From positions 1 to 55,510 of the forward strand of contig CALULJ010000011.1 in the NCBI GenBank assembly GCA_944321445.1: a stretch of 55,510 nt of DNA. Direction: 5' to 3'. Shown in pieces: positions 1 through 55,510 of this stretch; the stretch's first letter is position 1, and each line of letters starts with the position of its first letter. The notes beneath the pieces were generated by a model that made no database searches, was not told where the DNA came from, and saw only the letters and a list, made by a program, of their open reading frames with translations. The translations under genes were made by a program, and so were the position numbers. This stretch comes from an uncultured Collinsella sp. GTDB lineage: Bacteria > Actinomycetota > Coriobacteriia > Coriobacteriales > Coriobacteriaceae.

Positions 1-229
1 CGCATTTGTCGGGCCGGATCTCGGATGCCGTCTGGAGGCGGATGTTCGAGGTGCCGGGGGTGAAGTTGTACGCCTCGTGGGCCTTCGCGTAGCCGAGGTC
101 GTCCGCGTCGAGCGCGAGCGCCGGCGCCGCCGCGGCCCCCAGCGCGGTGGTCGCGATGCCGAGCGCGAGCGCGCCGCGCCGGACGAGGTCCCTCGTCCGG
201 TCGCGCCATGTGCCGTTCATATGCACCAT
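1..229 (-). CDS. Secreted protein, N-terminal part only (gene runs off the window)
   Basis: Only the first 76 codons are inside the window. The chosen start at 229 is ATG with a GAAAGGA ribosome binding site 7 bases upstream; an in-frame ATG at 220 is the alternative. The peptide shows a basic N-region (RDRTRDLVRRG), a hydrophobic stretch rich in Ala, Leu and Gly (about residues 18-36) and a likely signal peptidase site after APALA, so the product is probably exported. After the signal come residues DADDLGYAKAHEAYNFTPGT, with no motif I recognise. The RR pair is not a convincing Tat motif. Base composition here and in the following gap is visibly richer in GC than the rest of the window. Function unknown. 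Confidence 0.55.
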   Translation of the reverse strand, partial: MVHMNGTWRDRTRDLVRRGALALGIATTALGAAAAPALALDADDLGYAKAHEAYNFTPGTSNIRLQTASEIRPDKC

Positions 230-649
230 TTGCGATTCCTTTCTCGGTTTCGATGCCGGCCGATCCGCATCCGGCATATATGTCGACTAGTATCCCACGG
301 TGCGCAGCGCCGGCGGCAAGACGGCCGAATGGATGCTGGGAATAGAGAATGAACGGGATGGGGTTTTCGGCAAACGGCACGTGCGGATGCGCACGGCACC
401 GTCCGGGGGCCGCCGCCCCGAGGGGGCGGCCGACGATCGGGGAGTGGGCCGGGCCCTCGGGGCGCCTCCGCCTCCGTTTTTCGGTTCCCGAACGGCAGGC
501 ACGGGGCCTTTTCGTTCCTCGCGGGCGGTGTTGTAACGTTTGCGGCAGCGCTGTCCGGTTTGGCGATGTCGCGGCGGGACGCTGCGCTAGAATGAAGCCA
601 CCTGACTGTTGGGCGCAGGTGCGCGCCCGCAAGGACAAGGAGGACCTTC
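230..649. promoter_or_regulatory. GC-rich gap upstream of pgi with a stem-loop and a candidate promoter
   Basis: This 420-base divergent gap has no supported gene. It holds a perfect 8-bp GC stem-loop at 412-430 (GCCGCCCC / GGGGCGGC, loop GAG) without a U-tract. A TAGAAT hexamer at 588-593 is a plausible -10 box for pgi, but no good -35 lies at standard spacing. The pgi ribosome binding site AAGGAGG is at 637-643. Confidence 0.35.
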
Positions 650-2344
<1,695 letters not shown>

Positions 2345-2373
2345 CTAGGCGCTAACTGGCCCGACTGGCCGGA

Positions 2374-2461
2374 CTGAGGTACCACACCTCGGGGTTCAAT
2401 CGTCGCTCGCCGCACGCAAGGCGTGCTCGCTCCTCTTTCACCCCGATTTGCGGCACCTCAG
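2374..2461. repeat. Nested inverted-repeat element downstream of pgi
   Basis: An 88-base stretch starts with CTGAGGT and ends with ACCTCAG. Inside are GGGGT/ACCCC arms and a central GCACGC-AAG-GCGTGC hairpin, so the whole block can fold as one long imperfect stem. No second copy was seen in this window. It could serve as a terminator structure for pgi or be a small palindromic mobile element. Confidence 0.4.
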
Positions 2462-2489
2462 CCGGCCGTCTCCGTTGTTGAGTACTATT

Positions 2490-2520
2490 GACGCACTTCT
2501 CCCCTGGTGAGAAGTGCGTC
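2490..2520. repeat. GACGCACTTCTC palindrome, copy 1
   Basis: Twelve-base perfect arms (GACGCACTTCTC / GAGAAGTGCGTC) surround a 7-base loop CCCTGGT. The same arms recur at 22738-22768 and within 23872-23949, which makes this an interspersed repeat family and not a chance hairpin. It lies between pgi and the PTS gene. Confidence 0.75.
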
Positions 2521-2640
2521 ATCAGAAGCAGATCTCGTCATCGACACCATTCCCGACTTGCTGCAGTTTGTCGGATATCTTCCATTTGTGACGCACCAAC
2601 CTGCCTGCTCTGTACCATGCCCAACGCGGATTTGTGGGTG

Positions 2641-2682
2641 CGGGTTTGTTTCACGAAGGGCGCGGTATTTGAGACAAACCCG
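2641..2682. repeat. Inverted repeat CGGGTTTGT / ACAAACCCG
   Basis: CGGGTTTGTTTC pairs with GAGACAAACCCG (11 of 12 positions) across an 18-base loop. It lies 14 bases before the strong stem-loop at 2697. It may be part of the same intergenic structured region; no function is evident. Confidence 0.4.
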
Positions 2683-2696
2683 TCCATAAAACACAG

Positions 2697-2740
2697 CGGC
2701 CCCTCTTCCGGTCGGCGCGAACCGACCGGAAGAGGGGCCG
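2697..2740. terminator. 19-bp perfect stem-loop, terminator-like
   Basis: Arms CGGCCCCTCTTCCGGTCGG (2697-2715) and the exact complement (2722-2740) enclose a CGCGAA loop. There is no long U-run after it, so it is terminator-like by stem strength only. It separates pgi from the PTS/GH4 operon. Confidence 0.55.
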
Positions 2741-3011
2741 TCCTCTCACCTTAGGCCGCGAGCGGTATGTTTTTCTCACTGAACGGAATGTAATATCTCA
2801 TTGTGCGCGTTCGTTTCGGGGTAAACGGTAGAAATCCACCGGCGAGCGTGAACGCACGTGGGACTTTTTTCCGAATGACTGGACACGTTCAAGGCTGTCC
2901 GATGCAGCTCTTCCAATCCTTCGCCGCTCATATTCTATAGATGAAGCCGCGGCGCGAGGAAAGGCCACCTCGCATGGAAATGAACCATCTTTTCTCTAAG
3001 AGGGGGTAGGG
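2741..3011 (+). promoter_or_regulatory. Leader/promoter region of the alpha-glucoside PTS operon
   Basis: No gene is supported in these 271 bases. The stretch has AT-richer patches (around 2775-2805 and 2931-2941, including TATTCTATAG) that are plausible promoter sites, and a purine-rich ribosome binding site AGAGGGGGTAGGG directly before the PTS start. This is where the two RpiR-type regulators encoded downstream would be expected to act, but I could not assign a convincing operator palindrome. Confidence 0.3.
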
Positions 3012-4562
3012 ATGAGTATCGACATCCAAGGCGCGCTGAAGCGTTTCTCCGCTGCAATCATCAGGCCCGTCCTGTTCCTTGCGGTAGCCGGTATCCTGCT
3101 TGCTGTCAGCGTTATCCTCAAGATGGAGGGTATGCCCGGTCCGATCGCAATGGTGGGCAACCTCATCTATACGTGCGTGAACTCCGGCGTCGTCGGCAAC
3201 CTCGGTTTGCTGTTCTGCATCGGCCTCACGTGTGCGCTCGCTAACACCAAGAAGGGCGACGCCGCCGTCATCGCGGCCTCCACGTTCCTGGTGTTCCTGT
3301 ACGCCAACAATGCTTGGCTCACCAACAATAACATGCTTGCCGACGCTTCCGGCGGTCTGTACGGCACCGGTCAGGGCATGGTCCTGGGCGTCCAGGTCGT
3401 GGACATGGGCGTGTTCATCGGCATCATTTTGGGCTGCATCAACGGTTGGCTGTTCAACAGGTTCTACAACGTGAAGTTCCCCGAGGTCGTGTCCACCTAC
3501 GACGGCACCCGCTGGGTCTTCTTCCTTGCCATCATGGCCGCCGGTGTCATCGGTGTGCTCATGTGCTACGTGTGGCCCACGGTTAACGGCTGGATCAACA
3601 GCCTGCAGGACTTCATCTACAACTCCGCCTACATCGGCCAGTTCGTCTATGGCTTCCTGAACAAGCTCCTGATTCCCACCGGCATGCATCACCTGCTGTG
3701 GATGCCCTTCATGTACTCCGCCGTGGGCGGCACCGCGCAGATTGCGGGCGAGACCTACGCTGGCGCGTACAACATCTTCATGGGCGAGCTGGGCAACACC
3801 GCTGCCATCACCGCCATGGACCCGTCCATCCGCTTCTGCGAGCTCGGCTTCGGTAAGTGGTTCGGCACCATCGGTACCGTTTTGGCCTTCATCTCCGTCG
3901 CTCCTAAGGAGCACCGCGCCAAGGTCCGCGGCATGCTGGTCCCGGCGGCTCTCGTCGCCATTCTCGCTGGCATTACCGAGCCCTTCGAGTTCATGTACCT
4001 GTGGGCATCTCCCATCCTGTTCGTGGTGAACGCCGCCCTCGACGGTCTATTCCAGTGCATCCTCTACGCTGCCGGTTGGCGCGCGCTGCTCACGGGCTTC
4101 ATCGAGACGGTGCCCGGCCTCATCGCCCTGCCCGCAAACCTGTCCAACTGGTTCGTGGTCATTCCGGTCGGCGCTGTGGCCGTGGTCGTGTGGTTCGTGG
4201 TCTTCCGCTTCCTCATCCTGAAGCTCAACCTCGTCACGCCTGGTCGTGAAGATGAGGACGAGCTGCCCGAGGGCTCCGCTGACGGTTCCGGTGCCACCGT
4301 TGCCGCTGCCGCTCCGGAGAACGTGCAGACCATCATCGAGGGTCTGGGCGGTCCCGACAACATCGTCAAGGTTATGAACTGCTTCACCCGCCTGCGCGTC
4401 GACGTCAAGGACATGGACCTCGTGAACGAGGACACCATCAACAAGGTGAAGAACAGCGGTATCATCCGCGCCGGCGCGAGCAACATCCAGATCGTCATCG
4501 GCATGAAGGTCGGCGAGGTCAGCGAGGCCGTCAACAAGGCGCTCGGTCGCGATACGGAGTAG
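3012..4562 (+). CDS. PTS transporter EIICB, glucose/alpha-glucoside family
   Basis: A 516-residue membrane permease of the phosphotransferase system that imports and phosphorylates a sugar. The N-terminal EIIC domain (about 1-405) is strongly hydrophobic and carries the glucose-superfamily signatures GMHHLLWMPF and GITEPFEFMYLW. A short Ala/Gly-rich linker leads to an EIIB domain (about 437-516) with the phosphorylated cysteine at about 457 in MNCFTRLRVDV. No EIIA domain is fused or encoded nearby, so phosphate must come from an EIIA elsewhere. The next gene is a 6-phospho-alpha-glucosidase, which points to maltose or another alpha-glucoside as substrate; that specificity is inferred from context. 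A GGGGGTAGGG ribosome binding site precedes the ATG. Confidence 0.9.
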   Translation: MSIDIQGALKRFSAAIIRPVLFLAVAGILLAVSVILKMEGMPGPIAMVGNLIYTCVNSGVVGNLGLLFCIGLTCALANTKKGDAAVIAASTFLVFLYANNAWLTNNNMLADASGGLYGTGQGMVLGVQVVDMGVFIGIILGCINGWLFNRFYNVKFPEVVSTYDGTRWVFFLAIMAAGVIGVLMCYVWPTVNGWINSLQDFIYNSAYIGQFVYGFLNKLLIPTGMHHLLWMPFMYSAVGGTAQIAGETYAGAYNIFMGELGNTAAITAMDPSIRFCELGFGKWFGTIGTVLAFISVAPKEHRAKVRGMLVPAALVAILAGITEPFEFMYLWASPILFVVNAALDGLFQCILYAAGWRALLTGFIETVPGLIALPANLSNWFVVIPVGAVAVVVWFVVFRFLILKLNLVTPGREDEDELPEGSADGSGATVAAAAPENVQTIIEGLGGPDNIVKVMNCFTRLRVDVKDMDLVNEDTINKVKNSGIIRAGASNIQIVIGMKVGEVSEAVNKALGRDTE

Positions 4563-4679
4563 CCTCGACGCGACAGCTGCGACATCCTCCGGGATGCGTC
4601 GAGGGGAGCGACACTCCCGGATCTATGGCATGCGGGGCGCATGGTCAGCCTCAACAAGGCGTGCATAAACGCCCCGCAT
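4563..4679 (+). other. Two intercistronic stem-loops between PTS and GH4 genes
   Basis: Immediately after the PTS stop codon, CCTCGACGC (4563-4571) pairs with GCGTCGAGG (4596-4604). A second stem pairs ATGCGGGGCG (4630-4639) with CGCCCCGCAT (4670-4679). Neither has a U-tract. In this position such structures may protect the upstream mRNA or partly attenuate read-through, allowing different levels of transporter and enzyme; this role is inferred. Confidence 0.45.
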
Positions 4680-4749
4680 CCTGCTTGAACCCGAACAAAC
4701 TCTCCGTACACCAACATGTTCTACAAGTCTTCAAATAAAGGAGATCATC

Positions 4750-6099
4750 ATGAGCAAGGACCAGTTTGTTGTCTGTATCGTCGGTGGCGGTTCCCGCTAC
4801 ACCCCGGGCATCCTGAAGATGCTCGTCGCCGAGAAGGACCGCTTCCCGCTGTCCAAGGTCATCCTCTACGATAACGAGTACGACCGTCAGGCGAAGATCG
4901 GCGAGTACGGCCGCATCCTCATGAGCGAGTACTATCCCGAGTGCGAGGTCATCGATACCACCGACCCCGAGACCGCCTTCACCGGCATCGATTTCGCCTT
5001 CATGCAGATTCGCGCCGGCCGCATGAAGATGCGCCGTTCCGATGAGCACATCGCCCTCAAGCACGGCTGCATCGGCCAGGAGACCTGCGGCGCCGGCGGC
5101 TTTGCCTATGGCATGCGCTCCATCCCGGCTGTCTGCGACATCATCAAGGACATTCGCAAGTACTCGCCCGAGGCATGGGTGCTCAACTACTCCAACCCCG
5201 CGGCCATCGTGGCTGAGGCCACCAAGCGCGTCTTCCCGGGTGACAAGCGCATCATCAACATCTGCGACATGCCCGTCGGCATCATGAACCAGTACGCGGA
5301 CGCCCTGGGTGTGCCCCGCAACTCCATCGAGGCCCGTTACTTCGGCCTCAACCACTTCGGCTGGTTCACCGCCGTGCTCGACAAGGAGACCGGCGAGGAC
5401 TACCTGCCGCGCCTGCGCGAGATCTTCTCTGAGGATCTGCCCGAGGATGCCTTCAGTGACATCGACGCCAGCTGGTCGGCGACCTTCCACTTCCTGCGCA
5501 AGATGTGCCGCGAGGCGCCGGAGGGCATGCTGCCCAACACCTACCTGCAGTACTACCTGTATCGCGATCACATGCTCGCCGAAGAGAACCCCGAGCACAC
5601 TCGTGCCGACGAGGTCATGGAGGGCCACGAGAAGATGATCTTCGAAATGGTCGACGAGGTCATCGCCGCGGGCAAGTTCGAGGGCACGAAGTACGCCTTC
5701 ACGGTCGAGAGCCTGAAGGACGACGATCACGCCACCTACATCGTCGACCTTGCTTGCGCGCTCGCGTTCAACACCCATGAGCGCTTCCTGTGCATGACCG
5801 AGAACAACGGCATCATCCCCAACTTCTCTCAGGGTGCGATGGTTGAGGTTCCCTGCATGGTTGGCTCCAACGGCGTCGAGCCGCTGAACGTGGGCGAGAT
5901 CCCCACCTTCCAGAAGGGCCTGCTCGAGAACCAGTTCGCCTACGAGAAGCTCACCGTCGACGCCAACCTCAACGGCAGCTACCGCGACGCGCTCGATGCC
6001 CTGACGCTCAACCGCTTGGTGGGCGACACGGATCGTGCCCGTGCCCTGCTGGACGACTACATCGAGGCTAACAAGGGTTACTGGCCCGAGCTTCACTAA
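4750..6099 (+). CDS. 6-phospho-alpha-glucosidase, glycoside hydrolase family 4
   Basis: Cytoplasmic NAD- and Mn-dependent enzyme that cleaves the phosphorylated alpha-glucoside delivered by the PTS into glucose-6-phosphate and a second sugar. The 449-residue protein begins with the dinucleotide-binding loop VGGGSRYTPG (11-20). The CDMP motif at 172-175, with the metal-ligand Cys172, is the known signature of alpha-specific members; beta-specific ones have CNVP or CNIP. The second metal ligand His202 lies in GLNHFGW. YSNPAAI at 147-153 is also conserved. AAAGGAG lies 7 bases upstream of the ATG. It is co-directional with the PTS gene 187 bases upstream, and its product feeds glucose-6-phosphate to Pgi. 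Whether the natural substrate is maltose, isomaltose, trehalulose-type sugars or sucrose isomers cannot be told from sequence. Confidence 0.93.
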   Translation: MSKDQFVVCIVGGGSRYTPGILKMLVAEKDRFPLSKVILYDNEYDRQAKIGEYGRILMSEYYPECEVIDTTDPETAFTGIDFAFMQIRAGRMKMRRSDEHIALKHGCIGQETCGAGGFAYGMRSIPAVCDIIKDIRKYSPEAWVLNYSNPAAIVAEATKRVFPGDKRIINICDMPVGIMNQYADALGVPRNSIEARYFGLNHFGWFTAVLDKETGEDYLPRLREIFSEDLPEDAFSDIDASWSATFHFLRKMCREAPEGMLPNTYLQYYLYRDHMLAEENPEHTRADEVMEGHEKMIFEMVDEVIAAGKFEGTKYAFTVESLKDDDHATYIVDLACALAFNTHERFLCMTENNGIIPNFSQGAMVEVPCMVGSNGVEPLNVGEIPTFQKGLLENQFAYEKLTVDANLNGSYRDALDALTLNRLVGDTDRARALLDDYIEANKGYWPELH

Positions 6100-6166
6100 G
6101 CGCTTCATCGATGCGTCCGCTGCGCGCCCGGCAGGGGAGGCAGCGCAGATGGCGTGATGAATACGG

Positions 6167-6194
6167 GGGAGGGCCTGCATGTGCGGGCCCTCCC
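6167..6194 (+). other. Stem-loop upstream of the small membrane protein
   Basis: GGGAGGGCC (6167-6175) pairs with GGCCCTCCC (6186-6194) around a 10-base loop, ending 14 bases before the ribosome binding site of the next gene. There is no U-run, so it is more likely an mRNA processing or stabilising hairpin, or a weak terminator. Confidence 0.4.
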
Positions 6195-6224
6195 GCATAT
6201 GCATATCGAAAGGAGAGTCGCATC

Positions 6225-6464
6225 ATGGCTCATACTCAAAGCAAGATGCATGGAGCTTCGCTGCGATCGCTGGTCAAAAAGGCGGCGCCAATCCTGTGCT
6301 GTTTGGCCGGTTTGCTCTACCCGCTTGCGGGGTTCATCATCTTCGCGGTGCTTCGTGTGCGCGGCGGCGACCCCGCCCTGCGCAATGCGGCGCTCATCGG
6401 CGCCGTGGTCTCGCTGGCCGTGTATGTGCTCTCGTTTACCACCGGGGTCGTGCTGGGCGGATAG
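6225..6464 (+). CDS. Small two-helix membrane protein
   Basis: A 79-residue protein with a short basic cytoplasmic start (MAHTQSKMHGASLRSLVKK) and two hydrophobic segments at about 21-42 and 54-78, joined by a charged RVRGGDPALRN loop. The ATG at 6225 was chosen over longer in-frame starts because AAAGGAGA precedes it by 8 bases. It sits between the glucosidase and the RpiR genes on the same strand and may belong to that operon. The topology resembles small zinc-ribbon-less DUF-type membrane proteins of actinobacteria, but I recognise no named family and assign no function. Confidence 0.7.
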   Translation: MAHTQSKMHGASLRSLVKKAAPILCCLAGLLYPLAGFIIFAVLRVRGGDPALRNAALIGAVVSLAVYVLSFTTGVVLGG

Positions 6465-6491
6465 CGCTCGTGTATGGAGGAAGGAGGTCCC

Positions 6492-7217
6492 ATGGCGCAA
6501 CGGTTGTCGCCGCTCGAGCGACAGATCATGCAGTCGCTGGTCGCGCATATCTCCCAAAACGAGGAGGTGTCGCTCACCGAGCTCGCTGAAGAGTGCCATG
6601 TGTCGAAGAGCTCCGTGGTGAAGATGGTCCAGAAGCTGGGCTATCGGGGCTTTGAGGACCTCACCTACAACGTACGCTTCAACGCTCAGACGAGCACGGG
6701 CATGCTGCTTCCGCGCGTCGTGACGGCCGACCCCGTCGATCGGGCGGCCGATGCGCTCGCGGCGTGTTTGGCCCGGTGCCCGGGGCATCGCAACTTCATC
6801 TTCTCGGGCGATAGACGTTGCGGTGCGCTCATCGCATCGTACATGAGCCGAAAGCTCGCGATGTTCGACATCTTCGCCCCGCCTTCGTACGACTACGCAC
6901 TGACGGTGCCCGGAAGCCTGCCTTGCGGCGTGGCGTTTTTCTGCTTCCACAAGGAGCTGCCCGGGCGCTCGCTGCGCGGGCAGCAGGAGGGGTACGGCGA
7001 GGGGATGTTCTCGGCGGCGCGCGAGGCGGGCTTTTATACCGTCGCGCTTTCGGATGCCGACAACCGCATCCAGGAGGAAGCCGATCTGCTGCTGCGCATC
7101 GCGCCCAATGAGGGGCCGGATGTCGATTTATACGCAGCGCGCGTGATCATGCTGTTCGAGATGGCGTTGGCGCGGTTTGCCCGCAGGCGAGGAGGTGACG
7201 ATGGGTCTCACCGATAG
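6492..7217 (+). CDS. RpiR/MurR-family transcriptional regulator, first of a pair
   Basis: A 241-residue DNA-binding protein. Residues 1-75 match the RpiR helix-turn-helix fold: LSPLERQIMQ, LTELAEECHVSKSSVVKMVQ and KLGYRGFEDL, the last being a typical family ending. The C-terminal part should be a sugar-phosphate-sensing SIS domain, but it is short and divergent (FIFSGDRRCGALIASYMSRK is the only clear remnant), so ligand sensing may be altered. The ATG at 6492 was chosen because GGAAGGAGG precedes it; an upstream ATG at 6474 lacks this spacing. It overlaps the next RpiR gene by 17 bases, which suggests translational coupling. By position it probably controls the PTS/GH4 genes. Confidence 0.85.
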   Translation: MAQRLSPLERQIMQSLVAHISQNEEVSLTELAEECHVSKSSVVKMVQKLGYRGFEDLTYNVRFNAQTSTGMLLPRVVTADPVDRAADALAACLARCPGHRNFIFSGDRRCGALIASYMSRKLAMFDIFAPPSYDYALTVPGSLPCGVAFFCFHKELPGRSLRGQQEGYGEGMFSAAREAGFYTVALSDADNRIQEEADLLLRIAPNEGPDVDLYAARVIMLFEMALARFARRRGGDDGSHR

Positions 7218-7863
7218 CGAAAAGTGCGTCTACGCCTATGTGCGGTCGCAGGCGAAAGCGGGGAAGCGCCCTACGATCGATGAGGTCGCCCAGCGGACCG
7301 GCGTTGCGCGTTCGAGCGTGGCGCGCGTGGCAAAGCGCCTGGGATACAAGGGCTGGAAGGATTTCACCCTCCAGCTCGAGCGCTACTTCCGTCCGGAGGA
7401 ACATGACGATGCGGTCGCGGATAGCACGAACCTTGTTGCCGATGTTTTGGTGCGCTATCGCGACCAGCCGATATTGATCGATGCGATCGGCGACGTGGAA
7501 ATCTGCGTTGACTACCTGTTGCTTCGTTTGGGAGAGCTGGGGCTGCGCGCTATGGTGTACGGCAGGGGCGTCGCCGAGTCGCTGGCGTCCTCTAACGAAC
7601 GAGCGGTGTTGCTGCTGCTGAACGAAAGCGGCATGGCATTGATGCCCGCATGCCTGTTCGCTGCGGAGCGGGGCTTCGAGGTCATCGCCATCACGGCGAG
7701 CCACGATACGCCGATTTCGAAGCTCGCGGATGTGAACGTAGTTATCAAGAACAACAAGTCCAATGTTGCTGCCTATGAGCCGAATTACTTTACCGCTGGC
7801 GCCTTGTCCTATCTTGAACGCGTGATGGCTGCCTTTGCCAACGCGGTGAGGCAGAGGTCGTGA
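7201..7863 (+). CDS. RpiR/MurR-family transcriptional regulator, second of a pair
   Basis: A 220-residue protein with an N-terminal RpiR helix-turn-helix (about 1-65: PTIDEVAQRTGVARSSVARV, then RLGYKGWKDFTLQLERYF). The rest resembles a degenerate SIS domain with alternating beta strands and helices (ILIDAIGDVEICVDYLLLRL, AVLLLLNESG, VIAITASHDTPISKLADV). The start codon follows GAGGAGG and lies inside the end of the previous RpiR gene. The two neighbours are similar in architecture but diverged in sequence, so they could act as a heteromer or respond to different sugar phosphates; this is inferred from the coupling only. Confidence 0.85.
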   Translation: MGLTDSEKCVYAYVRSQAKAGKRPTIDEVAQRTGVARSSVARVAKRLGYKGWKDFTLQLERYFRPEEHDDAVADSTNLVADVLVRYRDQPILIDAIGDVEICVDYLLLRLGELGLRAMVYGRGVAESLASSNERAVLLLLNESGMALMPACLFAAERGFEVIAITASHDTPISKLADVNVVIKNNKSNVAAYEPNYFTAGALSYLERVMAAFANAVRQRS

Positions 7864-7932
7864 AACCGGGACGCAGCAGCCTGTCTGCCGTATCGCGCGT
7901 TGAGTCTCAATTTCACGGTGGAGTTGGGTTGA

Positions 7933-7952
7933 CGCGCACGGTGTCGTGCGCG
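7933..7952 (+). other. Short hairpin between RpiR and HAD genes
   Basis: CGCGCACG (7933-7940) and CGTGCGCG (7945-7952) form an 8-bp stem with loop GTGT, about 40 bases upstream of the HAD start. It could be a processing site or weak attenuator; nothing else is seen in this gap. Confidence 0.3.
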
Positions 7953-7995
7953 ACGATTGGGCGCGGCAATGCCATTCGATGCGAAGGGACCTGCG

Positions 7996-8649
7996 ATGTC
8001 GTTTCCGTTCAAGGCCGTCATCTTCGATATGGACGGCGTGATCGTCGATACGGAGAAGTTCTACTTTGACGAGCTCGCTGTGATGAGCGACGAGCTGGGC
8101 CTCGGCATTACGCTCGAGGAACGTAAAGCGCAGGTGGGCATGTCGCACCAGGCGTTCCAGCGCAGCCTCGTGAAGTGGATGGAGCGCGGGGGCCGCGGGC
8201 GCATGTCCGGTGACGAGGCGGAAGCCGTGTACAACGAATGGGCGAAGGGGCGGCCGCGTCCGTATGCTCAGCTGCTGAATCCGGGCATCGTTGAGACAGT
8301 CGACGCGCTGCATAACATGGGAACACGTGTGGCGCTTGCGTCTTCCTCCCCGATGGCAAACATTCTGGATGTCCTGCATGCATGCGGCCTTTCTGGCAAG
8401 TTTGAGCCCATCGTGTCGGGTGAGCAGTTCCACGAAAGCAAGCCCGATCCCGAGATCTACCTGCATACGCTCGACCTGCTAGGATTGCCTGCCGAGGAGT
8501 GCTGCTGCATCGAGGACTCCGTGTACGGTATCGCTGCCGGGCGCGCTGCGGGACTCACCGTCATCGCCAAACGCGAGGAGCGCTTCGGGTTTTCTCAGGA
8601 AGGGGCCGACCGCATCATCGATGCGATCCCCGATCTGCTGCGCGTGTAA
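7996..8649 (+). CDS. HAD-superfamily hydrolase, beta-phosphoglucomutase/sugar phosphatase type
   Basis: A 217-residue HAD-I protein. The four family motifs are present: DMDGVIVD near the N-terminus (nucleophile and acid/base Asp), ASSS (motif II) around residue 115, SKPDP (Lys of motif III) and EDSVYGI (motif IV acidic pair). The cap domain with the conserved GMSHQ segment fits the beta-phosphoglucomutase/phosphatase subgroup. The ATG at 7996 follows GAAGGGA; earlier in-frame starts are not supported by a ribosome binding site. Co-directional placement after the PTS/GH4/RpiR genes suggests removal or isomerisation of a sugar phosphate from the same pathway. Substrate is not determinable from sequence. 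Confidence 0.85.
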   Translation: MSFPFKAVIFDMDGVIVDTEKFYFDELAVMSDELGLGITLEERKAQVGMSHQAFQRSLVKWMERGGRGRMSGDEAEAVYNEWAKGRPRPYAQLLNPGIVETVDALHNMGTRVALASSSPMANILDVLHACGLSGKFEPIVSGEQFHESKPDPEIYLHTLDLLGLPAEECCCIEDSVYGIAAGRAAGLTVIAKREERFGFSQEGADRIIDAIPDLLRV

Positions 8650-8806
8650 GGGAGTGGGGCACGATTTCACAGAGCGTGTTCTTGCCGACAGTTGGAGGCT
8701 GCTTCGAGGCTTCACGCGTCGGAAATCACGCGTTTTGTCGGAATGGTCGGCAGCTGCAGACCGTACCGAGATCGTTGACTGAGCATCGTCTTTCGATCGG
8801 CAAGAA

Positions 8807-8830
8807 AACGGGGCCCGTGAAGGCCCCGTT
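8807..8830. terminator. Rho-independent-type terminator between convergent genes
   Basis: AACGGGGCC (8807-8815) pairs with GGCCCCGTT (8822-8830). An A-run precedes it and TTCTCGT follows. It can serve both the plus-strand sugar operon and the minus-strand small gene that ends at 8862. Confidence 0.65.
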
Positions 8831-8861
8831 CTCGTAAGGGGGAGGTGTGTCGTGCAGCTCG

Positions 8862-9131
8862 TTATGCCGCTTGGCGAATCGGGCGGTTGTTCATAACCGG
8901 ACGGCTTGAAGCGGGGTGTAGAGGCTTTCCCGCCAATGAGGCGACGCCTGCGGGCGCCAGCTCGTCAAGATGGTCCGACCACGTGAGGTCGCGATCGGCA
9001 ACATCGGGGCTGAAGCGCACGCGCCAGCGCCGGACCGCGGCGGGCAGGGCGAAGGAGAGCGCCTCCAGCAGGACGAATACGGTTGCCAGCGGAACAATGA
9101 TCTGCAACAGCAGGGCGATGGACTCGACCAT
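8862..9131 (-). CDS. Small single-pass membrane protein
   Basis: An 89-residue protein supported by a good ribosome binding site (GGGAAAGGAG, 5 bases before the ATG) and by a clear hydrophobic segment at about 5-30 (IALLLQIIVPLATVFVLLEA). The remainder is polar and basic with no motif I know. It converges on the sugar operon and shares the terminator at 8807. Function unknown; it might be a small regulatory or stress membrane peptide, but this cannot be supported. Confidence 0.55.
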   Translation of the reverse strand: MVESIALLLQIIVPLATVFVLLEALSFALPAAVRRWRVRFSPDVADRDLTWSDHLDELAPAGVASLAGKPLHPASSRPVMNNRPIRQAA

Positions 9132-9253
9132 GATGGCTCCTTTCCCTCTCGCGGTTTCCGAGGGCGCGGTGCCGCGTCCTTATCTAGTCCATACCCGCAT
9201 GAGCCGGTGTTATACGCAGATGGCGACGGGCGGTGCGAGGGTATTCGGCGAGC

Positions 9254-10015
9254 CTAGACAATGTCAAGAAGTTGGCAGCTATGCGCGCAGACTTGCTGTC
9301 CGAGCTGTGCTGTATCGACCCCTTTGAGCTCGGCAATAGCCGCAAGCGTTCGCTCAAGGGAGGCAGCGAGCGCCTTGGCAGACCCCGGTCCGCGGTCGGC
9401 AGGAAGATCTGTTTCCAGCAGCAGGCAATCGGGCGGAATTTGGCGTGCGTACTCACGGCCGCGGCGCGTTTGCAGCATGAATTCGTTGACCGAGAAGAGG
9501 CAGCCGAGTGAGCGCGCGCGAGAGAGCTCATTGCTTGTGCCGGAGAACCAGTGGATGATGCAGGCAGCGGTACGGGATAGATCGTAGCGTTCAAGAACGT
9601 CGAGCACCTCGTTTGCAGCGTGCACGGCGTGGATGGTGAGCACGCGTCCAGGCAACGGATGTTCGGCGCAGGTCCGTACGATGCGGTCAAAAGCCGCGCG
9701 CTGGACCTCCGCGCTGCCGCCATGGCGCTTCCCGTAATCGAGGCCGATCTCGCCCACGAAGGGTGTGTGCTCAAGTTCGCGCACGAGGATATCGACGTCG
9801 GCGTCATCGCAGGTGCCATCGTCGATCCACCAGGGATGCAGTCCCGCGGCGCAGCGCACGGTGGGGGAGTTGCGGTAGGCATCGCGTGCGGCAAGGTAAT
9901 CGCGCGGTGCCACGCTCGCGTTCAAGATGCCCAACTCGATTGCTGCCGCCTCAGAGGCGACCTCGGGTCCATTTGCCATGAGGTCGAGATGGCAGTGCAT
10001 GTCCACAAATCGCAT
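9254..10015 (-). CDS. TatD-family metal-dependent deoxyribonuclease/hydrolase
   Basis: A 253-residue TIM-barrel hydrolase. Metal ligands expected for TatD are visible: His7 and His9 in DMHCHLD, Glu89 in VGEIGLDYG, His129 in LTIHAVHA, His155 in IIHWFSG and Asp203 in LLETDLPAD. The start at 10015 follows GGAGG at 6 bases; the longer open frame upstream is the shadow of tcdA. Family members are Mg-dependent 3'-5' exonucleases or related phosphoesterases implicated in DNA repair or D-aminoacyl-tRNA processing. It is 26 bases downstream of tcdA on the same strand, so probably co-transcribed. The exact substrate is not established by sequence. Confidence 0.88.
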   Translation of the reverse strand: MRFVDMHCHLDLMANGPEVASEAAAIELGILNASVAPRDYLAARDAYRNSPTVRCAAGLHPWWIDDGTCDDADVDILVRELEHTPFVGEIGLDYGKRHGGSAEVQRAAFDRIVRTCAEHPLPGRVLTIHAVHAANEVLDVLERYDLSRTAACIIHWFSGTSNELSRARSLGCLFSVNEFMLQTRRGREYARQIPPDCLLLETDLPADRGPGSAKALAASLERTLAAIAELKGVDTAQLGQQVCAHSCQLLDIV

Positions 10016-10041
10016 CGCTCGCCTCCAATCAAAGCGCCCGG

Positions 10042-10782
10042 CTAGCAGCCAACGCCCGCGATGCGCCGGATGACCTCGCCGGCGATTATCTGCCCCATGA
10101 TGGGCGGCATAAAGCTCGCCGTGCCGAGCTCGGTGCGCTCGCGACCCGGTTCGCGCTTGGCGGTGCGCACCGGCTCCTCGTCTGAATACAGGACGGTCAG
10201 TTGGCGGATGCCGCGGCGGCGGCACTCCTTGCGCATGATGCGCGAGAGGGGGTCGCGGTTCGTATCGTGAATATCGGCGATGTGCAGGCATTCGGGGTGC
10301 AACTTGTTTGCGGCACCCATGCTGCTGATGAGGGGAATATCGTGCTCCTGCGCATATGCGGCGAGAGCAAGCTTGGTCGAGACGGTATCGATGGCGTCAA
10401 CGATGCAGTCGATGCTGCCGTTGCATGCGGCAAAGCAGTCGCTCATGAGCGCCTCGAGGTTTTCCGGCAGCACGAACGCGTCGCGTGCGATAACGGTGCA
10501 CGCGGGGTTGATGTCGGCGATCATACCGGACATGACATCGATTTTCCGACGCCCGACGGTGCTCGTGAATGCGATGGCCTGACGGTTGATATTGCTCGGT
10601 GCCACGACGTCCTTGTCGACGATGACGAGCCTCCCGATGCATCCGCGCGCGAGCGCTTCGACGCAGCTCGAGCCCACGCCGCCGCAGCCGAAGACCATCA
10701 CGGTTGCGGCCTGCAGCCGGGCGAGACCCTCGTCGCCCATGATGATGCGGAGCTTATCGGTTGCTGTTTCGTGCTCGTGCAT
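10042..10782 (-). CDS. tcdA: tRNA threonylcarbamoyladenosine dehydratase (TcdA/CsdL)
   Basis: ThiF/E1-like enzyme that uses ATP to cyclise the t6A37 modification of tRNA to ct6A. The 246-residue protein has the nucleotide-binding loop GCGGVGSSCVEAL (32-44), an acidic strand end VIVDKDVV (53-60), the NRQA element (66-69) typical of E1-like adenylating enzymes, and the family segment ISSMGAANKLHP. The C-terminal region TASFMPPIMGQIIAGEVIRRI matches the end of TcdA proteins. It is divergent from ettA, with 168 bases between the two start codons holding both promoters, and is probably the first gene of a two-gene transcript with the TatD homologue. Confidence 0.9.
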   Translation of the reverse strand: MHEHETATDKLRIIMGDEGLARLQAATVMVFGCGGVGSSCVEALARGCIGRLVIVDKDVVAPSNINRQAIAFTSTVGRRKIDVMSGMIADINPACTVIARDAFVLPENLEALMSDCFAACNGSIDCIVDAIDTVSTKLALAAYAQEHDIPLISSMGAANKLHPECLHIADIHDTNRDPLSRIMRKECRRRGIRQLTVLYSDEEPVRTAKREPGRERTELGTASFMPPIMGQIIAGEVIRRIAGVGC

Positions 10783-10950
10783 GAGCGTCCTTTCGTCGGT
10801 CGTGCTCCCACTGTACCAATTCGTGCCCCGCTTGTCCCCGCTTCATACGGTGCGATTTGCTGCCCGTGGATTTACCGCGCAGCGCTCGCGCAAAGGCGGC
10901 GGCCCATGCGACAATATGCCCGTTGAGCATTGCTTACGATAAGGAGAACC

Positions 10951-12630
10951 ATGGCCGAGTTCATTTTTCAGATGTATCAGGCGCGCAAGGCGCATGGCGA
11001 CAAGGTCATTCTGGATGACGTGACCCTGTCGTTCTACCCCGGCGCGAAGATTGGCGTTGTGGGCCCCAACGGTATGGGCAAGTCCACGCTGCTTAAGATC
11101 ATGGCAGGTAAGGAGGAAGTCTCCAACGGCGAGGCGCGCCTCACGCCCGGCTACACGGTGGGCTTGCTTGAGCAGGAGCCGCCGCTCGATGACGACAAGA
11201 CGGTCATCGAGAACATCCGTATGGCGTTCGGCGACCTGCTTGCCAAGGTCGATCGCTTCAACAAGATCGGCGAGGAGATGTGCGATCCGGATTGCGACAT
11301 GGATGCCCTCATGGCCGAGATGGGCAAGCTGCAGGACGAGATCGACGCTGCCGACGGCTGGGACATCGACAGCAAGCTCGGCCAGGCCATGGACGCGTTG
11401 CAGTGCCCGGATGCGGACATGCCGGTGAGCGTGCTTTCCGGTGGCGAGCGTCGTCGTGTGGCGCTGTGCAAACTGCTGCTTGAGGCTCCTGACCTGCTGC
11501 TGCTCGACGAGCCCACGAACCATCTGGACGCCGAGTCCGTCCTGTGGCTCGAGCACTTCCTCCACAACTATCCGGGCGCCGTGCTCGCCGTCACGCACGA
11601 CCGCTACTTCCTGGATAACGTTGCCGAGTGGATCTGCGAGGTCGACCGCGGCCACCTGTATCCCTACAAGGGCAACTACTCCACTTACCTTGAGACCAAG
11701 GCCGCGCGCATCGCTGCACAGGGTCAGCGCGACGCTAAGCTCGCCAAGCGCATGGCTGCCGAGCTCGAGTGGGTGCGCAGCTCCCCGAAGGCGCGCCAGG
11801 CCAAGAACAAGGCGCGTCTGGAGCGCTACGAGGAGATGGAGGCCGAGGCCCGCGCCAGCCAGAAGCTCGATTACACCGATATCCGCATTCCTGTCGGTCC
11901 CCGTCTGGGCGCGAAGGTGCTCGAGGTCGAGCATCTGCACAAGGAGTTCGACGGCCGCGTGCTGATCGACGACCTGTCGTTCAGCCTGCCGCGCAACGGC
12001 ATCGTGGGCGTTATCGGCCCCAATGGCGTGGGCAAGTCGACCCTGTTCAAGATGATTGTGGGCACCGAGCAGCCGACGTCCGGCAAGATTGAGCTCGGCG
12101 AAACCGTGAAGATTTCCTACGTCGATCAGATGCGCGAGGGCATCGACGCCGATAAGAGCCTGTGGGAAGTCGTTTCCGGCGGTACCGACCGCATGCTGGT
12201 GGGCGAGACCGAGGTCCCGAGCCGCGCCTACGTGGCAAGCTTCGGTTTCAAGGGCTCCGACCAGCAGAAGCGTGCCGGCGTGCTATCCGGCGGCGAGCGC
12301 AACCGCCTGAACCTCGCGCTCACGTTGAAGCAGGGTGGCAACCTGCTGCTGCTCGACGAGCCGACGAACGACCTCGATGTCGAGACGCTGTCGTCGCTCG
12401 AGGCCGCGCTGCTGGAGTTCCCCGGCTGCTCGGTGGTTATCAGCCACGACCGTATGTTCCTCGACCGCGTGGCTACCCATATTCTGGCGTGGGAGGGTAC
12501 CGACGAGAATCCCGGCAACTGGTATTGGTTCGAGGGCAACTTCGAGTCGTACCAAGAGAATCGCGTGGCGCGCCTGGGCGAGGATGCCGCCAAGCCCCAT
12601 CGCATCCGTCGCAAGCTCACCCGCGACTAA
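10951..12630 (+). CDS. ettA: Energy-dependent translational throttle protein EttA (ABC-F)
   Basis: A 559-residue soluble ABC-F ATPase that binds the ribosomal E site and gates entry into elongation according to the ATP/ADP ratio. It has two nucleotide-binding domains: Walker A GPNGMGKST at 38-46 and GPNGVGKST at about 356-364. Each has an SGGERRR/SGGERNR signature and a Walker B of LLLLDEPTNHLD or LLLLDEPTNDLD. The linker between them contains the charged arm/P-site tether (LEWVRSSPKARQAKNKARLE). No transmembrane segments are present. The length matches EttA (about 555 residues) better than other ABC-F members. ATG at 10951 follows AAGGAG; an earlier in-frame TTG is not needed. Confidence 0.95.
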   Translation: MAEFIFQMYQARKAHGDKVILDDVTLSFYPGAKIGVVGPNGMGKSTLLKIMAGKEEVSNGEARLTPGYTVGLLEQEPPLDDDKTVIENIRMAFGDLLAKVDRFNKIGEEMCDPDCDMDALMAEMGKLQDEIDAADGWDIDSKLGQAMDALQCPDADMPVSVLSGGERRRVALCKLLLEAPDLLLLDEPTNHLDAESVLWLEHFLHNYPGAVLAVTHDRYFLDNVAEWICEVDRGHLYPYKGNYSTYLETKAARIAAQGQRDAKLAKRMAAELEWVRSSPKARQAKNKARLERYEEMEAEARASQKLDYTDIRIPVGPRLGAKVLEVEHLHKEFDGRVLIDDLSFSLPRNGIVGVIGPNGVGKSTLFKMIVGTEQPTSGKIELGETVKISYVDQMREGIDADKSLWEVVSGGTDRMLVGETEVPSRAYVASFGFKGSDQQKRAGVLSGGERNRLNLALTLKQGGNLLLLDEPTNDLDVETLSSLEAALLEFPGCSVVISHDRMFLDRVATHILAWEGTDENPGNWYWFEGNFESYQENRVARLGEDAAKPHRIRRKLTRD

Positions 12631-12648
12631 CGACCTCGCCCTCGGCGG

Positions 12649-12728
12649 CTGTCCTCTTTGGGGACGGGGGTGGGAGAGGACATTTTGTCCTCTCTGGGGA
12701 CAGGTCTACCGCCCAAACGCTGGGCGGT
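12649..12728. repeat. GGGGACRGG palindrome family, copy 1 (degenerate), plus adjacent hairpin
   Basis: CTGTCC at 12649 and GGACAG ending at 12703 are outer arms. The inner stem GAGAGGACA (12674-12682) and TGTCCTCTC (12686-12694) is perfect, with loop TTT. The block contains GGGGACGGGGGTG and GGGGACAGG, the core shared with elements at 19196, 28417 and 53782. A second hairpin ACCGCCCA/TGGGCGGT follows at 12708-12728. Confidence 0.65.
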
Positions 12729-12750
12729 CGTAGGGATTTGTTTTAAAAAC

Positions 12751-12785
12751 GTGGCGCCAATGGGACTGGTTCTCATTGGCGCCAC
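12751..12785. terminator. Bidirectional terminator between ettA and the convergent gene
   Basis: GTGGCGCCAATG (12751-12762) is the exact complement of CATTGGCGCCAC (12774-12785), with an 11-base loop. On the left it is flanked by TTTGTTTTAAAAAC, giving a U-rich tail for the minus-strand transcript. It separates two convergent genes. Confidence 0.7.
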
Positions 12786-12788
12786 GTG

Positions 12789-14096
12789 CTATTCGACGAC
12801 GGAATCGATGAGCCAGGGAGCTCCGTTGGGGGCAGTGTTGCGCTTGATGCGAACGGTTGCCCACCGACGCACGCCGTTTTGTGCGTACCCGAAGGGGAAC
12901 GTCGCGCGATTGCGGCCGATCTCGAGCGTGCCGTGCAGAAGCGCAATGTGGTAGTACTCGTTCAGGATGCCCATCACGTCGGCGCCGTAGGGGAGCAGAT
13001 ACGAGATTTCGCTCAGGATCGTGCCGGGGCAGTAGGCGTCGATGGTCAGATCGTGCGGATAATCTTCAGGGAGTTCCGTTTCTGCTTTTTGGGCCGGTTC
13101 CGGCTCGGTCGGAAGTGGCTCGGACGTCGCAGGGTCAGCTGCCGCTTCGGTTGCGCGCGCGTCTGTTTGCGCGGGCTCTGTGTTCACGGGAGCAGTAACA
13201 TTCGCAACGGGTTGCATAGCCTCGACTGCCGGAGCGGTAGTCTCTTCAGCTTCGCTAACGCTTGGAGTGTCCGGTTCGATGGCAGGCTCGCTCGGGGCGA
13301 CATCGACAGCAACAGGTTCTTCAAAGTCGCTGGTCAAGTCTGTTGGGTTGATGCCGGGCGTCGACTTCAGTGTGGTGATGCCAGCGTTCGCGTGTTCGGG
13401 GTCGTAGATGACCGTGAGCGAGATTGCGGGCTGGGCAGAGCCCTCCTCTTCAATGGCAACGTCTTCCATCGGGGAGGGCACTTCGTCCTGCTGCTCAATT
13501 GCGGGCTCGGTTATCTGCTGGGTTTCGGTATCCGACGCTTTCTCGTGGGCTTCGCTTGCATTTGGAGCAGTTTCTACGAGATCGTGGCTGCCTGTTGTTT
13601 CGGACGTCAAGGCGTCGTTGTCAGCTTCCGCAGCGGGGACTGGCTGCTCAGGGAGCGTAGCTGCAATGTCTTCCGATTGCGGTGCCGGGGCCTCTTCGTG
13701 TGTCTCCGGCTCAGGCTTCGGACGTTTCACGCGGCGCGGCTGCACGGGCTTCAGTGATTTATCGGCTTTTTTGCGCTTCCAAGATTTAGCCGAGCCCTTC
13801 GTTGGCGTCTTTTCCGGCGCGGCAAGCGCTTCGTCCCAAGCAGGTTGGGCGATGACCGTGGCGTAGATGCGCCCGCCTTTGAAGACGGTGAGCTCAATGA
13901 AGTCATCAAGCGCTTCGAGCAGCTCGCGCGTGTCGGTGAAGCCGAGGTCCTCGGCGGTCATGCGTTCCGCCGCGAGTGCTTCTTCGACTTTAGGCGTTAA
14001 AGTCTGCTTGCCGCACCCGATGGCGTTCGACAGCAGGCGATACAGGTAGATGTGGTTACCGACCGACAGAGTCGGCCTTTGCGGTGCAATACTCAT
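12789..14096 (-). CDS. Hypothetical protein with conserved ends and a long acidic low-complexity linker
   Basis: A 435-residue protein of unknown function. Residues 1-95 look like a compact alpha/beta domain (NHIYLYRLLSNAIG, MTAEDLGFTDTRELLEALDD, FIELTVFKGGRIYATV) whose pattern is reminiscent of winged-helix or OST-HTH/LOTUS-type folds; that match is only by eye. A basic patch (KSWKRKKADKSLKPVQPRRV) follows, then about 230 residues very rich in Glu, Pro, Ala and Thr. The last 85 residues form a second ordered block (YCPGTILSEISYLLPYGADV, ATFPFGYAQNGVRRWATVRI). No signal peptide or membrane segment is seen. The start at 14096 was chosen because the conserved block begins there; the AGAGAG ribosome binding site is only fair. 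It converges on ettA. Confidence 0.75.
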   Translation of the reverse strand: MSIAPQRPTLSVGNHIYLYRLLSNAIGCGKQTLTPKVEEALAAERMTAEDLGFTDTRELLEALDDFIELTVFKGGRIYATVIAQPAWDEALAAPEKTPTKGSAKSWKRKKADKSLKPVQPRRVKRPKPEPETHEEAPAPQSEDIAATLPEQPVPAAEADNDALTSETTGSHDLVETAPNASEAHEKASDTETQQITEPAIEQQDEVPSPMEDVAIEEEGSAQPAISLTVIYDPEHANAGITTLKSTPGINPTDLTSDFEEPVAVDVAPSEPAIEPDTPSVSEAEETTAPAVEAMQPVANVTAPVNTEPAQTDARATEAAADPATSEPLPTEPEPAQKAETELPEDYPHDLTIDAYCPGTILSEISYLLPYGADVMGILNEYYHIALLHGTLEIGRNRATFPFGYAQNGVRRWATVRIKRNTAPNGAPWLIDSVVE

Positions 14097-14515
14097 GAAC
14101 AGCTCTCTTCTCGTTGTTTCTCGAGAGCATCTTACCATCGCGGCGATGGGTTTTGGGCCCGTAGGGCAAACGGAGCGAGAAATACCGGTGAGGCTGGTGC
14201 GATGCGTGCATGGAATGCATGCTTCTGGCACACTTTGCGGGCGAAATGAATAAAACCGCCTTCTGAGTACGAAATTGTGTATAACCAAAAGCGCATACGG
14301 GACAAGACGGCGTTACCGTTAGACAAAAATGCGAGTTTTGGCTATTACTACCGAAAGAGCAACATATTAGTCAGATTTCAAATGCATAAAAGAACGATAG
14401 AAGAGCAGGATTACGTTGGATGAAATGCATAAAACTATAGGGTCATCTGTAGCCGGGATGCTGAATCGCTGATACACATGACCAAAACTCGAATAATTGT
14501 CTAGCGTCATCAAAA
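14097..14515. other. AT-rich intergenic region with repeated AAATGMATAAAA motifs
   Basis: No gene is supported in this 420-base gap, which is much richer in AT than its surroundings from about 14230. The motif AAATG(A/C)ATAAAA occurs three times on the plus strand (14244-14255, 14380-14391, 14423-14434). CGAGTTTTGG (14332-14341) has an inverted copy CCAAAACTCG (14482-14491). It presumably holds the promoter of the minus-strand gene that starts at 14096. The repeats may be binding sites or part of a decayed element. Confidence 0.4.
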
Positions 14516-14539
14516 GTGGGCACCCTGCAGGGCGCCCAC
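14511..14539 (-). terminator. Terminator of the 14555-15508 gene
   Basis: On the minus strand GTGGGCGCCCTGCAGGG is followed by complementary sequence ending GCCCAC and then TTTTGATG. The outer 6-bp stem (14516-14521 with 14534-14539) and inner CCC/GGG stem are separated by one mismatch. Stem plus U-run fits a rho-independent terminator 16 bases past the stop codon. Confidence 0.65.
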
Positions 14540-14554
14540 GCTGTGAAATGAGAG

Positions 14555-15508
14555 CTACAGGACGGCGTTCGCGCCCACATCGGCGCTCGGTGCGCTGCCG
14601 TTTGTGTTCGCTTCTCCCGAGGTGTCGGTGGCGGTGCTGTCGGAGGCGCTTTCTGCAGAGGCGCCAACATCAAGATCCGTGCTGCCGGAAGACCCCTCAC
14701 CGGCGACATCAGTCGAAGGCGTATCGACGTCAGTGGCATTTCCCGAGGCGTCATTGGAATCCGTGTTCGGAGCAGCATTCGTGTCTGGTGCAGAAGCGCC
14801 GGGCTTATCAGTAGCTGCGGTGTCGTTGTCCGTACTGGCAGGGGCGTTAGCGGCAACGTCGTCTGTGTTGTTAGAAGCGGGTGCTTCGTCTTGTTCAACG
14901 GGTTGTCTCTCGGTTTGCGAAATCGCTGGCGTAGGGATGACCTGCGTTTTCTCGCCGATGCCTTCACCGGCGGTGCCGAGTAGGATGGCGCCGGCGCACG
15001 CTGCAACAGCGACGGCGGCGGCGATTACGGAAAACGCGATGACCTTGCGCTGAGTTGTCCGGCGCTCGGTTGCAGCGCGTTCGCGTAGCTCAGACGGGGC
15101 GATGCGAGCGCCGCGTCCACCGTTGGCTGTCATGCCCGGCGCATCGGGCTGCTCTGCAAACATGGTCGTCTTCGCTTTGGCGCTCGCGATTTTGATTTTG
15201 CGCGCACTGGCATCGAGGGCACGACGATACAGCTGCGAAGACACAACGGTCACCACCGAGCTGATAGCGGCGCCGATGATCGAGCCTGCGATGCCGATGT
15301 AGGAGGCGAGCGCGACCGAGGTCGCTGCCGCAGCGGCACCGGCGACGACCTGGGCGAACGACACGCCCTCGAACAGCTTTTTCTTCGGCTCGATTGCCAT
15401 GGTCTGGCCGATGAAGTCGTCCCTGCGCGTGACGACCGTCGTATCCGCGGGGCGCTGGTACACGCGCGTGCGGCGGCGGTCGGTGAAGCCATCTGAATAG
15501 GTGGACAT
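14555..15508 (-). CDS. Membrane protein with long Ser/Thr/Asp-rich C-terminal tail
   Basis: A 317-residue protein. Residues 1-50 are polar and basic; two hydrophobic stretches rich in Ala and Ser lie at about 50-70 and 72-92 (VAGAAAAATSVALASYIGIA, GSIIGAAISSVVTVVSSQLY), followed by a basic loop. A third segment is at about 155-177 (VIAFSVIAAAVAVAACAGAI). The last 135 residues are low complexity (Ser, Thr, Asp, Asn, Ala), like an extracellular flexible stalk. GGAGGG precedes the ATG by 7 bases. It shares the style of the neighbouring 12789-14096 product (ordered part plus disordered acidic tail), though they are not homologous by eye. Function unknown; envelope location is inferred. Confidence 0.75.
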   Translation of the reverse strand: MSTYSDGFTDRRRTRVYQRPADTTVVTRRDDFIGQTMAIEPKKKLFEGVSFAQVVAGAAAAATSVALASYIGIAGSIIGAAISSVVTVVSSQLYRRALDASARKIKIASAKAKTTMFAEQPDAPGMTANGGRGARIAPSELRERAATERRTTQRKVIAFSVIAAAVAVAACAGAILLGTAGEGIGEKTQVIPTPAISQTERQPVEQDEAPASNNTDDVAANAPASTDNDTAATDKPGASAPDTNAAPNTDSNDASGNATDVDTPSTDVAGEGSSGSTDLDVGASAESASDSTATDTSGEANTNGSAPSADVGANAVL

Positions 15509-15712
15509 AGTCCGTCCCTCCGTGGTCTATGAAATCGACGGGGCAATGCTGCTAACCCGAGTTCGGCATCGCTTCATCCGCCGGAAGCGTCTGTTCTTGA
15601 TTGTGTACCCCTCAACCGATCTTAGAACCCAAAGCGAAAAGACAACAGAAAGTGGTAACACACGGGGAGGAGTTATGGAGAAGTGCGCGTTCCAGCGAAA
15701 GCTTGATATTCG

Positions 15713-16762
15713 TTACGCGTCGTGTTGTCCGCCGAGTGGGGGCATGGGTTGCCAGTCGCGGTCGCGCAGGATCTTGCGGGCATCGCGCATGCCGCGCACG
15801 AGTGCCGGAATGCCCGTCTTGAAGGTGCGGTCGACGGCGATAAGGCGAATGAGCTCCTTGGCAAAGGTCGCAGCGGTGCCCACGCCGTACAGCACGCGAT
15901 GGTAGTCACCGCATACGCGCAGATAGCGAGCGGTGAAGCCGCGGTTGCGCATAATGTAATAGCGGTTGTTGTCGCTCGTGGAATTGAGCTGGCGCTTGCC
16001 GGCGATGTCCCAGTTGGACACCACGCGGGCACGGCGCAGCACGACGTCGGCGACCACGGCGGCGGGGAAGTGCTTGCTCGCAAGGTAGCCGTACACGGCG
16101 TCGTCGCCGTAGATGAAGTAGCGGAAGTCCGGCAGGCCGATGGTCTCGACCACGCGGCGCGAGAACATGCCGCCTTCGAAGCACAGCTGGTTCATGGGGC
16201 GGAAGCCTTCGGGGCCCAGGTCGGCTTTGGCGATGGGGTTGGGAATGCCCAGCGCTGTGAGGAACTGGTACTGCCAGTAGAAGTCGCCGCCGTCGAAATC
16301 CAGGCGCGAGCCCTGGATGACGTCGAAGCGGTCGATCCAATGGGCAAGCTTCTCGATGCCGTCGGGCATGACGGTAACATCGTCGTCCATGACCCAGAAC
16401 CACGAGGCTCCGCGCTCGAAGGCGCAGCGCACGCCGGCGGAAAAGCCGCCTGCACCGCCGAGGTTCTCGGTCTGCGGCGCGTAGACGGCGCGGTTGTGCT
16501 CGCCCTTGGCGTCGGCGTCTGCAGCGCCCCAAAGCTTTTCGAGGCGGCGGTTGAGGTCGGCGACCATCTGCTCGGTTTGGGAGGCGTTCTCGTTGTCGAC
16601 GATAACGATGCGCCACGGCGCACAGGTGAGCTGCTCGAACGAGGCGAACAGGTCGGCGAGGAGTTCCTGGCGCTTATAGGTGACCACGACGATCGCAAGA
16701 CGGGGAATGCCGGCAGGCATGGTCGTCTGCGTGCCGCTTGTCGTCACGTGCTCCGTTCCCAT
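15713..16762 (-). CDS. Glycosyltransferase family 2, GlfT-like
   Basis: A 349-residue GT-A fold transferase. After a short variable start it shows AIVVVTYKRQELLADLFASF (24-43), IVIVDNENAS (52-61), NLGGAGGFSAGVRCAFERGA (100-119) and the metal-binding DDD at 126-128 in WFWVMDDDVT. The downstream block YFIYGDDAVYGYLASKHFP is typical of galactofuranosyl- or rhamnosyltransferase-like members that act on polyprenyl-linked or cell-wall polysaccharide acceptors. A late region (NRYYIMRNRGFTARYLR) is also characteristic. The start at 16762 has a modest AGGGGA upstream; an inner ATG 14 codons later is the alternative. It is transcribed divergently from two other GT2 genes. The sugar donor is not determinable. 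Confidence 0.87.
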   Translation of the reverse strand: MGTEHVTTSGTQTTMPAGIPRLAIVVVTYKRQELLADLFASFEQLTCAPWRIVIVDNENASQTEQMVADLNRRLEKLWGAADADAKGEHNRAVYAPQTENLGGAGGFSAGVRCAFERGASWFWVMDDDVTVMPDGIEKLAHWIDRFDVIQGSRLDFDGGDFYWQYQFLTALGIPNPIAKADLGPEGFRPMNQLCFEGGMFSRRVVETIGLPDFRYFIYGDDAVYGYLASKHFPAAVVADVVLRRARVVSNWDIAGKRQLNSTSDNNRYYIMRNRGFTARYLRVCGDYHRVLYGVGTAATFAKELIRLIAVDRTFKTGIPALVRGMRDARKILRDRDWQPMPPLGGQHDA

Positions 16763-16831
16763 CACCTGGATCCCCTGTTCTGTGCCCTGCCGTCGCATCG
16801 CATGCGCGGTTTTTGCCGATTGACCGTCCCC

Positions 16832-16837
16832 ATTATA
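16832..16837 (-). promoter_or_regulatory. Consensus -10 box for the GlfT-like gene
   Basis: TATAAT reads on the minus strand 70 bases before the start codon at 16762, preceded by TGTC. No strong -35 hexamer lies at 17 bases. A -10-like TATCAT for the divergent gene lies at 16933-16938. Confidence 0.45.
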
Positions 16838-16973
16838 GACAAGGCGGTAGCACGCAGGCCCTTTTCCACAGGGTTCACGCGGCAGCGCGCCATACTGCCG
16901 CAGCGCTCCGTGGCTGCCGTCCGCGGCTGCGCTATCATGGGGAGCACGAGAAGTTTCGATGAAAGGGGCGGAC

Positions 16974-18116
16974 GTGGACAATCCGATGCCCGATACCGGG
17001 GCCACACATTCCCGGAACGCGTCTGGCAACCGCCCGGTCGTTTCGCTGCTGATTCCGATATACAATGTAGAGCGCTACCTGGGGGAAAGCTTGCTTTCTG
17101 CCTGCGGGCAGACGCTGGAGGACATCGAGATCATCTGCATCGATGACGGCTCGACCGATGGCTCGGCAGAGATCATCGCCAAGTTCGCTGCGGCCGATGC
17201 GCGCATTCGCGTGATCTCCAAGCCCAATAGCGGATATGGCGACTCCATGAACCGGGGGCTCGACGCGGCGCGCGGCACCTATATGGGTATCCTCGAACCC
17301 GATGACATCATGGACGCGCGTGCCCTCGAGCTGCTGGTCAGCGCTGCGGAGGACGCGGGCGCGGATATCGCGAAGGGGAACTTCGAGCTGTATTGGTCGA
17401 CCCCGCATGAGCGCTCGGAGTTTTTCGAGGTCGCACGGCAATCGCAATGCGGCAAGGCCGTTTGCCCCCTCGACGACGAATTCATCTTCTATCAGAAGCC
17501 GTCGATCTGGTCGGCCGTGTACCGGCGCGATTTCCTTGCGCGCGAGGGCATCCGATTCCTGCCGACGCCTGGCGCGGCGTTTCAGGACTGCTCGTTTTCG
17601 TTCAAGGCGTTCGCGAGCGCGCGGAACGTCGTGTACGTGCACGACGCGATGCTGAAGTATCGCCAAGATAACGAAGGCTCTTCGGTCAACGCCAAGAACA
17701 AGGTGTTCTGCACCTGCGAGGAATATGCCGAGATCGAGCGCTGGATCGACGAGGAATTCATCCGCGCGCACGGCGATGCTGCAGCGCGCCGTCTGATGCG
17801 TGTGGCGCAGGTTGCAAAATACGATTCATACATGTGGAGCTACGTGCGCTTGGCGCCGGAGTTTCGCGAGATGTTCCTTGCGCGCATGGCGCGGGAGTTT
17901 TCCGAAGCGATTCGCAAGGGGCTCGTTTCGCTCGATGACCTTAAGCCGTGGAAGCGAGCGAATCTTACCGCGATCATGCGCGACCCGGCCGGCTGGGCGC
18001 GCGATAACGCATCGTTTGCCGACGCCGGGGCGTTCGGCCGCATGCGCTATTACCTCAAGCTCGGTGGACCGGGTCTGTTGGTGTCCTACGCGTTGAGTCG
18101 GGTGCGCCATGAGTAG
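16974..18116 (+). CDS. Glycosyltransferase family 2, paralogue A1
   Basis: A 380-residue GT2 enzyme. N-terminal GT-A features: VVSLLIPIYNVERYL, ICIDDGSTDGSAEII (UDP-sugar-binding Asp), SKPNSGYGDSMNRGLDAARG and the EPDD metal site. Later blocks QKPSIWSAVYRRDFL, FLPTPGAAFQDCSFSFKAFA and KYRQDNEGSSVN are shared closely with the gene at 50416-51537. The start is taken as GTG at 16974, with AAAGGGG 5 bases upstream; an ATG at 16986 is possible. Its stop overlaps the next gene by 8 bases. It probably adds a sugar to a surface glycan; the conserved C-terminal block MRYYLKLGGPGLL also recurs in the paralogue. Confidence 0.87.
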   Translation: MDNPMPDTGATHSRNASGNRPVVSLLIPIYNVERYLGESLLSACGQTLEDIEIICIDDGSTDGSAEIIAKFAAADARIRVISKPNSGYGDSMNRGLDAARGTYMGILEPDDIMDARALELLVSAAEDAGADIAKGNFELYWSTPHERSEFFEVARQSQCGKAVCPLDDEFIFYQKPSIWSAVYRRDFLAREGIRFLPTPGAAFQDCSFSFKAFASARNVVYVHDAMLKYRQDNEGSSVNAKNKVFCTCEEYAEIERWIDEEFIRAHGDAAARRLMRVAQVAKYDSYMWSYVRLAPEFREMFLARMAREFSEAIRKGLVSLDDLKPWKRANLTAIMRDPAGWARDNASFADAGAFGRMRYYLKLGGPGLLVSYALSRVRHE

Positions 18117-19194
18117 GGCGGGCCAGGGGGCTGTCGTGCGCGCCGATGCCCCACAGGCCTCCATCATCGTTCCGGTGTACAACACCGCGAAGACGCTTCC
18201 GGCGTGCCTGGATTCCGCACTGGCGCAGTCCGCAGGCGATATCGAGGTTATTTGCGTGAACGATGGGTCGCCTGACGACGCGGGGGACATCCTGGCCGAC
18301 TACGCGGCCCGCGATGAGCGCGTTCGGGTCATCGAGCAGGAAAATGCCGGGCTGTCTGCGGCGCGCAACGTCGGCATGGCGGCTGCGCGCGGACGCGTCG
18401 TCACGTTTTTGGATTCCGACGACGCCTTTGAGCCCAATCTGTGCGAGCGAGTGCTTGCGGCGTTCAACGCTGCCGATGATGTCGATGCGGTGACGTTCGG
18501 TGCCGTTTGCGAGCCCGAAGAGCTCGCGTCGAAGCGCATCCAGCGGCTGCTGAGCCCCTCTGACGCGGTGTACCGCGGGTTCGATTCTGCGCTGTTGTTC
18601 TCTGCCAACGCGCAGCCGTATGCCTGGCGCACGGCGCTTACCCGCGCGTTCATTGAGCGGGCATCCATCTCGTTCGACACATCGCTGCGCTTTGCCGAGG
18701 ACGTGCCGTTTCATTTCACGGTGTATCCGCTCGCGCGCACGACGGTTCTGTTGTCTGACAAGCTCTATCGCTACCGCATGACGGAAGGGTCGCTCACGCA
18801 TGTGTACAACGCGCGAAACTCGCGCGAGAAGAAGCTCGAGCAGCACCTGCAGGTGCTTGCGAGCATCTTCACGTCGTGGCGCTCCCACGGAATCGGTGCA
18901 CTCTGCCCCGAGCAGATGGTGACTTGGTGCTTAGACTTCACGCTGTTCGACCTGTTGGGCGTGGCACCTGAGGTCGGAGCTGCCTGCGCCCGGAGGCTGT
19001 CGAGCCTTCTGTGCGATATGTACGGTCCGTCGTGGTGGCAGCTTCCGCGCGATGCCGCCGTACGTCGCGCCGCGCGCGCGGTTGCCGAGGCGAAGCCCAA
19101 CGGCATCACGTTGGGCAAAGTGGACCTCATGCGGTTTTTCGTCGCCACGCGCGGACTCGCACAATGCGTTGAGCGAGTGTTCCGGCGCGGGTAG
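18109..19194 (+). CDS. Glycosyltransferase family 2, paralogue B1
   Basis: A 361-residue GT2 enzyme starting inside the end of the previous gene (ATGAGTAG overlap), so translation is likely coupled. It has ASIIVPVYNTAKTLPACLDS, VICVNDGSPDDAGDIL, ENAGLSAARNVGMAAARG and the metal site DSDDAFEPN. The acceptor half contains FAEDVPFHFTVYPLA and LYRYRMTEGSLTH. It corresponds in order and in N-terminal sequence to the gene at 51548-52774, though the C-terminal halves have diverged. It acts in the cytoplasm on a lipid-linked surface glycan by inference. A long palindrome begins two bases after the stop. Confidence 0.85.
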   Translation: MSRAGQGAVVRADAPQASIIVPVYNTAKTLPACLDSALAQSAGDIEVICVNDGSPDDAGDILADYAARDERVRVIEQENAGLSAARNVGMAAARGRVVTFLDSDDAFEPNLCERVLAAFNAADDVDAVTFGAVCEPEELASKRIQRLLSPSDAVYRGFDSALLFSANAQPYAWRTALTRAFIERASISFDTSLRFAEDVPFHFTVYPLARTTVLLSDKLYRYRMTEGSLTHVYNARNSREKKLEQHLQVLASIFTSWRSHGIGALCPEQMVTWCLDFTLFDLLGVAPEVGAACARRLSSLLCDMYGPSWWQLPRDAAVRRAARAVAEAKPNGITLGKVDLMRFFVATRGLAQCVERVFRRG

Positions 19195-19195
19195 G

Positions 19196-19270
19196 CTGGC
19201 CTCTCTGGGGACGGGGGTGGAAGGTGCCAACTTGGCGCCTTCCACCCCCCCCCGTCCCCAGAGAGGCCAG
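19196..19270. repeat. GGGGACRGG palindrome family, copy 2
   Basis: Left arm (19196-19230) starts CTGGCCTCTCTGGGGACGGG and continues to GGTGCCAA. The right arm (19231-19270) is its complement apart from one mismatch and extra C residues in a C-tract. The structure has essentially no loop. It contains the GGGGACGGGGGTG core shared with 12649, 28417 and 53782. It lies between a GT gene and nadE and may also act as a terminator. Confidence 0.75.
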
Positions 19271-19347
19271 CGGGCAAAGTCGGTAGAATGATGCTGAAGT
19301 TTTTCGAAGAGCGTTTATTCCACGGTTTGGAACAGGGGAGTGTTCTC

Positions 19348-21411
19348 ATGGAGGAGCTGTACTTTACGGGTATCGGAGCGGGTGCCGGTGCGGGTTCGGG
19401 TGATGGGTTCTTCCGCATCGCTGCCGCGACGCCCGCGATTCGCGTGGCCGATGTCGAAGGCAACGCGCAAGCTATCCTTGAGTGCGTGAAGGACGCAGCT
19501 TCTCGCGGCGTCGGCGCGCTTGCGTTGCCGGAGCTATGCCTGACCGGTTACACCTGCGCAGACCTCTTCTTCGATCGCACCTTGCTGCGCGCCTGCGAAA
19601 CTGCTCTGAATCGCTTGCTTGCCGAAACGCTCGAGCTGCCCATCCTGTTTACGGTCGGCCTGCCGGTGGCGCATGGCGAAGGCATCTACAACTGCGCTGC
19701 CGTGTGCTGCGCCGGCCAGCTCTTGGGCCTTACGGCAAAGGAGAATATTCCCAACTACAGCGAGTTCTATGAGCGTCGCTGGTTCACGCCGGCACCATTC
19801 AACGATATCTATACGACCTACGCGGGCAGCGGCCCTATTCCCATGGGTGCACGTCTCGTGTACCGCTGCGCTGATCCTGGGATGGATTCGGTCGCTATCG
19901 GTGTCGAGATCTGCGAGGACCTGTGGGTGCCCGAGCCGCCTTCGATCTCCATGGCCGCGCAGGGCGGAGCAACGGTCATCTTGAACCTGTCGGCATCCGA
20001 TGAGACCATCGGCAAAGCGGAGTACCGCCGCGACCTCGTTCGCGGACAGTCGGCTCGCCTGTACTGCGCCTACGCCTACGCGGATGCGGGCGAGGGCGAG
20101 TCAACCACGGACCTGGTGTTCGTGGGCGAGAACCTCATCGCGGAAAACGGTAGTCTGCTCGCCAAGACCGACCTGTTCACGCGCGACATGGCCGTGGCCG
20201 ATGTGGATCTGGACCGTCTTCTGGCGGAGCGCCGCCGCTCGACCACGTGGACGCGGCCGCAGTTTGTGGCGCGCGGCGTAAACCATGTGCAGTTCTCGTA
20301 TCGCGGGGGTTCCGAGCGGCGCGCAGGTGAGAGAGAAGACGCGGCCTCCAATGAGCAACCGCTGGCTCCTGTGAAGCTCATGCGCAGTGCGCTCGATATC
20401 GATCGCGTATTCGATCGCACGCCGTTCGTGCCTGCGGATCGCGGCGACCTGGCAGAGCGCTGCGAGACCATCTTCGGTTTGCAGGCTGCCGGCTTGAAGA
20501 CGCGCCTGGCGCACACCGGCACCACGCGTGCCGTCATCGGGCTCTCCGGTGGGCTCGATTCCACGCTCGCGTTGCTCGTCACCGTGCGCGCCTTCGATGC
20601 CCTGGGTCTCGACCGCGCCGGCATCATGGCCGCGTCCATGCCGGGCTTCGGCACGACCGGGCGCACGAAGAACAACGCCGAGACCTTGGCACATTCCCTG
20701 GGTGTCAGCTTCCGCGAGATTTCAATTCATGATGCCGTGAAGCAGCATTTTGCCGATATCGGACACGATCCGGCCGTAACTGACGTGACCTATGAGAACA
20801 GCCAGGCACGCGAGCGCACGCAGATTCTCATGGATCTCGCCAATGAGCTCGGCGGTTTTGTCATCGGCACGGGCGACCTGTCGGAGCTCGCGCTTGGCTG
20901 GGCCACGTACAACGGCGATCACATGAGCATGTACGCGGTGAACGCGAGCGTTCCCAAGACACTCGTGCGGCACCTGGTGCGCTATGCGGCAGGGCTCTAC
21001 GGCGGCCAGATTGAGGAGACGCTGCTCGACATCTTGGACACGCCCGTTTCGCCCGAGTTGCTCCCGCCCACAGGCGACGGGCAGATCGCTCAGAAGACCG
21101 AGGACCTCGTGGGCCCCTACGAGCTGCACGATTATTTCCTATACCATCTGCTGCGCTTCGGGTTTGCCCCGGGGAAGATCTACCGCATGGCGTGTCGCTC
21201 GTTTGCGGGCGAGTACGACGAGCAAACCATCTGGAGCTGGCTGCGGGTGTTCTACCGACGCTTCTTCGCGCAGCAGTTCAAGCGCAGCTGTCTGCCCGAT
21301 GGTCCCAAGGTCGGCTCTGTTACGCTTTCGCCGCGCGGCGATTGGCGCATGCCGTCCGATGCGTCTGCGCGCATCTGGCTTGCCGAGATCGACGGACTTG
21401 CACAGGATTAA
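19348..21411 (+). CDS. nadE: Glutamine-dependent NAD+ synthetase
   Basis: Makes NAD+ from deamido-NAD+ with ATP and glutamine. The 687-residue protein fuses an N-terminal nitrilase-type glutaminase (about 20-300) to an NH3-dependent synthetase (about 365-680). Glutaminase catalytic residues are Glu62 (LPELCLTGY), Lys131 (TAKENIPNY) and Cys189 (VEICEDLW). The synthetase P-loop is GLSGGLDSTLAL around 398-409, followed by MPGFGTTGRTKNNAETLA and GTGDLSELALGWATYNGDH. The ATG at 19348 follows AGGGGAG at 7 bases. A TAGAAT box at 19283-19288, just after the preceding palindrome, fits a promoter and argues against the longer start at 19288. Confidence 0.95.
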   Translation: MEELYFTGIGAGAGAGSGDGFFRIAAATPAIRVADVEGNAQAILECVKDAASRGVGALALPELCLTGYTCADLFFDRTLLRACETALNRLLAETLELPILFTVGLPVAHGEGIYNCAAVCCAGQLLGLTAKENIPNYSEFYERRWFTPAPFNDIYTTYAGSGPIPMGARLVYRCADPGMDSVAIGVEICEDLWVPEPPSISMAAQGGATVILNLSASDETIGKAEYRRDLVRGQSARLYCAYAYADAGEGESTTDLVFVGENLIAENGSLLAKTDLFTRDMAVADVDLDRLLAERRRSTTWTRPQFVARGVNHVQFSYRGGSERRAGEREDAASNEQPLAPVKLMRSALDIDRVFDRTPFVPADRGDLAERCETIFGLQAAGLKTRLAHTGTTRAVIGLSGGLDSTLALLVTVRAFDALGLDRAGIMAASMPGFGTTGRTKNNAETLAHSLGVSFREISIHDAVKQHFADIGHDPAVTDVTYENSQARERTQILMDLANELGGFVIGTGDLSELALGWATYNGDHMSMYAVNASVPKTLVRHLVRYAAGLYGGQIEETLLDILDTPVSPELLPPTGDGQIAQKTEDLVGPYELHDYFLYHLLRFGFAPGKIYRMACRSFAGEYDEQTIWSWLRVFYRRFFAQQFKRSCLPDGPKVGSVTLSPRGDWRMPSDASARIWLAEIDGLAQD

Positions 21412-21549
21412 TCGGCGTTCCCGTATGGGCTTGGGAGACAGAGGACAGGCTTTCCCATTTCGGGCATATGCTTTGCTTCGGTAAAGCGCTACACTAACGT
21501 CTGTCTGAAAATCCAACGTCCCTTGGGGCGATAGAAGAAGGTGTTCGCG

Positions 21550-22713
21550 ATGCAGTTTTCCCATAGGCTTGACAGGTTCGGCGACGAGGTGTTCGCTGCG
21601 CTCAACCAGCGCAGGCTCAAGCTCGAGGCGCAAGGCCGCACCATCTATAACCTGTCGGTGGGAACGCCCGATTTTGCGCCCTACGATCATGTGGTAGAGG
21701 CGCTGCGCGACGCCGCCGCGAATCCTGCGGAGTGGAAGTACAGCCTGGGTGATCTTCCCGAGCTCAAGCAGGCGGTGTGCGATTACTACGCCCGTCGCTT
21801 CGGTGTGGAGGGCATCACGCCCGACATGGTCGCCTCGTGCAACGGCACGCAGGAGGGCGTGGGGCACCTCGGTTTGGCGCTCCTTGATCCCGGCGATGTG
21901 GCCCTTGTTCCCGATCCGTGCTACCCGGTGTTCGAGGCGGGCGTCAAGATCGCCGACGGCGAGCTCGCGTATTATCCGCTCAACGCCGAGCATGACTTTT
22001 TGCCCTACGTCGACGGCATCGACCCCGAGGTTGCCGACCGCGCGAAGTACATGATTGTCTCTTTGCCGGCAAACCCCGTGGGCAGCGTGGGTACACCTGA
22101 GGTGTACGAGCAGATTATCGCCTTCGCGCGCGAGCATGATTTGCTCATCGTGCACGACAACGCATATTCGGACATCGTCTACGACGGGCCGCGCGGCGGC
22201 AGCTTCCTGCAGTATCCCGGCGCACTTGAAGTGGGCGTCGAGTTCTTCTCGCTTTCGAAGTCGTTCAACGTTACCGGCGCGCGCATCGGTTTCCTCGTCG
22301 GTCGCGCCGATGTGGTGCAGGCGTTTGCCAAGCTGCGCAGCCAAATCGACTTCGGCATGTTTTACCCCATTCAGAGGGCGGCCATCGCCGCCCTTACGGG
22401 ACCGCTCGAGAAGGTCGAGGAGCAGCGCTTGAAGTATCAGGAGCGCCGCGATGCCCTGTGCGACGGGCTCGAATCGATTGGATGGGAGCGGCCCAACGCC
22501 CACGGCTCCATGTTCGTGTGGGCGAAGCTTCCCGGTGGCCGCACGGATTCCATGGCGTTTTGCGAAGAGCTTATGGACCGCGCGGGCGTCATCGTGACTC
22601 CGGGCGCCAGCTTCGGTCCGCATGGTGAGGGTTACGTGCGCATGGCGCTCGTGCTTCTGCCCGACGGCATGCGCGCCGCTGTCGCGGCCATCAAGGATGC
22701 CGGCATCTGCTAA
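21550..22713 (+). CDS. PLP-dependent class I aminotransferase
   Basis: A 387-residue fold-type I aminotransferase. Visible features: NLSVGTPDFAP (34-44), substrate-side CNGTQEGVGHLGLALLDPGD (98-116), NPVGSV (175-180), HDNAYSDIVYDG (202-213) and the PLP lysine at 237 in SLSKSFNVTGARIGF. The sequence pattern is closest to the LL-diaminopimelate/aspartate-alanine aminotransferase group. It could supply the N-acetyl-aminoketopimelate transamination step missing from the dap operon at 32-36 kb, but it is 10 kb away and this is inference only. The ATG at 21550 is preferred over a GTG 9 bases earlier because AGAAGG is then at proper distance. It follows nadE by 138 bases. Confidence 0.88.
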   Translation: MQFSHRLDRFGDEVFAALNQRRLKLEAQGRTIYNLSVGTPDFAPYDHVVEALRDAAANPAEWKYSLGDLPELKQAVCDYYARRFGVEGITPDMVASCNGTQEGVGHLGLALLDPGDVALVPDPCYPVFEAGVKIADGELAYYPLNAEHDFLPYVDGIDPEVADRAKYMIVSLPANPVGSVGTPEVYEQIIAFAREHDLLIVHDNAYSDIVYDGPRGGSFLQYPGALEVGVEFFSLSKSFNVTGARIGFLVGRADVVQAFAKLRSQIDFGMFYPIQRAAIAALTGPLEKVEEQRLKYQERRDALCDGLESIGWERPNAHGSMFVWAKLPGGRTDSMAFCEELMDRAGVIVTPGASFGPHGEGYVRMALVLLPDGMRAAVAAIKDAGIC

Positions 22714-22737
22714 AGGGCCTTTGTTTCCGCCCCAAAC

Positions 22738-22768
22738 GACGCACTTCTCCCCAGGGGAGAAGTGCGTC
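22738..22768. repeat. GACGCACTTCTC palindrome, copy 2
   Basis: Perfect 15-base arms, GACGCACTTCTCCCC and its complement, are separated by a single A. It lies 25 bases after the aminotransferase stop and upstream of ldh. Copy 3 lies just after ldh, so this pair brackets that gene. Confidence 0.85.
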
Positions 22769-22917
22769 GTGCCTCCCAGTGCGGCGCATGTGAAGCACCC
22801 GTGAATATGTAAGCAAATAACTAGCAAATACGTGTGAATTGAAATCCTAGTGACACAGTGGGAATAAGCGATAGCAAAGGCGCCAGATGGCGCAGCACAT
22901 GACCGTAGGGAGTAATC

Positions 22918-23865
22918 ATGGTCAACAACAGGAAAGTCGCTATCGTCGGATGCGGGTTCGTTGGGTCTTCTTCCGCTTTCGCGTTAATGCAGAGCGGTTT
23001 GTTTTCCGAGATGGTTCTGATCGACGTCGACAGGGCCCGTGCGGAAGGCGAAGCGCTCGATATCAGCCATGGGTCGCCCTTCGCGGGGTCGATGAATATC
23101 TATGCGGGCGATTATGCGGATGCGGCGGATGCCGCGATCATCGTCGTCACTGCGGGGGCAGCCCAAAAGCCGGGGGAGACACGGCTTGATCTGGTCAACA
23201 AGAACGTTGCCATCTTCCGCTCCATCATTCCGAACATTCGTGAGGTGGGTTTCGAGGGAATCCTGCTCATCGTATCGAACCCGGTCGATGTCCTTACGTA
23301 TGCGGCCATCAAGATGTCCGGTTTGCCCGAAAGCCGCGTCATCGGGTCGGGTACCGTGCTCGACTCCGCTCGCCTGCAGGAGGCTCTCGGAACTCATCTG
23401 GGCGTTGACCCGCGCGATGTCGAGGCGTATGTGATCGGTGAGCACGGGGATTCCGAGCTTGCGGTATGGTCGAGCGCAGATGTGGCTGGCGTTCCCCTGA
23501 AGGACTTCTGCGAGATGCGGGGTCATTTCGATCATGAGGTTGCCGAAGCGCGCATCGCCGATGAAGTGAAAAACGCAGCGTACGAGATCATCAAGCGCAA
23601 GCATGCGACCTACTACGGCATTGCCATGTCGGTGCAGCGCCTGTGCACGGCAATCATGCGCGACGAGAAGTGCGTTCTTCCCGTATCGAGTCTCATGGTG
23701 GGGGAGTACGGGATCTCGGACATCGCGATCTCGCTGCCGACGATCATCGGTCGCAACGGCATCGAATGTCGCGTTCCCATTTCGCTTGATGCCGACGAGC
23801 TGGAGGAGCTGCATCGTTCCGCTTCCGCCCTTTCGAACGTCATAGACCAAAGCGGCTTGCGTTAG
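22918..23865 (+). CDS. ldh: L-lactate dehydrogenase
   Basis: NAD-dependent reduction of pyruvate to L-lactate, regenerating NAD+ in fermentation. The 315-residue protein has the Rossmann loop VGCGFVGSSSA (10-20), the specificity/active loop AGAAQKPGETR with Gln83 (Gln selects lactate, Arg would indicate malate), the substrate-binding NPVD (121-124), GSGTVLDSARL (143-153) and the catalytic His176 in GEHGDSE. An ATG follows GGGAG at 5 bases. It is flanked on both sides by copies of the same palindrome and appears to be a single-gene unit. The AT-rich stretch before it (22801-22860) probably holds the promoter; the repeated AGCAAATA there is suggestive but unassigned. Confidence 0.95.
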   Translation: MVNNRKVAIVGCGFVGSSSAFALMQSGLFSEMVLIDVDRARAEGEALDISHGSPFAGSMNIYAGDYADAADAAIIVVTAGAAQKPGETRLDLVNKNVAIFRSIIPNIREVGFEGILLIVSNPVDVLTYAAIKMSGLPESRVIGSGTVLDSARLQEALGTHLGVDPRDVEAYVIGEHGDSELAVWSSADVAGVPLKDFCEMRGHFDHEVAEARIADEVKNAAYEIIKRKHATYYGIAMSVQRLCTAIMRDEKCVLPVSSLMVGEYGISDIAISLPTIIGRNGIECRVPISLDADELEELHRSASALSNVIDQSGLR

Positions 23866-23871
23866 AGGTTT

Positions 23872-23949
23872 CGCCAAATGGGGGCGGGTCGTTTGACGCA
23901 CTTCTCCCCAGGGGAGAAGTGCGTCGATGGAGGCGGGTCCCATTTGGCG
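23872..23949. repeat. GACGCACTTCTC palindrome, copy 3, with extra outer arms
   Basis: The core at 23895-23925 is identical to copy 2 (15-base arms around one A). It sits inside a larger inverted repeat, CGCCAAATGGG (23872-23882) and CCCATTTGGCG (23939-23949). The whole block starts 7 bases after the ldh stop. Two nested tiers suggest an element with its own boundaries and not a simple terminator. Confidence 0.8.
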
Positions 23950-24011
23950 GTTTGGTGAGCCGGCGGCATGCTATATGCCCTTGCAAAGTGCGACGTACCC
24001 GCTTGATCGTC

Positions 24012-24063
24012 TTGTACGGACAAGACTAGGCTTCTACAATGGTCGAAGAATCGAAAAGCCTAG
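24012..24063 (+). promoter_or_regulatory. Promoter and candidate operator of the GH13 alpha-glucosidase gene
   Basis: TTGTAC (24012-24017) and TACAAT (24035-24040) are separated by 17 bases, a good sigma-70-type promoter. CTTGT-ACGG-ACAAG (24011-24024) overlaps the -35. An 8-bp inverted repeat CTAGGCTT/AAGCCTAG (24026-24033 and 24056-24063) brackets the -10 and start point, where a repressor could bind; the same arms could form an RNA stem just before the ribosome binding site. Confidence 0.6.
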
Positions 24064-24081
24064 GCTAAGGAGTGGGTGCAC

Positions 24082-25848
24082 ATGTCGGCTCAAGCGGCAG
24101 ATTGGTGGAAGCAAGCTGTTGTCTATCAGGTCTATCCTCGGAGTTTCCGCGATGCGAACGGCGACGGCCTGGGCGATATCCGGGGTGTTGTTGACCGAAT
24201 CGATTATCTGAAGCGATTAGGTGTCGACGCCATTTGGCTTTCGCCGTTCTACCCTTCCGAGCTTGCCGACGGAGGCTATGACGTCATCGATTACCGCGAT
24301 GTCGACCCCCGTCTGGGTTCGCTCGACGATTTCGACGATATGGTCGCCGCCGCCCACGCGCGGGACATTAAGGTCATCGTCGACATCGTTCCCAACCACA
24401 CGTCGAACAAGCACCGGTTTTTCCAGGCAGCGCTCGCTGCCGGTCCCGGGTCGCCCGAGCGCGACCGCTACATCTTCCGCCCGGGGCGCGGCGAGCACGG
24501 TGAGCTGCCTCCCAATGGCTGGAAGTCCTGCTTCGGCGGGTCGGCTTGGGAGCGCGTCGAAGATGGCGAGTGGTACCTGCACCTGTTTGCCAAGGAGCAG
24601 CCGGACTTGAACTGGAAGCATCCTGATGTGCATGAGGAGTTCAAGCAGACGCTGCGCTTTTGGTCCGATCGCGGGGTCGACGGCTTCCGTATCGACGTGG
24701 CGCACGCTCTTGCCAAGGACCTCGACAGCCGCCCGCTTGATGAGCTCGATCAAGATCCCGACCAGGCAACGGGCAACGCCGACAACCCGCTGTGGGATCG
24801 CCCCGAGGTGCACGACATCTACCGCGAGTGGCGCCAGGTGTTCAACGAGTACGAGCCGCCGCGCTTCGCGGTGGGTGAGGCATGGGTGGTGCCTGAGCAT
24901 CAGCGCTACTACGCTTCGACCGAAGAGCTCGGTCAGGTGTTCAATTTCGAGTTCGCGAAGGCTGATTGGTTCGCGGGCGATTTCCGCCGCGCGATCGAGG
25001 AGGGCCTGTCGTGTGCAGAGCTCTCGGGTTCTACGAGCACGTGGGTGCTTTCGAACCATGACGTGCCGCGCCATGCGACGCGCTACGGTCTGCCGCAGGT
25101 GAAGGCGAACGTGCACCACCAGTTCGTGAACGATTGGCTGTTGCGCGATGGCAAGACCTACAAGGTCGACTATGCGCTCGGAACGAAGCGCGCCCGAGCT
25201 GCACTCCTCATGGAGATGGGTCTGCCGGGCTCGGTCTATATCTACCAGGGAGAAGAGCTCGGCTTGTTCGAGGTCGCCGACATCCCATGGGACCGCCTGG
25301 AGGATCCGCAGGCGGTTCGCACGGCCCATGGCGATGCGCTCAAAGGCCGTGACGGGTGCCGCGTTCCGCTGCCTTGGTGCGCGGGCGACTTGCCGAGCCC
25401 TGCTGCATGGGACAGCTCGTTCGGCGACGGGTCGACGGGTTCATTTGGGTTCTCGGCGGCTGTCGCGGGCGCTGAACCGCTTTCGTCGTCCCAGTCGCCG
25501 CATCTTCCGCAGCCGCAGTGGTTCGCGAATTTCGCAGCAGATGCGGAACAGGCCGACCCTGCCTCGATGCTCAACTTCTACCAGTGCGTGCTTGCGCTGC
25601 GCGCCGAGATGCTCACGGCGACAGGCGATATGTCCCTCACGTGGGTCGACCCCGCATTGCTGGGTGAAGACCCCTCGCAGGTCATCGCTTACGAGCGCCC
25701 GACGGCGGACGGTCGCGTTTTCACGAACGTCACGAACTTCGGCTTTGCCCCCGTCCCTGCGCCTGCCGGCGCGCTCGTGATCGCATCCGGCGAGCTTCTT
25801 GAGGACGGTTCGATTCCGCAGGATGTTTCCGCCTGGTACGTACGCTAA
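24082..25848 (+). CDS. Alpha-glucosidase, glycoside hydrolase family 13
   Basis: A 588-residue intracellular retaining alpha-glucosidase of the oligo-1,6-glucosidase/alpha-glucosidase type. Conserved regions: Ca site DANGDGLGD (24-32), region I DIVPNHTS (101-108), region II GFRIDVAH with nucleophile Asp205, region III VGEAW with acid/base Glu266, and region IV LSNHDVPR with Asp327. The sequence resembles the actinobacterial alpha-glucosidases of bifidobacteria. No signal peptide is present, so it acts on imported malto- or isomalto-oligosaccharides. ATG at 24082 is 9 bases after AAGGAG; a GTG 6 bases earlier is too close. It complements the phosphorylating route at 3-6 kb with a non-phosphorylated one. 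Confidence 0.93.
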   Translation: MSAQAADWWKQAVVYQVYPRSFRDANGDGLGDIRGVVDRIDYLKRLGVDAIWLSPFYPSELADGGYDVIDYRDVDPRLGSLDDFDDMVAAAHARDIKVIVDIVPNHTSNKHRFFQAALAAGPGSPERDRYIFRPGRGEHGELPPNGWKSCFGGSAWERVEDGEWYLHLFAKEQPDLNWKHPDVHEEFKQTLRFWSDRGVDGFRIDVAHALAKDLDSRPLDELDQDPDQATGNADNPLWDRPEVHDIYREWRQVFNEYEPPRFAVGEAWVVPEHQRYYASTEELGQVFNFEFAKADWFAGDFRRAIEEGLSCAELSGSTSTWVLSNHDVPRHATRYGLPQVKANVHHQFVNDWLLRDGKTYKVDYALGTKRARAALLMEMGLPGSVYIYQGEELGLFEVADIPWDRLEDPQAVRTAHGDALKGRDGCRVPLPWCAGDLPSPAAWDSSFGDGSTGSFGFSAAVAGAEPLSSSQSPHLPQPQWFANFAADAEQADPASMLNFYQCVLALRAEMLTATGDMSLTWVDPALLGEDPSQVIAYERPTADGRVFTNVTNFGFAPVPAPAGALVIASGELLEDGSIPQDVSAWYVR

Positions 25849-25889
25849 GGGCTTGCAGGGCGCATGTCCGCAATGTCCGCACTTCGCAT

Positions 25890-25924
25890 GATGCCGGCCG
25901 AGGACCTATTCCTCGGCCGGCATC
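25890..25924 (+). terminator. 14-bp stem-loop after the GH13 gene
   Basis: GATGCCGGCCGAGG (25890-25903) and its exact complement (25911-25924) surround loop ACCTATT, 41 bases after the stop codon. The U-run is absent, so termination is inferred from stem strength and position. Confidence 0.55.
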
Positions 25925-25979
25925 GGCGGTAGCATAGGGGCAAGCGGGTTCGCAGGGGTGAAGGATAGGCGAAGGTCGT

Positions 25980-27299
25980 ATGGCCGATAGGCGCAAACAC
26001 AATCAGCTTATGGAGCCGATGGATGAAGCCTCGGGCTCAGGTGAGGTGCGTGCAGGCGTGATCGCGACCATTACGTCGAAGATCCCCCGCGTGAAGAACG
26101 CTCAGTCCCGTCTGCCGGAGGCGGAAAAGGCGGAATCCTCCCGCAGTAACTCATCGAAGCGCTCAAGCAATTTTCTCACTTACGCCCAGACCGCACTCGA
26201 CTCTTTCGCGCGGCGCCCGGTGTGCGAGCTCGACAGCCTCGTGTTCTCTTGGCTCTCGTACTTTCGCCTGAGCTCAGCGCTCCGGGGCGCAAGAACGCCC
26301 GAGGGCATAGCGCTCCATGAGCTGCTGCGCGCCGAGGATTTCGGCCCCATGTTCGGCACGAGCTGGGACCCGCAGGGGAGCCGCGATCTACTGTTTGCAG
26401 TTTGTGCGAGTCCGCGCTTTCGCGATGTCCGCCTGTGCCGCTTTGCCTACAAAACCGATCGCACTACCTCGGAGCAGTTCGCGGCGATGACGTTTCTTCT
26501 GCCCGATGGCAGCGTTTACGTCGCGTATCGCGGAACGGATTCGACGCTCATCGGCTGGCGCGAGGATTTCAACATGGCCTCGCAGTGCCCAGTGCCTTCC
26601 CAGCGTGAGGCGTTGCACTACTTGGAATTCGTCATGCGCGATATGGATCGCCCCGTCTATGTGGGCGGGCACTCCAAGGGCGGCAACCTTGCGGTATATG
26701 CTGCAGCGATGGCGTCCCAAGCGCTCCAGGGGCGCGTGATTCGCGTGTTTTCGCACGATGGCCCCGGCTTCGATAGCGCCTTTTTGGCGAGCGAGGGGTT
26801 CTCACGCGTGCGCGACCGGGTGCGCAAAACGGTGCCTAAGTCCTCGATTATCGGCCTCATCATGGACGAGGAGCGCGACTTTTGCGTCGTGGAGAGCTCC
26901 GGCGTATCGATTCTGCAGCATAACCCGTTTTTGTGGGAGACGGACGGTTGTGGGTTCGTGCTCGCAGACGGGCTTTCTGCGAGTTCACGTTACTTCGGCT
27001 CGACGCTCTCCGCTTGGATGGATCGCTTCACGCCGGAGGAACGCGGCGCGTTTATCGCGACACTGTTCCAGGTGTTCGCCGTCACAGGAGCGACGCGCTT
27101 CGCGGACATTCGCGACACGTGGCGCACGAGCCTGCCTGCCATGCGCGACGCCGCGGAATCGCTTGCGCCCGAGCAGCGGGAATTCGTCGTCGATGTCCTG
27201 AAGGCGCTCGCTCGCGTGGCGACGATCGAGAAGGTGTCGGACAGGGCATCCAACCTTATCGGCGCGCTGCGCTCTAACAGCGAGGGCGCAGAAGGCTAG
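25980..27299 (+). CDS. DUF2974/Mbeg1-like lipase-fold protein
   Basis: A 439-residue protein with an alpha/beta-hydrolase core. The nucleophile elbow GGHSKGGNLAVYAA places the catalytic Ser at about 232, preceded by VYVAYRGTDSTLIGWREDFN, both characteristic of DUF2974 (Mbeg1-like, lipase 3-related) proteins. An N-terminal tail of about 60 residues is polar and Ser-rich; AQTALDSFARRPVCELDSLV then starts the domain. HDGPGFDS is another conserved block. No signal peptide is visible, so a cytoplasmic esterase or lipase role is likely but the substrate is unknown. The C-terminal 120 residues are helical with no recognised motif. ATG follows GAAGG at 5 bases. Confidence 0.8.
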   Translation: MADRRKHNQLMEPMDEASGSGEVRAGVIATITSKIPRVKNAQSRLPEAEKAESSRSNSSKRSSNFLTYAQTALDSFARRPVCELDSLVFSWLSYFRLSSALRGARTPEGIALHELLRAEDFGPMFGTSWDPQGSRDLLFAVCASPRFRDVRLCRFAYKTDRTTSEQFAAMTFLLPDGSVYVAYRGTDSTLIGWREDFNMASQCPVPSQREALHYLEFVMRDMDRPVYVGGHSKGGNLAVYAAAMASQALQGRVIRVFSHDGPGFDSAFLASEGFSRVRDRVRKTVPKSSIIGLIMDEERDFCVVESSGVSILQHNPFLWETDGCGFVLADGLSASSRYFGSTLSAWMDRFTPEERGAFIATLFQVFAVTGATRFADIRDTWRTSLPAMRDAAESLAPEQREFVVDVLKALARVATIEKVSDRASNLIGALRSNSEGAEG

Positions 27300-27342
27300 C
27301 GCGGTGCGACACTCAGGAGATTCCTTGCTCGCAGGGCTCGGT

Positions 27343-27372
27343 TTGTCCGCTGCGGGCGCTTGCCGGTATACT
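27343..27372 (+). promoter_or_regulatory. Promoter of the nucleoid-associated protein gene
   Basis: TTGTCC (27343-27348) and TATACT (27367-27372) with 18-base spacing lie 32 bases upstream of the start codon at 27404, with AAAGGAG as the ribosome binding site. Confidence 0.55.
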
Positions 27373-27403
27373 TGCTAGGCTCAAAACGCCAAAGGAGACC
27401 CGC

Positions 27404-28408
27404 ATGAAGATCAACCACGCGATTCTGCATATCCTCGATTTCGATTCCGCTGTGAACGTCATGAGTCAGCGGGAGCTCGATATAGATTCACGCGCCGTGC
27501 GGTCGTTCGTGACCTCGCACCTGCGCCGCGCGCGGACGAGCGCCGATAACAAGCGTGGATCGTTTGCCGAGAACAGCGCTTTCGCCGGTGAGCTCAAGGC
27601 GTTTTTGTTCGGCGATCGCGACTTCATCGACCTTTCTCAGCAGATTGCGGAGTTCTTTGCGGATGAGCTCGCAAAAGCGGACAAGGCGGAGTCGACCGAT
27701 ATCCTGGTTGCCGATTTCGATGATGACGACGACGTGCGCTGGTTTGCCGTGCTGCTCATGGGCAGCCGCATGGCGTTCATGCATGAAGTCGCGCGCGAAG
27801 GGGGAGAGGTGCGCAACGATATCGCGCGCCATTATGCCATCTTGCCGAGCCCGTCGCAGAAGGTGACGAGCTACGCTGTGGTCCGCGCGAGTACCATGGA
27901 GATCTTCTATCAGGATAAGAAGCGCAAGATCGCGGGTGAGGACACGATGATCATCCCCGACGGTCTGCTGCAGTGCGCAACGGGCGTTTCGGGCAAGGAG
28001 ATCATCGACACGGTGACGCGCATCGTGGAGGAGGTCGCGGAGGAGCACGGCGCCAACACCGCGATGGCGCTCGCCCGTGCCAAGGAGGTTGTGGCCGAGA
28101 AGGTCGAGGAGGACGAGGAGCTCGCTCCCTGGGACCTTGCGGATGAGATCTTCGAGAACGAGCCGGTGATGAAGGAGCGCTTCGAGGCTGAGATGCGCGA
28201 GGAGCAGCTGCCCGAGCGCGTGCCCGTGGAGCGTGCGAACGTCGAGCGCGCTGCGGTGCGCAATCATAAGATCCGCACCGACACGGGCATCGAGATCACT
28301 TTCCCGGCAGAGATGCTGCGCAACACCGAGTACGTCGAGTTCGTGAACGAGCCGAACGGACTCATCTCCATCGAGCTCAAAAACATCGGGAGCATCGAGA
28401 ACCGCTAA
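27404..28408 (+). CDS. Nucleoid-associated protein, YejK/NdpA (37-kDa) family
   Basis: A 334-residue protein matching the 37-kDa nucleoid-associated family. The N-terminal MKINHAILHILDFDS, the segment SQQIAEFFADELAKA, and later VLLMGSRMAFMH and GGEVRNDIARHYAILPSPSQ correspond to the family's conserved core. A long acidic helix (ARAKEVVAEKVEEDEELAPW) precedes the C-terminal region RTDTGIEITFPAEML. Members bind the nucleoid in Gram-negative bacteria; in this lineage the role is inferred from similarity alone. Good spacing to AAAGGAG. Monocistronic, ending at a perfect palindrome and a terminator shared with a convergent operon. Confidence 0.82.
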   Translation: MKINHAILHILDFDSAVNVMSQRELDIDSRAVRSFVTSHLRRARTSADNKRGSFAENSAFAGELKAFLFGDRDFIDLSQQIAEFFADELAKADKAESTDILVADFDDDDDVRWFAVLLMGSRMAFMHEVAREGGEVRNDIARHYAILPSPSQKVTSYAVVRASTMEIFYQDKKRKIAGEDTMIIPDGLLQCATGVSGKEIIDTVTRIVEEVAEEHGANTAMALARAKEVVAEKVEEDEELAPWDLADEIFENEPVMKERFEAEMREEQLPERVPVERANVERAAVRNHKIRTDTGIEITFPAEMLRNTEYVEFVNEPNGLISIELKNIGSIENR

Positions 28409-28416
28409 CGCGGCTT

Positions 28417-28480
28417 GGGAAAATGGGGACAGGCACTTATTTCCCACCGGTGGGAAATAAGTGCCTGTCCCCATTTTCCC
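28417..28480. repeat. GGGGACRGG palindrome family, copy 3 (perfect 64-bp palindrome)
   Basis: Two 32-base arms are exact reverse complements with no loop. The left arm begins GGGAAAATGGGGACAGG and ends TTTCCCACC. It shares the GGGGACAGG core with the elements at 12649, 19196 and 53782 but differs in the inner part. It begins 8 bases after the preceding stop codon. Confidence 0.85.
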
Positions 28481-28489
28481 GAATGAAAG

Positions 28490-28522
28490 CGACCCCGCGA
28501 GGGTTGCAATCTCGCGGGGTCG
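28490..28522. terminator. Bidirectional terminator between convergent genes
   Basis: CGACCCCGCGAG (28490-28501) and CTCGCGGGGTCG (28511-28522) form a perfect 12-bp stem with a 9-base loop between the YejK-family gene and the minus-strand oxidoreductase operon. Confidence 0.65.
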
Positions 28523-28554
28523 TGGAGTGGAGCCATGTCGGAGGAGCGGTAACG

Positions 28555-28917
28555 CTACGCCGCGTCGACGTCCTTGGTGACGATCACGTCGACGCCGAGG
28601 CCAAGCACGTCGTGAATCGCGATGTCGCCCTCGTGCACAGGAGCGGAAAGCTCGACGGTGCGAATCTCTGCCATCACATCGAAGATGCGGTCCTTGGGGA
28701 TGACGTCGGTGAGGCGGACACTTGCCAACGGCAGGTCGCCGCCGTCGACGAGCGCCGATGTCGCGATGTTGCGCATCGGGTTCTCGATCTCTTGGGTGAC
28801 GTAGGCTTCGCCTTTGGCGCACTTGTTACCCGTGATGCTTGTGATGGTTGCGCCTTCGAACTCGACGGAGATATCGCAGCCCTGAGGGCACATGATGCAG
28901 GTGAACTCCCTTAGCAT
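28555..28917 (-). CDS. DUF1667 cysteine-motif protein
   Basis: A 120-residue protein of the DUF1667 family. Cysteines at 7, 10, 14 and 33 (CIMCPQGC and NKC) form a likely metal or iron-sulfur site. Family members are usually encoded with FAD-dependent glycerol-3-phosphate-dehydrogenase-like and NAD(P)/FAD oxidoreductase genes, exactly as here, and may be a small electron-transfer subunit. Its start overlaps the end of the upstream oxidoreductase gene by 7 bases, so translation is probably coupled. The biochemical role is not established for the family as far as I know. Confidence 0.85.
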   Translation of the reverse strand: MLREFTCIMCPQGCDISVEFEGATITSITGNKCAKGEAYVTQEIENPMRNIATSALVDGGDLPLASVRLTDVIPKDRIFDVMAEIRTVELSAPVHEGDIAIHDVLGLGVDVIVTKDVDAA

Positions 28918-30149
28918 GTCACCTTCACCTCCAGGTCGTCGGTTTGGCTGAGGTCGCTCGCCTTAAGTTTGATCTGAATCATCTCGGCGGGAAGCGCCTT
29001 GGGCATGCGGCGGCGCTTGACGACCGTGTCGCCCTGAACAAGCTCGATCGTGCAGTTGCGCAGCGGCCGACGCACGCGGAAGGATACCGTGACGTCGTCT
29101 TCACCGCTGATGCGCGATGGCGTGAGGCCGCTGACAAGCTCGTTGCCGCGCACAGCGAGGTTGCATGCCGGCAGCGAACCCTCCTTCAGGAAGCGTGCCG
29201 CGCCGTCTGCCAGCGCCTCGGCCTCAAGTGACACGAAGTCGAGCAGGTCGTGGACGTGCAGCACGTTGCCTGCGGCGAAGATGCCGGGCACGGTGGTCTG
29301 ATAGTTCTCGTCCACCGCCGCACCGCTCGTTCCGGGATCCTTTTCCGCCCCGGCCATCCAGGTAAGCTCGTTTTCGGGGATGAGGCCCACCGAGAGGATG
29401 AGCGTGTCGCACTCGTATTCCTTCTCGGTGCCGGGGATGGGCTGCATGTGCTCGTCGAAAGCGGAGATGACGACGCTCTCCAGGCGGTCCGTGCCGCGGA
29501 TATCGGTCACGGTATGGGACAGCGACAGCGGGATGTTGTAGTCGTTCAGGCACTGCTCGACGTTGCGGGGTAGGCCGCTGGCGTAGGGCTGGACCTCGAA
29601 CACGCCCAGTACCTCGGCGCCCTCGAGCGTCATGCGGCGCGCCATGATCATGCCGATGTCGCCGGAGCCCAGGATGACGACCTTGCGGCCCACCATCTTG
29701 TTCTTGAGGTTGATGTAGGCCTGTGCCACGCCTGCGGTATAGACGCCCGCAGGGCGCGTGCCGGGGATTCTGATGGCGCCACGGGTGCGCTCGCGGCAGC
29801 CCATGGCAAGCACGATCGCGCCGGCTTCGAACTCCATCATGCCGTGCTCGGAGGAGGAGGCGTACACGTGGCGGTCGGGCGTGACCTCGAGCACCGTGGT
29901 GTCCGTGAGGCAGGGAATCTGGAGTGCTTCCGCCTCGCGGACGAAGCGCGCGGCGTACTTGGGGCCCGAGAGCGTCTCTCCGAAGCGCGTGAGGCCGAAG
30001 CCGTCGTGGATGCACTGGCGCAGGATGCCACTTGGCTTCTTCTCGCGCTCGAGGATGAGGATGTCATCGATGCCCTTCTTGCGCAGTTCGATGGCTGCGG
30101 CGAGCCCGGCGGGACCGCCGCCGATGATGACAGCGTCTACGTGCTTCAT
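28911..30149 (-). CDS. NAD(P)/FAD-dependent oxidoreductase, second gene of the GlpABC-like trio
   Basis: A 412-residue flavoprotein. The FAD Rossmann loop IIGGGPAGLAAAIELRKKG is at 8-26. A second dinucleotide loop, VVILGSGDIGMIMARRM, lies about 165-181. The FAD/ATG-type motif TVPGIFAAGNVLHVHDLLD is near 285-303. The remaining C-terminal third (VRGNELVSGLTPSRISGEDD onward) is a beta-rich domain typical of this group. It lies directly after the gene for the truncated dehydrogenase-like protein and overlaps the DUF1667 gene, giving a compact operon. In intact systems of this layout the trio is thought to oxidise glycerol-3-phosphate or a related hydroxy-acid; with the first gene damaged, activity of this copy is uncertain. 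Confidence 0.85.
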   Translation of the reverse strand: MKHVDAVIIGGGPAGLAAAIELRKKGIDDILILEREKKPSGILRQCIHDGFGLTRFGETLSGPKYAARFVREAEALQIPCLTDTTVLEVTPDRHVYASSSEHGMMEFEAGAIVLAMGCRERTRGAIRIPGTRPAGVYTAGVAQAYINLKNKMVGRKVVILGSGDIGMIMARRMTLEGAEVLGVFEVQPYASGLPRNVEQCLNDYNIPLSLSHTVTDIRGTDRLESVVISAFDEHMQPIPGTEKEYECDTLILSVGLIPENELTWMAGAEKDPGTSGAAVDENYQTTVPGIFAAGNVLHVHDLLDFVSLEAEALADGAARFLKEGSLPACNLAVRGNELVSGLTPSRISGEDDVTVSFRVRRPLRNCTIELVQGDTVVKRRRMPKALPAEMIQIKLKASDLSQTDDLEVKVTC

Positions 30150-31154
30150 TTAAGCGTTCACGCTTCCTTCTGTGGTCTCGTCCTGCGCGTTGCCGCTGCG
30201 GACGGGGCCGGTGAACATGTAGGAATCGGCGTGGCTGTAGCGCACCTCGGTGGGTTTGATGCCCAGCTCCTGCTCGATCATCTCGGTGATGCGGGTCTCG
30301 CAGTAGCCGCCCTGGCAACGGCCCATGGTGGCGCGCGTGCGGTTCTTGATACCGGTGACGGTGTGGACGCCGAGCGGGTTGTGAATGGCGCGGCGAATCT
30401 CAGCGCGGGTCACGGTCTCGCAGCGACATACGATCTCGCCGTACTCGGGGTCGGCGGCGATGGCCTCAGCCTGCTCCTCGCGCGTCATGTCGTAAAAGCG
30501 CTTGAGGGCGGGGCGTACCGGGTCGAACTTCTCATTGACCTCAGGCTTCTCGACGGCAACCAGGCGCGCCACGGCGCGGCGCGCGAGCGGCAGGGCGCAG
30601 GTGACGCCCGGCGACTCGATGCCCACGAGGTTCACCGTGTTGGGGTTGTGCTGCTGGTCGCTTTCGAGCTTGGAGTCGAGAACGTTGCCCTCCTCGTCAA
30701 CGCGCTTCCAGCGAATGCCCGCGAAGTTGCGGATGGAGAACTCGCGGCGCATCTGCTCGAACATCTTGGAGCCGTCGCGAATCAGTCCATCCAGGTGGTC
30801 CTTGGTGCACTTGTAGTCCTCCCACTCCTCGGTGATGTAGGAGTCGGGGCCCACGAGGACGTTGCCGTCGACAGTGGGGGTGGCATGCGTGGAGAAGCCG
30901 CCGCGGTCGTTAGGCGCATGGTAGACAGGCGTCTTGAGGAACGCGCCGGCCTTCTTGTCGAGCACGAAGTACTCGCCCTTGAAGTCGCGCACCGGGTAGT
31001 TGGGATAACCGTGCATCTCGGAGATATCGCTCGCGAAGGCGCCGGCACAGTTGATGACCCACTTGGTGCGGAACGCGCCCGCAGGCGTGTGAACCAGGTA
31101 GCAGTTGTTGGCGACGTAGCGCTCAATGGCCGTGACCTTGCGGTCGATACCATT
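30150..31154 (-). pseudogene. FAD-dependent glycerol-3-phosphate dehydrogenase-like gene, 5'-truncated
   Basis: The frame matches the middle and end of GlpA-like FAD oxidoreductases: VINCAGAFASDISEMHGY, RDFKGEYFVLDKKAG, VGIESPGVTCALPLARRA and the C-terminal BFD-like 2Fe-2S region IVCRCETVTRAEIRRAI with MGRCQGGYC. Intact members are about 480-500 residues and begin with an FAD-binding GxGxxG loop. Here about the first 160 residues are missing: similarity starts near NGIDRKVTAIERYV. The open frame continues upstream to 31280 but that part reads through operator-like DNA and has neither a ribosome binding site nor a credible start. A deletion joining the promoter region to the gene interior is the simplest reading. 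An unusual internal start cannot be excluded. The stop abuts the next gene. Confidence 0.7.
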
Positions 31155-31188
31155 GGTCAGTATCGTACGAAGCGAAAATGGGCTTGTG

Positions 31189-31256
31189 AGTGGTACCGGG
31201 ACCACAGTTTGTGCGTCGAAACAGGCAAATTGTTGGTTTGAGTGGTATAAACCACT
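31189..31256 (-). promoter_or_regulatory. Two GntR/HutC-type operator palindromes
   Basis: AGTGGTATAAACCACT (31241-31256) is a palindrome with a 4-base centre and resembles the AGTGGTCTAGACCACT-type sites of DasR/NagR-like GntR-family regulators. A second, looser site GTGGTACCGGGACCAC lies at 31190-31205. They lie directly upstream of the truncated dehydrogenase-like gene and presumably controlled its operon. No GntR-family gene is in the window. Confidence 0.6.
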
Positions 31257-31300
31257 GGTATTAAATGATGACCTGCGCAAACAAAGGGCAAGAGGCCTGT

Positions 31301-32101
31301 CTACAGCTCAATCACTTCGAGGTCGTCGGGAATATAGAGGTTGCCGTGATAGTACTGAGCGCCCTCGGCGGCATAGAGCTCTTTGCGACGAGCGATGTTG
31401 CGGTCCTCGGTGTGGTAGAGCACGAGGTTGGGGACGCCCATCTGCTCGGCAAGCTCGCAGGCGTCCTTCACCGTGGAGTGGTGCTTTTCGTAGGGGGAGA
31501 AGATATCGGCCTGGCCGTGCAGGCAAAACGCCTCATGCAGCAGCCACGTGCTGCCTTGCGCGTAGGGCTGTTCGCACTCGTTGCACGGCTCGTCGCCGCA
31601 GCAGGTGAGCTTCTTGCCCTCGCCCAGATCCATGGTGAAGCCGAACTGCTTGGCCTTGGTCGATTGGATGTCGAAGAACGTGACCTGCTTGCCGATGATG
31701 GCGCGCGTCTCGCCGTCCTCGACGGTGACGAGGTGCAGGCGGTCGTCGATGAAGCGGGTCTGTTTGGGCTGCAGCAGCATGGTGGCGATGGAGCGGACGA
31801 TGTTGAGCACCTCGGCGTGGCCGTAGATGGTGGCGTCCCCCTCGTAGGTACCTTTCGCCATGTTCTGGCAGATGAGGCGCACGAGCCACACGATGCCCAC
31901 AATGTGGTCGATGTGCTTGTGGGTGACGAAGATCTCGCGGATGTCGCGCCAGTCGATGCCGGCGCGCTTCAGCTGCACGAGCACGGTATTGCCGCCACCG
32001 CCGTCGACCAGGAAGCGGCGATTGCCGTCGCTCACGACGAAGCAGGTGTTGTAGCATTCCGTGACCAGTGCGTTGCCGGTGCCCAGCAGGGTGATGTTCA
32101 T
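31301..32101 (-). CDS. Metallo-beta-lactamase-fold hydrolase (RNase Z-like)
   Basis: A 266-residue MBL-fold protein. It opens MNITLLGTGNALVT, then GGGGNTVLVQLKRAGIDWRD and the metal motif THKHIDHIVG with His61, His63, Asp65 and His66. Later TWLLHEAFC and FSPYEKHHSTVKDACELAEQ supply further ligands, with VPNLVLYHTEDRN near the end. This order is that of RNase Z/ElaC-like or arylsulfatase-like MBL proteins. An unusual cysteine cluster, TCCGDEPCNECEQP, sits in the insert before the last metal ligands. The ATG at 32101 follows GAGGGGG at 8 bases. No genes are coupled to it. Substrate unknown: a cyclic nucleotide, RNA or small ester are all possible. Confidence 0.8.
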   Translation of the reverse strand: MNITLLGTGNALVTECYNTCFVVSDGNRRFLVDGGGGNTVLVQLKRAGIDWRDIREIFVTHKHIDHIVGIVWLVRLICQNMAKGTYEGDATIYGHAEVLNIVRSIATMLLQPKQTRFIDDRLHLVTVEDGETRAIIGKQVTFFDIQSTKAKQFGFTMDLGEGKKLTCCGDEPCNECEQPYAQGSTWLLHEAFCLHGQADIFSPYEKHHSTVKDACELAEQMGVPNLVLYHTEDRNIARRKELYAAEGAQYYHGNLYIPDDLEVIEL

Positions 32102-32221
32102 GCGTGAAGCCCCCTCATGCAAAGCCGGGTGCGCCCGGCGCGTCTGTGCGAATCCGGTGGGAGATTATAGCCGACAGCATGGGCGCTGCACGCGGGCTCT
32201 CGCATGATGCGTACAGAGAAC

Positions 32222-32318
32222 AGGGGGTCAGTCGTTTCTACTTGCCCTTTCGTTCGCTAACTGGCTTGTTTTGCCCGAGTTAGCGAACGAAAGGGCAAGT
32301 AGAAACGACCGACCCCCT
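32222..32318. repeat. Long inverted repeat with 41-base arms
   Basis: The left arm (32222-32262, starting AGGGGGTCAGTCGTTTCTAC) and right arm (32278-32318) are complementary at 40 of 41 positions, with a 15-base loop GGCTTGTTTTGCCCG. It lies between the MBL gene and dapH. A single copy is seen here, but its terminal GGGGGTC resembles the G-rich ends of the other palindromes. The central part TTTCGTTCGCTAACT is not shared with them. Confidence 0.75.
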
Positions 32319-32355
32319 AAAGGCAGATGGCAAACAGATTGTCGAACGTGCGGCG

Positions 32356-33063
32356 TTACAGCTGACGCAGGCCCTCTTCAAGACCGGTCTTGCTGTCCGT
32401 CTTCTCATCGCGTTGCTTTATAACGCGGGCGGGAATGCCTGCCACGACGGCACCGGCGGGAACGTCTTCAACGCACACGGCGCCAGCGGCGACGACGGCG
32501 TTCTCGCCCACGTGCACGCCCTCGAGTACGACGGCATTCGCGCCGATCATGACGTTGTCGTCGATGATGACGGGCGTAGCGCTGGCGGGCTCGATGACGC
32601 CGGCAAGCACGGTGCCCGCTCCGATATGGCAGTTCTTGCCCACGGTGGCGCGGCCACCGAGCACGGCGCCCATATCGATCATGGTACCCTCGCCGATGAC
32701 GGCGCCGATATTGATGATGGCGCCCATCATGATGACGGCGTTGTCGCCGATTTCCACCTGGTCGCGGATGATGGCGCCCGGCTCGATACGGGCGTTTATG
32801 CCCTTGAGGTCGAGCATGGGCACCGCCGAGTTGCGGCAGTCGTTCTCGATATCCAAGTAGGCGATGTCGTCCGCATGCGCCTTGAGGATGGGGGAGAGGT
32901 CGTTCCAGTCTCCGAATACGATGCGACCCTCGGCAGAGCCGTAGACATGGGCCGCGCCCCAATCAATCGAGGCCCCCTGGTTCTCGTGCACGTACAGCTT
33001 GACCGGCGTCTTTTTCTCCGCCGAGGCGATGAATTCAATGATTTCTTGAGCGTTCACACGCAT
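32356..33063 (-). CDS. dapH: Tetrahydrodipicolinate N-acetyltransferase
   Basis: Transfers acetyl from acetyl-CoA to tetrahydrodipicolinate in the acetylase branch of DAP/lysine synthesis. The 235-residue protein has the short N-terminal domain of DapH ([31 protein letters not shown]) followed by a left-handed beta-helix of hexapeptide repeats ([40 protein letters not shown]). This start makes it acetyl- rather than succinyl-type. It ends the lysA-dapA-dapB-dapH transcript; a stem-loop separates it from dapB. AGAAAGG directly abuts the ATG with GGAG slightly upstream. Feedback is presumably exerted on the whole operon by the riboswitch before lysA. Confidence 0.93.
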
Positions 33064-33074
33064 CCTTTCTCTCC

Positions 33075-33107
33075 GTGAAAGTTTGGTATCTGTCCTCAAA
33101 CTTTCAC
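33075..33107 (-). other. Intercistronic stem-loop between dapB and dapH
   Basis: GTGAAAGTTTG (33075-33085) and CAAACTTTCAC (33097-33107) form a perfect 11-bp stem that starts within the dapB stop codon. With no following U-tract it may only modulate dapH expression or protect the upstream message. Confidence 0.5.
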
Positions 33108-33850
33108 TATCCGAACATGATCTCGTCAAAGGTGTAGAAACCGGCTTCGCGATCGAGCAGCTTGGTCGTTGCGGCAAGTGCGCCGTTCACGAAGATCTGG
33201 CGGCTCGTTGCGCGGTGCGTAAGCGACACCTCTTCATCGGTGCCGAAAAACGACACGGTGTGCACGCCCGCGACGGTGCCCCCGCGCAGCGCATGGACGC
33301 CGATCTCGTGCGGGTCGCGCGCACCGCACATGCCCTCGCGACCGTACACGGCATGGGAATCGGGGTCGCCCTTGGCATCCATAACGGCGTCGAGCAACAT
33401 CTTGGCCGTGCCGCTGGGGGCGTCGGCTTTCTGGTTGTGGTGGCATTCCACGATTTCGACGTCAAAACCGGGGAGCTCGCGCGTTGCCTGCGTGGTGAGG
33501 TGGCGCAGCGCAGCGACGCCGATGGAGTAGTTGCCAGACCACACGACGGGGACGGTTGCGCCCAGGTCCTGGAGCGCGGCGAGCTGCTCGGGCGCGTAGC
33601 CGGTGGTGCCGCTCACGAGTGCGCAGTCGCAGCGCGAGACATAGGCGAGTACGGCGGGCAGCGTAGCAACATTCGAGAAGTCGATGAGCACATCGGCCAC
33701 TTCTGCCGTTTCGGCTTCCGCTAAATCGAACCCGATTTGAGCGACGACCTCGAAGGCGGGGTTTCCCTCGGCGTCGCGGACCGCTTCTGCCGTGGTTCGG
33801 ATGAGCGAGCCCATACGGCCGGCACCCATGATGGCGATCTTAATCAACAA
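33107..33850 (-). CDS. dapB: 4-hydroxy-tetrahydrodipicolinate reductase
   Basis: NAD(P)H-dependent reduction of 4-hydroxy-tetrahydrodipicolinate, second committed step of DAP synthesis. The 247-residue protein has the dinucleotide loop [11 protein letters not shown] (7-17), DFSN (57-60), SGTTGY (80-85) and the catalytic block [16 protein letters not shown] (135-150) with His137/His138 and Lys141. Later [16 protein letters not shown] matches the family. Its start overlaps the end of dapA by 11 bases, indicating translational coupling within the lysA-dapA-dapB-dapH operon. Confidence 0.95.
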
Positions 33851-34730
33851 GACCAGCTCCCTTCAGGGCTTCGACCAGGCGTGCGCGATTCGCATCGGCC
33901 ATGGGAACGAGCGGCAGGCGGTAGTTCGCCTCGCAAAGACCCATCTGTGCGCAGGCTTCCTTCACCGGAATGGGATTGACCTCGCAGAACAGCGCATGGA
34001 CCAGCGGCAGGCCCTCGAGCTGAATCTGGCGCGCGCGGGCGATGTCGCCCTCCAGGAATGCGCATGTCATCTCGTGCACGAGCGCCGGCTGAACATTCGC
34101 CCAGACCGAGATTACGCCGGAGGCGCCCAGGCTCATAAGCGGCACGACCATGTCATCGTTGCCCGAGAACATCTTAAAGTCTGGGCCGATGAGGTGCGCG
34201 ATGTCGCTAGCATACGAGATGGAGCCGCTGGCTTCCTTGATGCCCATGATGTTGGGATGGGCGGCCAGGCGCTCGACGTTTTTCACGCTGATGGAGCACC
34301 CGGTGCGGCCGGGGACGTTGTAGAGGATGCAGGGGATGTCGACCGCGTCGGCGACGGTCTTGAAGTGCTGATAAATGCCCTCTTCGTTGCTCTTGTTGTA
34401 ATACGGTGTGATGAGCAGCAGGGCGTCGGCACCGAGCTTTTGGAACGAGAGGCTCTTCTCCAGCATGGTCTGAGTGCTGTTGGAGCCGGATCCCGCGATG
34501 ACGGGGATGCGGCCGGCGACGCGCTCGACGACGAAGCGCACGACCTCATCATCTTCCTCGTGGGTCATGGTCGAGCTCTCGCCTGTGGTGCCGAGCGGCA
34601 AAATCGCGTCGGTACCAGTGGCAAGGTGCATGTCGACGAGGTTTCCCAGCGCGTCGAAGTCGACGCTGCCGTCTTCGTTGAACGGGGTGATAAGGGCGAC
34701 GATGGAACCCTGGAGATCGTGGATGTTCAT
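33840..34730 (-). CDS. dapA: 4-hydroxy-tetrahydrodipicolinate synthase
   Basis: Condenses pyruvate with aspartate semialdehyde. The 296-residue TIM-barrel enzyme shows ALITPFNEDGSVDFD (12-26), PLGTTGESSTMTHEE (45-59), the catalytic Tyr137 in YNVPGRTGC and the Schiff-base Lys165 in MGIKEASG. The start at 34730 has AAAGGAG at 7 bases and lies one base after the lysA stop region, so the two are tightly coupled. Lysine feedback may act on the enzyme in addition to the riboswitch; allosteric residues were not assessed. Confidence 0.96.
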   Translation of the reverse strand: MNIHDLQGSIVALITPFNEDGSVDFDALGNLVDMHLATGTDAILPLGTTGESSTMTHEEDDEVVRFVVERVAGRIPVIAGSGSNSTQTMLEKSLSFQKLGADALLLITPYYNKSNEEGIYQHFKTVADAVDIPCILYNVPGRTGCSISVKNVERLAAHPNIMGIKEASGSISYASDIAHLIGPDFKMFSGNDDMVVPLMSLGASGVISVWANVQPALVHEMTCAFLEGDIARARQIQLEGLPLVHALFCEVNPIPVKEACAQMGLCEANYRLPLVPMADANRARLVEALKGAGLVD

Positions 34731-34731
34731 A

Positions 34732-36042
34732 TTAGGACTCCTTTCTGGTGAGCTGGGCAAGAAGGGTACGGCCAGTCGGTGTGACGTCGAGGGTCGCGAA
34801 GTAGTCGGCGGGCGTCTCGGCGCGACGGATGAGCTCGCACGTGCCGTCTTCACGCAGCAGCACTTCCGCTGAGCGCAGGCGGCCGTTGTAGTTGTAGCCC
34901 ATCGAATGCCCGTGCGCCCCGGTGTCGTGGATGATCAGCAGGTCACCCATATCGATTTCGGGAAGCTCGCGATCGATGGCGAACTTGTCGTTGTTCTCGC
35001 ACAGGTTTCCCGCGATGTCGTACGTGCGCGTTGCGGGCATGCGGCTTTTGTCCGGTCCGCCTGCTTGCCCCATCACCGTGATGTGATGGTATGCACCGTA
35101 CATGGCCGGGCGTATGAGGTTCACGGCGTTGGCATCGACGCCAATGTATTCCTTGTAGATATGCTTCTCGTGGATGGCGCGCGTCACCAGGCAGCCGTAC
35201 GGCCCCATCATGAAACGTCCCATCTCGGCAAAGATCTTGATGTCGTTCATGCCAGCGGGTGCGAGGACCTCCTCGTACGCTTGGCGCACGCCCTCGCCGA
35301 TCGCACGGATGTCGTTAGGCTCCTGATCGGGACGGTAGGGGATGCCCACGCCGCCCGAGAGGTTGATGAAGCCGATGTGCACGTCCGTCTCGTTCGCCAA
35401 GTCGACGGCGAGCGTAAAGAGGATGCGAGCGAGCGCGGGGTAATACTCGTTCGTCACGGTGTTGCTGGCCAAGAAGGCGTGGATGCCAAACGTCTTCGCG
35501 CCGCGATCTGCCAGCATGCGAAAGGCCTCGCCGAGCTGCTCGCGCGTCATGCCGTACTTCGAGTCTCCGGGGTTATCCATGATGCCATTTGCCAGCTGGA
35601 AGAGGCCACCGGGATTAAAGCGGCAGCTCACGGTCTCGGGAATGGGGCCCGCCACGCGCTCGAAGAACTCGATGTGCGTGATGTCATCGAAGTTGACGAT
35701 GGCGCCTAGCTTGCGCGCGAGGCGGAAGTCATCGGCCGGCGTGTCGTTCGACGAGAACATGATGTCGTGCCCGTGAATGCCCAGAGCATCGGCAAGCATG
35801 AGCTCGGTGTCGCTCGAACAGTCGCAGCCGCAGCCATATTCATGAAGGATGGAGATGAGGCGCGGGTTGGGATTCGCCTTGACCGCAAAGTACTCCTTGA
35901 AGCCGGGATTCCAGGCGAAGGCGTCGCGAACGGCTTCCATGTTGCGTCGGATTCCGGCCTCGTCGTACAGGTGAAACGGCGTCGGGAACTGCTCGGCGAT
36001 CTCAACGACTTGGTCTTTTGTCACAAAAGGGTATTTTGGCAT
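34732..36042 (-). CDS. lysA: Diaminopimelate decarboxylase
   Basis: PLP-dependent decarboxylation of meso-DAP to lysine. The 436-residue protein has TPFHLYDEAGIRRNM (21-35), the PLP lysine at 55 in YFAVKANPNP, the Gly-rich phosphate loop region INLSGGVGIPYRPDQEP, EMGRFMMGPYG and DTGAHGHSMGYNYNGR near the C-terminus. It is the first gene after the lysine riboswitch; GGGAGG lies 4 bases before the ATG. Unusually, the decarboxylase heads the operon. The protein resembles a divergent LysA subgroup of anaerobes in its FSSNDTPADDF and FNPGG segments. Confidence 0.93.
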   Translation of the reverse strand: MPKYPFVTKDQVVEIAEQFPTPFHLYDEAGIRRNMEAVRDAFAWNPGFKEYFAVKANPNPRLISILHEYGCGCDCSSDTELMLADALGIHGHDIMFSSNDTPADDFRLARKLGAIVNFDDITHIEFFERVAGPIPETVSCRFNPGGLFQLANGIMDNPGDSKYGMTREQLGEAFRMLADRGAKTFGIHAFLASNTVTNEYYPALARILFTLAVDLANETDVHIGFINLSGGVGIPYRPDQEPNDIRAIGEGVRQAYEEVLAPAGMNDIKIFAEMGRFMMGPYGCLVTRAIHEKHIYKEYIGVDANAVNLIRPAMYGAYHHITVMGQAGGPDKSRMPATRTYDIAGNLCENNDKFAIDRELPEIDMGDLLIIHDTGAHGHSMGYNYNGRLRSAEVLLREDGTCELIRRAETPADYFATLDVTPTGRTLLAQLTRKES

Positions 36043-36071
36043 CGTGCCTCCCAGATAGCTCTCCTGCAAGT

Positions 36072-36216
36072 TTCGTGCAGACAGTCCCGCAAGTGTTCCC
36101 TGCGGTCCCACCCGGTTCCGTCGTGCCCGGCGGCCGAGTTCGGCGGGGTTGCCTCCACGCAAGGTCTTCGCCTGCCGGCTCGCTCGCGCATCTTCGTGCC
36201 CGCATCCTCTATCGAA
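36072..36216 (-). promoter_or_regulatory. Lysine riboswitch (L-box) upstream of lysA
   Basis: Read on the minus strand, the region begins GATAGAGGATGCGGGC (36213 downward), the conserved start of the L-box. It continues through GCCGGCAGGCGAAG, ACCCCGCCGAAC and CCGGGTGGGACC, and ends TTGCGGGACTGTCTGC (to 36077). GATAG can pair with CTGTC to close P1. A CTATC stands between the aptamer and the GGGAGG ribosome binding site (36053-36057) and could compete for GATAG, as in the B. subtilis lysC leader. No terminator with U-run lies before lysA, so control of translation initiation is more likely. Confidence 0.85.
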
Positions 36217-36436
36217 TGGGGAAACCCTATCACGAACGGGCTTTACCAAACAAGAGTGGCTCCTGTGACGATACATATTGGTAACGCTTTCACGGTGAAG
36301 CAGGAATTGAGGCGGACGTGCCGGAGCCTTCGGTAGGGTGGCCAGGGGGGGGTAACTGTCAGGGCATTGGGCATCGACGGGCAGTGAGTGGTGCAGGGCG
36401 GCTATACTTGTGGCGGTCGAGGGAAAGGATAGCCAG

Positions 36437-37630
36437 ATGGTCGACAGGCTGAATGCGACTGCACAGGATCTGGAGCTGCTCGTGCGGTTTCGACGTGACC
36501 TGCATCGGATTCCCGAGCTCGATTACGACCTACCGCAGACCAAGCGCTATGTCCGCGGCGTGCTCGAGTCGCTATCGTGCGAGGTGTTCTCGCCGAGTGC
36601 GAGCTGCATCTGCGCTCTGTTCGATGTGGGGAATGCCCATACCGTGGCGATTCGCGCCGATATGGACGCTCTACCCATAACCGAGGCGACCGGCGTCTCG
36701 TTTGCGTCGGAGCACGAAGGGCGCATGCACGCTTGTGGACATGACGCGCATATGTCCATGGCGCTTGCTACGGCAGTATGGGTCGATGCCCTTGTGCGCG
36801 ACTGCCCCGGGGCTTTGCCGCGCAACGTGTTGTTTGTGTTCCAGCCTGCCGAGGAAACGACCGGTGGTGCCAAGCGCGTGTGCGAAAGCGGCGTGTTCGA
36901 GCGGTATAAGGTCGATCGCATCTTCGGTTTCCACGTGTGGCCAGATCTCCCGTGGGGCACGGTGGCATCGCGTCCGGGTGCTTTGCTTGCGCGCTCAAGT
37001 GAAACGCATATCACCATTCACGGGCAGAGCACGCATATCGCCAAGACGTACGGCCTTCATGATGAGGAAACGCACGATGCCGCGCTTGCCGCCGCGCGCT
37101 TCTTGGTGTCGGAGCGCTGGCTCATGCGCCGTTTGCAGCAAGATGAGCCGTGTGTGGCGCAGTTCGGTTTGGTGGAAGCGGGGACCGTGTGCAACGCCGT
37201 TGCCGGCGAGGCACGCCTGGCGGGAAGTCTTCGCGTGTTTTCTGACGAGATGTTCGAGCGCGCGAAAGCAGAGCTCACCTCGACGCTCGAGATGGCGTGC
37301 TCCGAAACAGGGTGTACCTACGAAATCGACTTTGCGGAAGGGTATCCGCCGGTGACTAACGATGCCGAGCTGTACGCGGCATGCGAGAGTGCGCTGCCCG
37401 AGCTTACGCGCATTGATGACCCGCTGCTCATCGCTGAGGACTTTGCCTTCTATCAGCGCTATGTGCCCGGTGTGTTCTTCCTGCTTGGCGTGGGGGAGCC
37501 TGAAGTGGATGGGTCTTGTGGCGAGCTGGGGCACGCGACATGCGCCCTGCATGGGGACACGCTTATGTTCGACGAGCACGTGTTGCTGCGTGGTATTTCG
37601 GTCTACCGGCAGCTGCTGCAGATGCGATAG
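36437..37630 (+). CDS. M20D-family amidohydrolase, probable N-acetyl-diaminopimelate deacetylase
   Basis: A 397-residue zinc/manganese amidohydrolase. Motifs: RRDLHRIPELDYDLPQT (19-35), AIRADMDALPITE (71-83), the metal block MHACGHDAHMSMAL (97-110) with Cys100 and His102, FQPAEETTGGA (Glu pair), FGFHVWPDLPWG and EDFAFYQRYVPG. This is subfamily M20D, which includes hippurate hydrolase, IAA-amino-acid hydrolase and N-acetyl-DAP deacetylase. It is divergent from the acetylase-type lysA-dapABH operon, so the deacetylase role is the best contextual guess. ATG at 36437 follows GGAAAGGA; a TATACT at 36403-36408 may be its -10 box, with no clear -35. Confidence 0.85.
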   Translation: MVDRLNATAQDLELLVRFRRDLHRIPELDYDLPQTKRYVRGVLESLSCEVFSPSASCICALFDVGNAHTVAIRADMDALPITEATGVSFASEHEGRMHACGHDAHMSMALATAVWVDALVRDCPGALPRNVLFVFQPAEETTGGAKRVCESGVFERYKVDRIFGFHVWPDLPWGTVASRPGALLARSSETHITIHGQSTHIAKTYGLHDEETHDAALAAARFLVSERWLMRRLQQDEPCVAQFGLVEAGTVCNAVAGEARLAGSLRVFSDEMFERAKAELTSTLEMACSETGCTYEIDFAEGYPPVTNDAELYAACESALPELTRIDDPLLIAEDFAFYQRYVPGVFFLLGVGEPEVDGSCGELGHATCALHGDTLMFDEHVLLRGISVYRQLLQMR

Positions 37631-37655
37631 CGTCCGGATGATATGAAGTTATGAG

Positions 37656-37693
37656 AACGCCCGGGAGCACCTCTCCAGGTGTCCCGGGCGTTT
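37656..37693. terminator. Bidirectional terminator
   Basis: AACGCCCGGGA (37656-37666) pairs with TCCCGGGCGTT (37682-37692). After a one-base bulge CACCT pairs with AGGTG, with loop CTCC. TTTG follows on the plus strand. It separates the M20 gene from the convergent FxLYD-type gene. Confidence 0.75.
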
Positions 37694-37739
37694 GCAAAGC
37701 TGTCGCTGCCAGGTGTGCTTATAGGTTGCTTTGCTTGGA

Positions 37740-38192
37740 TTAGAAGCCGGTTACGTCTGCCAATTCCCAGCTTGCCACCTCGTCGGGCTCAACGGTGCTC
37801 GCGGCCTCGAACTTCCAAGTTCCGCCTGCTTTCAGGTTATTCGTATTCGCCAGTGCAGTGCCAATCTGAGCACCATCTGCATCGTAGATGACGTATTCGA
37901 CCTGAATATATGACTTATCAGAATCGGTGTTGTTGGTCAGCGTTCCCGCAATCACAGCCATATAGGGGTTATCACTAATAAGCGTTTCGTCTACAACGGT
38001 ATACGGCTCGGGATCTGGTTCGGGGGTGGTTTGCTCCGAAGTCGCTGTCTGTTCTTGTGAGGTTGCCGGCTGATTGGCATTATCCGAAGAGCTGCCGTTT
38101 CCTCCCATAGACCCGATAACGCCAACGACAACCAATACGATGACCACGATGAGGATTATCTTGCCAATGGGCTTCTTACCTTCTTTTGCCAT
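37740..38192 (-). CDS. Membrane-anchored protein with FxLYD-like extracellular domain
   Basis: A 150-residue protein: a short basic cytoplasmic tail (MAKEGKKPIG), one transmembrane helix (KIILIVVIVLVVVGVIGSMG, about 11-30), a Ser/Gln/Thr/Pro-rich linker (31-68) and a beta-sandwich domain (69-150). That domain has the pattern of FxLYD proteins: VIAGTLTNNTDSDKSYIQVE, YVIYDADGAQIGTALANTNN and GGTWKFEA. Such proteins are common, poorly characterised surface proteins. GGAG lies 10 bases before the ATG. It is divergent from the HTH-like/kinase pair and shares their intergenic region. Role unknown. Confidence 0.75.
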   Translation of the reverse strand: MAKEGKKPIGKIILIVVIVLVVVGVIGSMGGNGSSSDNANQPATSQEQTATSEQTTPEPDPEPYTVVDETLISDNPYMAVIAGTLTNNTDSDKSYIQVEYVIYDADGAQIGTALANTNNLKAGGTWKFEAASTVEPDEVASWELADVTGF

Positions 38193-38389
38193 GATGGACG
38201 TACTCCGTTCCCTCGGTGTTTGGTTTCCTGGTGTCTGCATGGTAGGAAATCAGTTGGGGAAATTCATTAGCTCGCGGCTAATGCGTGCGATGTCTCGATT
38301 TGCGATAGTTGAGCGTTGATAATGGACGTGGTAGGCCGATTGTTTAGCGCGATGGGACGCGCTTTCGGCTGTTGACTGGGGGATTGACG

Positions 38390-38809
38390 ATGACGGATCG
38401 CTTGACGGAGGAAGTGCTGCAGGAGCTCCTGGAGGCTCCGAGCATCGATTCATTTATCGCTGAGCATGAATTCCCCTCGTGCACGCTGGCGGAATACCTG
38501 CAGCAGCTTCTTGAGCAGAAGCACTTGGAGCGTGCCCGCGTGGTACGTATGGCTGACCTGAACGAGACATTCGGCTATCAGATTTTCACCGGCGCGCGTA
38601 ACCCGAGTCGCAACAAGGTGTTGCAGATCGCGTTTGCCATGGCGCTTACCTTGAAGGAGACGAATCGCGCTCTGTCCGCCTCGGGTGCAAGCACGCTTAA
38701 CTGTAAAAACCGCCGCGATGCCATCATCATCTTCTGCCTCGATCACGGCTGCTCGCTGCAAAAGGTGAACGAGGAGCTTTTCCGCCTGGGCGAAGAGACG
38801 GTGTGTTAG
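38390..38809 (+). CDS. Small cytoplasmic protein, possible XRE-like DNA-binding fold, paired with a kinase
   Basis: A 139-residue soluble protein of unknown function. The middle contains LNETFGYQIFTGARNPSRNK followed by VLQIAFAMALTLKETNRALS, which reads like helices 2-5 of a lambda-repressor/XRE fold (a turn at GARNPSR, then the KVLQIAFAM helix). The N-terminal half is acidic and helical (TDRLTEEVLQELLEAPSIDS). Its stop codon is 53 bases before the Ser/Thr kinase start on the same strand. It could be a phosphorylation target or a transcriptional partner. The ribosome binding site GGGGGA is 6 bases upstream of the chosen ATG. Confidence 0.7.
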   Translation: MTDRLTEEVLQELLEAPSIDSFIAEHEFPSCTLAEYLQQLLEQKHLERARVVRMADLNETFGYQIFTGARNPSRNKVLQIAFAMALTLKETNRALSASGASTLNCKNRRDAIIIFCLDHGCSLQKVNEELFRLGEETVC

Positions 38810-38861
38810 CTCATCTACAAGATTGGCCCCTGTCGCATCCATGCCTGATATGATGTCGTGC

Positions 38862-40196
38862 ATGGAAACTGATTGTTCGACAGACAACACGGAAAGGGAG
38901 CTCGAGCGCTATCTGCAGGCATGTGCTCGGGCCGATAGCTGGCGCGTCGACCGCGTTCTTAAGGAGTCTGCGTTCGAGACGACCGAGGTCGTGTACTTTC
39001 AAGGTTCCCATGGGGGCGAGCTTGGCCCGTTTGTGCGCAAGCGCATCGACTGCTCAGCAGGAGTAGGGTCTGCCTACGAGGATCTTTGGCGCGCACAACA
39101 TTCCGGGGTCGTGTTGCGTTCCGTTCCCCGCATCGTTGAATGCGTGAGGACTGGAGACACGCTCGCGGTCGTGATGGAATTCGTTGAAGGGCCCACGCTT
39201 GCCGGCTACGTTAAGCGTACGGGCGCATCGGTTGACCTTGCGTTGCGCGTGTTGCCCGAGCTGTGCCGTGCGGTATCCGATTTACACGAGCTTCTGCCGC
39301 AGCCGCTTATCCATCGCGATCTTAAGCCTTCGAATATCATTATGAGTTCGAGCGGGCCCATCATTATTGATTTTGGTATTGCGCGGACGTGGCGGACAGA
39401 TGCCGAGTGCGATACGGCGCACTTCGGAACGCGTGCGTACGCTCCTCCCGAGCAATTCGGGTTTGGTCAGACAGATGAGCGCAGCGATGTGTACGCGCTC
39501 GGGAAGCTACTGTATTTCTGTGCGATGGGCGAGGAGCCCCCAAGGATTTCGAGTGCCGATGAACTTATGGCGTTAGGCTTGCCGTCAGGGCTCTCAAAGA
39601 TCGTGTCTCAGGCGACCCAACTCGATCCGCAGGTACGATTCGCAAGCGCTCATGCGCTGGAGCGGGCAATTCTATCTCAGCGTCCGGCGGGGGAGGGTAA
39701 TACCGTTTCGCGATTCGAGAAGAACGATGCCGTCGCCGGCGAAGGCGTGCTGTTGAGCTCGAGTGCTCGCGACGTCCCTACTTCTTCCGACAATGCCATA
39801 TCTGTCGCGCCAACCGGAACATCAACGAGTCGGGTTCAGCGCTTTTGGGCGTCGTTGGCCAAGACGCCTCATTGGCTGGGGAAGGTTTGGAACGTTCTGG
39901 TAATTCTGACGTACGGCCTGCTCGTGCTGGGAAGCATCTTTGCGATCGTTCAGCCGAATACTGAAGATGCCGCGCTTCCGCTGTGGTTTCGCATCGTTGA
40001 GTACGTGCTTATTGTCGATGTGGGGCTTGCTCCTGTGGCCTACCTCTTTTTAGACAAGCGGCGCCTATATGATTTGCATCCCTTGTTGAAGGTCGTTACG
40101 TTTCGCCTTCAGCTTCTCATATGCTTCGTGGTTGCCGTGGCCTGCTCTGTTGTGACGTTCTTGGCAAGTGCTGCTGCGGGAATCCAGTGGGCATAG
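38862..40196 (+). CDS. Membrane Ser/Thr protein kinase
   Basis: A 444-residue Hanks-type kinase. Kinase domain about 25-290: the candidate ATP lysine 60 (FVRKRI), hinge VVMEFVEGPTL, catalytic loop HRDLKPSNI (151-159), DFGIA (170-174), and the activation/P+1 segment FGTRAYAPPEQF (188-199), followed by DERSDVYALGKLLYF. The glycine-rich loop is not obvious, which is unusual. A Ser/Thr-rich linker leads to three C-terminal membrane helices (about 340-360, 372-396, 410-438) and no extracellular sensor domain such as PASTA. Start choice is uncertain: ATGs at 38841, 38850 and 38862 all lack a ribosome binding site. A TATGAT box at 38849-38854 would place transcription start at the last ATG, so a leaderless message is possible. 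Confidence 0.85.
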   Translation: METDCSTDNTERELERYLQACARADSWRVDRVLKESAFETTEVVYFQGSHGGELGPFVRKRIDCSAGVGSAYEDLWRAQHSGVVLRSVPRIVECVRTGDTLAVVMEFVEGPTLAGYVKRTGASVDLALRVLPELCRAVSDLHELLPQPLIHRDLKPSNIIMSSSGPIIIDFGIARTWRTDAECDTAHFGTRAYAPPEQFGFGQTDERSDVYALGKLLYFCAMGEEPPRISSADELMALGLPSGLSKIVSQATQLDPQVRFASAHALERAILSQRPAGEGNTVSRFEKNDAVAGEGVLLSSSARDVPTSSDNAISVAPTGTSTSRVQRFWASLAKTPHWLGKVWNVLVILTYGLLVLGSIFAIVQPNTEDAALPLWFRIVEYVLIVDVGLAPVAYLFLDKRRLYDLHPLLKVVTFRLQLLICFVVAVACSVVTFLASAAAGIQWA

Positions 40197-40199
40197 AAA

Positions 40200-40232
40200 A
40201 ACGAGCCCCTTTCTGCTTGAAAGGGGCTCGTT
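40200..40232. terminator. Bidirectional terminator
   Basis: AACGAGCCCCTTTC (40200-40213) and GAAAGGGGCTCGTT (40219-40232) form a perfect 14-bp stem with loop TGCTT. It is preceded by an A-run and followed by TT, between the kinase gene and the convergent coiled-coil protein gene. Confidence 0.75.
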
Positions 40233-40257
40233 CATGCGGATGCAAAGCGAAGATAGC

Positions 40258-41367
40258 TTAGATGACGTTCATCTGGCCGGCTACGGTGTTGTACCAATCC
40301 TGCCATGTGGGCGGGCAGTATTTCTGTGCGGTGCCAGGCGTCAACGTGGTGCCGTATACGCGGCCCAGGAAGGCGACGTGCAGCGGGATCGATTCATCCC
40401 AGCTCGAGAAATTCTGGCTCGTCATCCAGCCCCAGGCGTTGTAGGACCTGAAGCAATGGGCACCCTTGGTGCTTTCGATGCACGCAATGGCGGGGGACCA
40501 ACGCGGGTCAACGGTATTGTCCCATGCGGCATTCGCGAACACGCTACCGTAGCCGGCAAGCGGGCTGCCTGCCAAGTAAGCATCAATGCGCGAAGTCCAC
40601 TCAGCAACGAACTCCTCGCGCGAAACGTTCCAGTTGACGGCGCCGCCGGTCACGGCGACAGATGCCGTCTGGCCGATGCGATTGGCGGTATTCGCCGTGT
40701 TGCCTCCGTCGACGCCTTCGCCTTCGGCAGCAGCGGTGACGGCTGCCAGGCGAGCAAGCTCTTCGGCGGCTTCACGCTCAGCCTTTTCCTGAGCTTCGGT
40801 ACGTAAGCGCTGCGCTTCCTTCAATGCGTCGGATGCAGCCTTCTGCTCGGATTCTGCCTGGGTCTTAGCCTGCTCGAGTTCCGCCTTCTTAGCGGCGAGC
40901 TCGGCTTCCATATCGGTGAGGCGCTCGATCTCCTGGTTGTTCGACTCCTGGATTTGATCCATATAGGTGAGGGTCGAAATCACGTCGTCAAACGAGGTGG
41001 TGCCCAGTACGACGCCCAGCAGAGATTTCGAGTTCTTCTGGTACTTGTACTGTAGGCGCATGGCCTCGGCGGCGCGGTCGCGCTGACCGGGAAGCTGGCT
41101 TTCGATCTCTGCGATATCGGCCTGGTTCTCATCGATGAGCTTCTGCAGCGACTCGACGTTGCCCTGGGCCTCTTCATAGGCTTTGGTGGCCTCGTCGACC
41201 TTCTGCTGCGTCTCGTTGAGTTCGGCCTGCGTTTCGCTCGAGACCGCATACGCCGCTTCAGGGGAGAGAGCGGGTGCTGCGGTGAACGCGACGGCGAGCG
41301 CGGCGCACGTGAGCAGGCGCGCCGGGCGCGAGGAGATGAACGCGATATGAGAGCTTCCGATACGCAT
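40258..41367 (-). CDS. Secreted coiled-coil protein with lysozyme-like C-terminal domain
   Basis: A 369-residue exported protein. A signal peptide (basic start, hydrophobic LLTCAALAVAFTAAPAL, cleavage near AAYA) is followed by a long coiled coil (about 45-215) with PcsB/RipA-like composition (ELNETQQKVDEATKAYEEAQ, YKYQKNSKSLLGVVLGTTSF), then a Gly/Asn/Thr linker and a C-terminal domain of about 115 residues (VSREEFVAEWTSRIDAYLAG, GSVFANAAWDNTVDPRWSPA, CIESTKGAHCF, YNAWGWM). The last block resembles lysozyme-like/transglycosylase folds. The coiled coil would fit regulation by FtsEX-like complexes. The start at 41367 (GAGGC upstream) is preferred to one at 41415 because a TATACT box lies between them. 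Confidence 0.8.
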   Translation of the reverse strand: MRIGSSHIAFISSRPARLLTCAALAVAFTAAPALSPEAAYAVSSETQAELNETQQKVDEATKAYEEAQGNVESLQKLIDENQADIAEIESQLPGQRDRAAEAMRLQYKYQKNSKSLLGVVLGTTSFDDVISTLTYMDQIQESNNQEIERLTDMEAELAAKKAELEQAKTQAESEQKAASDALKEAQRLRTEAQEKAEREAAEELARLAAVTAAAEGEGVDGGNTANTANRIGQTASVAVTGGAVNWNVSREEFVAEWTSRIDAYLAGSPLAGYGSVFANAAWDNTVDPRWSPAIACIESTKGAHCFRSYNAWGWMTSQNFSSWDESIPLHVAFLGRVYGTTLTPGTAQKYCPPTWQDWYNTVAGQMNVI

Positions 41368-41421
41368 AAGCCGCCTCAGGGTCAATGGTTTTAAGCCATG
41401 AGAAGTATACGCCATGGTTAG

Positions 41422-41470
41422 ACCTCAACTTGAACCTTAGGCCTCCTTAACGCTCAACTTGAAGGTTATG
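41422..41470 (-). promoter_or_regulatory. Direct repeats CTCAACTTGAA upstream of the cell-wall protein gene
   Basis: CTCAACTTGAA occurs at 41424-41434 and again at 41453-41463, 29 bases apart. Each contains the palindrome TCAA-C-TTGA. On the minus strand TTCAAG and TATACT are separated by 19 bases, a spacing seen in MerR-type promoters. Operator function is inferred. Confidence 0.4.
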
Positions 41471-41562
41471 GATAGGTCGATAGCAGGGGAATCGCACAGA
41501 TATTGAAAATGTTTGGAGTTTTCTGATTTGCCGGTATGCGCTTCACAAACAAGATGCCTACG

Positions 41563-41587
41563 AAAAGAGCCTCTGACGAGGCCCTTT
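41563..41587 (-). terminator. Terminator of the gtrA-like gene
   Basis: GCCTC (41569-41573) pairs with GAGGC (41578-41582), flanked by AAAG/CTTT. The minus-strand transcript would continue into CTCTTTTCG, giving a short U-run. It lies 28 bases beyond the stop codon. Confidence 0.6.
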
Positions 41588-41614
41588 CACATCAAGATGG
41601 TGGGGAGGTTACCG

Positions 41615-42022
41615 TTATGCCTGGCTCGCATCCAAGAACTTGCGACGGCTGAAATAGTTGTACCAGGTGACCATGAAGGTGGAGATGAGCTTCATGAGCT
41701 GGTAGCCGATGCTCAAAAATGCGACACCGACGAACATGAAGAGGTCATTCAGGCCCAAGCCGATGGCAGAGAGAACGGCGAAGATCGTGAACTCGCGCTT
41801 GCGGGAGAGGTCACCACGATGGGCGAAGACGTAGCGCATGCTGAGGAAATAGTTAACGACCACGGACGCAATGAACGATACAGACGTCGCGATGAGAAAA
41901 TCGACGTGCAGAATTTCGACGAGAACGAGAAGAAGGACGTAGTCGACGGCAAGAGACGCAATGCCGACGGCGGCGAACTTTGCGAACTGTTTCGCGTTAG
42001 CCTTTTCGAGCGCTTCGCGCAC
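41615..42022 (-). CDS. GtrA-family membrane protein (copy 1)
   Basis: A 135-residue four-helix membrane protein of the GtrA family, thought to flip polyprenyl-phosphate-linked sugars for surface glycan decoration. Typical features: KFAAVGIASLAVDYVLLLVL (helix 1), SFIASVVVNYFLSMRYVF (helix 2 with the conserved N-Y/RYVF), then two further helices and WYNYFSRRKFLD at the end. It is paralogous to the gene 145 bases upstream. A partner polyprenyl glycosyltransferase could be the GT2 enzyme at 52811. AGGTACC lies before the ATG but the ribosome binding site is weak. Confidence 0.88.
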   Translation of the reverse strand: MREALEKANAKQFAKFAAVGIASLAVDYVLLLVLVEILHVDFLIATSVSFIASVVVNYFLSMRYVFAHRGDLSRKREFTIFAVLSAIGLGLNDLFMFVGVAFLSIGYQLMKLISTFMVTWYNYFSRRKFLDASQA

Positions 42023-42167
42023 GGTACCTCCAGAATGTCGTTGTGGTCGCTCCCCTGATTGCGACCGCGAACGGTACTCTACGCCATTTGGGCACGTAAT
42101 GTAAGGGTTTCGTCAAATCGCAAGCAAGTCACCAGAGTATGGTCACAATTGGCGTTCGAAATGCGGG

Positions 42168-42569
42168 TTATTCCTGTGTTTTGCTGCCTGCATCGAGGAA
42201 AATCTTGCGCGTGATGAAGTTCCACACCATGACGACAGCCGTCGCGAAGATCTTGACGATGCGGTAATCGATGGATACGAGTTCGGTGCCTGCCCACATA
42301 AGGACGTCGTTGATGATGAGGCCGATGACCGAGAGAACGATGAAAATGACGAACTCGCGCGAGCGGCTCATGTCCTCCTTGTGGCTGAAGACATAGCGCA
42401 TGCTGGCGATGTAGTTGAAGATAACCGAGACGATGAAGGAGATGGTTGCCGAGACAACCGGGTTGAGCCCGAACACCTCGGTGAGGAATACCATCACGCC
42501 GTAGTCGATGACGAATGCGAGAACGCCCACGATGCCGAATTTCATGATCTGGGCGATAAGGTTTTTCAT
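42168..42569 (-). CDS. GtrA-family membrane protein (copy 2)
   Basis: A 133-residue paralogue of the neighbouring gene, with the same four-helix layout: KFGIVGVLAFVIDYGVMVFL, SFIVSVIFNYIASMRYVFSH, FVIFIVLSVIGLIINDVLMW and VWNFITRKIFLDAG. The shared MRYVF(S/A)H and REF blocks show an old tandem duplication. Two GtrA proteins side by side suggest either two substrates or a heteromer. AAGG precedes the ATG. Confidence 0.88.
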   Translation of the reverse strand: MKNLIAQIMKFGIVGVLAFVIDYGVMVFLTEVFGLNPVVSATISFIVSVIFNYIASMRYVFSHKEDMSRSREFVIFIVLSVIGLIINDVLMWAGTELVSIDYRIVKIFATAVVMVWNFITRKIFLDAGSKTQE

Positions 42570-42653
42570 GAAGCGCCTTCCTAACGGTCAGCCGTATACG
42601 CGGTGAGCAATTGTAGCATTCCCGTTTTGGTGCCTTGTGGCCCTCATACGGAT

Positions 42654-42688
42654 GCGCCCCGTATCCACCGAATGCGGATACGGGGCGC
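42654..42688 (-). terminator. Terminator of fbp
   Basis: GCGCCCCGTATCC (42654-42666) is exactly complementary to 42676-42688, with a 9-base loop, 22 bases past the fbp stop codon. TGAGGGCC follows on the minus strand; the U-run is weak. Confidence 0.6.
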
Positions 42689-42710
42689 GCTCTGCCGTGA
42701 TTGCGTGCGC

Positions 42711-44624
42711 TTACTTGCTCGCATGCTCCGGTATGAGGCCGGATCGGTACGCTTCGAGCAGCTGGCGCAGGTCGTTGATGCGCTCGCGTATCTCCACACC
42801 GGTATCGGTGTCGGAGACCATGATGCGACGCGAGGCGACATCGACCTGCGTGGTCTCGCTTTGGATGTCGGCATTGCGCGTCAGCGCTTCCTCCACGCTT
42901 TTGAATGCTTCGTGCGCCTTGAGACGCATGCCGCGTGAGCTGGAGATGAGCGTATAGCCGGCGATGCCGGTCTTGGGATGGTATGCCTGGCAGAATCCGC
43001 CGTCGATGACCAGCAGCCTGCCTTCGGCGCGCAGCGGCGACTCGCCCTTGAGGGTTTTGACGGGCGTGTGCCCATTGATGATATGGCCGTAACCGGGCAC
43101 GAGGCCGAACTCCCGCATGATGGCGTCGCAGGCGTAGGCATCGCGCGTGAGCTCGAAGTAGGGGTCCATGGGCTCTGCCCACGTCGATTGGTCTTCGATA
43201 TAGGAGCGCTCGAACGTCTTGACCAAGCGACCGGAAACAGGGGAGCGATTGCCCACCCACAGGTACCACATCCAGTCCATGGCGTCCTGCTCGCGCGTGC
43301 GCCAGGCGCGACGTGCGATGTCGTCGCAGAAGTCAAGGTAGTCCCTGCCGGCTCGCCAAGTGCCGTTACAGTTCATGCTGGCAAAGGTTCCGTCTGCATT
43401 CATGGGGATGCACCCGTGGAACAGCAGGTTGCCGTTGCGCACCAGGTACACGGAGCCGTGGCGATACAGGAAGTCGACGTGGCGCTGCAGGTGGTCGGCA
43501 TTGGTGAACTCATAGACCAGCTTGTCGACGATGCGCTGCTCGTCTTCGTTCAGCTCGTACGGGTGCTCGGGATCGACCGTGGGGAAGTCGCTCGTGATGA
43601 GCGGGTATGAGTTGCTGCCAATGGTGACGGTGCCTGCAGCTTGGTCAATCTTGTCCAGCAGCAGACGGTCTTCCATATCGAACTCGGGGTGGCGCTGGAT
43701 GATCTGACCCTCGAGTTTGAACAGCAAGACGTTGATGGCTTTGATGAGCGGTGTGATGGGTTCGCCAGCGGTGTAGGTGCGGTCGGCGAATGCGACAAGT
43801 TCACGCAGCGAGATGCCGTAGTCGTTCTCGAGGATCTCGTAGTTGTCGTAGCGCAGGTTGTTGCGCAGCACCGTGGCGATGCAAGCGGGCTGGCCGGCCG
43901 CCGCCCCCATCCATAGGATGTCATGGTTGCCCCACTGGATGTCGGTGCGCTGGTGCGTGCAGCGCAACAGGCGATCCATGATCTTCGCGGCGCCGCCACC
44001 GCGATCGAAGATGTCGCCCACCAGGTGGATGTGGTCGACGGCGAGTACTTTGATGAGTTCCGCGAGGGCGAAGATGAAGTCTTCAGTGGAGTCAGTTTCC
44101 AGGATCGAGTCGATGATGCGCTCGTGATAGCGCACGCGGTAGTTGTTTTCGTCCGGGTGCGTGTGCAACAGCTCGTCGATGATGTAGGCGAAGTCATGCG
44201 GGATGGCCTTGCGCACCTTGGAGCGGGTGTAGCGGCTGGATAGGCGGCGCGCTACGGCGAGCAGCTGGTCGAGCATGCGTTTGTACCAGCTGGGGGAGTC
44301 CTGGCGTGCCTCGCGGACCAGAGCGAGCTTCTCGTGCGGATAGTAGATGAGCGTGCACAGGTCGCCCTTTTCCTCATGGGTGAGCGTGTTGCCGAACACC
44401 TCGTCCACGTGCTCACGGATGACGCCGGAGCAGTTGTTCAGGATGTGCAGAAAAGCCTCGTACTCGCCGTGCAGGTCGCTCATGAAATGCTCGGTGCTCT
44501 TGGGCAGGTTGAGAATCGCCTGCAGGTTGATGATTTCGGAGAACACCGCTCGCTGGTTGGGGAACTGATCGGACAGAAGGGTGAGGTACTTGATCGATTG
44601 GCCGGATTGATCGCTGTACGCCAT
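42711..44624 (-). CDS. fbp: Fructose-1,6-bisphosphatase, class III
   Basis: Gluconeogenic enzyme producing fructose-6-phosphate. The 637-residue length and sequence fit the class III (Firmicutes-type) calcineurin-like phosphatase. Features: KYLTLLSDQFPNQRAVFSEI near the start, metal-binding HFMSDLHGEYEAFLHILNN (about 47-65), VDHIHLVGDIFDRGG, and QWGNHDILWMGA (GNHD box). Later segments NRSPVSGRLVKTFERSYIED, INGHTPVK and VIDGGFCQAYHPKTGIAGYT carry the remaining ligands. ATG follows AAGGAGG at 8 bases; the longer open frame upstream is noncoding. It lies inside the polysaccharide gene region but is a separate unit with its own terminator. Confidence 0.95.
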   Translation of the reverse strand: MAYSDQSGQSIKYLTLLSDQFPNQRAVFSEIINLQAILNLPKSTEHFMSDLHGEYEAFLHILNNCSGVIREHVDEVFGNTLTHEEKGDLCTLIYYPHEKLALVREARQDSPSWYKRMLDQLLAVARRLSSRYTRSKVRKAIPHDFAYIIDELLHTHPDENNYRVRYHERIIDSILETDSTEDFIFALAELIKVLAVDHIHLVGDIFDRGGGAAKIMDRLLRCTHQRTDIQWGNHDILWMGAAAGQPACIATVLRNNLRYDNYEILENDYGISLRELVAFADRTYTAGEPITPLIKAINVLLFKLEGQIIQRHPEFDMEDRLLLDKIDQAAGTVTIGSNSYPLITSDFPTVDPEHPYELNEDEQRIVDKLVYEFTNADHLQRHVDFLYRHGSVYLVRNGNLLFHGCIPMNADGTFASMNCNGTWRAGRDYLDFCDDIARRAWRTREQDAMDWMWYLWVGNRSPVSGRLVKTFERSYIEDQSTWAEPMDPYFELTRDAYACDAIMREFGLVPGYGHIINGHTPVKTLKGESPLRAEGRLLVIDGGFCQAYHPKTGIAGYTLISSSRGMRLKAHEAFKSVEEALTRNADIQSETTQVDVASRRIMVSDTDTGVEIRERINDLRQLLEAYRSGLIPEHASK

Positions 44625-44804
44625 GCGTTTAGCCTCCTTGGTGGCGCCGTCTCTGCTCCCCTGCAGCACCGTTGAAAAGTGGACATTCGTCATAAAGTAT
44701 GCCCGAGTGATGTTGCGGGTATGTGAATCTCTTTGTGAACGGACGCGTTTTGTCCGTAGCTGCCGGTGGCCGATGTCGTTGGGCACAGGACTTGCATACG
44801 AACA

Positions 44805-44847
44805 GGGCCCCTTTGCGCACGCCCGATAGGGGAGCGCAAAGGGGCCC
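44805..44847 (-). terminator. Terminator of the ABC exporter operon
   Basis: GGGCCCCTTTGCGC (44805-44818) and its exact complement (44834-44847) form a 14-bp stem with a 15-base loop, 24 bases beyond the ATPase gene's stop. Between this and fbp lies about 180 bases that should hold the fbp promoter. Confidence 0.65.
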
Positions 44848-44870
44848 GTCGCCGTTGAATGGATGCTGCG

Positions 44871-45632
44871 TTAGTCGAACTGTCGCTGGTAGGCCTCGCA
44901 TACCTCGTCAACGGGACCGTCCATGCGCAGGTCGCCTTTCTCGATCCACACGGCGCGCTGGCAGATGCGCTTCACTTGCTCGATGGAGTGCGAGACGAAG
45001 AGCACCGTAACGTCACCGGATTCGATGAAATGCTGGATGCGACGCTCGCACTTTTCCTGGAAGAACACGTCGCCTACCGATAGGGTCTCGTCGACGATGA
45101 GGATATCGGGCTCGGTGATGGTGGCGATGGCGAACGCGATGCGCGCGACCATGCCGCTCGAGAAGTTCTTGAGCGGCATGTCCATGAAGTTCTCAAGCTC
45201 GGCAAAGTCGATGATATCCTGCAGGTGGTCATCGATGAAGGTTTTGGTGTAGCCCAGCAGCGAACCGTTGAGATAGATGTTCTCGCGCGCGGTGAGCTCT
45301 GGGTCAAAGCCCGCGCCGAGCTCGATGAGCGGGGCGATGTTGCCGCGAACCGTGCAGGTGCCCTCGCTGGGCTCGAGCACGCCGGCGATGATTTTGAGCA
45401 TGGTGGACTTGCCGGAGCCGTTGGTGCCAACCAGGCCCACGACCTCGCCGCGGCCCACCTTGAACGAGATGTGCTTCAAGGCGCGGAACTCCTTGAAGAA
45501 CAGCTCGTGGTGCATGATTTTGATGAAGTACTCCTTGAGGTTGGTGAGCGATTCGGAGGCCATGTTGAAGACCATGCTCACGTCATTGACCTCGATGGCG
45601 TAGTCGGAGGATGCGAGGGCGGTATCAGCCAT
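44871..45632 (-). CDS. Polysaccharide ABC exporter, ATP-binding subunit (TagH/Wzt-like)
   Basis: A 253-residue ATPase that drives export of a lipid-linked surface polysaccharide or teichoic acid with the permease encoded just upstream. The Walker A loop is GLVGTNGSGKST (about 65-76) and Walker B ILIVDETLSVGD. The signature is NFSSGMVARIAF, the variant typical of the TagH/Wzt/RfbE group in place of LSGGQ. The N-terminal VNDVSMVFNMASESLTNLKE also fits that group, and there is no C-terminal carbohydrate-binding domain as in long Wzt proteins. It starts 12 bases after the permease stop codon. Confidence 0.92.
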   Translation of the reverse strand: MADTALASSDYAIEVNDVSMVFNMASESLTNLKEYFIKIMHHELFFKEFRALKHISFKVGRGEVVGLVGTNGSGKSTMLKIIAGVLEPSEGTCTVRGNIAPLIELGAGFDPELTARENIYLNGSLLGYTKTFIDDHLQDIIDFAELENFMDMPLKNFSSGMVARIAFAIATITEPDILIVDETLSVGDVFFQEKCERRIQHFIESGDVTVLFVSHSIEQVKRICQRAVWIEKGDLRMDGPVDEVCEAYQRQFD

Positions 45633-45644
45633 GTTGCGGGATCC

Positions 45645-46475
45645 TTAGATGTAGAGAATGAACTTATGCTCGAGCTTGTGGAAGACGAAGTAGCCGAGCG
45701 CGAGCATGACGAGAGCCCAACCGGCGCACAGTGCGATGGTGATGGGCTCGGGATTCGTTTGCCACAAGAAAATCTGGCGCATGAAGTTCAAGTAGTTGTA
45801 CATGGGGTTGCCGTACATGCACATCTGGAGCGCCGGGTGCATCATCTTGATGAAGTCATCGGTCCAGAAGATGGGCGTGAAGTAGGTCCACGCGGTGATG
45901 ACGACGCTCCACAGATGCATGACGTCGCGGAAAAAGACCGTGAGCGACGACAGCAGAAGGCCGAGGCCCGCGCAGAAGAGCATGAGCAACAGTAGGCCCA
46001 AAGGCAGCCAGATGAGGTGCCAGGTGGGCAGGACATGGAACCACAGCATGACGATGGCGACCGCGACAAGCGAGAAGCCGAAGTTCACGAGTGAGAAAAG
46101 GACCTTTTGGACCGGAAAGACGAAGCGATGAACTTTGACCTTTTTGAGAAGCGACGCGTTTTCGATGATGGAGACGAGCGCCTGCGAGGTCGAATCGGAC
46201 ATGACCGCGAAGGTGACGTTACCGACGATGAGGTAGAGCGGGTACATCTCGGGCGAGACGGAACCGTTGCGACCCTGCGCGAAGATGGTCGAAAAGACGA
46301 TTGCCATGACGATCATCATGAGCAGGGGGTTCAGCACGCTCCAGACGACACCAAGGACGCTTCGGCGGTACTTGCGCTTGAAGTCACGGCTGACGAGCTG
46401 CTTTAGGATGAAGACATCCTTTTGGAAGTCCGTCTGGGCGTGAGTCGTTGTGGGTGCTTTGAGCGTATCTGCCAC
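45645..46475 (-). CDS. Polysaccharide ABC exporter, permease subunit (TagG/Wzm-like)
   Basis: A 276-residue ABC-2-type permease with six hydrophobic segments. Family landmarks: DFKRKYRRSVLGVVWSVLNP near the first helix, GNVTFAVMSDSTSQALVSII, ASLLKKVKVHRFVFPVQKVL, and the late TYFTPIFWTDDF with NPMYNYLNFMRQIFLW. The start is taken as GTG at 46475, with GAGGAG 7 bases before; a TTG 15 bases earlier overlaps that site and is unlikely. It is the first gene of a two-gene unit with the ATPase. Confidence 0.9.
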   Translation of the reverse strand: MADTLKAPTTTHAQTDFQKDVFILKQLVSRDFKRKYRRSVLGVVWSVLNPLLMMIVMAIVFSTIFAQGRNGSVSPEMYPLYLIVGNVTFAVMSDSTSQALVSIIENASLLKKVKVHRFVFPVQKVLFSLVNFGFSLVAVAIVMLWFHVLPTWHLIWLPLGLLLLMLFCAGLGLLLSSLTVFFRDVMHLWSVVITAWTYFTPIFWTDDFIKMMHPALQMCMYGNPMYNYLNFMRQIFLWQTNPEPITIALCAGWALVMLALGYFVFHKLEHKFILYI

Positions 46476-46620
46476 GAGTTGGCTCCTCAAGCAATAGGTG
46501 AACAGTCAAAACCTCATGGTAGCACAGGGGTTTGATGGGCACGGTATTCCCATGAGTAAGGAGCATCTATGGATATGCCAAACGACTGTTTACGCCGGCT
46601 TGGCAGACGATGGCGAGCCG

Positions 46621-46830
46621 CTAGCGCAGCAGCTTCCACGCTTCGATATTCAGGCCCTTGGCGATGCGATCGAGCGTGTCGAGCGTGACGTTCTGGTTGC
46701 CCTGCTCAATGCGGTTCAGAAGGGGGCGGCTGATCCCGACCATCATGCTAAAACGTCCCTGCGAGAGGCTCATCTCCTCGCGAAGGGCGCGCACGTTTTT
46801 GCCAAATGTCTGTCTCAGCGAAGTATCCAT
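46621..46830 (-). CDS. Small XRE-family regulator
   Basis: A 69-residue protein consisting almost only of a lambda-repressor-like helix-turn-helix: FGKNVRALREEMSLSQGRFS, MMVGISRPLLNRIEQGNQNV, TLDTLDRIAKGLNIEAWKLL. No clear ribosome binding site precedes the ATG. A perfect palindrome 31 bases upstream is a likely autoregulatory operator. Such small regulators occur with restriction-modification or toxin genes, but no such partner is next to it; here it sits between the exporter operon and the acyltransferase gene and may regulate one of them. Confidence 0.8.
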   Translation of the reverse strand: MDTSLRQTFGKNVRALREEMSLSQGRFSMMVGISRPLLNRIEQGNQNVTLDTLDRIAKGLNIEAWKLLR

Positions 46831-46861
46831 ACGGTAAGTGTGGATACCAACGTGCCCGCAT

Positions 46862-46881
46862 CTGTAAACTAGAGTTTACAG
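46862..46881. promoter_or_regulatory. Perfect palindromic operator CTGTAAACT-AG-AGTTTACAG
   Basis: Nine-base perfect arms with a 2-base centre lie 31 bases upstream of the XRE start and about 200 bases upstream of the acyltransferase. Size and symmetry fit an XRE dimer site. Binding by the adjacent XRE protein is inferred from position. Confidence 0.6.
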
Positions 46882-47079
46882 GTTGCGAAGTTTTTCGAGA
46901 CACATGAAACATTCGATTCGAATTGATGTGGTGCGCTAGGGGAAAGCCAAGCGTTCCTTGTGGCAGTATCGCGGTATGCACGTTTGGCCTGACTTCGCGT
47001 ATGATTTGGAAATGGCCGTTAGTTTTTTACGTGATTGGCTTTAGCGTTCGTATACCTGAGCCGATATGGGGAGATTGCC

Positions 47080-48120
47080 ATGGGGCGTTTAGTTTCGTTT
47101 GATATCGCGAAGGCGATTGCGCTTATCTGCGTGATCGTGGGGCATACATCGTTTGCCGGGGTTCCCCAGTCACTGGTCGATTTCTGCTACTCATTCGATA
47201 TGCCGCTGTTCTTTATCGTGAGTGGGTACTTCTGCAAGGTTCAGCAACTCGATGGCGCGTATGTCAAAAAGAACGCACGCGGCCTGCTGTTGCCTTATGT
47301 GATAACCAGCATCATTGTCATTGTATTGATGGTTGTTCGAGCGGCCATTCTCTCTGAAGGGATTCGTTCGACAGCGGTATCGTGGGCTGTCGCAGCGCTA
47401 TACGGAGCAGGTGGCGTCCATGCGGGTATGCCCGCCGGTGTCATTGGTATCGGTGCGATTTGGTATTTGCTTGCGCTGTTTTGGGCGAAATTGCTGCTGG
47501 CGGCTGCGCATCAAACAAAGTGGCCGTGGCTCGTCAGCCTCTGTCTGTTCATCGTTGGCGTGAGTACAAAAGATGCCGTTTGGTTACCGTGGAGCATCCA
47601 ACCTGCGCTCTGCGCCGTCTTGTTTATGTGGATTGGCCAGCAGGTGAAAGCTAACGGGTTGCTTCAAAAAGGAGTGATTCCCGGATTGCTCTGGGTTTGC
47701 ATGGTTATGACGTGGCTCTATTGTGGAGCGTTCTACGGTCAGCTGTATATGGAGAGCAACATGTACGCACACGGAGCCATCGATGTAATTGGTGGCGTGG
47801 CGGGATCGCTGTGCGTTTTGAAATTCTCGGAACTCGTTCTTTCGAAGGTTGGTCCTTTGACCTCGTTTCTCTCGTGGTTTGGTCGTAACACGCTGCCGCT
47901 ATTCTGTATGCACCTCGTTGAGCTAAACGTGGTGCGTTGGGATCTGTTGATTGCTTGGGTCAATTCTGCTGGGCTCCCGATCCCCACATGGGTTGTTATC
48001 CTTGCCATCCAGTTTGCTGCAATCGCTGCGTTGACGTTCGTGCTTTATACATGCCCTCGGATGGTATCTGGCGTCTTCTTTCCCAAAAGGAAAGAGGTTG
48101 CATGGCATGGTTCCAACTGA
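47080..48120 (+). CDS. Acyltransferase family 3 membrane protein
   Basis: A 346-residue polytopic protein with about ten hydrophobic segments. The family signature appears at the start: LVSFDIAKAIALICVIVGHTS (with the conserved His) and SFDMPLFFIVSGYFCK. A further segment FGRNTLPLFCMHL near residue 275 is also typical. Such enzymes O-acetylate or otherwise acylate surface polysaccharides. The start at 47080 follows GGGGAG at 6 bases; an upstream in-frame start lacks a ribosome binding site. Base composition is clearly lower in GC than flanking genes, as for the next gene. It overlaps the next gene by 14 bases. Confidence 0.87.
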   Translation: MGRLVSFDIAKAIALICVIVGHTSFAGVPQSLVDFCYSFDMPLFFIVSGYFCKVQQLDGAYVKKNARGLLLPYVITSIIVIVLMVVRAAILSEGIRSTAVSWAVAALYGAGGVHAGMPAGVIGIGAIWYLLALFWAKLLLAAAHQTKWPWLVSLCLFIVGVSTKDAVWLPWSIQPALCAVLFMWIGQQVKANGLLQKGVIPGLLWVCMVMTWLYCGAFYGQLYMESNMYAHGAIDVIGGVAGSLCVLKFSELVLSKVGPLTSFLSWFGRNTLPLFCMHLVELNVVRWDLLIAWVNSAGLPIPTWVVILAIQFAAIAALTFVLYTCPRMVSGVFFPKRKEVAWHGSN

Positions 48121-50257
48121 TTCATTTGATAGAGAAACAGGTATCGATATGTTGAACGTCAATGGCGGCATATCCGACGGCGCGCAATATGCTATCCGAA
48201 AGCTGTCGTGGGCTCTTATTATCGCGGTAGTGCTTGAGATTGCTTGGTTTAACTTTCCTTTCTGGGAGTCATTGACCTTCGGACCCGAGCAGCAAGTTGA
48301 ACTGAATACAGGCAGCGGTCTTACAGAAACCTCTGCCGGTACATATCGTATCGATAATGTCGATCAGGCGTACTTTGAGTTTGACGCCGGTGGTGTCCAT
48401 GTTGATAACATTAAGTTCGACCTATCTGTTCCCGGATGGGGTCCGAATTCATGGCGCGACGCCCTAGGTCCGTTTATTACCATGCGCGTTTCCGCAACAG
48501 ATTCATCGAGCACGGCGTTTATCGATCTTCCGTCATTTACGTATTGTCAAGGGTTATCCGATTCCCACTGGAGGCGCCTTCATCTCTCAGGAGGATCCGA
48601 TACTGTTCGGATATATCTCAGCGGGTATGAAGGAATGGAAGTGCGGGTAGATTCTGTTTCCATCAATGCTGTTCGCCCGTTTAATGTGATTCCGTTGCGT
48701 TTGGTTACGTTAGTGGTAGTTGCGCTGGCGTTTCATGCGCTTAGACCCGCATCTCCACTTCATAAGCGTCGTCTGGCTGCGCGGTCCGCAGGGGTTAAGG
48801 TTGCAATCGCCCTGCTCGTGGTTTTTGAGCTTGTTGCTGTCGTGGGAATTAGCCGTCTGTCGGGTGTCTCCGGGTCAGCGGAAACCGATAATCTTCAAGC
48901 TTCCGGAACAGCGGTTCTCGATTTCAACCAATACAACTATGTTGCGGATGCCTTGCTTCAAGGCCGCGTCTCGCTCGATCTTCCGGTGTCCAGCTCCCTT
49001 TCAAAGATGGAGAATCCGTATGACGCTGCTGCTCGCAATAGCGTTCTTGCAGAGACTGGCGAGACGTATTATATGGATTATGCATATTACGATGGCGAGT
49101 ACTACTCGTACTTTGGCGTTTTGCCAGCATTGACTATGTTTGCCCCCTACAAAGCGCTGACAGGCTACGATTTACGAACGGATCGCGCCGTGAGTGCACT
49201 TTGCATCGGATATGTCCTAACGGCAAACGCCTTGCTACTTGCGCTTTCCCGTCGCTACGCGCCTTCCATTTCTCTCGGTTTGTTCTTATGGGCGTCACTC
49301 AGCTTCGTTACGTGTTCGGGTTTGCTGTATCTTGCTTTTCTGCCGCAGCTCTATTCAATTCCGATTTTGATGGGATTGTCGTGTGTGTTCATCGGCCTTA
49401 CGTGCTGGCTTATTTCTGAAAAGGCTGAGGGCGGGTCTTATCGTAAGGCACTGCTTGCTCTGGGCGGGTTGTTTGTCGCGCTTTCGCTGGCATGTCGGCC
49501 GCAATATGTTCTCGCTGCGCTTCTCGCGTTTCCAATCTTCTGGGAAGGCATTACGCGGCATCGCCAGTTCTTCTCAATTAGAGGTGCTGGGAACACTGCA
49601 GCCGTCATCGTTCCGTTTTTGCTCGTTGCTCTTCCCGTTATGTGGTACAACGCCTTGCGATTTGGTTCTCCTTTCGATTTCGGCGCGGGATACAATTTGA
49701 CCAGCAGCGACATGACGTCTCGGGGGATAGTCGCTGCTCGCTCGCTCCCTGCGGTGTTTCAATATTTGTTCCAGCCATTTTCTGTCAACGCGCGATATCC
49801 GTACGTGTATGGCGTAAATATGGCAGTCGACTATCAGGGTTATTGGTTTTACGAGCCCTTTCTCGGGGGTTTCTTCTGGTTTGCTCCGATAGCCGCGACG
49901 ATCTTTTTTTCTCCGCGGTGGTTCAAACGTCATCGAGGCTCCATACGCATCTTGGTTGCTTCTCTACTTGTAATTGCCTTCGTGATTCTATTTGCAGACT
50001 ATCAAATCGCGAGCATTACGACACGCTATTTTAATGACTTCAGCTGGCTCGTATTGATTTCGACATGGTTGATGCTGTGGTCGGAAGATCATGCTCTTTC
50101 GACTAAGACGCTTCTTCTTCAGGTGCTGTATGTAGCCATAATCGCCGGCATCATCCTCAACGTATGGTGTCTGTTGTCTCCGGACCGTTACGGCTCTCTT
50201 GCATCAACGTGCCCTACGCTGTACTACGGAATTGCGTCTCTATTCAATCTGGTTTAA
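48107..50257 (+). CDS. Large polytopic membrane protein, possible GT-C-type transferase
   Basis: A 716-residue protein with one N-terminal helix (SWALIIAVVLEIAWFNFPFW), an extracellular beta-rich region of about 150 residues (EQQVELNTGSGLTETSAGTY, VHVDNIKFDLSVPGWG), then roughly ten membrane helices. The segments DYAYYDGEYYSYFGVLPALT and AVDYQGYWFYEPFLGGFFWF resemble loops of GT-C or YfhO-like proteins acting on polyprenyl-linked sugars, but no DxD/ExD motif is firmly assignable. The start is ATG at 48107, overlapping the acyltransferase end (AAAGAGG upstream); a TTG 9 bases earlier and an ATG at 48149 are alternatives. GC content is about 50%, unlike its surroundings. No recognised orthologue. 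Confidence 0.75.
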   Translation: MVPTDSFDRETGIDMLNVNGGISDGAQYAIRKLSWALIIAVVLEIAWFNFPFWESLTFGPEQQVELNTGSGLTETSAGTYRIDNVDQAYFEFDAGGVHVDNIKFDLSVPGWGPNSWRDALGPFITMRVSATDSSSTAFIDLPSFTYCQGLSDSHWRRLHLSGGSDTVRIYLSGYEGMEVRVDSVSINAVRPFNVIPLRLVTLVVVALAFHALRPASPLHKRRLAARSAGVKVAIALLVVFELVAVVGISRLSGVSGSAETDNLQASGTAVLDFNQYNYVADALLQGRVSLDLPVSSSLSKMENPYDAAARNSVLAETGETYYMDYAYYDGEYYSYFGVLPALTMFAPYKALTGYDLRTDRAVSALCIGYVLTANALLLALSRRYAPSISLGLFLWASLSFVTCSGLLYLAFLPQLYSIPILMGLSCVFIGLTCWLISEKAEGGSYRKALLALGGLFVALSLACRPQYVLAALLAFPIFWEGITRHRQFFSIRGAGNTAAVIVPFLLVALPVMWYNALRFGSPFDFGAGYNLTSSDMTSRGIVAARSLPAVFQYLFQPFSVNARYPYVYGVNMAVDYQGYWFYEPFLGGFFWFAPIAATIFFSPRWFKRHRGSIRILVASLLVIAFVILFADYQIASITTRYFNDFSWLVLISTWLMLWSEDHALSTKTLLLQVLYVAIIAGIILNVWCLLSPDRYGSLASTCPTLYYGIASLFNLV

Positions 50258-50415
50258 ATTGATTTGATTTGTCAGCTTATGCTATACGGGATTCTCTCAT
50301 TCTCGTTAAGGCTGCATGGTTAATCTGCGCAGGTCACGGCAGGACGTAGACGTTGGTATAACATAAACGGACGAATGTGACCATGACTATGCCGACCATG
50401 AGTCGTAGGAGGATT

Positions 50416-51537
50416 ATGTCCGATACGAAGACCCCGCTCGTTTCGCTGCTGGTTCCGATTTGCAACGTTGAGCAGTATCTCGAGCAGTGTCTCGAGTCCG
50501 CTGTTTCTCAGACGCTGAAAGATATCGAGATCATCTGCATCAACGACGGCTCGACCGACGGCTCGCTCGCCATCATCCAGTCTTTTGCTGCGCGCGACCC
50601 CCGCATTCGCATCATCGATAAGCCCAACAGCGGCTACGGTGACTCTATGAACAAGGGCATCGAGGCTGCGCGCGGCACCTACATCGCCATCCTCGAGTCG
50701 GATGACTTCATGGAGCCCGAGGCGCTCGAGTATATGGCGGGGCGCTGCGAGGCTGAGCAGCTCGACCTGCTGAAATGTAACTTCTGGCTCTACTGGTCCA
50801 AGCCGGGAATCGAGCAGTTCAACCGCCACAACCTGTATTTCTCTGCCGTTTCGCCCGAGATGGTGCTTATGGGTGTACACCGCGCCATCGATGTGCCTGA
50901 GATCTTCTGGGCAAAGGCCTCCATCTGGTCGGTCATGTATCGCCGCTCGTTCCTGAACGAGCACGGCATTCGCTTCCTTCCCACCCCGGGCGCATCGTTC
51001 CAGGACACGAGCTTCAGCTTCAAGGCCTTCGCGTGCGCGGAGCGCTTGGCATATTCTTCCCGCGCGTTCTTGCATTATCGTCAGGACAACGAGAAGTCCT
51101 CGGTCAACAACCCGGGCAAGGTGTTCTGCGTGTGCGACGAGCACGAGGAGATCGAGCGTTTCTTGAACGAGGACCGCCCTGACCTCAAGCCTGAGCTCGA
51201 TTGCATCCGCGCCAAGATGAAGTACTACAACTTCCACTGGAATCTGTACCGCTTGAGCGACGAGTTGCGCCTCGAGTTCCTTCCGCGCTTCAGCGCCGAG
51301 ATGCGCAAAGAGTTCGAAGCGGGGAACATGCAAGTTGTCGAGGGCGACATGGCGCGCTACGGCTTCTTTAAGGAAGAGCTCGAGGAGGCGCGCTGTATCG
51401 CGTACGATTCTAAGTTCTACGGCGTGAAGTTTACGTGCGGCAATACGGGCAAGCTCGGCACGCTGATGCACTATCTCAAGGCTGGCGGCCCGGGATACGT
51501 CGCGCGTGTGTTTGCCGATAAAGCCGGAAGCCGATAG
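50416..51537 (+). CDS. Glycosyltransferase family 2, paralogue A2
   Basis: A 373-residue GT2 enzyme closely related to the gene at 16974-18116. Shared blocks: EIICINDGSTDGSLAII, DKPNSGYGDSMNKGIEAARG, KASIWSVMYRRSFL, IRFLPTPGASFQDTSFSFKA and HYRQDNEKSSVNNPGKVFCV. The metal site is ESDDFMEPE. The C-terminal LMHYLKAGGPGYV also matches. ATG at 50416 follows AGGAGG at 5 bases; an earlier ATG lies in frame but without a ribosome binding site. It is the first gene of a three-gene glycosyltransferase operon (11 bases to the next gene). Codon use is GC-rich again, in contrast to the gene upstream. Confidence 0.9.
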   Translation: MSDTKTPLVSLLVPICNVEQYLEQCLESAVSQTLKDIEIICINDGSTDGSLAIIQSFAARDPRIRIIDKPNSGYGDSMNKGIEAARGTYIAILESDDFMEPEALEYMAGRCEAEQLDLLKCNFWLYWSKPGIEQFNRHNLYFSAVSPEMVLMGVHRAIDVPEIFWAKASIWSVMYRRSFLNEHGIRFLPTPGASFQDTSFSFKAFACAERLAYSSRAFLHYRQDNEKSSVNNPGKVFCVCDEHEEIERFLNEDRPDLKPELDCIRAKMKYYNFHWNLYRLSDELRLEFLPRFSAEMRKEFEAGNMQVVEGDMARYGFFKEELEEARCIAYDSKFYGVKFTCGNTGKLGTLMHYLKAGGPGYVARVFADKAGSR

Positions 51538-51547
51538 GAGCGGGTCC

Positions 51548-52774
51548 ATGCCCAAGATCTCGGTAATCGTCCCTGTCTATAACGTCGAGGCGTATCTGCC
51601 GCAGTGCATCGACTCTATCCGTAAGCAGACGTTTACGGATATCGAGATCGTGTGCGTGAACGATGGTTCGACGGATCGCTCGGGCGCAATTCTGGCGGCA
51701 TACGCCAAGCTCGACCCGCGTGTCCGGGCAATCACCATTGAGAACAGCGGTGTTTCGCACGCGCGCAACCTCGGTATCGAGTTGGCGCAGGGCGAGATCG
51801 TCTGTTTCGTCGATGCCGACGATATTCTGCAGCCCAAGGCGTGCCAGCGGATTGCCGAGGCGTTCGATATGCGTCAGCTCGACGTATTCAAGTTCTCCGC
51901 TGAGCCGTTCCCTGCGTGCTGCTCGATTCCGTGGATCAACGACTGGTTGTCGCTTCGTGATGTTGTATACGAAACGTATAGCGATGAGCTTGCGTTTGAC
52001 GAGCATACGAGGCCGTTCCCGTGGAATGGGGCATACCGCGCCCAGTTCTTGAAAGACAACGGCATCAAGTTCCCCGAAGATATCGCTTTGGGGGAGGACC
52101 AAGTGTTCTGCTTCGGCATGCTCGCGCGCGCTCATGGCGTTGCGCTGTCTTCTGAGCAGCTGTACCGATACCGCCTTTCCCGCAAAGATTCCGCCATGGC
52201 TCTTGCGGCGCGTGATCTGGCTGATCGTGTGGAGAAGCACATTGGCGTCGTCGGCGCCGTTCTTGATGATTGGACGGCGGCTGGGCGCATGGAGGGCGCG
52301 AGTGCGCGCCGCATGCTCCTGTTTGTCATCGATTTCCTGATGCCAAATATCTGCGAGCTTACGGATAACGCTGCGCGCGATCACGTGCTGTGCCTGTTCC
52401 GCGATGCGCTGAGGAGTCGTTTCTCCGCTCAAGATATCGAGAACTGGCTCTCGGGTGAGCGCATCTTGGAGTGGTACAAGCGTGTGTACGACTACGCCGG
52501 CGATGCTGTGTCATTCAGCGGTAAGGCCATCTATGGCTACATCGCTGCGATGTTCGGGTATCGCGAGGCTTCGCGCCGTCGCCGTCGTGACTTCAAGGAT
52601 CGTCTGCTCGCTCGCTTCCGTGCCTGGCGCCGTCGTCACTTCGCGGCTTCTGCCGATGAGATGAACGGTGTTTTGGAAGCCAAGCGCTCTATGCTTGAAG
52701 AGGAGCAGCTGACTTCGCGCGCGGTTGCGCTGTTCCATGCTGAACTTGTTGCACGTGGCGTAACCATCGAGTAG
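51548..52774 (+). CDS. Glycosyltransferase family 2, paralogue B2
   Basis: A 408-residue GT2 enzyme, counterpart of the gene at 18109-19194. N-terminal half: ISVIVPVYNVEAYLPQCIDS, IVCVNDGSTDRSGAIL, ENSGVSHARNLGIELAQGEI and the metal site DADDILQP. The acceptor region includes PEDIALGEDQVFCFGMLARA and LYRYRLSRKDSA. The C-terminal third is rich in basic residues (EASRRRRRDFKDRLLARFRA), suggesting membrane-surface contact. AGGAG lies 7 bases before the ATG. Confidence 0.88.
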   Translation: MPKISVIVPVYNVEAYLPQCIDSIRKQTFTDIEIVCVNDGSTDRSGAILAAYAKLDPRVRAITIENSGVSHARNLGIELAQGEIVCFVDADDILQPKACQRIAEAFDMRQLDVFKFSAEPFPACCSIPWINDWLSLRDVVYETYSDELAFDEHTRPFPWNGAYRAQFLKDNGIKFPEDIALGEDQVFCFGMLARAHGVALSSEQLYRYRLSRKDSAMALAARDLADRVEKHIGVVGAVLDDWTAAGRMEGASARRMLLFVIDFLMPNICELTDNAARDHVLCLFRDALRSRFSAQDIENWLSGERILEWYKRVYDYAGDAVSFSGKAIYGYIAAMFGYREASRRRRRDFKDRLLARFRAWRRRHFAASADEMNGVLEAKRSMLEEEQLTSRAVALFHAELVARGVTIE

Positions 52775-52810
52775 TTGCGCTTTGCGTTCTTTGATGTTGG
52801 GAGTACCTGC

Positions 52811-53758
52811 ATGCAGAAACCTGTGACGCTGTCGAAGGGCAAGGTCGCCGTGCTCATTCCTTGTTACAACGAGGAAGTAACGATCGCCAAGGTCGTCGAT
52901 GATTTTCGCCGCGAGCTGCCCGATGCGGATATCTACGTGTACGACAACAACTCCAGCGATCGTACAGGCGAGATTGCCCGTGCGCATGGGGCTATCGTTC
53001 GCCTTGAGCCGCGACAGGGCAAAGGCAACGTGGTGCGCCAGATGTTCCGCGATATCGAGGCGGACTGCTACATCATGGTCGATGGCGACGATACGTATCC
53101 CGCCGAGTCTGCGGCTGCACTGTGCGAGCCCATTCTTTCCGGTGCTGCCGACATGACGGTGGGCGATCGCTTGTCGAACGGTACGTATGCGGAGGAGAAC
53201 AAGCGTGCGTTCCACGGGTTTGGAAACGATCTGGTGCGCTCGATGATCCGTTGGATTTACGGGTACGGTTTCGAGGATGTCATGACGGGTTACCGCGCCT
53301 TTTCCCGCGCGTTCGTCAAGACGTTCCCCGTCCTCTCTGAGGGTTTCCAGATCGAGACCGAGCTTTCCATCCATGCGGTCGATCGTCGCTGGCGCATTCT
53401 TGACGTGCCCATCGTGTATCGCGATCGCCCGGCTGGATCTGAGTCCAAGCTTTCCACGGTGTCCGATGGCGTCAAGGTCATCCTTGCCATCGCGTCGCTG
53501 TTCAAGAATTATCGCCCGCTCAAGTTTTTCAGCTTGATTGCGCTGGTGCTGTTCGTCTTGGGCCTGGTGTGCGGCGTGCCCGTCATCTTCGAGTTCATGA
53601 AGACGGGGCTCGTGCCGCGATTCCCGACGGCGATCCTCGCCGTGGCGTTCATGTTCCTCTGCGCCCTGTCGCTTGCGACCGGCCTCATTCTGGATAGCCT
53701 TGCAAAAGCCGATCGCCGCCAGTGGGAACTTGCCGTTTATCGCGAGATGCGCAGGTAA
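52811..53758 (+). CDS. Polyprenyl-phosphate glycosyltransferase (DPM1/GtrB-like GT2)
   Basis: A 315-residue GT2 enzyme with two C-terminal membrane helices (LKFFSLIALVLFVLGLVCGV and AILAVAFMFLCALSLATGLI). The catalytic part has VAVLIPCYNEEVTIAKVVDD, YVYDNNSSDRTGEIA, PRQGKGNVVRQMF, the metal site DGDDTYP, and VMTGYRAFSRAFVKTFPVLS with GFQIETELSIHA. This is the pattern of dolichyl/undecaprenyl-phosphate mannosyl- or glucosyltransferases that charge the lipid carrier used by GtrA-type flippases, two of which are encoded at 41.6-42.6 kb. GGGAG lies 7 bases before the ATG. Last gene of the operon; a palindrome follows. Confidence 0.9.
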   Translation: MQKPVTLSKGKVAVLIPCYNEEVTIAKVVDDFRRELPDADIYVYDNNSSDRTGEIARAHGAIVRLEPRQGKGNVVRQMFRDIEADCYIMVDGDDTYPAESAAALCEPILSGAADMTVGDRLSNGTYAEENKRAFHGFGNDLVRSMIRWIYGYGFEDVMTGYRAFSRAFVKTFPVLSEGFQIETELSIHAVDRRWRILDVPIVYRDRPAGSESKLSTVSDGVKVILAIASLFKNYRPLKFFSLIALVLFVLGLVCGVPVIFEFMKTGLVPRFPTAILAVAFMFLCALSLATGLILDSLAKADRRQWELAVYREMRR

Positions 53759-53781
53759 CGGCACCCGATTGCCATATGGCG

Positions 53782-53840
53782 TCATTGGGGACGGGGGTGA
53801 GAGAGGACAAACTGTCCTCTCTCACCCCCGTCCCCAATGA
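53782..53840. repeat. GGGGACRGG palindrome family, copy 4
   Basis: Perfect 28-base arms separated by AAC. The left arm (53782-53809) starts TCATTGGGGACGGGGGTGAG and ends GAGGACA. It shares GGGGACGGGGGTG with copy 2, and GAGAGGACA with the inner stem of copy 1 at 12674. It lies 23 bases after the stop codon of the glycosyltransferase operon. Confidence 0.85.
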
Positions 53841-53847
53841 GGGCAAT

Positions 53848-53986
53848 TGCAAAAAGTCGGGACTTTGGACGGATTTTTCGGACCGGGCTCAGACTGGCAC
53901 CCTTCTGACCTCGTATTTCTGCAGGTAGAAAAAGCGTTGATACGAACCCGGGGCAAAATATCCGTCCAAAGTCCCGACTTTTTGCA
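53848..53986. repeat. MITE-like element with 27-base terminal inverted repeats
   Basis: The ends TGCAAAAAGTCGGGACTTTG... (53848-53874) and its exact complement (53960-53986) enclose 85 bases. Inside are further nested pairs: CCGGG/CCCGG, TCGTAT/ATACGA and TTTCT-GCAGGT-AGAAA, so the full 139 bases can fold into one long stem. It directly follows the palindrome at 53782. No coding capacity is seen. Candidate miniature inverted-repeat element or structured RNA. Confidence 0.65.
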
Positions 53987-54128
53987 GTGGGTGAGTTGTT
54001 TGAGGAAGGGTTCTGCCTCTTTCGCTGCGCCGCGAGCTAAGAGCTGCTCCCGCTGTAAAATAGCTGCCTGTATGCCCGCTTCGATACGAGTCGGGACTTA
54101 TTGAAGCAAATACGCACTAGGGGGTCTT

Positions 54129-55510
54129 ATGACACAACGTTCTCGTGTAGGAATTCTTCTTGCGCTTTGCGCGCTTTTCACCATGCTGTGTTTGCCGGCG
54201 GCAGCATTTGCCGATTCGACCGATGCGGTTCCGGCTGAGAACAGCTGGCGTTATCGCGATGGTGAGCTCATTCAGCAAGATGACGGCATTTCGCTCCAAG
54301 CGGTTGAGAATGCTTGGACGGAAGGTCCGGACGGCTATATCAACAGCCTCGGTGGCATCATACCCGGTGCGGTGCGCAAGGGCATCGATGTGAGCAAGTG
54401 GAATGGCGACATCGATTGGGAGACGGTCAAGAACTCCGATGTCGACTTCGCTATCATCCGCTGCGGATTCGCCGGAAACTACACAAAGTACGATGATCCG
54501 TATTGGGAGGAGAACGCGGACGAGTGCACGCGTCTGGGCATTCCGTTCGGCGCGTACTTGTACTCGTATGCGACCACGGTATCCGGTGCTCGCAGCGAGG
54601 CCGAGCATGCGCTGAGGCTTCTTGAGGGCTATGACCTCGACTATCCGATTTATCTCGATCTTGAGGATTCCAGCACGCTTGATGCCGACCACACGGAGAT
54701 CGCGAAGACCTTCTGCAGCATTCTCGAGTCGCACGGTTATGAGGTTGGTGTATACGCCAACATGAACTGGTGGAATACCTATCTGACCGATCCGGTCTTC
54801 GATTCGTGGGACCGCTGGGTCGCGCGTTATAACTACGAGTGCGCATACGATGGTCCGTACAGCTTGTGGCAGTGCACGAGCACCGGTAAAGTCGCGGGCA
54901 TTGGCGGCAACGTCGACCTGAACTTCGAGATCGAGCCGACCAAGGCACCTGCGTTCCAGTTCACCATCACCTTCAAGTCCAACGGCGGCACGGCTGTTGC
55001 GTCCCAGACAGTGCAGCGCGGCGCGAAGATTGCCAAGCCGGCAAGTCCGACGCGCGCGGATTATCGTTTTGTCGGCTGGTATTCTGATCCTAACCTGCGC
55101 AATGAGTTTGATTTCACGCCGGGTATTTACGACGACATCACGCTGTATGCGAAGTGGGAGAGGTCTGCGTATCGTGGTTTCACCGATGTAAAGCCGAGTG
55201 ATTGGTATGTGAAGGACGGTTCGCTCGACTACGTACTCGATCATGACATCATGCATGGCTACGACTGGTCGACCAAGTTTGGTCCCAATGACTCTGTTTC
55301 CCGCGCGCAGGTCATTACCGTTCTGTGGAACCTTGCGGGCAATCCGACTGTGTCTCATGTTGACAATTTCTCCGACTGCACGGATCCGGATGCATATTAT
55401 TACGACGCCGTGAGGTGGGCTCGTTCCGTTGGAATCGGAAACGGCTATGGTGACGAGAACCGTTTTGGTCCGAATGATGCCGTTAAGCGTCAGGACCTCG
55501 CTCAGTTCTT
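54129..55510 (+). CDS. Secreted GH25 lysozyme with InlB-type repeat and S-layer homology domains (3' end outside)
   Basis: The first 460 codons of a larger secreted protein. Signal peptide: basic start then ILLALCALFTMLCLPAAAFA, cleaved about residue 28. A GH25 muramidase domain spans about 84-268, with catalytic acids Asp87 (GIDVSKWNG) and Asp177/Glu179 (IYLDLED). An InlB B-repeat/Flg_new domain is at about 278-344 (FTITFKSNGGTAVASQTVQR, RFVGWYSDPNL, ITLYAKWE). Two S-layer homology repeats begin at about 349 (GFTDVKPSDWYV) and 413 (NFSDCTDPDAYYYDAVRWAR), the second running off the window. AGGGGG precedes the ATG. It probably remodels or cleaves peptidoglycan while attached to the cell surface. 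Confidence 0.92.
   Translation, partial: MTQRSRVGILLALCALFTMLCLPAAAFADSTDAVPAENSWRYRDGELIQQDDGISLQAVENAWTEGPDGYINSLGGIIPGAVRKGIDVSKWNGDIDWETVKNSDVDFAIIRCGFAGNYTKYDDPYWEENADECTRLGIPFGAYLYSYATTVSGARSEAEHALRLLEGYDLDYPIYLDLEDSSTLDADHTEIAKTFCSILESHGYEVGVYANMNWWNTYLTDPVFDSWDRWVARYNYECAYDGPYSLWQCTSTGKVAGIGGNVDLNFEIEPTKAPAFQFTITFKSNGGTAVASQTVQRGAKIAKPASPTRADYRFVGWYSDPNLRNEFDFTPGIYDDITLYAKWERSAYRGFTDVKPSDWYVKDGSLDYVLDHDIMHGYDWSTKFGPNDSVSRAQVITVLWNLAGNPTVSHVDNFSDCTDPDAYYYDAVRWARSVGIGNGYGDENRFGPNDAVKRQDLAQF

Follow-up and report, generated by a model that had tools for sequence, protein, structure and literature searches.

The REPs and REPINs linked to RAYT genes are short palindromic repeats whose movement is attributed to a Y1 (HUH) transposase. 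Published REP (repetitive extragenic palindrome) families, including those tagged with GTAG or CGTC, are species-restricted extragenic palindromes of 20–40 bases in tens of copies or more. They mostly lie less than 20 bp from the 3' ends of ORFs, where the flanking genes converge or run in the same direction, and at times they are nested within other palindromes; the CGTC REPs have no dedicated transposase (PMC3733652). In E. coli, REPs no more than 15 nt from a stop codon are reported to be associated with the control of translation (PMC12306157). The 31-base palindromes of Collinsella described here resemble the GTAG- and CGTC-tagged REPs in size, copy number, extragenic position, species restriction, crowding behind genes and occasional nesting, and the CGTC REPs also in having no transposase. 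Unlike either tagged group, however, they carry no unpaired tag and do not form dimers of tagged units, and their stem is a perfect 15 bp around a one-base centre, whereas CGTC REPs have stems of 8–9 bp with loops of 4–5 bases. Our preferred reading, which we give a probability of roughly 0.7, is that they constitute an untagged REP-like family, recently expanded in a Collinsella lineage.

The analysed stretch of DNA, here called the window, is 55,510 nt long and contains the palindrome GACGCACTTCTCCCC-A-GGGGAGAAGTGCGTC, having 15-base arms and a one-base centre, in two copies that match the consensus without mismatch (22738-22768 and 23895-23925, neither assigned to a strand). One copy starts 24 nt past the stop codon of an aminotransferase class I/II gene (21541-22713, plus strand, PF00155 with E 1.7e-57; stop ending at 22713), and the other 29 nt past the stop codon of ldh, a lactate/malate dehydrogenase gene that itself lies outside the element (22918-23865, plus strand, PF00056 and PF02866; stop ending at 23865) and is followed by an alpha-amylase family (GH13-type) gene (24076-25848, plus strand, PF00128 with E 5e-100). 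A third copy at 2490-2520, again without strand, has T at its centre and one arm mismatch, and follows a separate inverted-repeat element of about 110 bases. The copy behind ldh is in addition nested in a second, larger palindrome, recognized from sequence and fold, with the 11-base outer arms CGCCAAATGGG (23872-23882, plus strand) and CCCATTTGGCG (23939-23949, plus strand). A preliminary description of this DNA had reported the identical pair with ldh alone between them, the diverged third copy and the extra outer arms, all of which we could confirm; its distances of 25 and 30 bases correctly placed the copies after the two stops, but were one too high when counted as intervening bases. When the arm was searched at up to three mismatches, nine matches were obtained in the window against 2.2 expected, a number reached in none of 100 shuffles. 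As RNA, the segment 22725-22785 was predicted to fold at -34.7 kcal/mol (z -6.0), and the segment 23870-23960, which includes the outer arms, at -57 kcal/mol compared to -32.5 for shuffled sequences (z -7.6). Among the sequences scanned with Rfam, none gave a match at a palindrome.

Within the genome of the window (G000; 2.36 Mb in 84 contigs), 38 copies were found at up to three arm mismatches, which excludes chance. Both arms were identical to the consensus in 20 of them and the mean was 0.7 mismatches, with one variant, G for A at arm position 6, being present in both arms of three copies and in one arm of several others. None of 42 congeneric (Collinsella) genomes had the palindrome at the same threshold, and scans of 84,980 species genomes, of viral contigs and of plasmids, from which the genome of the window may be missing, gave no hit to the exact form. 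The description of the palindromes as a dispersed family, not as independent terminators, was thus borne out by 38 near-identical copies in one genome and none among its congeners. A single related palindrome of 30 bases, GACGCACTTTTCCTCCGGGGAAAGTGCGTC, was seen in C. tanakaei An368 (G064), between two genes that we take to be nrdD and nrdG; the corresponding gap in the window's genome holds a different repeat, GGGAAAATGGGGACAGTCCCTATTTTCCC. The possibility of a DNA-uptake-type signal was rejected: the 9-base AAGTGCGTC occurred 66 times in 177 kb of the genome's own sequence, about the number given by the paired copies alone, leaving none of the single-copy scatter expected of an uptake signal.

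A wider search for GACGCACTT...AAGTGCGTC mainly returned, besides scattered single hairpins, a Chloroflexota family of different build. This multi-copy palindrome, AGGTGCGACGCACTT-N4-AAGTGCGTCGCACCT, occurs in Anaerolineae and Ardenticatenaceae (L098-L199); it has the GACGCACTT arms in common with the Collinsella family, but differs in having longer outer arms (AGGTGC) and a variable centre. It turned up because the search pattern demanded GACGCACTT, and it is probably unrelated.

The repeat is exactly 31 bases long, with identity between copies ending at the edges of the palindrome. The first outside base was a pyrimidine in 60 of 74 cases, a skew that pairing does not account for; as a candidate 16th pair the edge bases were complementary in 15 of 37 copies, close to the expectation from base composition, and that candidate was discarded. 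A and T were equally frequent at the centre, corresponding to both orientations. Direct repeats at the copy edges were in no excess over chance, the single case of 5 bases being found at one copy (C27, CTCTC), and with no target-site duplication the family does not qualify as a classical insertion sequence or MITE. In an empty-site comparison with species about 75–90% identical, the copies were absent at the homologous places examined, although divergence of the gaps was too great for a clean empty site to be defined.

Two features that define known REP groups were also looked for. The CGTC at the edge was base-paired with GACG in nearly all copies and neither GTAG nor CGTC was found unpaired, which places the family outside the GTAG and CGTC super-families. 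The genome does encode two Y1 (IS200-like, RAYT-type) transposases, a point in common with RAYT-linked systems, but unlike in such systems their genes are flanked by other repeats: the gene at L031:1301-2240 (G000:C5) by its own palindromic family (GGGAAAATRGGGAC...), which is also present in several other species, and the gene at L032:1030-2320 (G000:C2) likewise by its own (GTCCTCTCTGGGGAC... / GTCCTCTCTGGGGACGGGGG...). In this draft of 84 contigs the 31-base palindrome was not found at the flanks of either gene, so that the family does not count there as a RAYT-associated REP, and the Y1 transposases, which 37 of 43 Collinsella genomes encode, were dismissed as the obvious partner. Since both the tag and the flanked transposase gene were lacking, and the two Y1 genes had other repeats beside them, we term this an untagged, orphan REP-like family. 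The missing unpaired tag, the missing palindrome-flanked Y1 gene and the missing target-site duplication all count against a REP-like reading.

The placement of the copies relative to genes was pronounced. They are extragenic, with one place falling within a very weak ORF call, and 11 of 39 places were within 3 nt of a stop codon compared to 0.85 expected (P 5e-10), while 19 of 39 were within 15 nt compared to about 3.3 expected (P 5e-11). None of the 39 was within 15 nt of a start, where about three were expected, and only two lay in divergent gaps, which make up 17% of intergenic positions; nine copies were more than 100 nt from any stop. These figures derive from a home-made dicodon caller trained on the genome's own sequence, with all intergenic positions of the same stretches (around the copies, plus the window) as control under the same gene calls and uniform placement, and the P values are approximate given this caller and the limited control, with the effect being large. 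A palindrome of 31 bp in 38 extragenic copies, close to gene 3' ends, rare in divergent gaps and confined to one or a few species, qualifies as a REP in the broad sense.

Such a position, together with very stable hairpins, could also be explained by a terminator of transcription, or a hairpin at mRNA 3' ends, that is specific to the lineage, has been copied from one gene to another and is maintained by selection for this role; in many relatives the gap between the aminotransferase gene and ldh does contain an ordinary hairpin, of unrelated sequence. Like Rho-independent terminators, the palindromes are GC-rich hairpins just past a gene; unlike them, they have no consistent U-tract and keep an identical sequence at 38 places; termination does not require near-identical sequence. 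At least five T within 10 nt of the stem's end, read in either direction, were found at only 5 of 38 copies and no terminator was called at the two ldh copies, so that the family lacks the stem followed by a U-tract of an intrinsic terminator. The preliminary description had held that confinement to gene ends with U-tracts would identify a common terminator; the copies do crowd gene ends, but T-runs accompany few of them. With absence from all congeners and the copies far from any stop also speaking against it, we regard a terminator or 3'-end function as the origin of the family as unlikely. If the copies were instead fixed binding sites of a regulatory protein, or of one that organises the chromosome, this would agree with the perfect symmetry, the odd centre base, the sharp edges and the 38 copies. 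Site systems of that kind are normally common to a whole genus, whereas this palindrome is in none of the 42 congeneric genomes, and a binding site would not predict crowding at stop codons, making this a very doubtful explanation.

The preliminary description had further suggested that the two identical copies around ldh alone are the ends of an ldh cassette, or recombination arms by which ldh could be deleted or inverted, and ldh is indeed missing at the same place in C. tanakaei An368. The cassette was rejected on synteny. The aminotransferase gene and ldh were adjacent in 32 of 41 other genomes (hand-counted from the match list, with two more broken by contig ends and one having 2.7 kb between the genes), and the palindrome was in none of them; in those relatives that were read base by base, the sequence of the gap was unrelated and often comprised a different hairpin or repeat. 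In An368 the aminotransferase gene is directly followed by the amylase gene, and as the palindrome is also absent there, loss of ldh is possible without it. Moreover, 36 other copies have no connection with ldh. If about 38 copies lie at the ends of some 2,100 genes, an estimate for a genome of such size, about 0.7–1 genes should be bracketed by consecutive copies through chance, and two were seen, the second being a gene between C8:54349 and C8:55606 that is unrelated in place. We take the pair around ldh to be coincidental, with ldh not carried as a mobile cassette, and find a role of the two copies as cassette ends or recombination arms exceedingly improbable.

Returning to the REP-like reading, near-identity of the copies together with their species restriction suggests spread by copying, and we propose that they would have spread as a small non-autonomous element by way of a hairpin-recognising enzyme. 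Copies landing just past stop codons may survive, or be preferred, because genes are not damaged there, it being a coincidence that both ldh and the gene upstream of it are followed by one. Position and predicted fold point to a possible effect on RNA: transcribed copies would form very stable hairpins that could mark or protect mRNA 3' ends, and where a stop codon is no more than about 15 nt away they may slow down the ribosomes that terminate there, as is the case with E. coli REPs. A more specific version, in which a perfectly symmetric, untagged REP-like family is moved by a non-RAYT enzyme that targets stop codons or their vicinity, is prompted by the 11 places no more than 3 nt from a stop, the pyrimidine preference just outside the edges and the lack of target-site duplication; we consider it improbable. 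The REP-like reading would add a clean, young, species-specific family in Actinomycetota (Coriobacteriia) with no transposase alongside. Because 20 of the 38 copies are still identical, it should be a good case for studying what moves REPs without a RAYT, and whether targeting or selection lies behind the crowding at stop codons; the family would also serve as a marker for strain typing.

Several other repeats and elements were met in the course of this work. The inverted-repeat element of about 110 bases, at window positions 2360-2480, also occurs in L088, L087, L093, L097, L205 and L210; it ends in GGCCGTCTCCGTTGTTG and has the conserved inner sequence GCCGCACGCAAGGCGTG, with some of its several copies adjoining the palindrome. 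In the sequences run against Rfam, which did not include L210, it had no match; it could be an RNA element. The motif AAAAATCCGYCCAAAGTCCCGACTTTTTGCA, with similar upstream sequence, was found at five places (window 53968 and 1645 (minus); L208; L091) and is possibly a structured RNA or terminator family. Very long near-perfect palindromes at 28415-28482 and 53780-53842, with arms of 34 and 30 bases, are made up of sequences from the repeat families GGGAAAATGGGGACAG and GGGGACGGGGGTG. In a relative's contig, CTGTCTCTTATACACATCTAGATGTGTATAAGAGACAG (L227:1370-1409; G016:C12) consists of back-to-back Nextera mosaic ends and is an assembly artefact. Finally, a lysine riboswitch (RF00168, 61 bits) is located at 36048-36219 on the minus strand of the window.
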